DNA of 48,491 nucleotides from assembly GCA_903881425.1 (NCBI GenBank), contig CAIRTF010000117.1:1-48491 (forward strand). Direction: 5' to 3'. Source of the DNA: an uncultured Chitinophagaceae bacterium (GTDB lineage: Bacteria; Bacteroidota; Bacteroidia; Chitinophagales; Chitinophagaceae). Numbering within the stretch: the stretch's first letter is position 1; each line of letters begins with the position of its first letter. The position numbers were made by a program, and so were the translations under genes. The notes under the pieces are model-generated. The model was not told where the DNA came from, made no database searches, and worked only from the letters and a program-made list of their open reading frames with translations. Shown piece after piece: positions 1 to 48,491 of the stretch.

Positions 1-116
1 CCTGTTTTCCCTCTAAAATCACAAAACCTGGCACAAACCTGGCAGAGATTTACTCCAAACAAAAAGGGTCTACGCCTTTGACAGCATAAACCCTTGATAA
101 TGTTGCCTTTCGGCTG
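1..116. other. Non-coding left edge, downstream of the tRNA 3' end
   Basis: No credible gene was found here. The stretch contains a direct repeat, AAACCTGGCA at 24-33 and again at 35-44 (11-base period). It lies 73 to 93 bases beyond the 3' end of the tRNA gene, a place where integrases often attach. Nothing in the window confirms an element; the sequence to the left would be needed. Confidence 0.4.
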
Positions 117-190
117 TGGGCCCACCTGGGCTTGAACCAGGGACCCCCTGATTATGAGTCAGGTGCTCTAACCAGCTGAGCTATAGGCCC
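117..190 (-). tRNA. tRNA with CAU anticodon, probably tRNA-Ile2 (lysidine type), otherwise elongator tRNA-Met
   Basis: The minus strand folds as a full cloverleaf of 74 nt. The 7-bp acceptor stem starts GGGCCTA and ends TGGGCCC with discriminator A. The D arm contains AGCTCAGCTGGTTAGAGC. The anticodon stem CCTGA/TCAGG encloses loop CTCATAA, so the anticodon is CAU. The T arm is CCTGG-TTCAAGC-CCAGG. The 3' CCA is not encoded (CAG follows). The acceptor pairs C4-G69 and C5-G68 match the determinants reported for TilS recognition of tRNA-Ile2 in other bacteria, whereas E. coli elongator Met has U4-A69 and A5-U68. It is not initiator tRNA by its general sequence. The Ile2/Met choice is inference. 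Confidence 0.93.
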
Positions 191-207
191 CGAATCTTTT
201 GGATTCG
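191..207 (-). other. Hairpin flush with the tRNA 5' end
   Basis: CGAATC (191-196) and GATTCG (202-207) form a 6-bp stem with a 5-base loop that abuts the first base of the tRNA gene at 190. In the minus-strand transcript this would be the short 5' leader removed by RNase P. It may simply help keep the leader away from the tRNA fold. Confidence 0.45.
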
Positions 208-215
208 AGAGGGCA

Positions 216-223
216 CAAAAATA
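216..223 (-). promoter_or_regulatory. -7 promoter box for the tRNA gene
   Basis: On the minus strand this reads TATTTTTG, a full match to the Bacteroidota -7 consensus TAnnTTTG. It predicts a start near 209-211, giving a leader of about 20 bases that consists mainly of the hairpin at 191-207. No good -33 TTTG is seen at the expected distance. Confidence 0.5.
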
Positions 224-401
224 GAAAAATAAACTACACCATAAAAAATAGACTGCTTATTTGTTGTTTGACCCCCGTTTTTCAGTCGTTTTGCAAGAAA
301 TGTATTGCTGAATTGTTGCTGCATTGTCATAAATCATCTTAATCAAAAAAATAATTCACAACTTTCTTGTTTATTGTGTAAATATGACACACATTTGTAG
401 T

Positions 402-426
402 CTAATGTGTTAAAGATACACATTAG
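402..426. promoter_or_regulatory. 9-bp perfect inverted repeat before the amylase gene
   Basis: CTAATGTGT (402-410) and ACACATTAG (418-426) are exact reverse complements with a 7-base spacer. It could be a protein-binding site or an mRNA hairpin near the 5' end. There is no T run after it, so it is not a typical terminator. Confidence 0.5.
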
Positions 427-431
427 CAATT

Positions 432-443
432 GCAAACGTTTGC
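432..443. promoter_or_regulatory. LacI-family type operator upstream of the amylase/Sus operon
   Basis: GCAAACGTTTGC is a perfect 12-bp palindrome with the central CG and flanking AA/TT pattern typical of LacI/GalR-family operators (compare the PurR and CcpA/MalR sites). It ends 20 bases before the amylase ATG. The position fits a sugar-responsive repressor acting as a roadblock or occluding the promoter. No LacI-family gene is in the window, so the regulator is unknown. Confidence 0.6.
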
Positions 444-463
444 GATAACGATCACGCTGTAAT

Positions 464-3394
464 ATGAAAATGAAGTTCCTTTTTGTGTGCTTTATCTTAT
501 GCAATGTTTTTTGCAAAGCGCAGCTATTAACTTGGTCGCCTTCATTTATTACCGATACCTCTTCCACTGTTACCATTACCTGTGATGCAAGTCAGGGTAA
601 CAAAGCATTATATAATTATGCAACAACTTCTGATGTGTATGTGCATATTGGTGCAATCACTTCTTTAAGTACATCATCATCTGATTGGAAATATGTTCCT
701 TCTTTTTCTGTATGGGGATCAACGAACGCACAAATTCATTGTACTTCTTTAGGTAATAATAAATGGCAATATACTATTACAGGCGGACTGAGAAATTTTT
801 TCGGAATAACAAATACTTCAGAAAAAATTTTAAAGATTGCTATTTTGTTCAGAAGCGGTAGCGGTTCATTAAAGCAAGCCAATACCGATGGCAGTGATAT
901 GTATGTTCCCGTATATACTGCTGCAACATCAACAAATGTATTGATTCGTATAGATGCACCTGCCCGTCAGCCACTGTATACACCTGCATTGGTTCCATTA
1001 ACAAAAAATATGGGGGATAATATTTCTATTACTGCCAATGCCAATCAATCATCCAACATCACTTTATTGTTTAATGGTACACAAGTTGGATCAGCATCTA
1101 ATGCATTAACCGCTGCGGCAACCGGAAATATTACCACTACAGGAACACAAACAATTATTGCACGTGCAACTGTTGGTAGTACCACATTTGCAGATACTGC
1201 CAGTTTTTTTGTTTCTTCCTCAACAAATTTTGCAGCATTACCAAATGGTGTAGTGGATGGAATTAATTACGAATCGGGAGATACTTCTGTTGTATTGGTT
1301 TTATATGCACCTAAAAAAACTAAGATTGTTGTAGTGGGTGATTTTAATAATTGGACACAATCATCCAACTATCAAATGAATGAAACGCCTGACAGCACAA
1401 GGTTTTGGCTTCGTATTACCGGATTAACTCCGGGAACAGAATATGCTTATCAATATGTTATTGATGGCAGTTTGATTTTGGCAGATTATAATGCCGAGAA
1501 AATTTTAGATAAAGCAAATGATCCTTATATACCATCAACAACCTATCCTAATTTAAAATCTTTCCCGGTTAATGCAACGGGTAATTTAGTAAGCGTATTA
1601 CAAACTGCAAAGCCTGCATACAATTGGCAGGTAACTAATTTTACGAGACCCGATAAAAGAAATATTGTAGTGTATGAATTACTGGTGAGAGATTTTACAG
1701 CAGCACAAAATTATCAGGCATTAAAAGATACGCTGACTTATTTAAAAAGATTAGGCATTAATACCATTGAGTTGATGCCGGTTAATGAATTTGAAGGAAA
1801 CAATAGTTGGGGCTATAATCCTAATTTTTATTTTGCGCCTGATAAATATTACGGAACAGAAAATTCATTACGCCAATTCGTTGATGCTTGTCATCAACAA
1901 GGTATAGCAGTAGTATTAGATATGGTCATGAATCATTCTTTTGGTTCATCACCCATGGTTCAAATGTATTGGGATGCAGCAAATAATATTCCTGCAACAA
2001 ACAATCCATGGTTCAATCAATATGCAACACATGCATATAATGTAGGTTATCAGTTTAATCATCAAAGTCAGGCTACAATTGATTTTCGTAATCGTGTAAT
2101 CAAACATTGGTTAACAAAATATAAAGTAGATGGATTTAGATGGGATCTGGCAAAAGGGTTTACACAAACCAATACATGTGATGCAACAGGTAATAATTGT
2201 AACGTAACTGCCTGGGGTAATTATGATGCCGGCAGAGTTGCAACATGGAAAAATATTTACGATCAAATACAAAGTGTTTCATCCGGTGCATATTGCATTT
2301 TAGAAATGTTTGCCGATAATTCGGAAGAAACAGTAGAAGCCAATTATGGAATGATGTTGTGGGGTAATATGAATTATAATTACAACCAAGCTACCATGGG
2401 TTTCAGCACAGGTTGGGATTTGAGCTATGGCATTTATACAAACAGGGGATGGACACAACCGAATTTAGTTACTTATCAAGAAAGCCATGATGAAGAAAGA
2501 TTGATGTATAAAAATGAACAGTATGGAAATATCAGTGGTTCTTATTCTGCAAAAGACACTGCAACCGGATTAAAGAGAAATGCAATGGCAGCAGCATTTT
2601 GGGCAATGACCCCTGGTCCGAAAATGCTATGGGAATTTGGAGAATTGGGTTATGATTATTCTATTAATACTTGTGTAAACGGAACTGTTGATGCAACCGG
2701 GAACTGCAGATTAGATATGAAACCGGTTAAATGGAATTATTATAATAATGCAAACAGATTGGCCTTATATAATGTGTATGCAAATTTATTAAAACTAAGA
2801 AACACATCTAATTATATCGGAACGTTTACAACAGGCACCATTAATTATAATCTTTCTAATGCATTTAAAACATTAACCGTTACCGGTGATTCTTTAAATG
2901 TTGTAGTGATGGGAAATTTTGATGTAACAGCGCAAACCGGAACAGTAACATTTCCTTCATCCGGAACATGGTATAATTATTTAAGTACCGGAACACACGC
3001 TGCAACAGGTCTTGCAGAAAGCATCACATTACAACCCGGTGAATATTATGTGTACACAAATAAAAATGTTACTAACTCGGTTGTAACTGCGGTAAATAAT
3101 AATCCTATCAATAGTTTGAATGATTTGAGTGTACATGTTTATCCTAATCCTATTCAATCATCTGCCATTATACAATATACTTTACCTGAAAGCGGTAATG
3201 TAAATATCAGTGTATTGGATTTGAATGGAAGAAAACTATCAAACCTGATTAATGGCTTTAAAACAAAAGGCACTCAAAGTTTTTTATTGAATCAAAATGC
3301 TTTCAGGACGAATGCTGTTAGTAATGGAATGTATTTGATAGAAATAGAATTGAATGGAAGAAAAAAAACAGAGAAGATCATTATCAATAAATAA
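464..3394 (+). CDS. Secreted GH13 alpha-amylase family enzyme with T9SS sorting domain
   Basis: The 976-residue protein begins with a signal peptide (about residues 1-20). Residues 20-255 are beta-rich and not assigned. A CBM48/E-set-like domain follows (about 262-350, containing VVVGDFNNW), then a GH13 barrel (about 395-800). The four GH13 regions are present: DMVMNH (486-491), GFRWD with nucleophile D561, acid/base E614 in ILEMF, and D676 in ESHDEE, so it should be active. The last 85 or so residues form a type A T9SS C-terminal domain (YPNP, then GMYLIEI and KKTEKIIINK), so the enzyme is probably carried across the outer membrane by T9SS; classical SusG is instead a lipoprotein. It leads the Sus-type operon and its likely substrate is starch or a related alpha-glucan. 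Exact specificity is not shown. Confidence 0.93.
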   Translation: MKMKFLFVCFILCNVFCKAQLLTWSPSFITDTSSTVTITCDASQGNKALYNYATTSDVYVHIGAITSLSTSSSDWKYVPSFSVWGSTNAQIHCTSLGNNKWQYTITGGLRNFFGITNTSEKILKIAILFRSGSGSLKQANTDGSDMYVPVYTAATSTNVLIRIDAPARQPLYTPALVPLTKNMGDNISITANANQSSNITLLFNGTQVGSASNALTAAATGNITTTGTQTIIARATVGSTTFADTASFFVSSSTNFAALPNGVVDGINYESGDTSVVLVLYAPKKTKIVVVGDFNNWTQSSNYQMNETPDSTRFWLRITGLTPGTEYAYQYVIDGSLILADYNAEKILDKANDPYIPSTTYPNLKSFPVNATGNLVSVLQTAKPAYNWQVTNFTRPDKRNIVVYELLVRDFTAAQNYQALKDTLTYLKRLGINTIELMPVNEFEGNNSWGYNPNFYFAPDKYYGTENSLRQFVDACHQQGIAVVLDMVMNHSFGSSPMVQMYWDAANNIPATNNPWFNQYATHAYNVGYQFNHQSQATIDFRNRVIKHWLTKYKVDGFRWDLAKGFTQTNTCDATGNNCNVTAWGNYDAGRVATWKNIYDQIQSVSSGAYCILEMFADNSEETVEANYGMMLWGNMNYNYNQATMGFSTGWDLSYGIYTNRGWTQPNLVTYQESHDEERLMYKNEQYGNISGSYSAKDTATGLKRNAMAAAFWAMTPGPKMLWEFGELGYDYSINTCVNGTVDATGNCRLDMKPVKWNYYNNANRLALYNVYANLLKLRNTSNYIGTFTTGTINYNLSNAFKTLTVTGDSLNVVVMGNFDVTAQTGTVTFPSSGTWYNYLSTGTHAATGLAESITLQPGEYYVYTNKNVTNSVVTAVNNNPINSLNDLSVHVYPNPIQSSAIIQYTLPESGNVNISVLDLNGRKLSNLINGFKTKGTQSFLLNQNAFRTNAVSNGMYLIEIELNGRKKTEKIIINK

Positions 3395-3464
3395 AGATTA
3401 GTTCACTAAAACTCGACATATACATTTAACATTTTTTACTTTTTTAACCAGTAAACTATCAATT

Positions 3465-6400
3465 ATGAATTTGAAACGACTGCTTGTTCTGCTAACGTTG
3501 CCGCTGATGATTTGCATGCCGGCGTTGGCACAAGACAAAATGGTTACCGGAAAGGTAACTGACTCAAAAGATGGAAGTACAATGGCAAATGTCACTGTAT
3601 CTGTAAAAGGAACTTCCATTGCCACACAAACAGCAAATGACGGAACCTTTAAAATAAAAGTTCCACCATCAGCTACAACATTAGTTATTTCTTCTGTTGG
3701 TTTTGGTTCACAGGAAGTAGCTATTGGTAGTGGTGATATACTAATAAAACTTACACAAACAAGTAATGTTTTAGGCGAAGTTGTGGTAATCGGTTATGGT
3801 ACAGTCCGCAAAAAAGATTTAACGGGTTCAGTATCAACCGTAAGCTCAAAAGATTTTCAGGGCGGTAATATTGCCACACCGGAACAATTGATATCCGGCA
3901 AAGTGGCCGGTGTATCTATTACGGCTAATGGTGGTGCTCCCGGTTCGGGAAGTGTTATCCGTATTCGTGGCGGTGCTTCATTAAATGCAAGTAATGATCC
4001 TTTGATTGTTATTGACGGGATGCCGATTGAAAATGCTGGTATTGCCGGCGTTGCTAATCCATTAAGTTTAATCAACCCAAACGATATTGAAACTTTTACT
4101 GTTTTAAAAGATGCATCTGCTTCAGCCATTTATGGTTCAAGAGCATCCAACGGTGTAATTTTAATTACTACCAAAAAAGGTAAAAGCGGTAAACCTGTAT
4201 TTAATTTCAGCACGCAGCTTTCAGCAGGTACTGTTGCAAATCAGGCAAGTATTCTTTCTCCCAATCAGGTAAGACAGATAGTTACAGCCAACGCAGGTAT
4301 AAACGGGCTTCCTAATTTAACCTCTTTACTAGGTACAGCATCTACAGATTGGCAAAGTCAGATTTATCAAACAGCGATTTCAACCGATAATAATTTAAGT
4401 GTTTCAGGATCCTTAAAGAATTTGCCTTATCGTATTTCATTAGGTTACATGAACCAGAATGGTGTGTTGAGAACTGATGGGTTGCAGCGTACAACTTTAG
4501 GACTTAATATCAGCCCTCTTTTACTTAAGGGTCATTTAAAGATTGATTTGAATTTAAAGGGTTCATATAGTACCAGCGCATTTGCCAATCAGGGCGCTAT
4601 TGGTGCAGCGGTTAGTTTTGATCCTACACAAAATGTTAGATCAGGAAGCAATCGTTTTGGAGGATATTGGGAGTGGTTAAATCCCGGCTCTATTTCAGGA
4701 CTTCAACAATTGGCACCAAAAAATCCATTGGGTTTATTAATGGAGCAATCTAATAATAGTATTGTAAAAAGAAGTGTAGGTAATGCAGTGATAGATTATA
4801 AATTCCACTTCTTACCCGATTTACATGCAGTGCTTACAGCCGGTTTTGATATATCTCAAGGAACCGGAACAAATGTAATACCTGATAGTGCCGCATCTAG
4901 TTATATGCGTAATACTGATGTAACAGGGGCTACATATGGCGGAGTTAATACTCAATATAAACAAACCAAATCCAATACTTTCTTAAACTATAGTTTAACC
5001 TATTCTAAAGAGTTGAAATCAATTAAGAGTAAGATAGAAGCTTTGGCAGGTTATGAATATCAGGATTACTTAACAACCAATTATAATTTTGCAGATTATT
5101 TTTATAATGGCAAAATGGTTGTGAATACAACACCAACATATCCTTTTAATAAACCTGAAAACAGATTGATCTCTTATCTCGGAAGGGTTATCTATACTTA
5201 CGATAATAAATATATTTTAACCGGATCAATTCGTAGAGATGGTTCTTCTAAATTCAGTCCTGCAAATCGTTGGGGTTTATTCCCATCAGGTGCATTTGCC
5301 TGGAAGATCAAGAATGAATCTTTCCTTTCTAATGTTTCAGCAATATCTGATTTAAAGATTCGTGTGGGTTATGGTGTTACCGGTCAGCAAGATGGTATTA
5401 ATGATTATGATTATCAATCATTCTATGCCTTAAGTACTTCTACTGCGCAATATCAACTCGGTAATAATTTTTATCAGATGTACAGACCGGGCGGTTATTA
5501 TCTGAACAGAAAATGGGAACAAACAGCTACTACCAATATAGCTATCGATTATGGATTTTTAAATAATCGCATTAGTGGTAGTATTGAATATTATTACAGA
5601 AATACTACAGACTTATTAAACAATATTTCACAATCAGCAGGAACCAATTTCTCCAATTACATTGTTGCAAATATTGGTAGTATGACTAACAAGGGTGTGG
5701 AATTCACAATTAATTTTCAACCCATCCGCAACAAGAATGTTACATGGGATGTAGCATTGAATGCAACTTATAACGAAAATAAAATTACCAAACTTACTAT
5801 CTCAAACGATCCTAAATACCCGGGTGTATTAACCGGAGGAATTTCCGGAGGTACGGGTAATACCATTCAAATTCAATCGGTGGGCTATGCCAAGAATTCA
5901 TTTTATACATTTAAACAAGTATATGACCCCAAGAGCGGTAAGCCAATTGATAATCTTTTTGAAGATATTAATAGAGATGGTCTTATCAATCAGAACGATT
6001 TATATCATTACAAGAGTCCGGATCCTCAGGCCTTCTTTGGATTTAGTACTAATTTAACTGTAAAGAAATGGAGCGCCGGTTTTGTTTTGCGTGCTAATGT
6101 AGGAAACTACATGTATAATAACAGGGCTTCAAGTACAGGTACATTAAGAAACATTATGAATCCTATCGGTTATATTAACAACGGGTCATCAGATGTTTTG
6201 TACACAAATTTCAGTGGTACAGGAACCAACTATTACATGTCTGATTATTATGTACAAAATGCTTCCTTCCTGAAAATGGATAACATCAATGTAGGATATA
6301 ATGTAGGCAAAGTGTTTAATAACAAAGCGACATTACGCTTAAATGCAAATGTTCAGAATGTGTTTGTGATTACAAAATACACAGGAATTGATCCGGAAAT

Positions 6401-6473
6401 CTATGGTGGAATAGATAATAATTTTTATCCACGTCCTAGAACATTTGTTTTCGGCTTAAACCTTACTTTTTAA
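3465..6473 (+). CDS. SusC/RagA-family TonB-dependent outer-membrane transporter
   Basis: This 1002-residue protein has a signal peptide (about 1-22, ending ALA), then a carboxypeptidase-regulatory-like beta-sandwich (about 27-100, starting VTGKVTDSKDG). A TonB-box/plug region with EVVVIGYGTVRKKDLTGSV follows, with the SusC signature ASNGVILITTKKGK ending the plug. The rest is a long beta-barrel finishing FVFGLNLTF, with the terminal aromatic typical of outer-membrane barrels. It imports oligosaccharides together with its SusD partner, which starts 33 bases downstream. The 70-base gap after the amylase has no terminator, so co-transcription is likely; a near match to a -7 box (TACATTTA, 3421-3428) could give an extra promoter. 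Confidence 0.95.
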   Translation: MNLKRLLVLLTLPLMICMPALAQDKMVTGKVTDSKDGSTMANVTVSVKGTSIATQTANDGTFKIKVPPSATTLVISSVGFGSQEVAIGSGDILIKLTQTSNVLGEVVVIGYGTVRKKDLTGSVSTVSSKDFQGGNIATPEQLISGKVAGVSITANGGAPGSGSVIRIRGGASLNASNDPLIVIDGMPIENAGIAGVANPLSLINPNDIETFTVLKDASASAIYGSRASNGVILITTKKGKSGKPVFNFSTQLSAGTVANQASILSPNQVRQIVTANAGINGLPNLTSLLGTASTDWQSQIYQTAISTDNNLSVSGSLKNLPYRISLGYMNQNGVLRTDGLQRTTLGLNISPLLLKGHLKIDLNLKGSYSTSAFANQGAIGAAVSFDPTQNVRSGSNRFGGYWEWLNPGSISGLQQLAPKNPLGLLMEQSNNSIVKRSVGNAVIDYKFHFLPDLHAVLTAGFDISQGTGTNVIPDSAASSYMRNTDVTGATYGGVNTQYKQTKSNTFLNYSLTYSKELKSIKSKIEALAGYEYQDYLTTNYNFADYFYNGKMVVNTTPTYPFNKPENRLISYLGRVIYTYDNKYILTGSIRRDGSSKFSPANRWGLFPSGAFAWKIKNESFLSNVSAISDLKIRVGYGVTGQQDGINDYDYQSFYALSTSTAQYQLGNNFYQMYRPGGYYLNRKWEQTATTNIAIDYGFLNNRISGSIEYYYRNTTDLLNNISQSAGTNFSNYIVANIGSMTNKGVEFTINFQPIRNKNVTWDVALNATYNENKITKLTISNDPKYPGVLTGGISGGTGNTIQIQSVGYAKNSFYTFKQVYDPKSGKPIDNLFEDINRDGLINQNDLYHYKSPDPQAFFGFSTNLTVKKWSAGFVLRANVGNYMYNNRASSTGTLRNIMNPIGYINNGSSDVLYTNFSGTGTNYYMSDYYVQNASFLKMDNINVGYNVGKVFNNKATLRLNANVQNVFVITKYTGIDPEIYGGIDNNFYPRPRTFVFGLNLTF

Positions 6474-6506
6474 ACCATTGCAAATAGCTACACTAAAAAA
6501 ATTATT

Positions 6507-8093
6507 ATGAAAAAAAATATTTTTAAAATAATGATAGCCGCCGGGATCTTTGCCGGTAGCTTTTCATCTTGTTCTAAGAAGTTAGATCTTCTTCCAACAA
6601 ACGACATCACTGCTGCGCAGGTTTACAGCACTTCAGCAGGCTATACCGAGGCTTTCGCAAAAGTTTACGGAAGCTATGCATTAACCGGAAATACCGGTCC
6701 TGCAGGAAATGGGGATATTCAAGGAATTGATGAAGGTACTTCTGACTTTGTTCGTTTATACTGGAATGCGCAGGAGTTACCTACAGATGAGGCCGTATGT
6801 GCCTGGGGAGATCCGGGCGTTCCTGATTTTCACGCTATGAACTGGACTGCAACTAATACAATTCTTGCAGGCTTGTATTATCGTTCATACTATCAAATTA
6901 CTTTATGCAATGATTTCATCAATCAGGCATCAGATGCAAATCTTGCATCAAGGGGTATTACAGGTGCCAGTGCAGATAGTATCAGAAAGTACAGAGCTGA
7001 AGCAAGATTTTTAAGAGCATATCAATATTCTGTTTTAATTGACCTGTTCGGGAATGTTCCTTATGTTGACGAAACTATGGTACTCGGAACAGTATTACCT
7101 AAACAAATGAGTCGTGCTAATTTGTTTAACTATGTTGTTGGAGAATTAAAAGCTATTGATGGTTTATTGTATGCACCAACTCAAACACCCGGTTCTGTTA
7201 CTTATGGAAGAGCAACCCAGGGTGCTGAATGGGCTTTGTTAGCTCGTTTATATTTAAATGCAGGTGTTTATACCGGTACTCCTCATTACGACAGTGCAAT
7301 TATCTATTCTTCAAAAGTAATTGGAGCAGGTTATTCTTTAATACCAAATTATACGCAGTTATTCCTTGCCGATAATAATTTAAATACCAGTGAATTTATA
7401 TTAACAATAAACTACGATGGTATAAAAACACAAGGTTACGGTGGAACTACTTTCTTAACACATGCACCGGTAGGTGGGTCAATGCAGGCAAGTACTTTTG
7501 GTATTAATGGCGGATGGTCCGGTAATCGTGTAACAAGTTCTTTAATAAACCTTTTCCCTGATCCAAACGGAACAGCAGATAAACGTGCTGAATTTTATAC
7601 CAGCGGACAAAATTTGGCAATCAATAGTATTCCAACATTTACTGATGGTTATGCAGTAACCAAATTCAAGAATGTAACACGTACAGGCGCACAAGGACAG
7701 AGTACTTCTTTTTCAGATATTGATTTTCCATTGTTTCGTTTAGCCGAACAATATCTTATTTATGCGGAAGCAACTTTATTGGGGGGTGCCGGTGGAAGTG
7801 CAACACAGGCATTAGCATATGTTAATTTATTGAGAACAAGAGCACAGGCTACTCCTTTAGCATCTATTACACCTCAAGATATATTAAATGAAAGAGGCAG
7901 AGAATTGTACTGGGAAGGATTCCGTCGTACAGATTTGATTCGTTTTAATCAATTTGTAGAAGGAACTTATTTGTGGCCTTGGAAAGGTGGTATTCAATCA
8001 GGTACTTCAGTGGCATCATTCAGGAAATTATATCCGATACCGTCTGCTGAAATTTCATCAAATACAAACCTTGTTCAAAACACGGGATATTAA
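6507..8093 (+). CDS. SusD/RagB-family nutrient-binding outer-membrane lipoprotein
   Basis: The 528-residue protein starts with a lipoprotein signal; the lipobox gives lipidated C22 (SFSSC-SKKLDLLP). The LDLLP start, the YRAEARFLRAYQYSVLIDLFGNVPY helix region (about 165-190) and the C-terminal ILNERGRELYWEGFRRTDLIRF segment (about 455-480) are hallmarks of the SusD family. It forms the lid of the SusC transporter and binds glycan at the cell surface. Order and spacing after susC (33 bases) match the standard pair. Confidence 0.95.
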   Translation: MKKNIFKIMIAAGIFAGSFSSCSKKLDLLPTNDITAAQVYSTSAGYTEAFAKVYGSYALTGNTGPAGNGDIQGIDEGTSDFVRLYWNAQELPTDEAVCAWGDPGVPDFHAMNWTATNTILAGLYYRSYYQITLCNDFINQASDANLASRGITGASADSIRKYRAEARFLRAYQYSVLIDLFGNVPYVDETMVLGTVLPKQMSRANLFNYVVGELKAIDGLLYAPTQTPGSVTYGRATQGAEWALLARLYLNAGVYTGTPHYDSAIIYSSKVIGAGYSLIPNYTQLFLADNNLNTSEFILTINYDGIKTQGYGGTTFLTHAPVGGSMQASTFGINGGWSGNRVTSSLINLFPDPNGTADKRAEFYTSGQNLAINSIPTFTDGYAVTKFKNVTRTGAQGQSTSFSDIDFPLFRLAEQYLIYAEATLLGGAGGSATQALAYVNLLRTRAQATPLASITPQDILNERGRELYWEGFRRTDLIRFNQFVEGTYLWPWKGGIQSGTSVASFRKLYPIPSAEISSNTNLVQNTGY

Positions 8094-8147
8094 TTCTTTA
8101 ATGAATTTATATCGCCGCATTTAAAAAATATCATTAAAAAAAACATT

Positions 8148-8993
8148 ATGAAAACATTATTAAAAAAGCTGTTTTTCATAGGCATGGGAGTAGCCTTCTT
8201 TGCATCTTGTAAAAAAGATCAAACTATAGATTACTTTAATGGCGGAACAGCACCGGTATTAACGGCATCGTTATCCGGCTCTATACCATTATCCAATGCA
8301 ACCCAATCAAATGTTGCAGTAACTTTTTCTTGGACTAACCCGGCGTATCTTTTTACAACCGGTGTAAGTTCTCAAAATGTTTCTTATTTATTAGAAATTG
8401 ATACTTTGGGTGCAAACTTTACCAACCCTAAAAGAATCTCAACTTCTCTGAGTCCTGATGTCTCATTACCTTATGTTGATGGAGTATTAAACTCTGCTTT
8501 ATCTAATCAGATGGGTTTGTTAGCGAACATTAGCCATACAATTCAAGTAAGGGTTACAGCTACTTTGAATGGAAGTGCCGCTACTTCTCTTGTTTCAAAT
8601 GTGTTACAATTTACCGTAATACCCTGGAATCCGCCACCAGTTGTTACACCACCTGCATCTGGTACATTATTTTTAGTTGGAGGAGATACAAAGTTAGGTG
8701 CGTGGTCTAACCCTGTTCCGGTTCCGGCTCAACAGTTTACACAAGTAAGTCCGACATTATACACCATTACAATTGCATTAGCAGGCAATGGCAATTATGA
8801 TTTTCTACCGGTAAATGGTTCATGGAGCGAAAAATATTGTGTGAATGATGCAACTATTCCGGGTTTAAGTGCTGGAGGAAGTTTTGTTGATAAAACATCA
8901 GGTGGCAGCGATATACCTGGTCCGGGTGTTGCAGGTACTTATAAGATTGTTGTAGATTTTCAACATGGAACATTCACTACAACTAAACAATAA
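8148..8993 (+). CDS. SusE-like surface lipoprotein with one C-terminal starch-binding-type module
   Basis: The 281-residue protein carries a lipoprotein signal with C21 (FFASC-KKDQ). Residues about 40-160 form a SusE-type N-terminal Ig-like domain (TFSWTNPAY). Residues about 174-281 form a carbohydrate-binding module beginning LFLVGGDTKLGAWSNPVPVP. This module is homologous to the three repeats of the next gene. Its role is inferred to be surface glycan binding for the amylase/SusCD system. Classical SusE is longer, with more binding modules. Confidence 0.85.
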   Translation: MKTLLKKLFFIGMGVAFFASCKKDQTIDYFNGGTAPVLTASLSGSIPLSNATQSNVAVTFSWTNPAYLFTTGVSSQNVSYLLEIDTLGANFTNPKRISTSLSPDVSLPYVDGVLNSALSNQMGLLANISHTIQVRVTATLNGSAATSLVSNVLQFTVIPWNPPPVVTPPASGTLFLVGGDTKLGAWSNPVPVPAQQFTQVSPTLYTITIALAGNGNYDFLPVNGSWSEKYCVNDATIPGLSAGGSFVDKTSGGSDIPGPGVAGTYKIVVDFQHGTFTTTKQ

Positions 8994-9025
8994 TTATTTG
9001 TTTTAAAAAATCTAAATCAACAATT

Positions 9026-10825
9026 ATGAAATATTTATTAAAAATTTTCTTAACCATAAGTGTAATAGCAACAGCTTTTACCGCTTGCAATAAAGCAGGT
9101 AATCTACCCTATTATGGAAGCGGTACTGCTGTAGTATTATCGAGTTCTACAACAAATATTGCTCCGGCACCAAGCGATTCGAACAAAGTGGTGGCTACTT
9201 TTTCCTGGACCAATCCTAATTACGCCAATGATTCAACTACCTCTAAATTTATATTAGAAGTAGATTCTTCCGGACGAAATTTTTCAAAAGAAATCACAAG
9301 CACTGTTGTTGGTAAATTGAATCTTTCTTTTACTGGTCAACAATTAAATAATATGTTGGCTGCATTTGGATTTAAACCAGGTCAAACTTTTAGTTTTGAT
9401 ATAAGAGTTACGTCTTCTTATGGTAATAACAATAATGCATTACAATCTAATGTTATCAAGGTTAATATCACTTCTTATTTAGTGCCAATTACATTAGTCC
9501 CATCTTCAACAAATGCATTAACATTAGCAGTTACAAATGCTAGTAGTACTGCCATTTCGTTTAATTGGAACTCTAGTACATATGGCACAAATACTATTAA
9601 TTATGCATTACAGATGGATGTAGTTGGTGGCAATTTTGCAAATCCTCAGGTAATAAAATATGGTACTGCATTAACTTCAAGTTTTACGGTTAATGACTTG
9701 AATAATTTAGTCATCGCTGCCGGTGTAATTGGAGGCTCGACTAAAAATGTTGAGTTTAGAATTGTTAGTTATTTGGGAACCGGTTATACTACTCCGATGG
9801 TATATTCAAGCCCGGTAGTCATTAACATTACATCATTTACCCCGGTTCCACCTGCATTGTATATTGTTGGAGATGCAACACCGGGTGGTTGGTCTAATCC
9901 GGTTCCATTGCCTTCTCAACAATTCACACGTTTAGATGCGGTTTCATATTCGATTGTTGTGAGTTTAACTGCCGGTAAAAGTTATTTATTCTTGCCTTTA
10001 AATGGAGATTGGGGTCACAAATATGGTGGAGCAAGTGCTACAGGAGGTCAATTGCTTTCTGATAATGCAGTTCCCGGTTCTAATACACCGGCTCCTGCTA
10101 CAAGTGGATTGTATCAAATAGTGGTAAATTTCCAAACAGGCAATTATACGGTAACGCCTTTTACTGCTACCATTCCAACCAATTTATATATTGTGGGAGA
10201 TGCAACAGCAGGTGGATGGTCTAATCCGGTACCTACTCCTTCTCAGCAGTTCACACAAATAGATGCAGTTTCTTTCGGTATCGTTGTTAATTTAACTGCA
10301 GGTAAGAGTTATTTGTTTTTACCGTTGAATGGAGATTGGGGTCATAAGTTTGGCGGTTCAAGTGCTACAGGTGGTACTTTGTTAGCTGATGGTGCTGTTC
10401 CGGGTTCAAATACGCCGGCTCCTTCTGCAACAGGCAATTATCAGATTGTAGTGAATTTCCAAAATAATACATATACAGTTACACCTTATGCAGGACCGGT
10501 TCCGGTTCCAACCAATTTATATATTGTGGGAGATGCAACAGCAGGCGGATGGAGTAATCCAGTTCCTACGCCATCACAACAATTTACAAGAATTAATACT
10601 TCTGATTTCCAAATAACAGTAGCATTGACTGCAGGAAAGAGTTTCTTATTCTTGCCATTAAACGGAGATTGGACTCATAAATTTGGAGGAACAAGCGCAA
10701 CAGGTGGAACAATATTAGCTGATGGTGCAGTTCCCGGGACAAATACACCCGCTCCTGCTGTATCAGGCAATTATTTGATTGATGTAAATTTCCTAACAGG
10801 AACTTATACGTTAACAAAACAATAG
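9026..10825 (+). CDS. SusF-like surface lipoprotein with three tandem starch-binding-type modules
   Basis: The 599-residue lipoprotein has C21 in its lipobox (AFTAC-NKAG). Two SusE/F-type Ig-like domains (about 35-150 and 155-270, each with an FSWTN/FNWNS strand) precede three near-identical binding modules starting at residues 278, 387 and 498 (109- and 111-residue periods). Each module has LYIVGDA.AGGWSNPVP, then FLPLNGDW.HK.GG and TGNYTVTP-like ends. The conserved Trp residues are likely sugar-stacking residues (inference from known SusE/SusF structures). Modules two and three share long identical DNA stretches, pointing to recent internal duplication. It is the last gene before the terminator at 10849-10880. 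Confidence 0.85.
   Translation: MKYLLKIFLTISVIATAFTACNKAGNLPYYGSGTAVVLSSSTTNIAPAPSDSNKVVATFSWTNPNYANDSTTSKFILEVDSSGRNFSKEITSTVVGKLNLSFTGQQLNNMLAAFGFKPGQTFSFDIRVTSSYGNNNNALQSNVIKVNITSYLVPITLVPSSTNALTLAVTNASSTAISFNWNSSTYGTNTINYALQMDVVGGNFANPQVIKYGTALTSSFTVNDLNNLVIAAGVIGGSTKNVEFRIVSYLGTGYTTPMVYSSPVVINITSFTPVPPALYIVGDATPGGWSNPVPLPSQQFTRLDAVSYSIVVSLTAGKSYLFLPLNGDWGHKYGGASATGGQLLSDNAVPGSNTPAPATSGLYQIVVNFQTGNYTVTPFTATIPTNLYIVGDATAGGWSNPVPTPSQQFTQIDAVSFGIVVNLTAGKSYLFLPLNGDWGHKFGGSSATGGTLLADGAVPGSNTPAPSATGNYQIVVNFQNNTYTVTPYAGPVPVPTNLYIVGDATAGGWSNPVPTPSQQFTRINTSDFQITVALTAGKSFLFLPLNGDWTHKFGGTSATGGTILADGAVPGTNTPAPAVSGNYLIDVNFLTGTYTLTKQ
9857..10825 (+). repeat. Three tandem coding repeats of about 330 bp in the SusF-like gene
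   Basis: Repeat units start at 9857, 10184 and 10517. Units two and three are most alike; for example, the first 29 bases of each (10184-10212 and 10517-10545) are identical. All three keep the reading frame. The single module in the upstream SusE-like gene (from 8667) is a more distant copy. Confidence 0.85.
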
Positions 10826-10848
10826 GGTAAGATTGGTTATAAATAATT

Positions 10849-10880
10849 AAAAAGAGTGGCAATTTTTTGCCACTCTTTTT
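10849..10880 (+). terminator. Intrinsic terminator of the Sus-type operon
   Basis: A perfect 14-bp stem, AAAAAGAGTGGCAA (10849-10862) and TTGCCACTCTTTTT (10867-10880), closes a TTTT loop. The stem ends in a T run. It sits 23 bases after the SusF-like stop codon and just before the next promoter. It separates the starch genes from the GH53 unit. Confidence 0.9.
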
Positions 10881-10882
10881 AA

Positions 10883-10915
10883 TTTGAAGAAATATTTTTT
10901 ATTGAACTAATTTTG
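10883..10915 (+). promoter_or_regulatory. Promoter of the GH53-HAD unit
   Basis: The -33 box TTTG is at 10883-10886 and the -7 box TAATTTTG at 10908-10915, separated by exactly 21 bases. This is a full match to the Bacteroidota promoter consensus. The predicted start is near 10920-10922, giving a leader of about 17 bases before the ATG at 10938. Confidence 0.75.
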
Positions 10916-10937
10916 TTAAGCTATTAACTATCTCCAG

Positions 10938-11999
10938 ATGATTTTTTTTAATAAATACAAATATCTGCTGCTTATATTATTATTTGTTGCCTGCAGTAAA
11001 CAAAATACATCATCACAAACAACACCAACTCCCACACCTACGCCAACCCCTGCACCTACTCCTTCGCCAACATTTGTTTTTGCGAAAGGTGCTGACATCA
11101 GTTGGGTTAGTCAAATGGAATCGTCGAATTATAAATTTTATGATTCAACCGGTACCCAAAAAGATTGTTTTCAATTAATGAAAAATTTGGGGATGAATTC
11201 TATTCGTTTAAGAGTATGGGTAAATCCATCAGATGGATGGTGTAATACTACCGATCTACTTACAAAAGCCTTACGTGCAAAGAACGCCGGAATGCGCATC
11301 ATGATTGACTTTCATTATAGTGATGTTTGGGCAGATCCGGGACATCAAACTATTCCTGTTGCGTGGACCGGGCAAAATATTGATGCATTAAAAACATCAG
11401 TCTATAATCACACCCAATCCGTATTGAGTACTTTAAAATCAAATGGAATAACACCTTCATGGGTGCAGGTAGGCAATGAAACCAATGATGGCATGTTATG
11501 GGAAACAGGCAGGGCATCAACCAATATGTCAAATTTTGCAGCACTGATCAATTCCGGATACAATGCAGTAAAATCTGTTGATAGCACCATTAAAGTAATC
11601 GTTCATATTTCTAACGGATATGACAATAGTTTATTCAGATGGATCTTTGATGGATTAAAAAACAATAACGCCAATTGGGATATTATCGGCATGTCATTAT
11701 ATCCTTCAACAACCAATTGGTCAACTTTAAATGCGCAATGTTTGAGTAATGCAAATGATATGATTTCGCGTTATGGAAAACAGGTAATGATTTGTGAAGT
11801 GGGCATGGATGTTACTGCACCTGCTATTTGCCAGTCTTTTTTAACAGACCTCATCAATAAAGTAAAATCAATTCCCAACAATAATGGCCTGGGTGTTTTT
11901 TACTGGGAGCCCGAATGTTATAATTGGCAAGGATATACATTGGGTGCTTTTGATAATACCGGTAAACCAACAATTGCGTTGAATGCATTTTTGAATTAA
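10938..11999 (+). CDS. GH53 arabinogalactan endo-beta-1,4-galactanase, lipoprotein
   Basis: The 353-residue protein has a lipoprotein signal with C19 (LLFVAC-SKQ) and a Thr/Pro linker (about 30-46). The GH53 catalytic domain begins FAKGADISWVSQME. Family hallmarks are SIRLRVWVNP, MIDFHYSDVWADPGHQ, the acid/base E181 in WVQVGNETNDGMLW and the nucleophile E287 in MICEVGMD. It should hydrolyse beta-1,4-galactan such as pectic arabinogalactan at the cell surface. It lies next to the starch-type locus but behind a terminator with its own promoter, so it is probably regulated separately. Its stop codon overlaps the start of the next gene. Confidence 0.92.
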   Translation: MIFFNKYKYLLLILLFVACSKQNTSSQTTPTPTPTPTPAPTPSPTFVFAKGADISWVSQMESSNYKFYDSTGTQKDCFQLMKNLGMNSIRLRVWVNPSDGWCNTTDLLTKALRAKNAGMRIMIDFHYSDVWADPGHQTIPVAWTGQNIDALKTSVYNHTQSVLSTLKSNGITPSWVQVGNETNDGMLWETGRASTNMSNFAALINSGYNAVKSVDSTIKVIVHISNGYDNSLFRWIFDGLKNNNANWDIIGMSLYPSTTNWSTLNAQCLSNANDMISRYGKQVMICEVGMDVTAPAICQSFLTDLINKVKSIPNNNGLGVFYWEPECYNWQGYTLGAFDNTGKPTIALNAFLN

Positions 12000-12613
12000 T
12001 GGAACAAATTAAAAATATCATTTTCGATCTCGGCGGTGTTTTTTTAAATATCGATTATCCGAAAACACAAATAGCTTTTGAAAAATCAGGTGTTGTAAAT
12101 TTTCATGATTTGTTTACACAACATCATGCATCACCCTTGTTTGAAAATTTAGAAATCGGAAAAATATCAGCTGTAGAATTTTATGATGAATTTAGATCAC
12201 TAAGTAAAACAAATCTTTCAAATGAACAAATTGAAATAGCCTGGAATGCAATGCTGCTGGACTTTCCAAAGGAAAGGTTAGATTGGTTACAGAAAATCAA
12301 GTTAAAATATAATATTTTTCTTTTCTCCAATACCAATCAAATTCATTACGATGCATTCATGAAAATTTACAGAGATAATTTTCAGGCAGATAATTTTAAT
12401 GCTCACTTTATTAAAGCCTATTATTCACAGAATATTGGCTTACGTAAACCATATCCCGAATCGTTCGAATATATTCTTGCAGAACAACAACTCGATCGTT
12501 CCCAAACTTTATTTATTGATGATACGGAAAAAAATATTGAAGGCGCAAAAAAAGTAGGATTACAAACCATTCATTTGGTTGCACCGAAAACGATTCTTGA
12601 TTTACATTTGTAA
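11999..12613 (+). CDS. HAD-superfamily phosphatase (subfamily IA, YihX-like)
   Basis: The 204-residue cytoplasmic protein has HAD motif I IIFDLGGVF near the N-terminus, motif II FLFSNTNQIH, the lysine motif around GLRKPYPESF and motif IV LFIDDTEKNIEGAKK. These fit the YihX/epoxide-hydrolase-like HAD group, which dephosphorylates small sugar phosphates or nucleotides; the substrate cannot be read from sequence. The ATG overlaps the galactanase stop by one base (TAATG), indicating translational coupling. The reason for pairing with a galactanase is unclear; removal of a sugar phosphate is one possibility. Confidence 0.85.
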   Translation: MEQIKNIIFDLGGVFLNIDYPKTQIAFEKSGVVNFHDLFTQHHASPLFENLEIGKISAVEFYDEFRSLSKTNLSNEQIEIAWNAMLLDFPKERLDWLQKIKLKYNIFLFSNTNQIHYDAFMKIYRDNFQADNFNAHFIKAYYSQNIGLRKPYPESFEYILAEQQLDRSQTLFIDDTEKNIEGAKKVGLQTIHLVAPKTILDLHL

Positions 12614-12619
12614 TGTATT

Positions 12620-12847
12620 TTATTTCACCTCTTCAAAATCAATATAATCTTCTTCGTGTGAAGTTTTTTTTGTTGCCTGTGTTTGCTGTTGCGCTTTTTG
12701 TTGCTCGTATTGTTTTTGTTGTGATTCGTTAATATCTTTCATTTTAGATTTTAACTGAGTAGCTACCTGGCTTACCGGCAATATCAATTCAAAAATTACT
12801 TTATAAGCGAGGTAAATAACGATTCCCCAAAAAATAAGTTTAAACAT
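12620..12847 (-). CDS. Small membrane protein, DUF4834-like, function unknown
   Basis: A 75-residue protein begins MFKLIFWGIVIYLAYKVIFEL, a single N-terminal transmembrane helix. A basic, then Gln/Lys-rich coiled segment (QQKQYEQQKAQQQTQ) follows, with an acidic tail (EEDYIDFEEVK). This layout matches a small family widespread in Bacteroidota. ATG at 12847 is preferred over an in-frame TTG at 12856. The gene is convergent with the HAD gene, six bases away, and faces away from rimP. No function is known to me. Confidence 0.75.
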   Translation of the reverse strand: MFKLIFWGIVIYLAYKVIFELILPVSQVATQLKSKMKDINESQQKQYEQQKAQQQTQATKKTSHEEDYIDFEEVK

Positions 12848-12906
12848 AATTTGCAAAGTTATAAAACTAAATAGTTACGATGCGTTAAACATAAAATAAA
12901 CTAAAA

Positions 12907-12939
12907 TTTGGAACATACATGCCCCTTGCCTTACATTTG
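12907..12939 (+). promoter_or_regulatory. Promoter of the rimP-nusA-infB operon
   Basis: The -33 box TTTG (12907-12910) and the -7 box TACATTTG (12932-12939) are 21 bases apart, a full Bacteroidota consensus. The predicted start near 12944-12946 gives a leader of about 50 bases containing a strong hairpin. Confidence 0.75.
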
Positions 12940-12959
12940 CATCGGACAAAAGAGTAACA

Positions 12960-12984
12960 GAAGGGAACGACAATCGTTCCCTTC
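12960..12984 (+). promoter_or_regulatory. Leader hairpin/attenuator-like structure before rimP
   Basis: GAAGGGAACGA (12960-12970) and TCGTTCCCTTC (12974-12984) form a perfect 11-bp stem with a 3-base loop, followed by TTCTTTG. It lies between the predicted transcription start and the rimP ATG, so it looks like a weak intrinsic terminator inside the leader. Because the operon encodes NusA, a factor that modulates such hairpins, autoregulation by attenuation is plausible (inference). Confidence 0.65.
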
Positions 12985-12996
12985 TTCTTTGTAACT

Positions 12997-13467
12997 ATGT
13001 CAACAGAAGTGCAAATACAAAAAATAGAAGAGCTTTTACAGCAGTTATTAGATGCGGAACCCGAATATTTCTGCATCAGCATTAAAATAAAGCCCACCAA
13101 TAACATTAAAGTGTTTATGGACGGCGATAAAGGATTGCCGATAGAGAAATGTGTATACTTCAATCGAAAATTATATAAGTTAATTGAAGAAAAAGGTTGG
13201 TATCCTGATGGAGATTTTAGTTTAGAAGTTTCTTCTCCCGGTGTTGATGAACCACTAAAAATGCATCGTCAGTATATAAAAAATATCGGCAGAAATGTGG
13301 AAGTTGTTTTTACAGATGATAGCAAAAGTGAAGGCAAATTAATGGAAGTAGCAGAAGCAGATATCATCATAGAACAGACAACAGGCAAGGGAAAGAAGGC
13401 TGTTACAAAGCAATTGGTTATTCCATTCAACAATATAAAATCAGTAACCGTTCAAATTAAATTTTAA
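12997..13467 (+). CDS. rimP: Ribosome maturation factor RimP
   Basis: The 156-residue protein shows the RimP N-terminal fold with IKPTNNIKVFMDGDKGLPIEKC, the central DFSLEVSSPGVDEPLK motif (the strongest RimP signature) and a C-terminal SH3-like barrel from about residue 92. It acts in the cytoplasm in late 30S subunit maturation. Its place directly before nusA and infB is the conserved bacterial order. The leader carries a promoter and a hairpin. Confidence 0.95.
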   Translation: MSTEVQIQKIEELLQQLLDAEPEYFCISIKIKPTNNIKVFMDGDKGLPIEKCVYFNRKLYKLIEEKGWYPDGDFSLEVSSPGVDEPLKMHRQYIKNIGRNVEVVFTDDSKSEGKLMEVAEADIIIEQTTGKGKKAVTKQLVIPFNNIKSVTVQIKF

Positions 13468-13486
13468 AAAATGATGAGATGTATTT

Positions 13487-13517
13487 AATCGTACATCAAA
13501 CATCGTAAATCGTACAT
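13487..13517 (+). repeat. AATCGTACAT direct repeat between rimP and nusA
   Basis: AATCGTACAT occurs at 13487-13496 and 13508-13517 (21-base period, two helical turns), with the related CATCGTAAAT between them at 13501-13510. It ends just before the nusA start codon at 13521. It may be a degenerate intergenic repeat rather than a binding site. Confidence 0.5.
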
Positions 13518-13520
13518 GGT

Positions 13521-14771
13521 ATGGCAAGTATTAACTTAATTGATGCGTTTCAGGAATTTAAAGATGCAGAAAACATCGATCGTCCAACGATGATGAAAGT
13601 GGTGGAAGATGTTTTTAAAACTTTATTACGTAAAAAATTCGGCAGCGATGAAAACTTTGATGTAATTGTAAATGCAGAGAAAGGAGATTTGGAAATTATT
13701 CGCCGAAGAATGATCGTAGAAGATGGTGAAGTGAATGATCCATTGGCTGAAGTGGCTTACAGCGAGGCTGTTAAAATTGAGCCTGATTTTGAAGTAGGCG
13801 AAGAATTATATGAAGAAGTAGATATGCTAGACTTTGGTCGCAGAGCTATTCTGGCTGCTAAACAAACATTGGCAAGTCGAATCAGCGATTTAAAGAAAAA
13901 TGTGTTAGTTAAAAAATATGGTGATAGAATTGGAGAGATCATTTCTGCGGAAGTATATCAGGTTTGGAAAAAAGAAGTATTGTTATTGGATGAAGAAGGT
14001 AACGAATTAATTCTTCCGAAATCAGAACAAATACCACAAGATTATTTTAAGAAAGGAGAGAATATTCGTGCTGTAGTAGCAAGAGTTGATCTTAAAAATA
14101 ATACACCTGTTATTATTTTATCAAGAACAAGTCCGTTATTCTTGGCTAAATTGTTGGAAATTGAAGTGCCCGAAATTTTTGACGGATTAATTGCCATCAA
14201 AAAGATTGTTCGCGAACCCGGGGAAAGAGCAAAAGTGGCGGTTGAAAGTTATGATGATAGAATTGATCCTGTTGGTGCTTGTGTAGGAATGAAGGGTAGC
14301 CGTATTCATGGTATTGTACGTGAATTAAAGAATGAAAATATAGATGTTATCAATTTCACAACCAATACACAATTATTAATTCAACGTTCATTAACTCCAG
14401 CTAAGATCAGTTATATGAATATTGATACAGAAAAGAAACAAGCAGATGTGTATTTAAAAGCAGATCAGGTTTCTTTGGCAATCGGTCGTCGTGGTGTGAA
14501 TATTAAACTGGCTTGCGAATTATTAGGATATGAGATCGATGTGTTCCGTGAAGATGAAGAGCAAACAGATGAATTTGATATTGATTTGAGTGAATTCAGC
14601 GATGAAATTGAAACATGGATTATTGATGAATTTAAACGAGTGGGTTGTGATACTGCAAGAAGCGTATTGAAATTAACGCCGGAAGAATTAGAAAGAAGAA
14701 CAGATTTGGAAAAAGAAACCATTGCAGATGTGATCAGAATATTGAAAGAAGAATTTGAAAGAGAAGATTAA
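13521..14771 (+). CDS. nusA: Transcription termination/antitermination factor NusA
   Basis: The 416-residue protein has the NusA N-terminal RNA-polymerase-binding domain (about 1-130), an S1 domain (about 137-200, GEIISAEVYQVWKKEVLLL) and two KH domains (about 225-350). KH signatures are VGACVGMKGSRIHGIVREL and SLAIGRRGVNIKLACELLG. A short acidic C-terminal helical region (WIIDEFKRVGCDTARSVLKL) follows. It binds RNA polymerase and nascent RNA to control pausing, termination and antitermination. It sits in the usual rimP-nusA-infB order. Confidence 0.96.
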   Translation: MASINLIDAFQEFKDAENIDRPTMMKVVEDVFKTLLRKKFGSDENFDVIVNAEKGDLEIIRRRMIVEDGEVNDPLAEVAYSEAVKIEPDFEVGEELYEEVDMLDFGRRAILAAKQTLASRISDLKKNVLVKKYGDRIGEIISAEVYQVWKKEVLLLDEEGNELILPKSEQIPQDYFKKGENIRAVVARVDLKNNTPVIILSRTSPLFLAKLLEIEVPEIFDGLIAIKKIVREPGERAKVAVESYDDRIDPVGACVGMKGSRIHGIVRELKNENIDVINFTTNTQLLIQRSLTPAKISYMNIDTEKKQADVYLKADQVSLAIGRRGVNIKLACELLGYEIDVFREDEEQTDEFDIDLSEFSDEIETWIIDEFKRVGCDTARSVLKLTPEELERRTDLEKETIADVIRILKEEFERED

Positions 14772-14885
14772 CCAAGACAAGTAACAGTAATGCAACATAA
14801 TGATACAATTACTCGTCTTATAAATTAATGATTGATAAGTGTCGTTGCCGGAATCAATGACCAATTGATAAAATAAAAAAACTGA

Positions 14886-17807
14886 ATGTCAGAACTGAAA
14901 TTACCAAGACTGTTAGCAGCCGCTAAAGAATTCAATATTGGACAAGATACTTTGATAGAGTTCTTGTACAAGAAAGGATTTAAAAAAGATGACCTGAAGC
15001 CAACAGCAAAGCTTTCGGAAGAAATGTACTATGCCCTGCAGGCAGAATTTCAAAGCGATAAAGTTGCTAAGAATAAAGCCGATCAGGTAGAAATTCCAAA
15101 AGGTGGAAGCGGTGAGCCAAAGAAGAAAAAAGACGAAGAAGATATTTCTATCAGAAAAAAAGAAGACGACAGAAAACAAATTATTAAAGAAGAACCAAAG
15201 GTTGAAGTAGTTGCCGAAGAAAAAACAATTGTAGCAAAACAAGAACCCGCTACTTCAGAAGTTGATATTATAAAAATAGAAGCTCCTGAAATTGAAGGGC
15301 CTAAAGTTGTTGCGAAGATTGACTTAGATGCAATTGATTCTTCAACAAGACCAAAAAAATTAACAAAGAAAACGGAAGAGCCAAAAGCTGAAACAACTGA
15401 AGAAATAAAATCGGAAACAAAAAAAATTGCTAAAAAGGGCAAAGAAGAAAAAATAGAAATTAAAAAAGTTTCACCTCCGGTAATTGAAGAAAAACATATT
15501 CAACCTGAAGAAGATCTTCCGCCGGTTATTGAAAATATTGAAGTAGAAAAATTAACAGGACCCAAAATTTTAGGTAAGATCGATTTGCCTGTAGATAGTG
15601 ATACTCGTCCGAAACCCGCAAGCAGAGATGAAAAGCGCAAACGCAAACGTATTCCCGTTGATAGAAAAGGAACCGATCAACCACAAGGCGGTCAGCAACC
15701 TGGCGGTCAACAACCGGGTGGATTCAACAGAGGTAATAATCAGCAAGGTGGTGGATTTAATAGAGGTGGTGGTCAACAACAAGGTGGGTTTAATCGGGGT
15801 GGAAATACTCAACAAAGAAGTGGGGGCCAACAACATGGGCAAAGAGGTGGTTTTAGAAAAACTGTTGAACCTCGAAAAGAAGATAAAGAAATAGACGCAA
15901 AAGAAATTCAAGATAAGATCAGAGAAACGCAAGCAAAATTGGCCGGTGCAGGTGGAAGAGGTAAAAGTTTAAAAGCAAAATATCGCAGAGCAAAAAGAGA
16001 TGAAGCTGCAGAAGCGGTTGGTGACGAGCAGGTAGATAATAAATTACAAGTAACGGAATTTGTTACAGTAAGTGAATTGGCAAATTTGATGGATGTAAGT
16101 TTTGCTGATGTAATTGGCAAGTGTATGAGTTTGGGCATTATGGTTTCCATCAATCAAAGATTAGATGCAGAAGTTATTGAATTGGTTGCCGGTGAATTTA
16201 ATTTTGAAGTTGAATTTATTGGTGTGGATGATGCCGAAGAAATGGAAGAAGAAGATGATGAAGATGATGAAGAACAACTCATTGGTCGTCCGCCGATAGT
16301 TACTATCATGGGTCACGTAGATCATGGTAAAACATCTTTGTTGGACTATATCCGCAGTGCTAATGTGGTAGCTGGCGAAGCAGGCGGTATCACACAACAT
16401 ATCGGTGCATACGAAGTAACATTACCAAACGGGAAACATATTACATTCCTAGATACACCGGGTCATGAAGCATTTACTGCTATGCGTGCACGCGGTGCAA
16501 AAGTTACAGATATTGCGGTAATCGTTGTTGCTGCAGACGATGCGGTAATGCCTCAAACAAAAGAAGCTATCAGTCATGCGCAAGCTGCAGGTGTGCCAAT
16601 GATTTTTGCGGTCAATAAAATTGATAAAGATGGTGCTAAGCCTGAAAAAATATATGAGCAGCTCTCTCAAATGAATATTTTGGTTGAATCTTGGGGCGGT
16701 AAATTTCAATCACAAGAATTAAGTGCCAGAAAAGGTTTGAATGTAGATGCTTTATTAGAAAAAATATTATTAGAAGCGGAGTTATTAGAATTAAAAGCAA
16801 ATCCTGAAAAAGAAGCAACAGGAACTATTATCGAAGCTTCTTTAGATAAGGGCCGTGGTTATGTTGCCACCATTCTTGTTCAAAACGGAACATTGCGTCA
16901 AGGAGATTTAATTGTATCCGGTCAATATTACGGACGTGCAAAAGCCATGTTCAATGAACGTAATCAACGTATTGAAGAAGCACCACCATCAACACCGGTA
17001 GTGATACTTGGTTTAAATGGTGCACCACAAGCAGGTGAAAAATTCAAAGTATATGAAGATGAATCTGAAGCAAAAGAAGTAGCAACCAAGAGAGCACAGA
17101 TATTCCGGGAACAAGGGTTACGTGCAAGAAAACATATTACATTAGATGAAATTGGTCGCCGTTTGGCATTAGGCAATTTCAAAGAACTAAATATTATTAT
17201 CAAGGGTGATGTGGATGGTTCTGTGGAAGCATTGAGTGATAGTTTGCAAAAATTATCTACTGATGAAATTGCAGTGAGAGTAGTGCATAAAGGTGTTGGA
17301 CAAATTTCTGAAAGTGATGTGTTATTGGCAACTGCATCCGATGCAATCTTGATAGGATTTAATGTACGCCCATCTTTACAAGCGAGTAGATTGGCAGAGA
17401 ATGAAGGCGTTCAAATAAAAATGTATTCCATCATTTACAATGCCATCGATGAAATTAAGAGTGCGATGGAAGGTATGTTGGAACCAAAAGTAGAAGAGAA
17501 AGAAGTGGCTACTGTTGAAATAAGAGAAGTATACAAATTTGATAAAGCCACTGTTGCAGGATGTTTTGTGCTGGAAGGAAGAATTAAACGTGATGCTAAG
17601 TTGCGCATCTTCCGTGATGGTATATTATTATATCCGAGACAGGAAGGCGCCTTTGCTGAATTGGGTAGTTTGAAACGTTTTAAAGATGATGCAAAAGAAG
17701 TTCCAAGCAATATGGAGTGCGGATTGACGATCAAGAATTTTGCAGACATTTCAGTGGGCGATACATTGGTTGCATACGAAGAAGAAGAGATAAAGAGAAC
17801 TTTATAA
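14886..17807 (+). CDS. infB: Translation initiation factor IF-2
   Basis: The 973-residue protein has an IF2 N-terminal helical module (about 1-60), then a long charged Lys/Glu region. A Gly/Gln/Asn/Arg-rich low-complexity block (about 265-325, repeats such as GGQQPGG and GGFNRG) precedes a second IF2_N module. The GTPase domain has G1 GHVDHGKT (476-483), G3 DTPGHEAF (523-530) and G4 NKID (577-580). The C-terminal beta-barrel and fMet-tRNA-binding domains complete it. It places initiator tRNA on the 30S subunit. Long open frames on the opposite strand are composition artefacts. Confidence 0.96.
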
Positions 17808-17859
17808 TAATAGGTCATTGCTCAGCGTAAGGATTTATGTTTTGTTAAAAGCTGTTAAT

Positions 17860-17875
17860 AATGGATTTATCCATT
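17860..17875. promoter_or_regulatory. Inverted repeat upstream of the surA-like gene
   Basis: AATGGAT (17860-17866) and ATCCATT (17869-17875) are exact reverse complements around TT. The site lies just upstream of the -7 box at 17886-17893, where a repressor or activator could act. The regulator is unknown. Confidence 0.45.
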
Positions 17876-17878
17876 GCG

Positions 17879-17901
17879 TATAGTTTATTTTTGAAACTAT
17901 A
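17879..17901 (+). promoter_or_regulatory. -7 box enclosed by an 8-bp inverted repeat, surA-like promoter
   Basis: The -7 box TATTTTTG is at 17886-17893, predicting transcription from about 17899. It is framed by TATAGTTT (17879-17886) and AAACTATA (17894-17901), a perfect 8-bp inverted repeat around the box. No -33 TTTG is present at the usual distance, so activation by another factor is possible. The leader before the ATG at 17910 would be about 11 bases. Confidence 0.5.
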
Positions 17902-17909
17902 ATTACATT

Positions 17910-19280
17910 ATGAAAAAGTGTTTATTTATATTATTAGTATTGGTTTCAGGTGTTTTTGCTACAACAAAAGCACAGGTAAAAAAAGTATTGGCTGATAAAA
18001 TTGTTGCACAGGTTGGCGATAAAATTATTTTGCATTCTGATATTGTAAATGCAATATCAGATTATAAAAGACAAGGTCAGGAAGCACAATTGCCTCCTAA
18101 TCCGGATTGTGCTTTTTTAGAAGGACAATTAATTCAAAAAGCATTGGTGTTGCAAGCAGAGAAAGATTCTTTGCCAATTACAGATGAAGATGTTGATGCG
18201 GCTATTGATAACAGAGTTCGTTATTATCTCGGTCAATATGGTACAAAGGAAATGTTAGAAGAGATTGCCGGCAAGACCATCTATCAAATGAAAGAAGATT
18301 TTCGTCCCTTGATTCGCGAACAGAAATTAGCCGATCAAATGCGTGCAAAGATTTTGGAGAATGTAAAAATTACACCTACAGAAGTAAGAGCATATTTTGA
18401 TAAAATACCCAAAGACAGTTTATCTTATTACGAAAGTGAAGTCGAGATTAGTCAGATTATCTTACAACCCAAAGCAGCTCCTGAAGTAGAAGAATATGTT
18501 TCCAAACAATTATACGATTTTAAACGCCAAATTGAAGCCGGCACCAAAAGATTTGATCAGTTGGCTAAACTATATTCAGAAGACCCGGGCAGCAAAGAAA
18601 GCGGTGGAGAATATAATATGAACAGAAATGATAAAAATGTAGACCCTGCATTTTTATCTGCTGCATTCAAATTAAAAGAAGGACAAATTTCTCCGGTTAT
18701 TAAATCGAAATTTGGATTGCACATTATTCAAATGGTAAGTAGAAATGGAGATGATGCAAAGCTTCGCCATATTTTAAAAATACCGCCTGTTACCGATGGC
18801 GAAATTCAAGATGCCATCAAAAAATTAGATACAGTAAAAGCGAAAATTTTAAATCACACCATCACTTTTGGTGAAGCGGTGAGTAAATACAGCGACGAAG
18901 AAAATTCTAAATTCAACGGCGGCGCACTTCAAGGAAGAGATGGTTCAACTTATATTACCATCGATCAAATTGAAGACAAAGATCTGGTACTGGCAATCAA
19001 AGATTTGAAACCGGGTGACTATTCAAAGCCAATGGCCTATGAAGAAAGAGGAATTAAAAAAGTTCGGTTAATATATTTGAAAACAAGAACTAATCCGCAT
19101 AGAGAAAACTTAAAAGAAGATTATAACAAAATTGCACAGCGAGCTGCTGAGGAAAAGAAACAAATGAAACTAGAAAAATGGTTCAAAGAACATTTACCTG
19201 ATTACTTTATAAGTATTGATAAAGAATATACCGGTTGTCGTGTGTTGGATGATTGGTTCAAATACGCTTCTAAAAATTAA
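17910..19280 (+). CDS. SurA-like periplasmic peptidyl-prolyl isomerase/chaperone
   Basis: The 456-residue protein has a signal peptide (about 1-21). A SurA-like N-terminal region follows (about 28-175; IVAQVGDKIILHSDIVNAI, and DVDAAIDNRVRYYLGQYG). Two parvulin (PpiC) domains lie at about 176-282 (SEDPGSKESGGEYNMN, FGLHIIQMV) and 283-390 (KYSDEENSKFNGGALQGRDG). It should help outer-membrane proteins fold in the periplasm. It follows infB by 102 bases with its own -7 box and ends at a strong terminator. Confidence 0.9.
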   Translation: MKKCLFILLVLVSGVFATTKAQVKKVLADKIVAQVGDKIILHSDIVNAISDYKRQGQEAQLPPNPDCAFLEGQLIQKALVLQAEKDSLPITDEDVDAAIDNRVRYYLGQYGTKEMLEEIAGKTIYQMKEDFRPLIREQKLADQMRAKILENVKITPTEVRAYFDKIPKDSLSYYESEVEISQIILQPKAAPEVEEYVSKQLYDFKRQIEAGTKRFDQLAKLYSEDPGSKESGGEYNMNRNDKNVDPAFLSAAFKLKEGQISPVIKSKFGLHIIQMVSRNGDDAKLRHILKIPPVTDGEIQDAIKKLDTVKAKILNHTITFGEAVSKYSDEENSKFNGGALQGRDGSTYITIDQIEDKDLVLAIKDLKPGDYSKPMAYEERGIKKVRLIYLKTRTNPHRENLKEDYNKIAQRAAEEKKQMKLEKWFKEHLPDYFISIDKEYTGCRVLDDWFKYASKN

Positions 19281-19287
19281 TTTCATT

Positions 19288-19314
19288 AACCCGCTTTCAA
19301 AGCGGGTTTTTTTT
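19288..19314 (+). terminator. Intrinsic terminator after the surA-like gene
   Basis: AACCCGCTTT (19288-19297) pairs with AAAGCGGGTT (19299-19308) around a single C, and a T run follows to 19314. In practice the inner bases open to form the loop. It sits seven bases after the stop codon and before the marR promoter. Confidence 0.92.
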
Positions 19315-19327
19315 ATTGGAAAATAAA

Positions 19328-19360
19328 TTTGGAATATACATGTATATACATGTATATTTG
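19328..19360 (+). promoter_or_regulatory. Promoter of the MarR-family gene with overlapping operators
   Basis: The -33 box TTTG (19328-19331) and the -7 box TATATTTG (19353-19360) are 21 bases apart, a full consensus. Two TACATGTA palindromes at 19337-19344 and 19347-19354 fill the spacer and touch the -7 box, so a bound MarR dimer would block RNA polymerase. The predicted start falls at about 19365, the first base of the GTG start codon. Confidence 0.75.
19337..19354. promoter_or_regulatory. Paired TACATGTA operator, marR copy
   Basis: TACATGTA occurs twice with a 10-base period (19337-19344 and 19347-19354), one helical turn apart, inside ATATACATGTATAT-type palindromes. A near-identical pair precedes the pirin operon at 19839-19856. 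It is the natural candidate for the binding site of the adjacent MarR-family protein. Confidence 0.7.
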
Positions 19361-19364
19361 TCTC

Positions 19365-19823
19365 GTGAAATTAGAACAAGCCATACAAAGTGATAAATTT
19401 AAAAACAGCGTGCATAAAGCAAGTTTGAATATTTTATATACAGCATGGTGGCTGAAAACCATTACATGTAAGGAATTGAAAGAATTTGGTTTAACACATG
19501 AGCAGTTTAATGTACTGCGTATTTTACGTGGTAAATATCCCGAGCAAATGTGTGTAAAGGATATCGCTTCACGAATGATTGAAAAGAATTCAAATGTGCC
19601 AAGAATCATCGATCGATTGGAAACAAAGAAATTAGTAAAAAGAACACAAGGTGAAGCAGACGGAAGGCAAACTGTTATTAGTTTAACGCAAGCAGGAAAT
19701 GCAATTTTAGATAGTACCAATACTAAGATTAATAAATTGATGGATGAAACTATGTGTTTAAACAATCAGGAAGCAAGCACGTTAAATAATTTATTGGAAA
19801 AAGTCAGGTTAAGCGAAAAATAA
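19365..19823 (+). CDS. MarR-family transcriptional regulator
   Basis: From GTG at 19365 the protein has 152 residues and begins VKLEQAIQSDKFKNSVHKAS. The winged helix-turn-helix is seen in FGLTHEQFNVLRILRGKYPEQ, then DIASRMIEKNSNVPRIIDRL (recognition helix region), and the wing RTQGEADGRQTVISLT. An in-frame ATG at 19329 lies inside the promoter, so it cannot be the start. The start codon coincides with the predicted transcription start, implying a leaderless mRNA. It probably represses itself and the downstream pirin-YceI-reductase operon. The inducer is unknown; electrophile or quinone stress is a guess from the target genes. Confidence 0.9.
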   Translation: MKLEQAIQSDKFKNSVHKASLNILYTAWWLKTITCKELKEFGLTHEQFNVLRILRGKYPEQMCVKDIASRMIEKNSNVPRIIDRLETKKLVKRTQGEADGRQTVISLTQAGNAILDSTNTKINKLMDETMCLNNQEASTLNNLLEKVRLSEK

Positions 19824-19838
19824 ATTTTTTTAAACAAA

Positions 19839-19856
19839 TGCATGTATGTACATGTA
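19839..19856. promoter_or_regulatory. Paired operator, pirin-operon copy
   Basis: TGCATGTA (19839-19846) and TACATGTA (19849-19856) repeat the 10-base-period arrangement seen in the marR promoter, with one mismatch in eight. The site is 22 bases before the pirin ATG. No clear -7 box is visible here, so the exact promoter is uncertain. Confidence 0.65.
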
Positions 19857-19878
19857 ATAAAACAAAAGGAGAACAGTG

Positions 19879-20592
19879 ATGAAAACTGTATTACATAAAT
19901 CAAATACCAGAGGTCATGCCAATCATGGCTGGTTGAATAGTTACCACACTTTTAGTTTCGCCGGATATCACGATCCTTCAAGAATTCATTTCGGTGCATT
20001 AAGAGTATTGAATGATGATACCGTAAAAGGCGGAATGGGTTTTGGAAAACATCCACACGATAATATGGAAATAGTTTCTATTCCATTATCAGGCGATTTG
20101 CATCATAAAGATAGTACGGGAAGAGATAAGATAATTCGCGAACATGACGTACAGATCATGAATGCAGGCAGCGGCATTGCACACAGTGAAACCAATGCCA
20201 ATCATGATAAAGAAGTAAAGTTTTTACAAATATGGGTATTGCCCAAAGAAAAAAATATTGAACCGCGATATGATCAAAAATCTTTCAGTCCTGTAGATAG
20301 ATTAAATAAATTATTAACGGTTGTTGCACCCGATGATGATAATGCAGTTTGGATCAATCAGGATGCATGGTTTACGCTGGGAAATTTTTCGCAAGACTTT
20401 TTTTCAATTTATAAGCTTCATAAAAAAGAAAATGGTGTGTATGTTTTTGTGATAAAAGGAAATGTTACGGTTAATGATATTTCATTAAACGAAAGAGATG
20501 GTTTGGGTATTTGGGAAACCGATCAATTAAACATTACAGCAAACACGGCTACAGAAATTTTATTGATCGAAGTTCCAATGATTTTAAATTAA
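19879..20592 (+). CDS. Pirin family protein (YhhW-like)
   Basis: The 237-residue bicupin has the pirin metal site: H58 and H60 in GKHPHDNMEI, and H102 and E104 in GIAHSETN. It is full length with a C-terminal cupin half. Related proteins have quercetinase or redox-sensing activity with bound iron; the substrate here is unknown. The start was set at ATG 19879 because AAAGGAG lies eight bases upstream, an unusually good Shine-Dalgarno for this phylum; GTG at 19876 is less likely. It is the first gene of a four-gene operon behind a MarR-type operator. Confidence 0.9.
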   Translation: MKTVLHKSNTRGHANHGWLNSYHTFSFAGYHDPSRIHFGALRVLNDDTVKGGMGFGKHPHDNMEIVSIPLSGDLHHKDSTGRDKIIREHDVQIMNAGSGIAHSETNANHDKEVKFLQIWVLPKEKNIEPRYDQKSFSPVDRLNKLLTVVAPDDDNAVWINQDAWFTLGNFSQDFFSIYKLHKKENGVYVFVIKGNVTVNDISLNERDGLGIWETDQLNITANTATEILLIEVPMILN

Positions 20593-20597
20593 ACAAT

Positions 20598-21455
20598 ATG
20601 AAAACAGTCTATAAAATACTAAATGGTCATTCCACCAATGTAGGAAGTATAAAAGTGCAGGAGTTATTACCGGATGAACATTTTGAAAATCCATTTTTAT
20701 TATTTCATCATGGTGTTGCTGTTGCTGATAAAAATATTCCAATTCATTTGCAAGGTGTTGGTCCGCATCCGCACAGAGGTTTCAGTGCAATCAGTTTCAT
20801 TTATAAAGGTGGCGTTCATCACCGCGATAGCAGGGGAAATGATCATGTAGTATATGCAGGCGGCACACAATGGACACATGCGGGCATGGGCATTATTCAT
20901 AGTGAAAGAGTTCCGGAAGATATTTTTGAATTCGGTGGAAAGCAAGAACTGTTGCAGGTTTGGGTGAATACACCGGCTGCACATAAAATGGACCAACCAC
21001 ATTATTATCCGGCGAGTGCAGAAGAAACACCAATAGTAAAAAGTGATGACGGATTAACAACTATCCGAATTCCTGCAGGCGAATTAAATGGTGTAAAAGG
21101 GATCATTCCAACATTTACACAGATCAATACATTCATGGGTGAAATAAAGAAGGGCGGAACATTTGAATTTTCTTTTCCATCTAATCATCAAACCATTTTT
21201 TATGTGTTGGAAGGAAATGTATTGATAAATAAGGAGTCAACTGTTCAATCCAAACAAATGGCGTTGTTTAATGAAGATGGAGAAACATTTTCTATTAAAG
21301 CCGATACAGATAGTTTGTTTTATGTAGGAAGCGGGGAACCGATTAATGAGCCTGTTGCAGCACATGGTCCGTTTGTAATGAATACACAAACAGAAATTAT
21401 GCAGGCTTTCAAAGACTATCAAATGGGAAAGATGGGTGTATTGATTGAAGAATAA
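20598..21455 (+). CDS. Second pirin family protein
   Basis: The 285-residue bicupin has the metal motif H57/H59 (GPHPHRGFSAI) and H101/E103 (GIIHSERVPED), like its neighbour. The C-terminal half contains a pirin_C domain (FYVLEGNVLINKE) and a conserved PINEPVAAHGPFVMNT motif. It starts five bases after the first pirin stop; upstream in-frame ATGs would overlap that gene and are less likely. Sequence differs clearly from the first pirin, so this is an old paralogue pair rather than a fresh duplication. Confidence 0.92.
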   Translation: MKTVYKILNGHSTNVGSIKVQELLPDEHFENPFLLFHHGVAVADKNIPIHLQGVGPHPHRGFSAISFIYKGGVHHRDSRGNDHVVYAGGTQWTHAGMGIIHSERVPEDIFEFGGKQELLQVWVNTPAAHKMDQPHYYPASAEETPIVKSDDGLTTIRIPAGELNGVKGIIPTFTQINTFMGEIKKGGTFEFSFPSNHQTIFYVLEGNVLINKESTVQSKQMALFNEDGETFSIKADTDSLFYVGSGEPINEPVAAHGPFVMNTQTEIMQAFKDYQMGKMGVLIEE

Positions 21456-21495
21456 ATTTTTTATAAAATCTAAATACAAAATAAAAATAACAATT

Positions 21496-22023
21496 ATGGC
21501 AACTTACAAAATTGATGCAGCACACAGTGAAATTACTTTTAAAGTAAAACACTTAATGATTACCAATGTTACCGGTAATTTCAACAAATTCGATGCAACT
21601 ATAGAATCATCCACAGATGATTTTACTGATGCAAAAATTTCTTTTAATGCAGACGTAAACAGCATTTCTACTAATAACGAGCAAAGAGATGGTCATTTAA
21701 AAGGGGATGATTTTTTTTCTGCAGAGAAGTTCCCATCCATCAACTTCACTTCAACTGAATTTAAAAAGCTGAGTGGAAATGATTATACTTTAACAGGTAA
21801 TTTAACCATTAAAGGTGCTACTAAACCCGTTACATTAAATGTTGAATTTTTAGGAACGGCCACAGATCCATGGGGACAATCAAAAATTGGATTTGAAGCA
21901 ACAGGAAAGATCAACAGAAATGATTTTGGTTTAACATGGAATGCAAGTCTTGAAGCAGGTGGTGTTTTGGTAAGTGAAGATGTTAAACTGCAATTCAACG
22001 TTCAGTTTGTTAAACAAGCATAA
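21496..22023 (+). CDS. YceI family lipid-binding-type protein, cytoplasmic form
   Basis: The 175-residue protein begins MATYKIDAAHSEITFKVKHL and shows the YceI fold hallmarks: ISTNNEQRDGHLKGDDFFSAEKFPSI in pieces, LTIKGATKPVTLNVEF and GFEATGKINRNDFGLTWN. Family members bind isoprenoid or amphiphilic molecules in a lipocalin-like barrel. No signal peptide is present from this start; an in-frame upstream ATG overlaps the pirin gene and is unlikely. It lies 40 bases after the second pirin and probably shares the MarR-controlled transcript. Confidence 0.9.
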   Translation: MATYKIDAAHSEITFKVKHLMITNVTGNFNKFDATIESSTDDFTDAKISFNADVNSISTNNEQRDGHLKGDDFFSAEKFPSINFTSTEFKKLSGNDYTLTGNLTIKGATKPVTLNVEFLGTATDPWGQSKIGFEATGKINRNDFGLTWNASLEAGGVLVSEDVKLQFNVQFVKQA

Positions 22024-22086
22024 ACCAAATATCGCAATTCGTAAAACAAATAAAAGAGTTGAATGTTTTTATAAAAAAGAAGAAGT

Positions 22087-22650
22087 ATGAATATTGAAAT
22101 TATTTCAGGAAGCCCGAGACAAAATAGTGTGACCAACAGATTGGCATTATTCCTTAAAAAATATCTGACCGAAAAAACACAACACGAAATAGGTCTGATA
22201 GATGTACGCGAATGGAATTTGGGTTTGTTACAAAATGTTTTTGCTTCCGTAGAAAAAACACCGGATGAATTCAAGCCATTGGCAGAAAAAATATTTAATG
22301 CAGATGCGTTTATTTTGGTAACCCCGGAATACAATGGTAGTTATTCGCCTGCATTACAAAATTTGCTGGATCATTTTCCTAAACAGTCACATAAAGTTTT
22401 TGGCTTGGTAACAGCATCAGTAGGTGCTTTGGGTGGTGCAAGAAGTTCGCAGCAATTATTATTATTGGTTCCGGCATTATTCGGCATTGCCTCGCCGCAT
22501 ATGTTGATCACGCCGTTTGTTGATAAGAAATTTGATGCAGAAGGAAACTTGACTGACTCATCATTCCAAAAATCTATTGACAATTTTATTAATGAGTTTT
22601 TGTGGCTGGCAGAATCATTACATCCGGAAATAGAGACTGTGTATAATTAA
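22087..22650 (+). CDS. NADPH-dependent FMN reductase/quinone reductase-like flavoprotein
   Basis: The 187-residue protein has the flavodoxin-like start IEIISGSPRQNSVTNRLA, the phosphate-binding loop, and LVTPEYNGSYSPALQNLLDHF, the signature of the NADPH:FMN reductase/azoreductase group. A GALGGARSSQQL turn follows. Such enzymes reduce flavins, quinones or azo compounds. It ends the MarR-linked operon and is followed by a terminator nine bases after the stop codon. Confidence 0.9.
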   Translation: MNIEIISGSPRQNSVTNRLALFLKKYLTEKTQHEIGLIDVREWNLGLLQNVFASVEKTPDEFKPLAEKIFNADAFILVTPEYNGSYSPALQNLLDHFPKQSHKVFGLVTASVGALGGARSSQQLLLLVPALFGIASPHMLITPFVDKKFDAEGNLTDSSFQKSIDNFINEFLWLAESLHPEIETVYN

Positions 22651-22658
22651 TATAGAAA

Positions 22659-22694
22659 AAAGTGGCGGAGTTGTAACTTCGCCACTTTCTTTTT
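22659..22694 (+). terminator. Intrinsic terminator between the reductase and the purF-like gene
   Basis: AAAGTGGCG (22659-22667) pairs with CGCCACTTT (22680-22688), with further partial pairing inside, and CTTTTT follows. It lies only 11 bases before the ATG of the next gene, so it must end the stress operon while the next gene's promoter lies inside or upstream of it, or read-through occurs. Confidence 0.85.
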
Positions 22695-22705
22695 AATCAT
22701 CATCA

Positions 22706-24553
22706 ATGAGCGACGAAATAAAACACGAATGCGGCTTGGCTTTCATTCGTTTGCGTAAACCTTTCTCTCACTATTTGCAGCAATATGGCACTGTAATGTA
22801 TGGTTTAAATAAACTATACTTATTGATGGAAAAGCAACATAACCGCGGACAAGATGGTGCAGGTATTGCAGCAGTTAAATTAAACGTAGAACCAGGTTAT
22901 CCTTTTTTATATCGTTTAAGAAGTAATGCGCAACAACCTATAGCGGACATTTTTTTTCAATTAGGAAAAGAAGTACAGGAATTGGAAAAATATCAATCCG
23001 ATATTAAACAACATCCCGGTTTAATGAAAGGCCATTTGCCTTTTTTGGGCGAATTGATGTTGGGACATTTACGATACGGCACACAAGGAAAAAATAATGT
23101 AGAGTTTTGTCATCCATTTATTAAAAGAAATACTCAGCCCGGAAGAAACATTGCATTGGCAGGAAATTTTAATTTGGTTAATACAGATGAGCTGTATGGT
23201 TTATTGAATATGGAACCCGGAGAATTTCAAAAGCAAAGTGATCTTGCTGCCATGTTGGAAGTGATACATCATTTTTTAGTGAAAGAAGATGAAAAAAATC
23301 CGAATGCTGCTGATCTTTCCAATATTCTAAAAAAAGCAACACCCTTATTTGATGGCGGTTACACTGTTGGCGGTTTAATTGGTAACGGACATAGTTTTGT
23401 AATGCGTGATGCGCATGGAATTCGTCCGGCGTATTATTATATCAATGATGAATTTATTGTAGCAGCAAGTGAACGTGCGGCTATCAGAACAACATTTAAT
23501 GTTGGTGAGAATAAAGTACTGGAACTTATGCCGGGCAATGCTTTGATAATAGATGATCATGGAAATTATAACATTGAACAGATTGTAGAACCGAAAGAAA
23601 GAAGAGCTTGCTCTTTTGAAAGAATTTATTTTTCTCGGGGTAGTGATGAAAAAATTTATCGTGAAAGAATTGCATTGGGATATCATCTGAGTAAACGCGT
23701 ATTGGAATTTATTAATTATGATTTAAAGAATACCATCTTCTCTTATATTCCTAATACAGCTGAAGTTGCTTTTTATGGTTTGGTGAAGGGAATGGAAGAT
23801 TATCTCAATCAAATTAAAGTGCAACGTATTTTAAGTTGGGGAAATGATTTTAATGAAGAGAAGTTGCATGAGATGATCAACAGAAAAATTCGTCAGGAAA
23901 AAATTGCGATCAAAGATGTGAAGCTGCGTACTTTTATTACAGAAGATGCAAATAGAAACGAAATGGTGCAACACGTGTATGATATTACATATGGCACTGT
24001 TAGAAAAGGAGAAGACACATTGGTGGTGATAGATGATAGCATTGTTCGCGGAACCACTTTAAAAGAAAGTATTGTTAGAATGTTATCGCGATTGGGCCCT
24101 AAAAAAATTATTGTGGTTTCTTCCGCTCCGCAAATACGTTATCCCGATTGTTATGGTATTGATATGAGTAAGATGGCTGATTTTATTGCGTTTCGTGCTG
24201 CTGTAGAATTATTGAAAGAACGTAAAATGGAATATGTATTAACTGAAGTACATGAACGAATAAAAGAATTACAACGCAACAATCAATTGCATGTTGAGAA
24301 TGTTGTACGACAGATTTACAAACCATTTGCAACAGAAGAAATTTCTGATCAAATCGCAAGAATGATTACGCCAAAGGAGATTGATACAGATGTTCAAGTC
24401 ATTTATCAAAACATTGAGGACTTACATGATTCTTGTCCAACCAACACCGGTGATTGGTATTTTACCGGCAATTATCCAACACCGGGTGGTAATAAAGTTT
24501 GCAATAAAGCATTCTTAAATTATATTGAAGGAAAGAATGTAAGAGGATATTAA
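22706..24553 (+). CDS. Amidophosphoribosyltransferase family protein (PurF-like)
   Basis: The 615-residue protein starts MSDEIKHECG; C9 is the likely N-terminal nucleophile after removal of a short propeptide. The glutaminase half has MEKQHNRGQDGAG and LGHLRYGTQG. The phosphoribosyltransferase half has the PRPP loop VVIDDSIVRGTT (residues 440-451). It converts PRPP and glutamine to phosphoribosylamine in purine synthesis. It is about 100 residues longer than typical PurF, as in other Bacteroidota proteins of this type; if a shorter purF exists elsewhere, this may be a paralogue. The TAATG junction couples it to the next gene. Confidence 0.9.
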   Translation: MSDEIKHECGLAFIRLRKPFSHYLQQYGTVMYGLNKLYLLMEKQHNRGQDGAGIAAVKLNVEPGYPFLYRLRSNAQQPIADIFFQLGKEVQELEKYQSDIKQHPGLMKGHLPFLGELMLGHLRYGTQGKNNVEFCHPFIKRNTQPGRNIALAGNFNLVNTDELYGLLNMEPGEFQKQSDLAAMLEVIHHFLVKEDEKNPNAADLSNILKKATPLFDGGYTVGGLIGNGHSFVMRDAHGIRPAYYYINDEFIVAASERAAIRTTFNVGENKVLELMPGNALIIDDHGNYNIEQIVEPKERRACSFERIYFSRGSDEKIYRERIALGYHLSKRVLEFINYDLKNTIFSYIPNTAEVAFYGLVKGMEDYLNQIKVQRILSWGNDFNEEKLHEMINRKIRQEKIAIKDVKLRTFITEDANRNEMVQHVYDITYGTVRKGEDTLVVIDDSIVRGTTLKESIVRMLSRLGPKKIIVVSSAPQIRYPDCYGIDMSKMADFIAFRAAVELLKERKMEYVLTEVHERIKELQRNNQLHVENVVRQIYKPFATEEISDQIARMITPKEIDTDVQVIYQNIEDLHDSCPTNTGDWYFTGNYPTPGGNKVCNKAFLNYIEGKNVRGY

Positions 24554-25044
24554 TGAAACAATTATTAATTATACGACATGCGAAAAGTAGTTGGGATATT
24601 TCTACACTCAACGATTTTGATCGACCGTTAAATGCCCGAGGCCATGATGATGCACCGATGATGGCAAAAAGGCTACTCGATAAGAAAATAAGTATTGATG
24701 CATTTGTTTCGAGTACAGCAAAAAGAGCTTTAACAACAGCAGCATATTTTGCTGAAACTTATGAGGCAAAAGAAAATGCAATTATTAAAACGCCGGAACT
24801 TTATCATGCTTCATCGAAAGATTTTTATGAAGTGATTAAAAAGATAAATGATGAATTTAATTCAATCGCTATCTTCTCTCATAATCCGGGCATCACAGAT
24901 TTTGTAAATGATCTCACCAAAACAAAAATAGATAATATGCCTACCTGCGGTGTGTTTGCGGTGAAAGTCAATATTAATTCATGGAAAGATTTTGCTGATG
25001 CGAAGAAAGAATTTTTATTTTTTGATTATCCGAAAGCTGTTTAA
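24553..25044 (+). CDS. SixA-type histidine phosphatase
   Basis: The 163-residue protein begins with the histidine phosphatase motif LLIIRHAKSSW (H9), has RPLNARGHDDA, VSSTAKRALTTA and a second active-site histidine in IAIFSHNPGITDF. Family members remove phosphate from phosphohistidine or small phospho-compounds; the target is unknown. The start overlaps the PurF-like stop by one base. Its stop codon overlaps the stop of the convergent EamA gene by four bases. Confidence 0.88.
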   Translation: MKQLLIIRHAKSSWDISTLNDFDRPLNARGHDDAPMMAKRLLDKKISIDAFVSSTAKRALTTAAYFAETYEAKENAIIKTPELYHASSKDFYEVIKKINDEFNSIAIFSHNPGITDFVNDLTKTKIDNMPTCGVFAVKVNINSWKDFADAKKEFLFFDYPKAV

Positions 25045-25955
25045 TCTAAGCTTTCCAATCCCTCGGCTGTAGTTAATATTTTTTTTCTGTTCACAAAATA
25101 GACACCCGCAAAAATTAATATGGCAGAAAATATTTTTATGATTGACAAATGCTCATTGAATAAAATCATTGAAGTAATGGTAGCAAAAACAGGTTGCGTA
25201 TAAATATAAGTTCCTGTAATAGATGATCCTAAATTAGCAATACCATAAATAATAAATAGATAAGCAAAAAATGTTGCACCCAAAACAACAAAACTCAATG
25301 CTAACCAATGAGACCACATAAAGCCCGCCCAATTAATTTGTGTAAAATCATTCCAGCCAATGGGTACAATCATTAATGCACCGAATAAAAATATCCATCT
25401 GATTACATGAACAGATTTGTAACGTTGCATCAATGGCTGCACCAGTACTAAATAAAATGCGTAAGAAGCAGCATTGATTATTACATATACATCGCCCAAC
25501 ATACTGCTACTTTTATTTACTTGATCTTTCGATAGAATTAAAATAGCAGCCCCGGAGATCCCTAATATTAACCCAATTACTTTGTTGCTTGTTAGTTTTT
25601 CTTTCAATAACCACACAGCAATAATGGTAATGGCAACCGGAGTAGTTAATGCTAATAACGAAGTGTGTATCGGGCTTGTAAGCGAAGCACCTTTAATAAA
25701 TAATATTTGATTAATAGTTACACCTGTGGCTGCACATAATAAAAATAAAGGGATATCTTTTTTTTGAATCAAAGCATGCGATGGCTTTACTAAAAATAAT
25801 AACCAAAATAAAAATAATGCCACTGAAACCCGAATAACATTTAATGCCAATGGCTGCATAAGTGAAGGAGACAAATGTTTAACAGCTACAATAGCACTTC
25901 CAAAGAAAAAATTTCCTAATAAAACGGCGATATGTGCTTTTAATTTTTTATTCAT
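25041..25955 (-). CDS. EamA/DMT-superfamily membrane transporter
   Basis: The 304-residue protein has about ten hydrophobic helices in two EamA halves. The first contains LLGNFFFGSAIVAVKHL and ends with LKEKLTSNKVIGLILGISGA. The second ends with LFNEHLSIIKIFSAILIFAG, the classic EamA C-terminal signature. It is probably an exporter of a metabolite or amino acid; the substrate is not shown. It is the downstream member of a minus-strand pair with the glycosyltransferase (20 bases between). Confidence 0.9.
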   Translation of the reverse strand: MNKKLKAHIAVLLGNFFFGSAIVAVKHLSPSLMQPLALNVIRVSVALFLFWLLFLVKPSHALIQKKDIPLFLLCAATGVTINQILFIKGASLTSPIHTSLLALTTPVAITIIAVWLLKEKLTSNKVIGLILGISGAAILILSKDQVNKSSSMLGDVYVIINAASYAFYLVLVQPLMQRYKSVHVIRWIFLFGALMIVPIGWNDFTQINWAGFMWSHWLALSFVVLGATFFAYLFIIYGIANLGSSITGTYIYTQPVFATITSMILFNEHLSIIKIFSAILIFAGVYFVNRKKILTTAEGLESLD

Positions 25956-25975
25956 GCCGGCAAGATAAAATCAGG

Positions 25976-27067
25976 TTACTGATATTTTTCTACAAATTGA
26001 TGAATGAAAAGTTGCAGATCGGTATTTTTTATTTCCGGTAAATGATAATCAAATCTTTTTGCAGAAGTTAATGAATAAATAAGATCAAAATTCTTTTGCT
26101 CTATCGCAAAACACCAATGTGCCTGATGTGATCTTTCGCCTAAATATTCTTGTTCTGTTTGTCCGGGTGTTGGAATCACAATTGATTTTTTTTGCAGCGA
26201 TAGTATTTCCATCAAACTGGTATAACCGCTTCTGCAAATAATATATTCACTTTGTTGAAGTGCTTGCTCCAATTCGTTTTGAGGCAAATGATTTTTTATC
26301 TCAATAATATCGCTACTTTCTAAACTTTTATTGCTGTTGGGTTTTCCTCTTACTATCAAGCTTTTTTCTTTCAGCAGATAAATATCTTTCAATATCATTT
26401 TTTGCAAAATGGTTCTTTGCGGTTCCGGTCCAGAAAGTAAAAAACAGTATTTATATTTTATAGAAATTGATTCATCTCTTTTAAATCGGGAAAGAATACC
26501 AATATAAAATGCAGGAATATCTGGCATTTCAGCAGGATGCGATAAATCTCCGGCAATATTAAATTCAGACCGAGTATCAGGAATCCAGCATTCATTAAAT
26601 CGATTGATGAAATGATAATTGATTTTCCGTAATATTTTTTCTACCCAACTAAATGGCGCTTTGATCGTTAATTGATGTGTAATAAAAACGTTTGTTGTTT
26701 GATTTGAATATAACCCGAATCTATTATCACTGATGACTACATCTATTGAATATTGAGTAATTATTTTGTTTAACCACCGATGTTCATTTTTGATTGCATT
26801 AATAATCTTAGGTATCTGATAAATAATGCTGAAAGGTAACAGCCATCTGCTTTTGCTGTACTGAATGTTATAACCGAACAGCTCCATGTAGTGCAGATGC
26901 GGAAACTCTGTTTGCAGTAATTGTTTCGATGATCCACTTGCTGCAATAATAACCGGGCACCCTTCATTTACCAATGCGTGTATGATAGGAATGCATCTGG
27001 TTGCATGACCAAGTCCCCAATCTAATGGAGCAACTAAAACGGTTGGTTTGTTAATTTTTGCCGGCAA
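25976..27067 (-). CDS. MurG-like (GT28/GT-B) predicted glycosyltransferase
   Basis: The 363-residue protein begins with a GT-B nucleotide-sugar fold: VLVAPLDWGLGHATRCIPII, with the Gly-rich loop WGLGHATR. The C-terminal half has HLPQNELEQALQQSEYIICRSGYTSLMEIL and IVIPTPGQTEQEYLG, the GT28-type donor-binding region. No membrane segment is obvious. The acceptor and donor cannot be told. It is the first gene of a minus-strand pair with the EamA transporter. Confidence 0.8.
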   Translation of the reverse strand: MPAKINKPTVLVAPLDWGLGHATRCIPIIHALVNEGCPVIIAASGSSKQLLQTEFPHLHYMELFGYNIQYSKSRWLLPFSIIYQIPKIINAIKNEHRWLNKIITQYSIDVVISDNRFGLYSNQTTNVFITHQLTIKAPFSWVEKILRKINYHFINRFNECWIPDTRSEFNIAGDLSHPAEMPDIPAFYIGILSRFKRDESISIKYKYCFLLSGPEPQRTILQKMILKDIYLLKEKSLIVRGKPNSNKSLESSDIIEIKNHLPQNELEQALQQSEYIICRSGYTSLMEILSLQKKSIVIPTPGQTEQEYLGERSHQAHWCFAIEQKNFDLIYSLTSAKRFDYHLPEIKNTDLQLFIHQFVEKYQ

Positions 27068-27120
27068 AAAAATAGCTTGACTTTATTTACGGTGAAAAAT
27101 TACTACTTTAGAAGCTGTAT

Positions 27121-27252
27121 ATGAAAAGGAGTTTGAACTTATTTGTTCTTGCAGTGTTATTAAGTATGTTAATTACATCGTGCGGAATTTTTTCTAAATC
27201 AAGTGGCAAGAAGCAGTGTATGTGTCCGGTTAGAAAGCCAAGCGGTTATTAA
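27121..27252 (+). CDS. Small lipoprotein of 43 residues, unknown function
   Basis: A short open frame encodes MKRSLNLFVLAVLLSMLITS followed by C21, a clear lipobox (LITSC-G). The mature peptide is only 23 residues, basic and with a CMC pair (KKQCMCPVRKPSGY). It lies between divergent glycosyltransferase and a second small gene 24 bases downstream. A candidate -7 box TACTTTAG (27104-27111) sits ten bases upstream with one mismatch. The signal and lipobox make it credible despite its size. Confidence 0.72.
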   Translation: MKRSLNLFVLAVLLSMLITSCGIFSKSSGKKQCMCPVRKPSGY

Positions 27253-27276
27253 GATTGTTTATATATCCCCAATAAT

Positions 27277-27525
27277 ATGAACATGTACAACAGAGATCTG
27301 TTAGTGTTGTCTAAACAAAATGCGTTTTATCCCGATAAAATTCAACAAGAAGTTGAGTGGATTAATTCATTGTTGAATAAAGTAGAAGTGATGCAACAAT
27401 TCTGCATTGTTAATGAAGTGATTGATGTAAACAAGTGCAAAATCATCACCTCACCATTAAAAATTGAACATACCATTCGAGAAAGATCAAATAAACCATT
27501 TGTATTTATCTGCAATAAAAATTAA
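27277..27525 (+). CDS. Hypothetical protein of 82 residues
   Basis: The protein is soluble, with a helix-like centre (PDKIQQEVEWINSLLNKVEVMQQF) and a basic C-terminus ending FVFICNKN. ATG at 27283 is an alternative start. I do not recognise a family. It lies 24 bases after the small lipoprotein, so the two may be co-transcribed. Its stop codon abuts the end of the ancestral aminotransferase reading frame (27526), consistent with two real convergent genes. Confidence 0.6.
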   Translation: MNMYNRDLLVLSKQNAFYPDKIQQEVEWINSLLNKVEVMQQFCIVNEVIDVNKCKIITSPLKIEHTIRERSNKPFVFICNKN

Positions 27526-27604
27526 TTAACTTAATTTTTGGAGTGCTTGTTCTACTAATCCAAACATTTCATTGATCTCTTCTTTTTTACAAGTACCTAC
27601 CTTA
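27526..27604 (-). pseudogene. Out-of-frame C-terminal tail of the aminotransferase
   Basis: In the frame one base behind the upstream gene, the minus strand reads KVGTCKKEEINEMFGLVEQ and ALQKLS then stop. This is exactly the expected end of an aspartate-type aminotransferase after NPWYRL. The break lies near 27602-27605 and corresponds to one missing base. About 24 residues are lost from the main frame, which adds one foreign residue and stops. Confidence 0.82.
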
Positions 27605-28790
27605 AGCGATACCAGGGGTTTTGACTATTTGCACCAAATGCCGAGAATGGAACAATTGCCAATTTGGCTTCGCTTAAAATGTAAGAAGTAACATCAGATT
27701 GGGTAGCCAATAATTTTCCGTCTGCCGTTTTTTTACCAACCAGATCGATCTTTACCGTTAAATAAATAGCAGCTTGCGGTGCAACTGCATCAACGGAAAA
27801 CCCTTTTGTTTTTAATTGAATAAAGCCATTAAAAATATTCACCAATCTTTCTTCAATGGCTGCTTTAAAACTTTTTAAATAAATAGCAATAGCTTCTTTT
27901 TGTAAAAGATATTTTGCAACAGCATGTTGTTCGGCCATAGGTGCCCATGCACCAACGTGACTCAATATTGCTTTTACTTTTGCAATTAATTCAGCCGGAC
28001 CCAATGCCCAACCCACACGAACGCCGGTTGATGCAAATGCTTTTGAAATACCATCAACAAAAACCGTGTATTCTTTCATGGCGGGTCTTACTGAAACCGG
28101 ATTTACATGAATTGTAGAACCATAAGTCAATGTCCAATACATTTGATCAAATAAGAGATATAATTTCTTTTGTTCGGGTGTTCTTGTTTTATTTTCTGTA
28201 ATAATCATATCACAAATCTCTTCCAAAGATTCTTTGGAAAGTGTTGTCCCTGTTGGGTTTTGAGGTGTACACAAACAAATCAGCGTAGCTCCTTTTATAT
28301 GCGCAGCAATATCTTTTGGTGCAGGCATAAAATTATTTTCAACAGTACAATCAATCAAACAATGTTCGCCATCAGTTAAATGAACATAATGATTGTTATT
28401 CCATGATGGCACACCATAAATAACTTTATCTCCTTTATCAACAATGGCTTTGAACAATGCATAGATCAATGGTCGGCCACCTGATGCAATTTGAATTTCA
28501 TTAGGCGCATAATCCAATCCTTCCCATTCTTTTAAAAATATGCTGACAGATTTTCTAAGATCGATAATTCCATCTGCTGCAGGATAATTGGTATGATGTT
28601 CACGATAAGATTGAACAACTAAATCTTCTAATTCTTTTGGAATGGGAAAAATATTCGGATCAAAATCGCCAATGGTATAATTATAAATTTTTTCGCCATT
28701 GCGAATGCGTTCGCTGATGGCATTACCTAATTTAACAATTTCGCTGCCAATCAATGTTTCGGCCAAATGACTCAATTTCAATTTACTCAT
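27597..28790 (-). CDS. Class I PLP-dependent aminotransferase, aspartate-aminotransferase-like, C-terminally frameshifted
   Basis: The 397-residue frame has the fold-type I pattern: YPAADGIIDLRKSV, CLCTPQNPTGT, LLFDQMYWTLTYG, and the PLP-lysine motif DGISKAFASTGVRVGW (K in SKAF). The arginine in NPWYRL, which should bind the substrate carboxylate, is present. The frame then ends with R and a stop, while the normal C-terminal helix continues in the neighbouring frame to 27526. The cause is a real mutation or a sequence error. A -7 box TACTTTTG lies at 28814-28821. The gene is behind the msrB terminator, so it is a separate unit. Confidence 0.88.
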   Translation of the reverse strand: MSKLKLSHLAETLIGSEIVKLGNAISERIRNGEKIYNYTIGDFDPNIFPIPKELEDLVVQSYREHHTNYPAADGIIDLRKSVSIFLKEWEGLDYAPNEIQIASGGRPLIYALFKAIVDKGDKVIYGVPSWNNNHYVHLTDGEHCLIDCTVENNFMPAPKDIAAHIKGATLICLCTPQNPTGTTLSKESLEEICDMIITENKTRTPEQKKLYLLFDQMYWTLTYGSTIHVNPVSVRPAMKEYTVFVDGISKAFASTGVRVGWALGPAELIAKVKAILSHVGAWAPMAEQHAVAKYLLQKEAIAIYLKSFKAAIEERLVNIFNGFIQLKTKGFSVDAVAPQAAIYLTVKIDLVGKKTADGKLLATQSDVTSYILSEAKLAIVPFSAFGANSQNPWYRLR

Positions 28791-28813
28791 AAAAAATTTT
28801 CTGATAAACAGCG

Positions 28814-28821
28814 CAAAAGTA
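28814..28821 (-). promoter_or_regulatory. -7 box for the aminotransferase gene
   Basis: The minus strand reads TACTTTTG, a full match to TAnnTTTG, 23 bases before the start codon. No good -33 box is visible. It lies between the msrB terminator and the gene, as expected for an independent promoter. Confidence 0.5.
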
Positions 28822-28858
28822 AGTTTTTGATAAGGATATGAATTGAAATATTACATAA

Positions 28859-28884
28859 ATAAAAAACCCTGCGATTGCAGGGTT
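28859..28884 (-). terminator. Intrinsic terminator of msrB
   Basis: AACCCTGC (28865-28872) and GCAGGGTT (28877-28884) form an 8-bp stem with a 4-base loop; on the minus strand the stem is followed by a T run. It lies seven bases after the msrB stop codon. Confidence 0.88.
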
Positions 28885-28891
28885 GATATGA

Positions 28892-29452
28892 TTATCCTTT
28901 TTTCTTTTCATCATATTTTTTTTCGGCGGCTTGTGCTTTTGCAAAATCAAGTACCACGCCATTAATACAATAGCGCAAACCTGTTGGTGGCGGGCCATCT
29001 TCAAATACATGACCTAAATGTGCCTTGCATCTGCCACATTCTACTTCTGTTCTTCTCATACCTAATGTATTATCAGGCAAATAAATGATGGAGCTTTTGC
29101 TAATTGGCTCATAAAAACTAGGCCATCCGCAACCACTTTCAAATTTGGTATCGCTTTTAAATAATGGATTACCGCAGGCTGCACAATAATAAGTTCCTAC
29201 TTCTGTTGAATGCTCAAATGCACTGGTGCCGGGCCTTTCGGTACCTTTTTGACGAGCAATATAATACACTTCCGGACTTAATATTTTTTTCCATTCTTCA
29301 TCCGGCAGATTCACTTTGTCGATACTATTGTTTGAATAAACAGGATTTGTTTTTTTGATGCTGTCCATAGTATTTTTTTTGGTTTGATTCGGTTGCGCAG
29401 AGCAACTCATGAATGTTATTGAAGATAATAGTATAATAAAGAATAATTTCAT
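28892..29452 (-). CDS. msrB: Peptide-methionine (R)-S-oxide reductase MsrB, lipoprotein form
   Basis: From ATG 29452 the protein has 186 residues with a lipoprotein signal (ITFMSC-SAQ, C17). The MsrB domain covers about 50-172. Zinc ligands are C90/C93 (CAAC) and C139/C142 (CGRC). The catalytic cysteine is C162 in RYCINGVVLDF, and CGWPSF is conserved. It reduces methionine-R-sulfoxide in exported proteins, here probably at the periplasmic or outer membrane. An upstream in-frame ATG (29491) would put residues before the signal and is rejected. Confidence 0.95.
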   Translation of the reverse strand: MKLFFIILLSSITFMSCSAQPNQTKKNTMDSIKKTNPVYSNNSIDKVNLPDEEWKKILSPEVYYIARQKGTERPGTSAFEHSTEVGTYYCAACGNPLFKSDTKFESGCGWPSFYEPISKSSIIYLPDNTLGMRRTEVECGRCKAHLGHVFEDGPPPTGLRYCINGVVLDFAKAQAAEKKYDEKKKG

Positions 29453-29595
29453 GATTATTGATTTAATGTTATAATTACGTTTGAAATGCATAATTGGTTC
29501 GAACTATGAGTGAGACGGGCTTTCATCTTCATCCTTACTGACAAAAATCAGCATTTTTAAAATGATTTGTTAAATGATTTTCAAAACCGCTGCCT

Positions 29596-29603
29596 TATAT
29601 TTG
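29596..29603 (+). promoter_or_regulatory. -7 box for adk
   Basis: TATATTTG matches TAnnTTTG fully, 26 bases before the adk ATG at 29630. The TTTG at 29566-29569 is 26 bases upstream of the box, longer than the usual 19-21, so the -33 element is unclear. Confidence 0.5.
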
Positions 29604-29629
29604 TTTTTCACACAAGGTTAGCAAGCAGC

Positions 29630-30208
29630 ATGTTCAATATTATTTTATTCGGCCCTCCCGGAAGTGGAAAAGGAACGCAAAGCGAAAAGTTGATTGCAAA
29701 ATATCATCTTAAACATTTAAGTACCGGAGATTTGTTACGCAGCGAAATTTCCGCAAAAACTATTTTAGGATTAGAAGCAAAGGCGATTATGGACAAAGGT
29801 CATTTGGTGCCCGATGCTGTAGTGGTTGGGATGATTCGCTCTGCATTAGATAATAATCCAAGTGCACAAGGTTTTCTGTTTGATGGTTTTCCGAGAACCG
29901 TAGCACAAAGTGTTGCTTTGGATAATTTATTGAAAGAAAAAAATAGTGAGATTAATATTGTTTTGGCATTGGAAGTTGATGAAGAAGAATTGGTAAAACG
30001 TTTGTTGAACAGAGGCTTAACCAGTGGCAGAAGTGATGATACTAACGAGGAGATCATTCGGGCAAGGATTACAGAATATAAAGCCAAAACCACTGTAGTA
30101 GCAGATTATTATAAACAATTTAATAAAGTGGTGAAGATAAAAGGAGTAGGAACCGTTGAAGAAATTTTTGATGCTTTGCGTTTTGAGATTGATAAACGCT
30201 TATCTTGA
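29630..30208 (+). CDS. adk: Adenylate kinase
   Basis: The 192-residue protein has the P-loop GPPGSGKGTQ (8-17), the AMP-binding LSTGDLLRSEI, FDGFPRTVAQ and the short-lid arginine motif NRGLTSGRSDD. It interconverts ATP, AMP and ADP in the cytoplasm. The short lid without zinc cysteines is the short form of the family. An upstream in-frame ATG at 29567 lies before the -7 box, so the start at 29630 is correct. Confidence 0.96.
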   Translation: MFNIILFGPPGSGKGTQSEKLIAKYHLKHLSTGDLLRSEISAKTILGLEAKAIMDKGHLVPDAVVVGMIRSALDNNPSAQGFLFDGFPRTVAQSVALDNLLKEKNSEINIVLALEVDEEELVKRLLNRGLTSGRSDDTNEEIIRARITEYKAKTTVVADYYKQFNKVVKIKGVGTVEEIFDALRFEIDKRLS

Positions 30209-30240
30209 GTTAACTTTTTGCAACTATAACCAACTGTTGT

Positions 30241-30273
30241 CCCGTCATAATTCTTTATGGCGGGATTTTTTTT
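30241..30273 (+). terminator. Intrinsic terminator after adk
   Basis: CCCGTCATAA (30241-30250) pairs with TTATGGCGGG (30255-30264), one G-T pair included, with a 4-base loop and a following run of T. It separates adk from the PaaZ-like cluster. Confidence 0.9.
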
Positions 30274-30276
30274 GAG

Positions 30277-30305
30277 TTGATATAGACTTACAATTGTTAG
30301 TTTTG
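30277..30305 (+). promoter_or_regulatory. Promoter of the paaZ-like cluster
   Basis: TTG at 30277-30279 and TAGTTTTG (30298-30305) fit the -33/-7 pattern with an 18-base spacer, one less than usual. Transcription would begin near 30311, leaving about 7 to 13 bases before the first ATG codons. Confidence 0.5.
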
Positions 30306-30323
30306 TTTTCAATAACGATGGCT

Positions 30324-32372
30324 ATGTATCAATTAGAAAATTATGTTTCAGGTAATTGGGTAAAAGGTGATGGGGTTGGTCAAACTTTATATAATGCTGT
30401 AACCGGCGATAGCATTGGGTTTGCTACAACTAAAGGGCTTGATTTTAAAGAAGTATTGCATTACGCAAGAACCAAAGGCAATCCGGATTTACGCAAACTA
30501 AGTTTTCATGAACGTGGATTGATGTTGAAAGCATTGGCATTGCATTTAAGAAATCATCTCGATAAATTTTATCAGATATCTTATCAAACAGGCGCTACCA
30601 AAGCGGATAGTTGGGTTGATATTGAAGGCGGTATAGGTAATTTATTTTCTTATGCTTCGCTGCGCAGAAAATTTCCGGATGAATCTTTTTGTTTGGATGG
30701 TGAATATATTCCTATTGGCAAAGCCAATACTTTTATGGGTCATCATTTATTAATTCCCAAAGAAGGAGTGGCTGTTCATATCAATGCATTTAATTTTCCT
30801 ATTTGGGGAATGTTGGAAAAGATTGCCGTGAATTTATTGGCAGGTGTTCCTGCTGTTGTAAAACCTGCAACTGTTACTTCTTATTTAACGGAAGCAGTGG
30901 CAAAAGAAATCATCATATCAAAAATATTACCGGATGGTGCATTACAATTATTATGTGGTAGTGCCGGAGATATTTTAGATCATGTTACTTCTCAAGATAT
31001 CATCACTTTTACTGGTTCTGCTTCAACAGGATTAATGTTGAAACAAAATCCAAACATCGTAAAAGAAAATATTCCATTTACCATGGAAGCAGATTCCTTG
31101 AATTGTATTGTTTTGGCTGATGATATTGAACCTACGATGCCCGAATGGGAGTTGTTTATAAAAGAAGTAAGAAGAGAGATGACCTTGAAATGCGGACAAC
31201 GTTGCACCGGCGTTCGTAGAATATTTGTTCCTGAAAATAAGTTAGAAGCCGTACAAGCATCACTGGGTAAGGCTTTGGCGCAAACAGTTATTGGTAATCC
31301 AATAAATGAAAAAGTAAGGATGGGAAGTTTGGCAGGAGAATCGCAACGCAAAGAGGTGAAAGAACAAATACAAAAATTATTGGCATCCTCTCAAATCATT
31401 TATGGAAGTTTAGATAGTGTTGAAGTATTGGATGCAGATAAAGATAAAGGCGCTTTTCTTTCGCCCATTTTATTATTGAATGAACAACCGTTTGCATCTA
31501 AAGAAGTTCATGAAGTAGAAGCATTTGGCCCTGTTTCTACATTAATGCCATATAAACATTTTGATGATGCTATTGCATTAGCAAAATTGGGTAAGGGATC
31601 ATTGGTATCAACCATTGTTACTGCCAATCAACAAAAAGCTAAGCAATATGTATTGAATGCAGGAACTTATCATGGTAGAATATTAATACTGAATAATGAA
31701 TGCGGTAAAGAAAATACCGGTCATGGTTCTCCATTGCCTTTATTGGTGCATGGCGGACCCGGGCGTGCAGGTGGCGGTGAAGAAATGGGCGGTATTCGTG
31801 GTGTAAAACATTATATGCAAAGAGTGGCTATCCAGGGTTCGCCGAATATGATTACAGCAGTAAGTAATGTATATCAACCCAACGCAGACGGAATAAAAAG
31901 TATCAAACATCCTTTCCAAAAATATTTTGAAGAATTAAGTATCGGCGATCAACTCATCACAGAAAAAAAATTAATTACAGCTGATGATATTGATGAATTT
32001 GCAGATTTGAGCGGCGATCATTTTTATGCGCATTTGAAAGAAACCAATTTTGCAGGAACCATGTTTGACGGACAAGTTGCACATGGATACTTGATTATGA
32101 GTGTAGCTGCTGGATTGTTTGTGGATAGCTACATTATTAATCCTGTTCTGTTAAATTATGGTATTGATGAATTACGTTTCACCAAACCCGTTTATCCCGG
32201 AACTGAAATTTATATTCGCTTTACTTGTAAAGAAAAAATAAGGCAAGAAAAAAAAGAAGAGGGTGATGTTGCAAAAGGAATCGTTAAATGGTTTGTTGAA
32301 ATTTTTGATGACACAAATGAATTGGTTGGTATTTCCACTATTTTAACGATGGTTAAAAAGAAACAACAATAA
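30324..32372 (+). CDS. paaZ: PaaZ-like bifunctional aldehyde dehydrogenase/MaoC-type hydratase
   Basis: The protein starts MYQLENYVSGNWVKGDG (682 residues from this ATG; ATG at 30318 is equally possible, while TTG at 30294 is upstream of the -7 box). Residues 1-520 form an aldehyde dehydrogenase with E255 (FTMEADSLN) and catalytic C294 in KCGQRCTG. The C-terminal MaoC domain (about 535-680) has D565 and H570 in SGDHFYAH, the PaaZ hydratase pair. In phenylacetate breakdown PaaZ opens and oxidises oxepin-CoA. No paaABCDE genes are in the window, so phenylacetate use is inference. SDR and crotonase genes follow closely. Confidence 0.92.
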   Translation: MYQLENYVSGNWVKGDGVGQTLYNAVTGDSIGFATTKGLDFKEVLHYARTKGNPDLRKLSFHERGLMLKALALHLRNHLDKFYQISYQTGATKADSWVDIEGGIGNLFSYASLRRKFPDESFCLDGEYIPIGKANTFMGHHLLIPKEGVAVHINAFNFPIWGMLEKIAVNLLAGVPAVVKPATVTSYLTEAVAKEIIISKILPDGALQLLCGSAGDILDHVTSQDIITFTGSASTGLMLKQNPNIVKENIPFTMEADSLNCIVLADDIEPTMPEWELFIKEVRREMTLKCGQRCTGVRRIFVPENKLEAVQASLGKALAQTVIGNPINEKVRMGSLAGESQRKEVKEQIQKLLASSQIIYGSLDSVEVLDADKDKGAFLSPILLLNEQPFASKEVHEVEAFGPVSTLMPYKHFDDAIALAKLGKGSLVSTIVTANQQKAKQYVLNAGTYHGRILILNNECGKENTGHGSPLPLLVHGGPGRAGGGEEMGGIRGVKHYMQRVAIQGSPNMITAVSNVYQPNADGIKSIKHPFQKYFEELSIGDQLITEKKLITADDIDEFADLSGDHFYAHLKETNFAGTMFDGQVAHGYLIMSVAAGLFVDSYIINPVLLNYGIDELRFTKPVYPGTEIYIRFTCKEKIRQEKKEEGDVAKGIVKWFVEIFDDTNELVGISTILTMVKKKQQ

Positions 32373-32415
32373 TTAAACTATTGAATAGTAATATTGTTTT
32401 AAGAAATAAAATTTT

Positions 32416-33180
32416 ATGCAAGCAACAACAAAAATAGCCATTGTAACAGGCGCTAGTCGCGGTTTAGGAAAAGATATGGCAATCAATATTGCCAAGAAAG
32501 GAATTGATGTTATTGTTACTTATCGAGGTAATCAAGAGATGGCCAATGAAGTGGTAAAAGAAATTGAAGCAATAGGGAGGCAAGCCACAGCAATGCATTT
32601 GGATATGGGTGATTTTAAATCGTTAGATGGTTTTGTTACAAACTTAATCGCAACATTGCAATCAAAATGGAATACTACATCTTTTGATTTTTTAATTAAC
32701 AACGCAGGAATGGGTGCTACTGTTCCTTTTGAAAAAGTAACTGAAGAAATCTTTGATGAATTTTTAAATGTTCATTTTAAAAGCGTTTATTTTTTAACAC
32801 AGAAATGTTTAGCGCATATTAATTCCGGTGGAAGAATTATTAATATTTCATCAGGTACAACAAGATTCAGTAACCCCGGGTATTCTGTTTATGCATCCAT
32901 GAAAGGTGCAATAGAGATATTCACTAAATATTTAACGAAAGAATTAGGCGCAAGAAATATTGGTGCAAACATTGTTGCACCCGGGGCTGTTGAAACTGAT
33001 TTTAATAATGGATTTATCAGAAATAATCCTCAAGTAAAATCTATGATCAGTTCATTACAACCATTTGGTCGTGTTGGTCGCCCCGATGATATTGGAAGTG
33101 TGGTAGCATTTCTTTGTACAGATGATGCAAAATGGATCAATGGTCAACGTATTGAAGTAAGCGGCGGCATTAATAGTTAA
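32416..33180 (+). CDS. SDR-family oxidoreductase
   Basis: The 254-residue protein has the Rossmann start IVTGASRGLGKDMA, INNAG (95-99), and the catalytic Ser146, Tyr159 and Lys163 (YASMK). The C-terminus GRVGRPDDIGSVVAFLCTDD with ISGG-like VSGGI is typical of FabG-like members. It probably reduces or oxidises a hydroxyacyl or oxoacyl thioester, or a related alcohol, in the PaaZ-linked route; the substrate is not shown. It is 43 bases after paaZ and 9 before the crotonase, in one likely operon. Confidence 0.9.
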   Translation: MQATTKIAIVTGASRGLGKDMAINIAKKGIDVIVTYRGNQEMANEVVKEIEAIGRQATAMHLDMGDFKSLDGFVTNLIATLQSKWNTTSFDFLINNAGMGATVPFEKVTEEIFDEFLNVHFKSVYFLTQKCLAHINSGGRIINISSGTTRFSNPGYSVYASMKGAIEIFTKYLTKELGARNIGANIVAPGAVETDFNNGFIRNNPQVKSMISSLQPFGRVGRPDDIGSVVAFLCTDDAKWINGQRIEVSGGINS

Positions 33181-33189
33181 TAATATTGT

Positions 33190-33957
33190 ATGAATGAATC
33201 TTATGTAAAATATGCTGTTTCGAATGGTATTGGTGTGATAGAATTTTATACACCACAACATAATTCTTTACCGGCAAAAATTTTGGCGCAATTAGCTGAA
33301 ACCATTGCTGCTGCTGGAATTGATTCGAATAGCAAAGTGTTGATTTTGCAAAGTGGCGGTAACAAAACTTTTTGTGCAGGTGCTTCATTCGATGAATTAA
33401 TGGTTATAGAGAATGAAGAACAAGGCTTACAATTTTTTAGTGGCTTTGCAAATGTTATCAATGCAATGCGGCAATGCCCTAAATTTATTATTGGAAGAAT
33501 TCAAGGCAAATCAATTGGAGGTGGTGTTGGATTGGCAAGCAGTTGTGATTATTGTTTAGCAACTATCAATGCCGAAATTAAATTATCGGAATTACCTGTT
33601 GGCATTGGTCCTTTTGTTGTTGGACCTGCAGTGGAAAGAAAGATGGGTACAACAGCTGCATATGAATTAACAATCGATGGAACCAATTTTCGTTCAGCAC
33701 AATGGGCCAAACAAAAAGGAATGTTTGCAGAAGTATTTGAAAATATTGAATTATTGGATGGTGCAGTGCAAACGTTGGCAAACACTTTAGCTAACTCAAG
33801 CAGTGAAGCCATGCGTGAAATAAAAAAAATTTTTTGGAAAGGAACAGAAAACTGGAATGAATTATTATTGGAACGAGCTGCTATCAGCGGCAGATTAATA
33901 CTAAGTAATTACAGTAAAAAGGTTCTTGCTGATTTTAAAGCGAAGACAAAAAAATAA
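33190..33957 (+). CDS. Enoyl-CoA hydratase/isomerase (crotonase) family protein
   Basis: The 255-residue protein has the CoA-binding CAGASFDEL oxyanion segment and RIQGKSIGGGVGLASSCDY, then KLSELPVGIGPFVVGP. The first catalytic Glu of classical enoyl-CoA hydratase (rat E144) is replaced by G114, while the second (E164) is kept as E134; the 20-residue spacing is preserved. That pattern resembles the methylglutaconyl-CoA hydratase-like branch rather than a standard beta-oxidation hydratase. It ends the PaaZ cluster. The exact substrate is open. Confidence 0.88.
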   Translation: MNESYVKYAVSNGIGVIEFYTPQHNSLPAKILAQLAETIAAAGIDSNSKVLILQSGGNKTFCAGASFDELMVIENEEQGLQFFSGFANVINAMRQCPKFIIGRIQGKSIGGGVGLASSCDYCLATINAEIKLSELPVGIGPFVVGPAVERKMGTTAAYELTIDGTNFRSAQWAKQKGMFAEVFENIELLDGAVQTLANTLANSSSEAMREIKKIFWKGTENWNELLLERAAISGRLILSNYSKKVLADFKAKTKK

Positions 33958-33967
33958 TTATTACAAT

Positions 33968-34606
33968 CTACAATCCTTCAAATTCATAAATAGGATCGAT
34001 ATGCGTATTGGGATCCATGTGAAAAACAGATTTGATCAATCCATCTTTCAATCCATACACCCAGCCATGTAAATCCGGACTGTTATCATACTTCCATGCT
34101 CTTTGTATAATAGATGTTTTAGCTAAGTTCATTACTTGTTCCTGCACATTCAATTCAACTAAACGATCTGCCCTTTTTTCTTCATCAGGTATTGCATCAA
34201 TTTCTTTGCGATGCAAACGATGAATATCTTTAATATTTCGCAACCACATATTCAACACATATTTATGATCGTTGTTGGTCATGGCGGCTTTAATTCCACC
34301 GCAACCATAATGTCCGCAAACGATCACATGTTTTACTTTTAAATAATTAACGGCATAATCTAATACGCTTAATAAGTTCACATCAGTATTAATAACAAGA
34401 TTGGCGATATTACGATGAATGAACATTTCTCCTGGTTCTGTGCCTGTAATGCTATCGGGATGCACTCTACTGTCAGAGCAACCGATCCATAAAGAGAAAG
34501 GTGTTTGAATTCTTGCAAGATGTTTAAAGTATTCCGGGTCTGACTTTATTTTGCTCTCCGACCATTCTTTATTGTTGAGTAATAATTGTTGTATTGATTG
34601 TTCCAT
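33968..34606 (-). CDS. Beta-class carbonic anhydrase
   Basis: The 212-residue protein has zinc ligands C43 (CSDSR), H99 and C102 (CGHYGCGG) with the D45/R47 dyad, the standard beta-class active site. It interconverts CO2 and bicarbonate in the cytoplasm. It is nine bases downstream of fabG on the same strand, so the two are probably co-transcribed; bicarbonate supply to acetyl-CoA carboxylase is a possible link (inference). Confidence 0.95.
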   Translation of the reverse strand: MEQSIQQLLLNNKEWSESKIKSDPEYFKHLARIQTPFSLWIGCSDSRVHPDSITGTEPGEMFIHRNIANLVINTDVNLLSVLDYAVNYLKVKHVIVCGHYGCGGIKAAMTNNDHKYVLNMWLRNIKDIHRLHRKEIDAIPDEEKRADRLVELNVQEQVMNLAKTSIIQRAWKYDNSPDLHGWVYGLKDGLIKSVFHMDPNTHIDPIYEFEGL

Positions 34607-34615
34607 AGAATTTTT

Positions 34616-35368
34616 TTAAATATTCAGACCGCCGCAAGCACTTAAAACTTGTCCGGTAATGTATGAACTTAAATCACTCGCCAAGAATAGTGTTGTATTC
34701 GCAATTTCTTCTGCTTTACCAAAACGACCTAAAGGAATTTTTTTCAGGAATTCTTCTGCTGCAGTACCTTCTTTTAAATAATGAGTCATATCTGTTTCAA
34801 TGAAACCCGGTGCAATAGCATTACAACGAATATTTCTGCTGCCCAGTTCTGCTGCAATTGATTTGGTGAAACCAATGATACCTGCTTTGCTTGCTGCATA
34901 GCTGCTCTGACCTGCATTTCCGCGAATACCAATAATTGAACTCATATTGATAATACTTCCAGCTTTTGCTTTCATCATAGGGCGAATGACTTGTTTCGTC
35001 ATGTTAAAAACACTTTTCAAATTAATATTCATCACATCATCCCATTGTTCTGCAGTCATACGTAACAATAAATTATCTTTTGATATGCCAGCATTATTTA
35101 CACAAACATCTATGGCTCCGAATTCTTTTAATACATCATTCACCAATGTTTCGCATTGTGTAAAATCACCTGCATTGCTTTTGTATGCTTTTGCTTTTAT
35201 ACCCAATGCTTTCAATTGATTTTCTAAGGCAGTTGCTTTTTCTGCACTGCTATCACTAACATAAGTGAATGCAATATGAGAACCTTGTTCTGCTAATTTT
35301 AATGCAATGGCAGCACCAATTCCACGGGCAGCTCCTGTAACAACAGATACTTTATCTTTTAATAACAT
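34616..35368 (-). CDS. fabG: 3-oxoacyl-ACP reductase FabG
   Basis: The 250-residue SDR has VTGAARGIG (10-18), VNNAGISKDNLLLRMTAEQWDDV, Ser144, Tyr157 and Lys161 (SSYAASKAG), and SSYITGQVLSACGGL at the end. The NNAGIT/S-DNLLLRM signature is specific for FabG. It reduces 3-oxoacyl-ACP with NADPH in fatty acid synthesis. GH3-family and LptB genes lie upstream on the same strand. Confidence 0.94.
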   Translation of the reverse strand: MLLKDKVSVVTGAARGIGAAIALKLAEQGSHIAFTYVSDSSAEKATALENQLKALGIKAKAYKSNAGDFTQCETLVNDVLKEFGAIDVCVNNAGISKDNLLLRMTAEQWDDVMNINLKSVFNMTKQVIRPMMKAKAGSIINMSSIIGIRGNAGQSSYAASKAGIIGFTKSIAAELGSRNIRCNAIAPGFIETDMTHYLKEGTAAEEFLKKIPLGRFGKAEEIANTTLFLASDLSSYITGQVLSACGGLNI

Positions 35369-35452
35369 AATGATTGTGTTTATTCTGCAATGATAAAGAT
35401 TCTTTCTCTTTTAATTTTTATGAGAAATTTTTTATTTTATCAGAGATTAATT

Positions 35453-36961
35453 TTAAAAAATAAATCCGGTAATTTCTTCAATATAATTTCTATCATTACT
35501 TAAACGGGGTACTTTGTGTTGCCCGCCCAGCTTGCCTTTGCTGCGAAGCCATTCTGTAAATACACCTTTTTTCAAAGATTTTACCAAAGGCATTCTCAAT
35601 GCGATGTCTTTATGACGCTTCGCTTCATAATCACTATTTAAATTTTTTAATGCACAATCTAATTCGTAGGAGAAAAGATGAATGCTCTCGGGTTCTTTAT
35701 CAAATTCAATCAACCATTCATGTGCACCATTATTTTCATTGCTGAAATAAACCGGTGCGGCGGTATAATCATTCACTATCGAATTTGTCTTGGCAGATGC
35801 GATAGCGATAGCTTTATCAGTGTTATCAACGTTCACTTCTTCGCCAAATGCATTCATGTAATGTTTTAATCTGCCGCTAACTTTTATTCTGAATGGATCT
35901 AATGAAGTAAATTGAATAGTATCGCCCACTAAGTATCTCCACAAACCACCATTGGTTGAAATAACTAAAGCATAATTTTTATTCAACTCCACTTTATTCA
36001 ATCCAATTGTTTGCGGATCATCTTTTCCGTATTCTTCTACCGGCATGAATTCATAAAAAATACCGTGTTGTAAAAACAATAACATGCCATTATCAGCTGC
36101 ATTGATCTGTGCCGCAAAAAAACCTTCGCTGGCATTGTAGAGATCGAGATAAGTAATATCCTTGCCAATTAATTTTTTAAATTGATCGCGATAGGGTGTA
36201 AATGAAACACCTCCATGTAAATACAATTCTAAATTAGGCCACACTTCGGTCAGTGTTTCTTTACCGGTGATCTGCAAAATTTTTTTGATTAAAACTAAAG
36301 TCCATGTTGGCACACCTGAAATAGAAGTTACATTTTCAGGAATGGTGGAATAAGCTAATTTTTCAATTTTATGTTCCCATTCATCCATTAAAGCAATAGA
36401 TAGTTCGGGTGTACGAATCCAGTTGGCCCACATGGGTGTATTTTGTAAAAGCACTGCACTCAAATCACCATAATGTATTTCTTCATTAATAGAATTGATT
36501 TGATGACTGCCACCAATCACCAATCCCTTTCCTGTCAGTAAATCACTTTCAGGATTTAAATTGTAATACATTGTCAATACATCCTTAGCAGCTTGGTAAT
36601 GGCAATCTTCTAAACTTTCTTTGGTAATGGGAATGAATTTGCTTTTATCGTTTGTGGTGCCGCTGCTTTTTGCAAACCAGTTAACGGGTGTGTTCCACAA
36701 TAAATTTTCTTCACCATTCATTAATCTTTCAAAATAAGGTTTCAGGTCATCATATTCGTGAATGGGAACGGTTTTCTTGAATTCTCGAATGGTTGAAATG
36801 CTTGCTAGTCCATACTTTCGACCAAATTCGCTGTACTGACCGTGTGTAAAAAGATCTTGCAATACTTCGCGCTGTGCAGCCACCGGATTTTGTATCCATT
36901 GCTCAATGCGCCAATGACGCAATCTTGCCAAACGTGATATAGCAGGACTCAACAATTTCAT
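35453..36961 (-). CDS. GH3-family acyl-adenylating enzyme
   Basis: The 502-residue protein matches the GH3 auxin-responsive family layout: FGRKYGLASISTIREFKKTVPIHEYDDLKPY, then the ATP-binding KSSGTTNDKSKFIPIT, the DLYNASEGFFA segment, and GGLWRYLVGDTIQF. Plant members join acyl groups to amino acids; the role in Bacteroidota is not known. It lies 51 bases downstream of lptB and 84 upstream of fabG. Confidence 0.9.
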   Translation of the reverse strand: MKLLSPAISRLARLRHWRIEQWIQNPVAAQREVLQDLFTHGQYSEFGRKYGLASISTIREFKKTVPIHEYDDLKPYFERLMNGEENLLWNTPVNWFAKSSGTTNDKSKFIPITKESLEDCHYQAAKDVLTMYYNLNPESDLLTGKGLVIGGSHQINSINEEIHYGDLSAVLLQNTPMWANWIRTPELSIALMDEWEHKIEKLAYSTIPENVTSISGVPTWTLVLIKKILQITGKETLTEVWPNLELYLHGGVSFTPYRDQFKKLIGKDITYLDLYNASEGFFAAQINAADNGMLLFLQHGIFYEFMPVEEYGKDDPQTIGLNKVELNKNYALVISTNGGLWRYLVGDTIQFTSLDPFRIKVSGRLKHYMNAFGEEVNVDNTDKAIAIASAKTNSIVNDYTAAPVYFSNENNGAHEWLIEFDKEPESIHLFSYELDCALKNLNSDYEAKRHKDIALRMPLVKSLKKGVFTEWLRSKGKLGGQHKVPRLSNDRNYIEEITGFIF

Positions 36962-37012
36962 CGGGGGGAAACTATATCAGCAAAATAAGAAATGAAAATG
37001 ACTTAAGGAAGA

Positions 37013-37822
37013 TTATTCTTTTGTAAGAAGTGATTCTGCTTCGGCATCCCTGATTAAAGCACTATCTCTTTCCATATCAATGATCCAATCTTTTCTTTTT
37101 AAAACGAAATTGGTACCGAGATATAAACGACGCACTCTTTCATCATCTGCCAATTGCTCTGCCGTACCATGTTTAAATATTTTTCCTTCAATCAATAAAT
37201 AAGCACGGTCGCAAATAGATAAAGTTTCATTCACATTATGATCGGTGATGAGAATACCAATATTCTTATATTTTAATCTGGCAACAACGGTTTGAATATC
37301 TTCTACTGCAATCGGATCAACACCTGCAAAAGGCTCATCCAATAAAATAAATTTAGGATCAACTGCCAATGCTCGTGCAATTTCTGTTCTTCTTCTTTCG
37401 CCACCGCTTAAACTATCGCCATTATTTTTACGAACATGATGTAGATTAAATTCATCCAATAAAGATTCTAATTTTAATTGTCTTTCTTTCTTAGTCATGT
37501 TGGTCATTTCCAACACGGCCATAATATTATCCTGTACACTTAATTTTCTAAATACACTGGCTTCCTGCGGCAAATAACCAATACCCATTTGCGCTCTTTT
37601 GTACATGGGTAGTTTGGTAATATTGATATCATTCAAAAAAACATCACCCTCATCAGGTTTAATCAAACCAACTACCATATAAAAAGTAGTTGTTTTGCCA
37701 GCGCCGTTTGGTCCGAGTAAACCAACAATCTCTCCCTGATTTACTTCAATGGAAACATTGTTTACAACGGTACGACCACTGTAAGTTTTTACCAGATTTT
37801 TTGTATGTATAATAAGACTCAA
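37013..37822 (-). CDS. lptB: LPS export ABC transporter ATP-binding protein LptB
   Basis: From TTG at 37822 the protein has 269 residues and begins (M)[19 protein letters not shown]. Walker A is GPNGAGKTT, the signature [15 protein letters not shown], Walker [20 protein letters not shown], and the switch His in [11 protein letters not shown]. The [12 protein letters not shown] motif is characteristic of LptB. It powers LPS extraction from the inner membrane with LptFG. TTG is preferred because a -7 box at 37837-37844 lies just upstream, whereas an ATG at 37897 would be before that box. A C-terminal extension of about 25 residues is acidic. Confidence 0.93.
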
Positions 37823-37836
37823 GGATAATGTTTCAG

Positions 37837-37844
37837 CAAAAATA
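37837..37844 (-). promoter_or_regulatory. -7 box for lptB
   Basis: The minus strand reads TATTTTTG, matching TAnnTTTG. A TTTC at about the -33 position (37864-37867) differs by one base from TTTG, with a 19-base spacer. It predicts transcription from near 37830, which decides the TTG start at 37822. Confidence 0.55.
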
Positions 37845-37938
37845 TAGTTTATCAAACAGATATGAAACAGAATATAACATCTTAACAGATGTTTCAATAA
37901 AAGGGCGCAGTAATGTATATTGCATTAATTTTTGAAAA

Positions 37939-38892
37939 ATGAAGATTACCGAACATATTGCCAGAGCAAAAGATACCTTGGTTTCGTTTGAAGTACTGCC
38001 ACCTTTAAAAGGAAAGACGATTTCTTCTTTATACGATCATTTAGATCCGTTGATGGAATTTAAACCATCATGGATCAATGTTACTTATCACAGAAGCGAA
38101 TCGATGTTTAAGAAAAAAGCCGATGGCACTTTTGAAAAAGTAGAAGTGCGCAAAAGGCCCGGTACGGTTGGTATTTGTGCTGCCATTATGAATCATTATA
38201 AAATTGATACCGTTCCGCATTTTATTTGCGGTGGCTTTACCAAACGTGAATGTGAAGATGCTTTGATTGATTTGAATTTTTTAGGTATTGATAATGTATT
38301 GGTATTGCGTGGTGATGCAGAAAAAAACGAACCCAATTTTATTCCGGAGAAAGGCGGACATGCTTATGCCATTGATCTGCAAAAGCAAGTAGTGAATTTA
38401 AATCACGGGTTGTATTTGGATGAAGATATTCAGAATGGAGGTAAAACAGATTTTTGTATTGGTACTGCCGGTTATCCGGAAAAACATTTTGAAGCACCCA
38501 ATTTAGAAATTGATCTGCAAAGATTAAAAGATAAAGTAGATGCCGGCGCAGATTATATTATGACACAAATGTTTTTTGATAACGAGAAGTTTTTTGCATT
38601 TGTCAAAGCCTGTAGGGATATGGGTATCAATGTTCCTATTATTCCCGGATTAAAACCTATTACTTCAAAAAAACAATTATCTGTGTTACCAAGAATTTTT
38701 CATGTAGATATTCCTACCGAATTATCGAATGCTGTGTTGAAATGCAAAGTAGATGCAGAGGTAGAACAAATTGGTACTGAATGGTTAATTCAACAAAGTA
38801 AGGAGTTGAAAAAATTTGGTGTACCTGTTTTGCATTATTATACTTTGGGTAAACCGCAAATCATTCGAAATGTAGTGAAAGAAGTTATTTAG
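37939..38892 (+). CDS. metF: Methylenetetrahydrofolate reductase
   Basis: The 317-residue TIM-barrel flavoprotein has VSFEVLPPLKG at the start, DNVLVLRGD, IGTAGYPEKH, ADYIMTQMFFDNEKFFAFV and IPIIPGLKPI. These are the MetF hallmarks. It makes 5-methyl-THF for methionine synthesis. It is divergent from lptB. A near -7 box with an extra base (TAATTTTTG) precedes the ATG. It ends one base from the convergent stop of the next gene. Confidence 0.95.
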   Translation: MKITEHIARAKDTLVSFEVLPPLKGKTISSLYDHLDPLMEFKPSWINVTYHRSESMFKKKADGTFEKVEVRKRPGTVGICAAIMNHYKIDTVPHFICGGFTKRECEDALIDLNFLGIDNVLVLRGDAEKNEPNFIPEKGGHAYAIDLQKQVVNLNHGLYLDEDIQNGGKTDFCIGTAGYPEKHFEAPNLEIDLQRLKDKVDAGADYIMTQMFFDNEKFFAFVKACRDMGINVPIIPGLKPITSKKQLSVLPRIFHVDIPTELSNAVLKCKVDAEVEQIGTEWLIQQSKELKKFGVPVLHYYTLGKPQIIRNVVKEVI

Positions 38893-38893
38893 T

Positions 38894-39583
38894 TTATTTT
38901 TTTAAACGATAAGTAACACTCAGATTAGATACTTCATTTGTTCCTTTTTTGAAATCGGCATTAGATACATCAATGAAACCTCCACTGTAATTGGCTTTCA
39001 AAGCAAAGCGTTTATGTTCAAATCCGATTGTTGCGAGATAGCCAATATCTATTTGCTTTTGTATAGAATAGATTTGTGAGGAATATCCAATATCACTCTT
39101 CCCAAATTTAACGTTTGCTGAACCTGTATAATACCCACCAACTACACCCCACGAATATCCGAAGTAATTATTCTCACCGAATAAACCTGTTGAAATATAA
39201 CTGCCTAATCCAAAAAAGATATTGCTTGACTTTTTAAGAATAAACCTTTTAATAAGGCTGACAGGTATTTGCAAGTAATAAATTTTTACAGTTGCATTTT
39301 CATAAGTACCCCAAACAGACATAACCGAGTAGCTTTGTTTCCCGCCTTTGCCATCAATAAAAATCCCGGATTGAATAGAGAAATTATTTTTTAAAGAATA
39401 ATCAATATTTAAACCCGAATGAATGCCTTGAATGTTACCTGTATTATTTATACTTGCAGGTGTTTTATAATGCGCATTATTAATACCCGCTTCAGCATAT
39501 AGTTTAAAAAGGGTGGTATTTTTTTTCTGTGCTGCGGCAAAAAAGGAAACAAATAAAAAGAAAAACAGAAATATTTTTTTCAT
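38894..39583 (-). CDS. Outer-membrane beta-barrel protein, PorT-like family
   Basis: The 229-residue protein begins MKKIFLFFFLFVSFFAAAQ, a signal peptide, followed by alternating amphipathic strands (LYAEAGINNAHY, HSGLNIDYSL, SIQSGIFIDGKGG) and a C-terminal NLSVTYRLKK strand. It fits the family of small Bacteroidota outer-membrane barrels. Function is not known. An in-frame ATG at 39640 would precede the signal and is rejected. It is the last gene of a minus-strand envelope cluster, 60 bases after the PPIase gene. Confidence 0.78.
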   Translation of the reverse strand: MKKIFLFFFLFVSFFAAAQKKNTTLFKLYAEAGINNAHYKTPASINNTGNIQGIHSGLNIDYSLKNNFSIQSGIFIDGKGGKQSYSVMSVWGTYENATVKIYYLQIPVSLIKRFILKKSSNIFFGLGSYISTGLFGENNYFGYSWGVVGGYYTGSANVKFGKSDIGYSSQIYSIQKQIDIGYLATIGFEHKRFALKANYSGGFIDVSNADFKKGTNEVSNLSVTYRLKK

Positions 39584-39643
39584 AACAAAAAATTTATATT
39601 CTATTAAAATGACAATCACTATCTTAATGCTGCTGTACAAATA

Positions 39644-41548
39644 TTATTTAACTGTTTTCCAAACAGCCTCATTAATAGTAACCGGATATTTCTTTTTTAA
39701 TTCTGTAATCCATTTTTCTTCCAGCAGTTGTTGATAATCATTAATCACAGAACCCTTGGCTTCGGTGAATTGTTTTTGTTCTTTGTAATTGTGTATTTGA
39801 GTAACTATCAGAAAAATATAATTATCATCAGTTGTATTTTTTTGGGGAGTAGAAATAAAACCAATTCTCTTTTCAATTTTTTGCTGAACAGGAGATTGTT
39901 CATCTTCAAATCTGCTGCTATCAGCAAATGCATTATTGCCATAACTATTGATGATATTTCTCCAATCAATTATATTTTGTTGTAATCTTCCTGCAATTTC
40001 ATTGGCTAATTCTTTTGTCTTAGCAGTTACAATAATTGCTGAAAAGCCTTGCTGCCATTGGTATTGAGTAATATGTGCTAAATAAAATTGTTTTAAAGCA
40101 ACAGAATCATCATTGGCGTTGCTCCATACATATTTATCCATCGCTGCAAATAAAATATTAGCATCATTAAATTCTTTTAATTGGTTGCGCATAGATTCGC
40201 TGTATTCGTCTAAGTGCTCTTTATAATAATCACTGCAAGCAGTTTGCGTAAATTCTATAAATAGATTTTTATAATAATCAACAGACTTCTTATCAATAAT
40301 TTTTCCTTTCAAATAATTTAACCAATCTAATATTGTAATATTCTCTTTCGCTAATGTGAAAAGGATGGTTGAATCATTGATCGTTCTTGCGGGCAGCTTT
40401 TGCTGATTGATGGAAGCCGTTGTGTATTGCCACAAAGCATCTTCATTATAATTTGCTTTTTTATATTGAATGAGTGGCATCCATTTTTTAATCAATTGTT
40501 TTTTGGCAATATTTATTCTGTCGCTGCTTTCAATTTTTTGTTTCAAGGTTGCAGCAACAGCATTGTTTAATTTTTTTTCTGTTGGAATAATGGAAATTAA
40601 TTTTAAAATATGATAACCGTAAATTGTCTCAAATGGTTTAGTTATTTCTCCTGAATGTTGTAAGCCAAAAACTTTTTCTTCAAAATCTGTATTGTATTGT
40701 CCGATGCTGATATCCGGCAAAAGCCCGTCAATATTAGCATTTGCGGCTGTATTATATTTTGTAGCTAATACTTCGAATAAATTCCCCTGTTTAATTTTTT
40801 CATAAACAGTATTAGACAATGCAGCCACTTTTTTCTTTTCAGTTTCATTTGCATTGGGTGGGTAAGACAATAAAATTTGCTCAATTCTTCTTTTGCCAAC
40901 AGCAGCTCGCTCATTGACATTTTTAAAAATATGATAGCCGTATTTGCTTTTATAAATTGATGAAAAAGCTCCGGGCTTTAACTGATAAATAATATTTTCA
41001 ATCTCATACGGTAATGTAAATACAGTAATATAACCAATAATACCTTTTGTTTTTTTTACATCAGCATCAGTAGAAAATTTTTGTGTAATTGTATTAAAAG
41101 ATTTTCCTGATTTTAATTGTTGATAGGCTTCTTGAATTTGTTTGTGTGCATCGGTAGAATTTTTTCCAAATTCAATAAACACTTGCGCTGCTAAAATATC
41201 TTTCTTGCTTCTTTCAAAAGCTTCTTTGGTCAATGCTTTAATACCTGCTTCTTCATTAACAACAGATTCGGCAATTTGCTTTTTAAAATTATTATTTTCT
41301 AATACAACAGATGTTTGTTCATGCAAATGCTCGTCGTAAGCAGCTTGAATTTTTAATTTGTAATTGATATAAAGCGGTAAGTAATCATTTAATTCTTTTT
41401 GTCGGTTGTTTGAACTGGTCGGACTTTTTTCAAATGCCTTTAAGAATTCCGTTTTACTAACCGAATGATTACCAAAAGTAAATAATGTTTGCGCATCGGT
41501 ATTGGTACAAATAAAAAAAACACAAATACCGAAAACTATTTTTTTCAT
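39644..41548 (-). CDS. Periplasmic peptidyl-prolyl isomerase with two parvulin domains
   Basis: The 634-residue protein has a signal peptide (about 1-19, ending TDAQ). An N-terminal SurA-like region, a first parvulin domain (about 125-215, DVKKTKGIIGYITVF and KYGYHIFKNV) and a second (about 220-320, IYGYHILKLI) follow. A long C-terminal half of unknown fold holds one more degenerate repeat. It should assist folding of exported proteins. It is 12 bases downstream of the TlpA-like gene, so they are co-transcribed. Confidence 0.85.
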   Translation of the reverse strand: MKKIVFGICVFFICTNTDAQTLFTFGNHSVSKTEFLKAFEKSPTSSNNRQKELNDYLPLYINYKLKIQAAYDEHLHEQTSVVLENNNFKKQIAESVVNEEAGIKALTKEAFERSKKDILAAQVFIEFGKNSTDAHKQIQEAYQQLKSGKSFNTITQKFSTDADVKKTKGIIGYITVFTLPYEIENIIYQLKPGAFSSIYKSKYGYHIFKNVNERAAVGKRRIEQILLSYPPNANETEKKKVAALSNTVYEKIKQGNLFEVLATKYNTAANANIDGLLPDISIGQYNTDFEEKVFGLQHSGEITKPFETIYGYHILKLISIIPTEKKLNNAVAATLKQKIESSDRINIAKKQLIKKWMPLIQYKKANYNEDALWQYTTASINQQKLPARTINDSTILFTLAKENITILDWLNYLKGKIIDKKSVDYYKNLFIEFTQTACSDYYKEHLDEYSESMRNQLKEFNDANILFAAMDKYVWSNANDDSVALKQFYLAHITQYQWQQGFSAIIVTAKTKELANEIAGRLQQNIIDWRNIINSYGNNAFADSSRFEDEQSPVQQKIEKRIGFISTPQKNTTDDNYIFLIVTQIHNYKEQKQFTEAKGSVINDYQQLLEEKWITELKKKYPVTINEAVWKTVK

Positions 41549-41560
41549 AAATACGAAATG

Positions 41561-43024
41561 CTATTTATTTTTCATTTTAGTATTAATGATATCATCAAAC
41601 TGTTCAATACTCAATTGTTTTGCGATGATTCGTTTGTCTTCATCTAATAAATACAAAGTTGGTGTTTTAGAGATATCATATAACTGTCGAAAGTTAGGCT
41701 GGCCGGCAGTTTGCTCCGCATCACGTGCTGCTTTGGTTTGATAGGTGTATATCCAATCTGCACTGAATTTCTTTTCATACACAAATTTTTTCATCTCATC
41801 CATGGTACCATCTTTCACGTTCACGCTGTATAATTTCAGGCCTAATGCTTTCCATTTGTTTTGATAAAAAGAATCAACCCTTGGCAACTCTTCTTTGCAA
41901 TGTCCGCAGGTAGGATCCCAAAAAACAACCATTGTAAATTTTCCCTGCAAACTGTATAAAGCAATATTTTTTCCGGAAGTATCTGTTAAATCCAATATTG
42001 GTGCAGGATTGCCCAATTGATTGGCCATTAAACTGTAAGCACGTTCAAAAATCATTTTGCGCGATTGGGCATTTAAAAAACTAGTATCTCCTTTTGCATA
42101 AAAATTTTCAAACAAATACAAGAATACTTTATCCTGCCCCATGTATTCGGGATTCAAATATTTATTAGTGAATTTGGTTAATAAATAAGGATATATTTCT
42201 TTACCTGTTCTTGCAGAAAGCAACATGATCTTTATTTCTTTGATCAATGAATCAGGTTCGGGAAAAACATAATACTTAAAATATTCATCCAATTTTTTTT
42301 CAAAAAAAGGAGTATGCAGTAATCTGTCATCATTAAATAAAACATCATCCCAAAAATGTTCTTTCACAAAACGATAAGGATAACTCGAATCTGCTTTTCC
42401 TTTGATGATGGGAATAGCAGGTGCATCCGGTCTTTTCATTGCAGTTAATAAAGCGGCTAATAATGAGTTAGGATTTTGTTTGATGATATTATCACGATAA
42501 TCCTGTAGTTCTTTGTTTTGTTTGATGATCTCATTTCTCAGATTAACCGAATCTGCTTTTGTTTTGGCTGCATTGTATTGCAGATTCAAATCAGTTAATG
42601 ATTTACCTTTTTTTACCGTATAAGCCGAATATTGTTTGAACAAAGTATTATCATACGAACCGGTGATGGTGATGTTTTCTTTTTTAGATGAATCGGCAAT
42701 GATGGAAAAATTTTGTTCTTTACCAATCAAAAAATCAAACTGAATGGCCATTTGCGGAGACACAAGAAAATAAATACCGCCGGTTAATTTTTTATTGCCT
42801 TTAAATGTGCCGCTTCCTTTTGCATCGATCCATGCAGAATCTGTTAATGTTTTGCCATTGCCGAAATAACTTCCTAAATACAGGTAACAATTTTTGTATG
42901 GCGTATAAGTGATATTGATATGGTAACCACTTGTATTGGCAGTTACAGGTTTCTTAATTGCATTTTGCGAAAAAACGGCAAAAGAAAAAATAAACAACGA
43001 GCTTATTAATAAAAGGTTCTTCAT
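41561..43024 (-). CDS. TlpA-like thioredoxin-fold protein with DUF4369/DUF5106-type N-terminal regions
   Basis: The 487-residue protein has a signal peptide (about 1-19). A beta-rich N-terminal domain (about 30-135) and a helical middle (about 140-335) match the DUF4369/DUF5106 layout of Bacteroidota thioredoxins. The C-terminal thioredoxin domain has VVFWDPTCGHCKEELP with C373 and C376 and the cis-Pro KTPTLYLL. It should act in periplasmic disulfide reduction or exchange. It leads a minus-strand cluster with a PPIase and a barrel protein, all envelope functions. Confidence 0.9.
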   Translation of the reverse strand: MKNLLLISSLFIFSFAVFSQNAIKKPVTANTSGYHINITYTPYKNCYLYLGSYFGNGKTLTDSAWIDAKGSGTFKGNKKLTGGIYFLVSPQMAIQFDFLIGKEQNFSIIADSSKKENITITGSYDNTLFKQYSAYTVKKGKSLTDLNLQYNAAKTKADSVNLRNEIIKQNKELQDYRDNIIKQNPNSLLAALLTAMKRPDAPAIPIIKGKADSSYPYRFVKEHFWDDVLFNDDRLLHTPFFEKKLDEYFKYYVFPEPDSLIKEIKIMLLSARTGKEIYPYLLTKFTNKYLNPEYMGQDKVFLYLFENFYAKGDTSFLNAQSRKMIFERAYSLMANQLGNPAPILDLTDTSGKNIALYSLQGKFTMVVFWDPTCGHCKEELPRVDSFYQNKWKALGLKLYSVNVKDGTMDEMKKFVYEKKFSADWIYTYQTKAARDAEQTAGQPNFRQLYDISKTPTLYLLDEDKRIIAKQLSIEQFDDIINTKMKNK

Positions 43025-43154
43025 CAGTGATTAATTAGAATGGTAAATGTACACAAATACCAGATTGACCATTTTAACGAAATGCGGCCTGTACATATTT
43101 TATAAAAATCTTAATACTGCTAAAATCATTTCAACTTAATCTTTATCGCTTCCC

Positions 43155-43162
43155 TATTTTTG
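43155..43162 (+). promoter_or_regulatory. -7 box for the RlmD-like gene
   Basis: TATTTTTG is a full match to TAnnTTTG. The GTG start codon follows after only four bases, so the transcript probably begins at or next to the start codon. A TTTC at 43129-43132 is the best -33 candidate (22-base spacer). Confidence 0.55.
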
Positions 43163-43166
43163 CGGC

Positions 43167-44588
43167 GTGAAGAAACAGAAACGACAAATTGTATTGCAAG
43201 ATGTGCTGGTACAGGATTATGCCGCCGAAGGGAAATCATTGGCAAAAGTGGATGGCAAAGTAATTTTTATTGAGAATACTGTCCCCGGTGATATTGTAGA
43301 TATTCAATTGATTAAAAGCAAAAAAGATTGGGCCGAAGCGTATCCTATTGCTTTTAAAAAATACTCTGAGAATCGGGTAACACCCTTCTGTTCTCATTTT
43401 GGTGTTTGTGGTGGATGTGTTTGGCAAATGTTGCCATACAATCAACAATTGTTTTATAAACAAAAACAGGTTGCCGATAATTTACAACGTATTGCAAAAG
43501 TTAATTTACCAATTATCAATACAATTATTGGTGCAGATGAAACGCAAGGCTATCGCAACAAAATGGAATATACTTTTTCGAATAAAAAATTTATTCCTTC
43601 AACTGAATTTAGAAAATTAAAAAGCGAAGGTGCTGAGATCATTAATGAAGGTGGTTTCGGCGGATTTCATGCCAAAGGTATTTTTGATAAAGTTGTAGAA
43701 ATAGATACTTGCTATTTGCAAAACGAGCCTACTAATTTTATTCGAAAAGCAATTGTATCGTTCGCTAAAAAAAATGAGCTTTCTTTTTACGATGCACGCT
43801 CCCATCAAGGCTGGCTGCGCAATGTAATGATTCGATTAGCCAATACAGGAGAATTGATGGTGAATATTGTATTGGGCTATGAAGATGAAGCGAATAGAAA
43901 AAATTTACTAGATGATTTATTGCAGCAATTCCCGCAGATCACTACTTTATTGTATACCATCAATACCAAATTCAACGACAGCATTTTCGATCTGCATCCA
44001 AAAGCATATCATGGAAAAGGATATATCATCGAGCAATTAGAAAACTATCAATTCAAGATCAGTCCGAAATCCTTTTTTCAAACAAATACAAAGCAAGCCG
44101 AGAAATTATATAAGATCACCAGAGATTATGCTGAATTAGATGGAACGCAAGTGGTATATGATTTGTATTGCGGCACAGGCAGCATTGGAATTTTTGTAAG
44201 TGCTTTTGCTAAAAAAATTATTGGCGTAGAAGTCATCAGCGAAGCAATAGAAGATGCCAAAGAAAATGCAGCGTTAAACAACATTTTACACTCTTCTTTT
44301 TTTGCAGGAGATGTGATTGATATTTGTGATGATGATTTTTTTGCAACACATGGCAAACCGGATGTGATTATCACCGATCCGCCGAGAGCAGGTATGCACG
44401 AAAAATTGGCAAAGAAATTATTAGACATTGCAGCGCCAACAATTGTATATGTAAGTTGCAATCCTGCTACACAGGCAAGAGATATAGCTTTACTGGATGA
44501 AAAATATGCGGTCACTAAAATTCAACCGGTAGATATGTTTCCGCATACGCATCATATAGAAAATGTGATGCAGTTAAAATTGAAATAA
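43167..44588 (+). CDS. rlmD: 23S rRNA (uracil-C5)-methyltransferase, RlmD/RumA family
   Basis: The 473-residue protein starts with GTG. A TRAM domain (about 5-60), iron-sulfur cysteines C75, C81 and C84 (CSHFGVCGGC) with a fourth in DTCYLQ, the SAM motif YDLYCGTGSIGIF, DPPRAG, and the catalytic Cys in YVSCNPATQARD are all visible. It methylates uridine in 23S rRNA; which position cannot be read, and a RlmCD-type enzyme is possible. The start is four bases after a -7 box, suggesting a leaderless mRNA. Confidence 0.92.
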   Translation: MKKQKRQIVLQDVLVQDYAAEGKSLAKVDGKVIFIENTVPGDIVDIQLIKSKKDWAEAYPIAFKKYSENRVTPFCSHFGVCGGCVWQMLPYNQQLFYKQKQVADNLQRIAKVNLPIINTIIGADETQGYRNKMEYTFSNKKFIPSTEFRKLKSEGAEIINEGGFGGFHAKGIFDKVVEIDTCYLQNEPTNFIRKAIVSFAKKNELSFYDARSHQGWLRNVMIRLANTGELMVNIVLGYEDEANRKNLLDDLLQQFPQITTLLYTINTKFNDSIFDLHPKAYHGKGYIIEQLENYQFKISPKSFFQTNTKQAEKLYKITRDYAELDGTQVVYDLYCGTGSIGIFVSAFAKKIIGVEVISEAIEDAKENAALNNILHSSFFAGDVIDICDDDFFATHGKPDVIITDPPRAGMHEKLAKKLLDIAAPTIVYVSCNPATQARDIALLDEKYAVTKIQPVDMFPHTHHIENVMQLKLK

Positions 44589-44614
44589 ATAATTGAATAG
44601 AATAATTTTGAGCA

Positions 44615-45391
44615 ATGACACAATTCCGACCAAGCAGATTTGAGATATTACCACCTATCATTAAAAATTTATTGATCATCAATGCATTGGTTTTTCTTGC
44701 ACAGAACACTGTTGGGAAAACCTATTTCAATATGGATGATTTGTTTGCTTTGCATACCTGGCAGAGTCCTTTATTTAAGCCATGGCAATTCATTACACAT
44801 TTATTTATGCACGGTGGATTTGATCATATTTTCTTTAACATGTTCTCTTTGTGGATGTTTGGTTCGGTGTTAGAAAATTTATGGGGGCCTAAGCGTTTTC
44901 TTACTTTTTATTTGGTTTGCGGATTAGGTGCCACTTTATGTCATATGATTGTATTGTTTGTAGAAAATCAGACAATGATTAATGCCTATAATGCTATCAA
45001 TCCTGATTCGGCTGATTATTTATTTAATGTGCAACGGTTCATCGATAAATTTATTCCTGTTGCACAACCCGTTCCTATCAACATTCAAACAGCAAAAGAA
45101 ATTGTGGATGTAAGATTAAATGAAGCTACATTGGGTGCATCGGGTGCAGTGTTTGGTTGTTTGGTGGCATTTGGATATTTATTCCCCAATACCACGTTGA
45201 TGATATTTCCCATTCCTATTCCCATTAAAGCAAAATGGCTTGTGTTATTGTATGCCGGTTTTGAATTATTCAGCGCTGTAAAAAATTCTGCAGGAGATAA
45301 TGTAGCGCACTTTGCACATCTCGGTGGCGCACTGGTTGGATTTTTATTGGTATATTTCTGGAACAAAACCAATAGAAAAACGTTTTATTGA
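44615..45391 (+). CDS. Rhomboid family intramembrane serine protease
   Basis: The 258-residue membrane protein has about six hydrophobic helices. Rhomboid motifs are HGGFDHIFFNMFSLWMFG, the catalytic S176 in LGASGAVFG and H235 in HFAHLGGALVGF, so it should be active. It cleaves membrane proteins within the bilayer; substrates are unknown. It follows the RlmD-like gene by 26 bases and precedes a second rhomboid by 18. Confidence 0.93.
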   Translation: MTQFRPSRFEILPPIIKNLLIINALVFLAQNTVGKTYFNMDDLFALHTWQSPLFKPWQFITHLFMHGGFDHIFFNMFSLWMFGSVLENLWGPKRFLTFYLVCGLGATLCHMIVLFVENQTMINAYNAINPDSADYLFNVQRFIDKFIPVAQPVPINIQTAKEIVDVRLNEATLGASGAVFGCLVAFGYLFPNTTLMIFPIPIPIKAKWLVLLYAGFELFSAVKNSAGDNVAHFAHLGGALVGFLLVYFWNKTNRKTFY

Positions 45392-45409
45392 TAGTGAGGA
45401 AAATTTTAT

Positions 45410-46339
45410 ATGAATGTAAAGGAATATAATACCGGAAGAAAACCATTATTAGGCCAGGATAATAATGCATTGGTGATGTTGATTGCTATCAACGCATTGA
45501 TTTTTGTTGCATTGAATTTTTTATTGATTGTATATTATTTGAGCTATCAGGATAATGCAACAGCAAGAATTTTTTTCAATAAACAAATTTTAGATTGGTT
45601 TGTATTGCCCGCATCAACAGAAAAATTAATTACACGTCCGTGGACACTCATCACTTCCATGTTCACTCATTATGATGTATGGAGTTTGATAAGTACTCTA
45701 TTATGGTTATGGGGCTTTGGTTATATTTTACAAGACCTGGCAGGCAATAAAAAATTATTACCTATTTATTTATATGGCGGATTTGCCGGTGCCGTTTGTT
45801 TTTTGTTGAGCATACATTTAATTCCGGCATTTTATCAAAACATTGTTTTAACACCATCTTTATTAGGCGGTGGTGCTGCGGTAATGGCTGTAGCTGTTGC
45901 TACCACTACATTAGCGCCTGATTACAGAATCTTTCCACTTATTAATGGCGGTATTCCTTTATGGGTGCTAACGTTGATTTTTGTTGCAATTGATTATGCA
46001 ACCATCGCAAGCACCAGTGGCGGATATGCCATTGCACATTTAGCCGGCGGTGCAATCGGTTTTATTTTTATTCGTCAATTACGCAAAGGAAATGATTGGA
46101 GTATTTGGATGATTAATTTGGTTGATTGGATAGATAATTTATTCAATCCCGAGAAAAAAGAAAAGCCGCAAAAAGAAAAATTATTTTACAGAGCTTCAGG
46201 GAAGCCATATCAAAAAACAAGTAACCTTACCCAACAAAGATTAGATGAAATTTTAGATAAGATCAATGTACAAGGGTATCATATGTTGACAGATGAAGAA
46301 AAAGATTTTTTAAAACGTGCCAGCAGAGAAGAATTATAA
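45410..46339 (+). CDS. Rhomboid-like membrane protein lacking the catalytic serine
   Basis: The 309-residue protein has the rhomboid fold: RPWTLITSMFTHYDVWSLI, the LLGGGAAVMAVAVAT segment and YAIAHLAGGAIGF with H210. The position of the catalytic serine is glycine (G155; GASA-type motif changed to GGGA), so it is probably a pseudoprotease. A cytoplasmic C-terminal tail of about 90 residues (basic, then TQQRLDEILDKINVQGYHML) resembles a domain often attached to Bacteroidota rhomboids. It may bind or regulate the product of the gene just upstream (inference). Confidence 0.9.
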   Translation: MNVKEYNTGRKPLLGQDNNALVMLIAINALIFVALNFLLIVYYLSYQDNATARIFFNKQILDWFVLPASTEKLITRPWTLITSMFTHYDVWSLISTLLWLWGFGYILQDLAGNKKLLPIYLYGGFAGAVCFLLSIHLIPAFYQNIVLTPSLLGGGAAVMAVAVATTTLAPDYRIFPLINGGIPLWVLTLIFVAIDYATIASTSGGYAIAHLAGGAIGFIFIRQLRKGNDWSIWMINLVDWIDNLFNPEKKEKPQKEKLFYRASGKPYQKTSNLTQQRLDEILDKINVQGYHMLTDEEKDFLKRASREEL

Positions 46340-46388
46340 AGTCATCTTTTCATTTCCGCTTACCATCATTGTTTAGTATTTTTATTGC

Positions 46389-47504
46389 ATGGCAAAAAGC
46401 CCTGCTCGAAAATTTATAAAGATCTTCTTTATTCTCATCAATTGTTTGGTGATTATTCTTTTCTTATTGGGCTGTTTATCTCCCTGGTTAAATCCGGAAA
46501 AATTTGGTTGGATTGGTTTTATTGGCATTGCCATGCCTTATTTAATATTGGTATTGATCTTTTCCATTATTTTTTGGTTAGCGGCAAAACCGAAGCTGGC
46601 GTTGATTCCTGTCATTACATTATTAATGGGATGGCAACAGATCAATGCGGTATTTGCATTTAAATGGAAAGCAGGATTTACTAAAGCTAAAACAGCAAAT
46701 ACCATTCGTATTGTTGATTGGAATGTTGGCGGATTTAATGGCTTATCCAAAAACAGTGTCATTAAAAAACATGTGAGAGAAGAAGTGGCTGATGTGATAT
46801 TGAATTTAAAACCCGATATTATTTGCATGCAGGAATTTAATTCAGCCTATCATCAATCAACACAATGGGATAATATCAGTTTGTTCAGCAAAGCTTATCC
46901 GTATTATTATTTTTCCAAAGATTATCATCGCAACAAAGGTGTTTATCAATCAGGTTGCATCATCTTTTCAAAATATCCATTGATTGATTCTAACAGAATA
47001 AAATTCAAAACACCCGAAAGTTTAATTTATGTTGATGCAGTAAAAGGCGATGATACCTTTCGTATTTATACTACCCATTTGCAATCTTTCAAATTCAAAA
47101 AAGAAGATTATGATGATATTGAAAAAATAAAAGAGCAAGATGAAGATGCGTTGGCCGCTTCTAAAAATATTTTCAGCAAAATGAAAACAGCATTTCAAAG
47201 AAGAGGAGGACAAGTAGATATCGTAAGAAATGAAATAGAAAAAAGCCCTTTTCCTTCGGTTATTTGCGGTGATTTTAATGATGTGCCCAATAGCTATACC
47301 TATTTTCATATTATAGGAAACCGACAAGATGCTTTTTTGAAAAAAGACTTTGGTATCGGCAGAAGTTTTATTGCTTTGGCACCCACTTTAAGAATAGATT
47401 ATGTATTGCCCGATCAACATTTTGATGTGTTGCAATTTAATATGGTGGATGAAGATCTGAGCGATCATTTATTATTGGTAACTGATCTAAGATTAAAAAA
47501 ATAA
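46389..47504 (+). CDS. Membrane-anchored endonuclease/exonuclease/phosphatase (EEP) family protein
   Basis: The 371-residue protein has three N-terminal transmembrane helices (about 9-31, 40-60 and 65-90), then an EEP domain from about residue 105 (RIVDWNVGGFNG). Active-site residues are E149 (CMQEFNS), D295 and N297 (CGDFNDVP), and D359/H360 (SDHLLL). Such proteins hydrolyse phosphodiesters or phospholipid-like molecules; the substrate is unknown. It follows the two rhomboids by 49 bases. Confidence 0.9.
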   Translation: MAKSPARKFIKIFFILINCLVIILFLLGCLSPWLNPEKFGWIGFIGIAMPYLILVLIFSIIFWLAAKPKLALIPVITLLMGWQQINAVFAFKWKAGFTKAKTANTIRIVDWNVGGFNGLSKNSVIKKHVREEVADVILNLKPDIICMQEFNSAYHQSTQWDNISLFSKAYPYYYFSKDYHRNKGVYQSGCIIFSKYPLIDSNRIKFKTPESLIYVDAVKGDDTFRIYTTHLQSFKFKKEDYDDIEKIKEQDEDALAASKNIFSKMKTAFQRRGGQVDIVRNEIEKSPFPSVICGDFNDVPNSYTYFHIIGNRQDAFLKKDFGIGRSFIALAPTLRIDYVLPDQHFDVLQFNMVDEDLSDHLLLVTDLRLKK

Positions 47505-47580
47505 TTATCTTCATTTTAAGATGAAAATTTTCTCTCTTACATATTATTGTTTTAGTTGCTGCCGCTAAGCGGCCAATCTA

Positions 47581-47588
47581 TACCTTTG
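47581..47588 (+). promoter_or_regulatory. -7 box for cysS
   Basis: TACCTTTG matches TAnnTTTG fully. A TTG at 47556-47558 (22-base spacer) is a fair -33. The spacer holds a short inverted repeat, GCCGC (47561-47565) and GCGGC (47569-47573). The leader before the ATG at 47649 is about 55 bases without obvious structure. Confidence 0.55.
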
Positions 47589-47648
47589 CGATGGTTCATT
47601 CGCACAATTTTTTATCGAATCTTTTAGTTTAACAAGTACAAGAAAAAT

Positions 47649-48491
47649 ATGTCACTCAAAGTATATAATTCGCTTACGCGGAAAAAAGAAGAATTCAAAT
47701 CAATCACGCCTAACCATATTGGCATGTACGTATGCGGACCAACTGTTAGTGGCGAAAGTCATTTAGGTCATGCTCGTCCCTTCATTACATTTGATATCAT
47801 TTATCGTTACTTAATGTATCTCGGTTATAAAGTTCGTTATGTGCGAAACATTACTGATGCCGGACATTTTGAGGAAGAAGGTCGAGAAGCAGAGGATAAG
47901 ATCAGTAAAAAAGCAGTCATAGAAAAATTAGAACCAATGGAGTTGGTTCAGAAATACACCAACTTATTTCATTGGGCAATGACGCAATTCAATAATCTTC
48001 CGCCCAGTATTGAACCAACAGCAACCGGACATATTGTTGAGCAAATAAACATGATTGAAGAAATTATTAAAGATGGATATGCGTATGTTGCCAACGGCTC
48101 TGTTTATTTTGATGTAGAAAAATACAATACTGATTTTTCCAAAAAAGGATTGCCTTATGGCATGTTAAGTGGAAGAAATATAGAAGAACAATTAGAAACC
48201 ACACGTGACTTAGATAATCAGGAAGAGAAGAGAAACAAAAATGATTTTGCATTATGGAAGAATGCACCCGCGGAACATATCATGCGTTGGAAAAGCCCGT
48301 GGGGAGAGGGTTTTCCGGGATGGCATATTGAATGCTCTGCCATGAGTACAAAATATTTAGGAGATCAATTTGATATTCATGGCGGCGGAATGGATCTGCA
48401 ATTTCCGCATCACGAATGTGAGATTGCACAAAGTACTGTTTGCAATCATAAAACACCTGCACGTTATTGGTTACATAATAATATGATTACC
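47649..48491 (+). CDS. cysS: Cysteinyl-tRNA synthetase, N-terminal part (cut by the window edge)
   Basis: The frame is open from ATG 47649 to the last base (281 codons). It begins [16 protein letters not shown] and has MYVCGPTV with the zinc ligand C29, the HIGH-like [21 protein letters not shown], and the zinc/active-site WHIECSAMS and [11 protein letters not shown]. It charges tRNA-Cys. The rest of the gene, including the KMSKS loop, lies to the right of the window. Confidence 0.96.

Follow-up and report, generated by a model that had tools for sequence, protein, structure and literature searches.

What a second copy of a regulator's operator does behind the regulator's own gene is the question raised by a locus in the window, a 48,491-nucleotide stretch of DNA from an uncultured Chitinophagaceae bacterium. 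Two copies of a paired octamer TACATGTA lie at this locus, TACATGTATATACATGTA at 19337-19354 upstream of a MarR-family gene and TGCATGTATGTACATGTA at 19839-19856 between that gene and the first of two pirin genes. A preliminary description of the DNA had taken them for the site of a MarR autorepressor and the site of its target operon. The parts of the unit are as follows.

19288 to 19308, + strand: terminator-like hairpin of 9 pairs with a T-rich tail, 3' of a surA-like gene; upstream boundary of the unit
19328 to 19331, + strand: TTTG, putative -33 element of the marR promoter, read from the sequence; consensus TTTG / TANNTTTG (PMC6847099)
19337 to 19354, no strand: operator 1, an 18-bp palindrome of the halves TACATGTAT and ATACATGTA, identified by sequence, genome count and conservation
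19353 to 19360, + strand: putative -7 element TATATTTG, which shares bases with operator 1 at the right end of the operator
19365 to 19823, + strand: marR, 152 aa, GTG start (Pfam MarR, E 9.3e-10)
19822 to 19831, + strand: A/T tract AAATTTTTTT, which shares bases with the marR stop codon; 16 nt separate its last T from the operator 2 centre
19839 to 19856, no strand: operator 2, TGCATGTAT|GTACATGTA, centre 31 nt upstream of the pirin ATG
19879 to 20592, + strand: pirin 1, Pirin plus quercetinase-type C-terminal cupin (PF02678 E 1.2e-30, PF17954 E 1.6e-24)
20598 to 21455, + strand: pirin 2, Pirin plus Pirin_C (PF02678 E 2.2e-21, PF05726 E 2.4e-27)
21496 to 22023, + strand: YceI-like protein (PF04264 E 2.7e-53)
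22087 to 22650, + strand: NADPH-dependent FMN reductase / flavodoxin-like oxidoreductase (PF03358 E 5.3e-30)
22659 to 22688, + strand: terminator-like hairpin of 13 pairs with a T-rich tail, 5' of a purF-like gene; downstream boundary of the unit

We read the locus, with a probability of about 0.8, as a predicted autoregulated MarR-family operon (marR, pirin, pirin, yceI, FMN reductase) with two operators and a roadblock at the second. The operon and its regulon are new, and their kind is already known. In the proposed mechanism, each 18-bp palindrome TACATGTAT|ATACATGTA would be bound by one MarR dimer. The dimer on operator 1 would sit between the -33 and -7 boxes and block the marR promoter. 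Operator 2 would lie inside the transcription unit, where bound MarR would most likely stand as a roadblock in the way of RNA polymerase that has read through marR. The A/T tract, with its constant spacing of 16 nt to the operator 2 centre, would probably help. MarR would be released by an inducer, for which a quinone- or catechol-like electrophile is the most likely candidate. For the part of this reading in which MarR at operator 2 blocks read-through and holds the enzymes down more tightly than the regulator, we see even chances.

Octamers with at most one mismatch were at chance level in the window (34 found, 28.05 expected). The joint 12-bp core ATGTAYRTACAT occurred twice against 0.03 expected, and none of 100 shuffles gave two. 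Across the whole 2.75-Mb genome, the core was found just at the two marR-locus sites, and when up to three mismatches to the 18-mer pattern were allowed, every other place had three. These results confirmed the paired sites, with a core unique in the genome. Two more exact single TACATGTA octamers were seen, at 19463-19470 (inside marR) and at 6108-6115.

A search of relatives for the paired site, which the preliminary description had offered as one way to refute it, found the site conserved. We searched 195 genomes of the same family and obtained 72 orthologue loci (43-100% identical) and 18 paralogue loci (34-41%). One more orthologue, cut by a contig end (G016), was counted in the genome tally and stands outside the 72, and one paralogue (L095) has an internal stop. 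At least 11 of the 12 core letters were present upstream of marR in 68/72 orthologues and 0/18 paralogues, with 0.35% of shuffled upstream regions reaching a core score of 11 or above. Operator 1 was unclear in the four remaining orthologues (L050, L057, L064, L072). A second copy with at least 10 of 12 letters lay downstream of the marR stop codon in 52/72 orthologues, 46 of which had at least 11; among the paralogues, 1/18 reached 10. Operator 2 was absent from 20/72 orthologues and is thus not essential; 15 of these 20 loci have yceI alone 3' of marR in the fetched stretch. The genes 3' of marR were pirin and/or YceI in most loci, often plus FMN reductase and purF. A second sample comprised 51 further named loci, 39 of them non-identical to the earlier ones, and gave an upstream site of at least 11 in 27/39 and a second site of at least 10 in 22/39. 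Twelve of the 39 fell below 11 upstream; nine of these scored 9 or less, eight of them with Cys63 of the regulator retained. These eight loci (L256, L257, L264, L266, L268, L270, L273, L276) have either a diverged operator or lost autoregulation.

Operator 1 forms the middle of a longer perfect palindrome of 26 bp (19333-19358). It lies between TTTG and TATATTTG, which agree with the -33 and -7 elements of Bacteroidota promoters. Its 18 bp fall within the 16-20 bp range of MarR proteins, and binding is predicted. Bacteroidota promoter numbering puts the G of the -7 box at -5 (PMC6847099), so the predicted transcription start is 19365, the first base of the marR GTG. From the TTTG of the -7 box to the marR start codon the distance was 4 nt in 60/72 orthologue loci, which again places the start codon at +1. 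The marR mRNA is probably leaderless, with its start codon at +1. Leaderless transcripts make up 5.5% of the mRNAs examined in F. psychrophilum (PMC9723704).

The 10-base period reported for the octamers comes from the two halves of one palindrome. The preliminary description had instead placed two MarR dimers side by side on one face of the DNA, one on each TACATGTA octamer. Each first-site octamer in this genome is itself palindromic, as that model would have it. In relatives, however, the outer octamer parts vary and the joint centre is nearly invariant. TGTAnnTACA was intact in 68/68 first sites and 51/52 second sites, whereas both octamers were intact in just 7/68 first sites and 10/52 second sites. 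MarR proteins moreover use adjacent major grooves to bind a single palindrome of 16-20 bp (PMC6798810), and we consider two dimers per site very improbable. The octamer pair as two dimer sites was rejected on its conservation. The most conserved letters of the second site were the inner TGTA/TACA plus TA at each end (-9/-8, +8/+9). Because operator 1 shares its right end with the -7 box, the outer letters there are not attributable to the operator alone. This pattern fits a unit of one 18-bp (9+9) palindrome with outer TA, suited to one MarR dimer. One MhqR dimer reads a 9+9 palindrome, with a wing arginine contacting TA in a model supported by mutants (PMC12893000).

The site before the pirin gene is present as described, but a recognisable -7 box is not. 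TAnnTTTG was found 3' of the core in 0/52 loci at operator 2 versus 67/68 at operator 1, so a pirin promoter at operator 2 is not demonstrated by the sequence. An antisense promoter was rejected too, with TAnnTTTG on the reverse strand in 1/52. The operator 2 centre lay 13-31 nt upstream of the next start codon in 31/52 loci; the distances for L043 and L076, which have no start codon at the computed start, are unreliable. What accompanied operator 2 was the A/T tract, which ended exactly 16 nt before the operator centre in 48/52 loci, with variable bases in between. The same measure at operator 1 gave 16 nt in 11/68 and 15 nt in 15/68. Among 22 second sites at further loci, the spacing was 16 nt in 21 and 17 nt in one. 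A T run of at least 6 occupied the tract position in 46/52 loci with operator 2, and such a run was found behind marR in just 2/38 loci without it. The RNA of the tract is mostly U7-8; in 3/52 loci the tract is A7T3, giving just three U in RNA, a point against the proposed role of the tract.

The chief rival to the roadblock supposes a second promoter whose -7 element is unusual. Operator 2 would then lie in a separate promoter of the pirin operon, with the tract as its -33 region and a non-canonical -7 (an alternative sigma factor or a weak promoter), and MarR would repress both promoters. The tract could be a -33-like element because the TTT at operator 1 occupies almost the same position relative to the centre: its T letters span -19 to -17, and the operator 2 tract ends at -17. 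Non-main motifs account for 7% of high-confidence starts in F. psychrophilum (PMC9723704). The missing TAnnTTTG (0/52) and a drop in conservation beyond +11 speak against such a promoter, and L014 leaves little room for one, with 13 nt between the operator centre and the start codon of pirin. A paralogous MarR clade with the palindrome TTGTTGCAACAA bears on the same point, since its site 1 operator lies further from the -7 box, yet its site 2 keeps the 16-nt tract spacing. Overall, we regard a separate pirin promoter as unlikely.

In this clade, six loci (L220-L224, L229) carry TTGTTGCAACAA twice, upstream of marR and again downstream of the marR stop codon. The tract spacing was 16 nt in five of six second sites, counted at 10/12 or more, and 17 nt in the other. 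A weak 9/12 match without a tract was seen in L226, and three further loci have no second site. The tract geometry is kept though the operator changed; were the tract part of a repressor-gated elongation stop, as considered below, such a stop would amount to a module common to MarR operons of these bacteria. Two other families gave ten second sites, four at 16 nt and six at 15-20, from 12 of 42 loci picked by eye. All tract-bearing genes may share ancestry, in which case the spacing reflects conservation and not independent invention.

The operator 2 palindrome could also self-pair, and the tract is transcribed as U-rich RNA. Operator 2 might on these grounds act in RNA, with a hairpin controlling how pirin is translated or how stable its mRNA is. 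However, 15/52 sites carry A-C at -6/+6, two letters unable to pair, the mean folding z was -0.34 with 7/52 below -2, and unlinked LigB genes have this sequence upstream as well, in most cases next to a -7 box. We consider an action in RNA extremely improbable, and the hairpin at operator 2 was rejected on pairing and folding. An intrinsic terminator between marR and pirin was likewise rejected. No terminator-like site was found in the marR-pirin gap, one weak match lies inside marR (19502-19518), and the hairpin signal preceding operator 2 and its tract was small (mean z -0.33, 4/52 below -2). The distance between the centres of operators 1 and 2 was 492 to 512 in 51 loci. Helical phase is thus not fixed, which argues against DNA looping between the two sites, although looping is still conceivable.

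The proposed roadblock has precedents. C.Kpn2I blocks elongation on its own gene (PMC6237814), and CodY and CcpA are named as roadblocks (PMC10310618). All three resemble the present case in having a regulator site downstream of a promoter; here, the site differs in lying behind the regulator gene and in having a fixed-spaced A/T tract. Roadblocks downstream of promoters can add repression, and their effect may depend on the sequence in front of the block and on ribosomes that trail the polymerase (PMC4132739). Operator 2 is placed behind the marR stop codon, where ribosomes have just left. When EcoRI Gln111 is bound to DNA, polymerase halts 14 nt short of the 6-bp EcoRI site (PMC5499547); by our arithmetic this stall is about 17 nt away from the middle of the site, close to where the tract ends. 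This spacing match is suggestive only, and because MarR probably covers more DNA than EcoRI, it may be coincidence.

The fixed tract-operator spacing raises the question of whether a repressor behind its own gene brings about a hairpin-free stop, with the T tract near the stall point. The tract end would be near the stalled RNA 3' end, and bound MarR together with a weak hybrid would release the transcript without a hairpin. We put forward this repressor-gated elongation stop tentatively and think it doubtful. Related precedents are TRAP, which reportedly induces termination without the attenuator RNA, and H-NS filaments, which are reported to aid termination. By title and the start of the abstract, we found no description in the open literature of a roadblock operator behind the regulator gene combined with a fixed-spaced A/T tract, and the cited passages on roadblocks describe none either.

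Sites elsewhere were used to define the target set. The exact pattern TANRTGTAYRTACAYNTA matched in 57/73 genomes with an orthologue and 6/122 without in our own tally, many of the matches being the marR sites used to draw the pattern. The exact site was present in 38/101 genera searched, and a reversed control pattern matched in 10/195 genomes. Of the off-locus sites among the matches listed, 19 were inspected, of which 10 precede genes assigned by Pfam to LigB (5), old yellow enzyme (OYE, 2), YceI (2) and pirin (1). Nine of the 19 have no obvious related target; taken with the rate of the reversed control, this means that chance may account for about half of the sites away from the locus. 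At L138 and L144, the mechanical reading frame starts before the site, and the true start was inferred.

LigB genes gave the clearest set. Among the 30 loci listed, from matches in 110 genomes, a core of at least 11 lay upstream in 13/13 of the closest homologues (58-100% identical) and in 0/16 of those at 49-55% identity. These 16 distant homologues served as the control, with no shuffle control; L169, where no start was found, was left unscored. The 13 include the five off-locus LigB sites, one of which was the query. LigB loci with the operator are L129, L133, L135, L139, L140 and L156-L168, and the operator is mostly beside a TAnnTTTG box. A MarR orthologue was present in 11 of the 13 LigB-site genomes, with no pirin at any of their fetched marR loci. 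The window's own genome gave no LigB match at the cut-off used, and its sole two sites are those at marR, so the regulon here seems limited to this operon.

Sites before LigB, OYE, pirin and YceI genes elsewhere make the regulator-target link well supported, and strengthen the earlier assignment of an autorepressor site and a target-operon site already borne out by conservation in 68/72 and 52/72 loci. We consider the link between regulator, site and target strong, as far as sequence comparison can carry it. From the pirin with a quercetinase-type cupin, LigB, OYE and the flavin reductase, we infer that the response concerns aromatic or quinone-like electrophiles. This provides a testable operator, regulator and target set for an apparent electrophile response in Chitinophagaceae.

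The regulator has a winged-helix MarR domain (PF01047, 38.7 bits against a cut-off of 24.6). A structure model built from an alignment of 37 sequences reached a pLDDT of 92.5, and its best structural matches were the MftR-operator complex (8ylg, Z 16.9, rmsd 2.0, 146 residues) and PecS (Z 16.9). Cys63 was present in 72/72 orthologues and was the sole invariant Cys of the first sample; 15/18 paralogues have Ser there and one has Cys. In the model, Cys63 immediately precedes helix 64-70 of the winged-helix domain. The inducer might hence work by thiol chemistry on Cys63 in the DNA-binding domain and not through a ligand pocket, which would be compatible with the main explanation. Several observations run the other way. 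Cys63 aligned with no Cys in the four PDB matches shown, and MhqR senses quinones without a thiol mechanism (PMC6798810). Residue 63 was Cys in 45/51 loci of the second sample, read by position without alignment, and in L260, L269 and L271 (54-56% identical) Arg replaces it while operator 1 still scores 10-12 of 12. A Cys63 thiol switch is possible, and we lean slightly against it.

Comparison with thiol-sensing regulators of the same fold (MexR 4zzl, Z 15.3; SarZ 4gxo, Z 15.3) allows for possible thiol sensing here as well. The one-Cys group of OhrR, MgrA and SarZ has a conserved N-terminal reactive Cys. By contrast, the present regulator has no conserved Cys before residue 63, with Cys32 and Cys35 found in 6/72 and 5/72. 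MexR uses Cys30 and Cys62 (PMC11211675), and Cys63 here does not appear to be at the MexR Cys62 position.

MhqR of S. aureus and B. subtilis is similar in its MarR fold (9qdr, Z 15.5, 20% identity) and in having one 9+9 bp palindrome with outer TA and an autoregulated operon (PMC6798810, PMC12893000). Its targets include ring-cleavage dioxygenases, in B. subtilis also quinone reductases (PMC6798810, PMC12893000). Set beside that regulon, the present one has pirins, YceI and FMN reductase in its own operon, and LigB and OYE just in relatives. The MhqR operator TATCTCGAA-ATCGAAATA (PMC12893000) is, however, unrelated to TACATGTAT|ATACATGTA, and the available text of PMC6798810 mentions pirin 0 times. 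Further differences are that the dioxygenases in relatives of this locus belong to the LigB family and that a second operator lies inside the operon. Our search of the open literature found no paper combining pirin, MarR family and YceI, and none on the present regulon.

A search of the phylum aimed at other families found a match at E 1e-30 or better in 10/296 genomes, three of these 10 in the window's own family. Among 42 more distant loci, TGTAnnTACA was present before or behind marR in some and not in all. A plasmid collection gave one record, covering 19% of the query. Sediminibacterium strains carried both operators.
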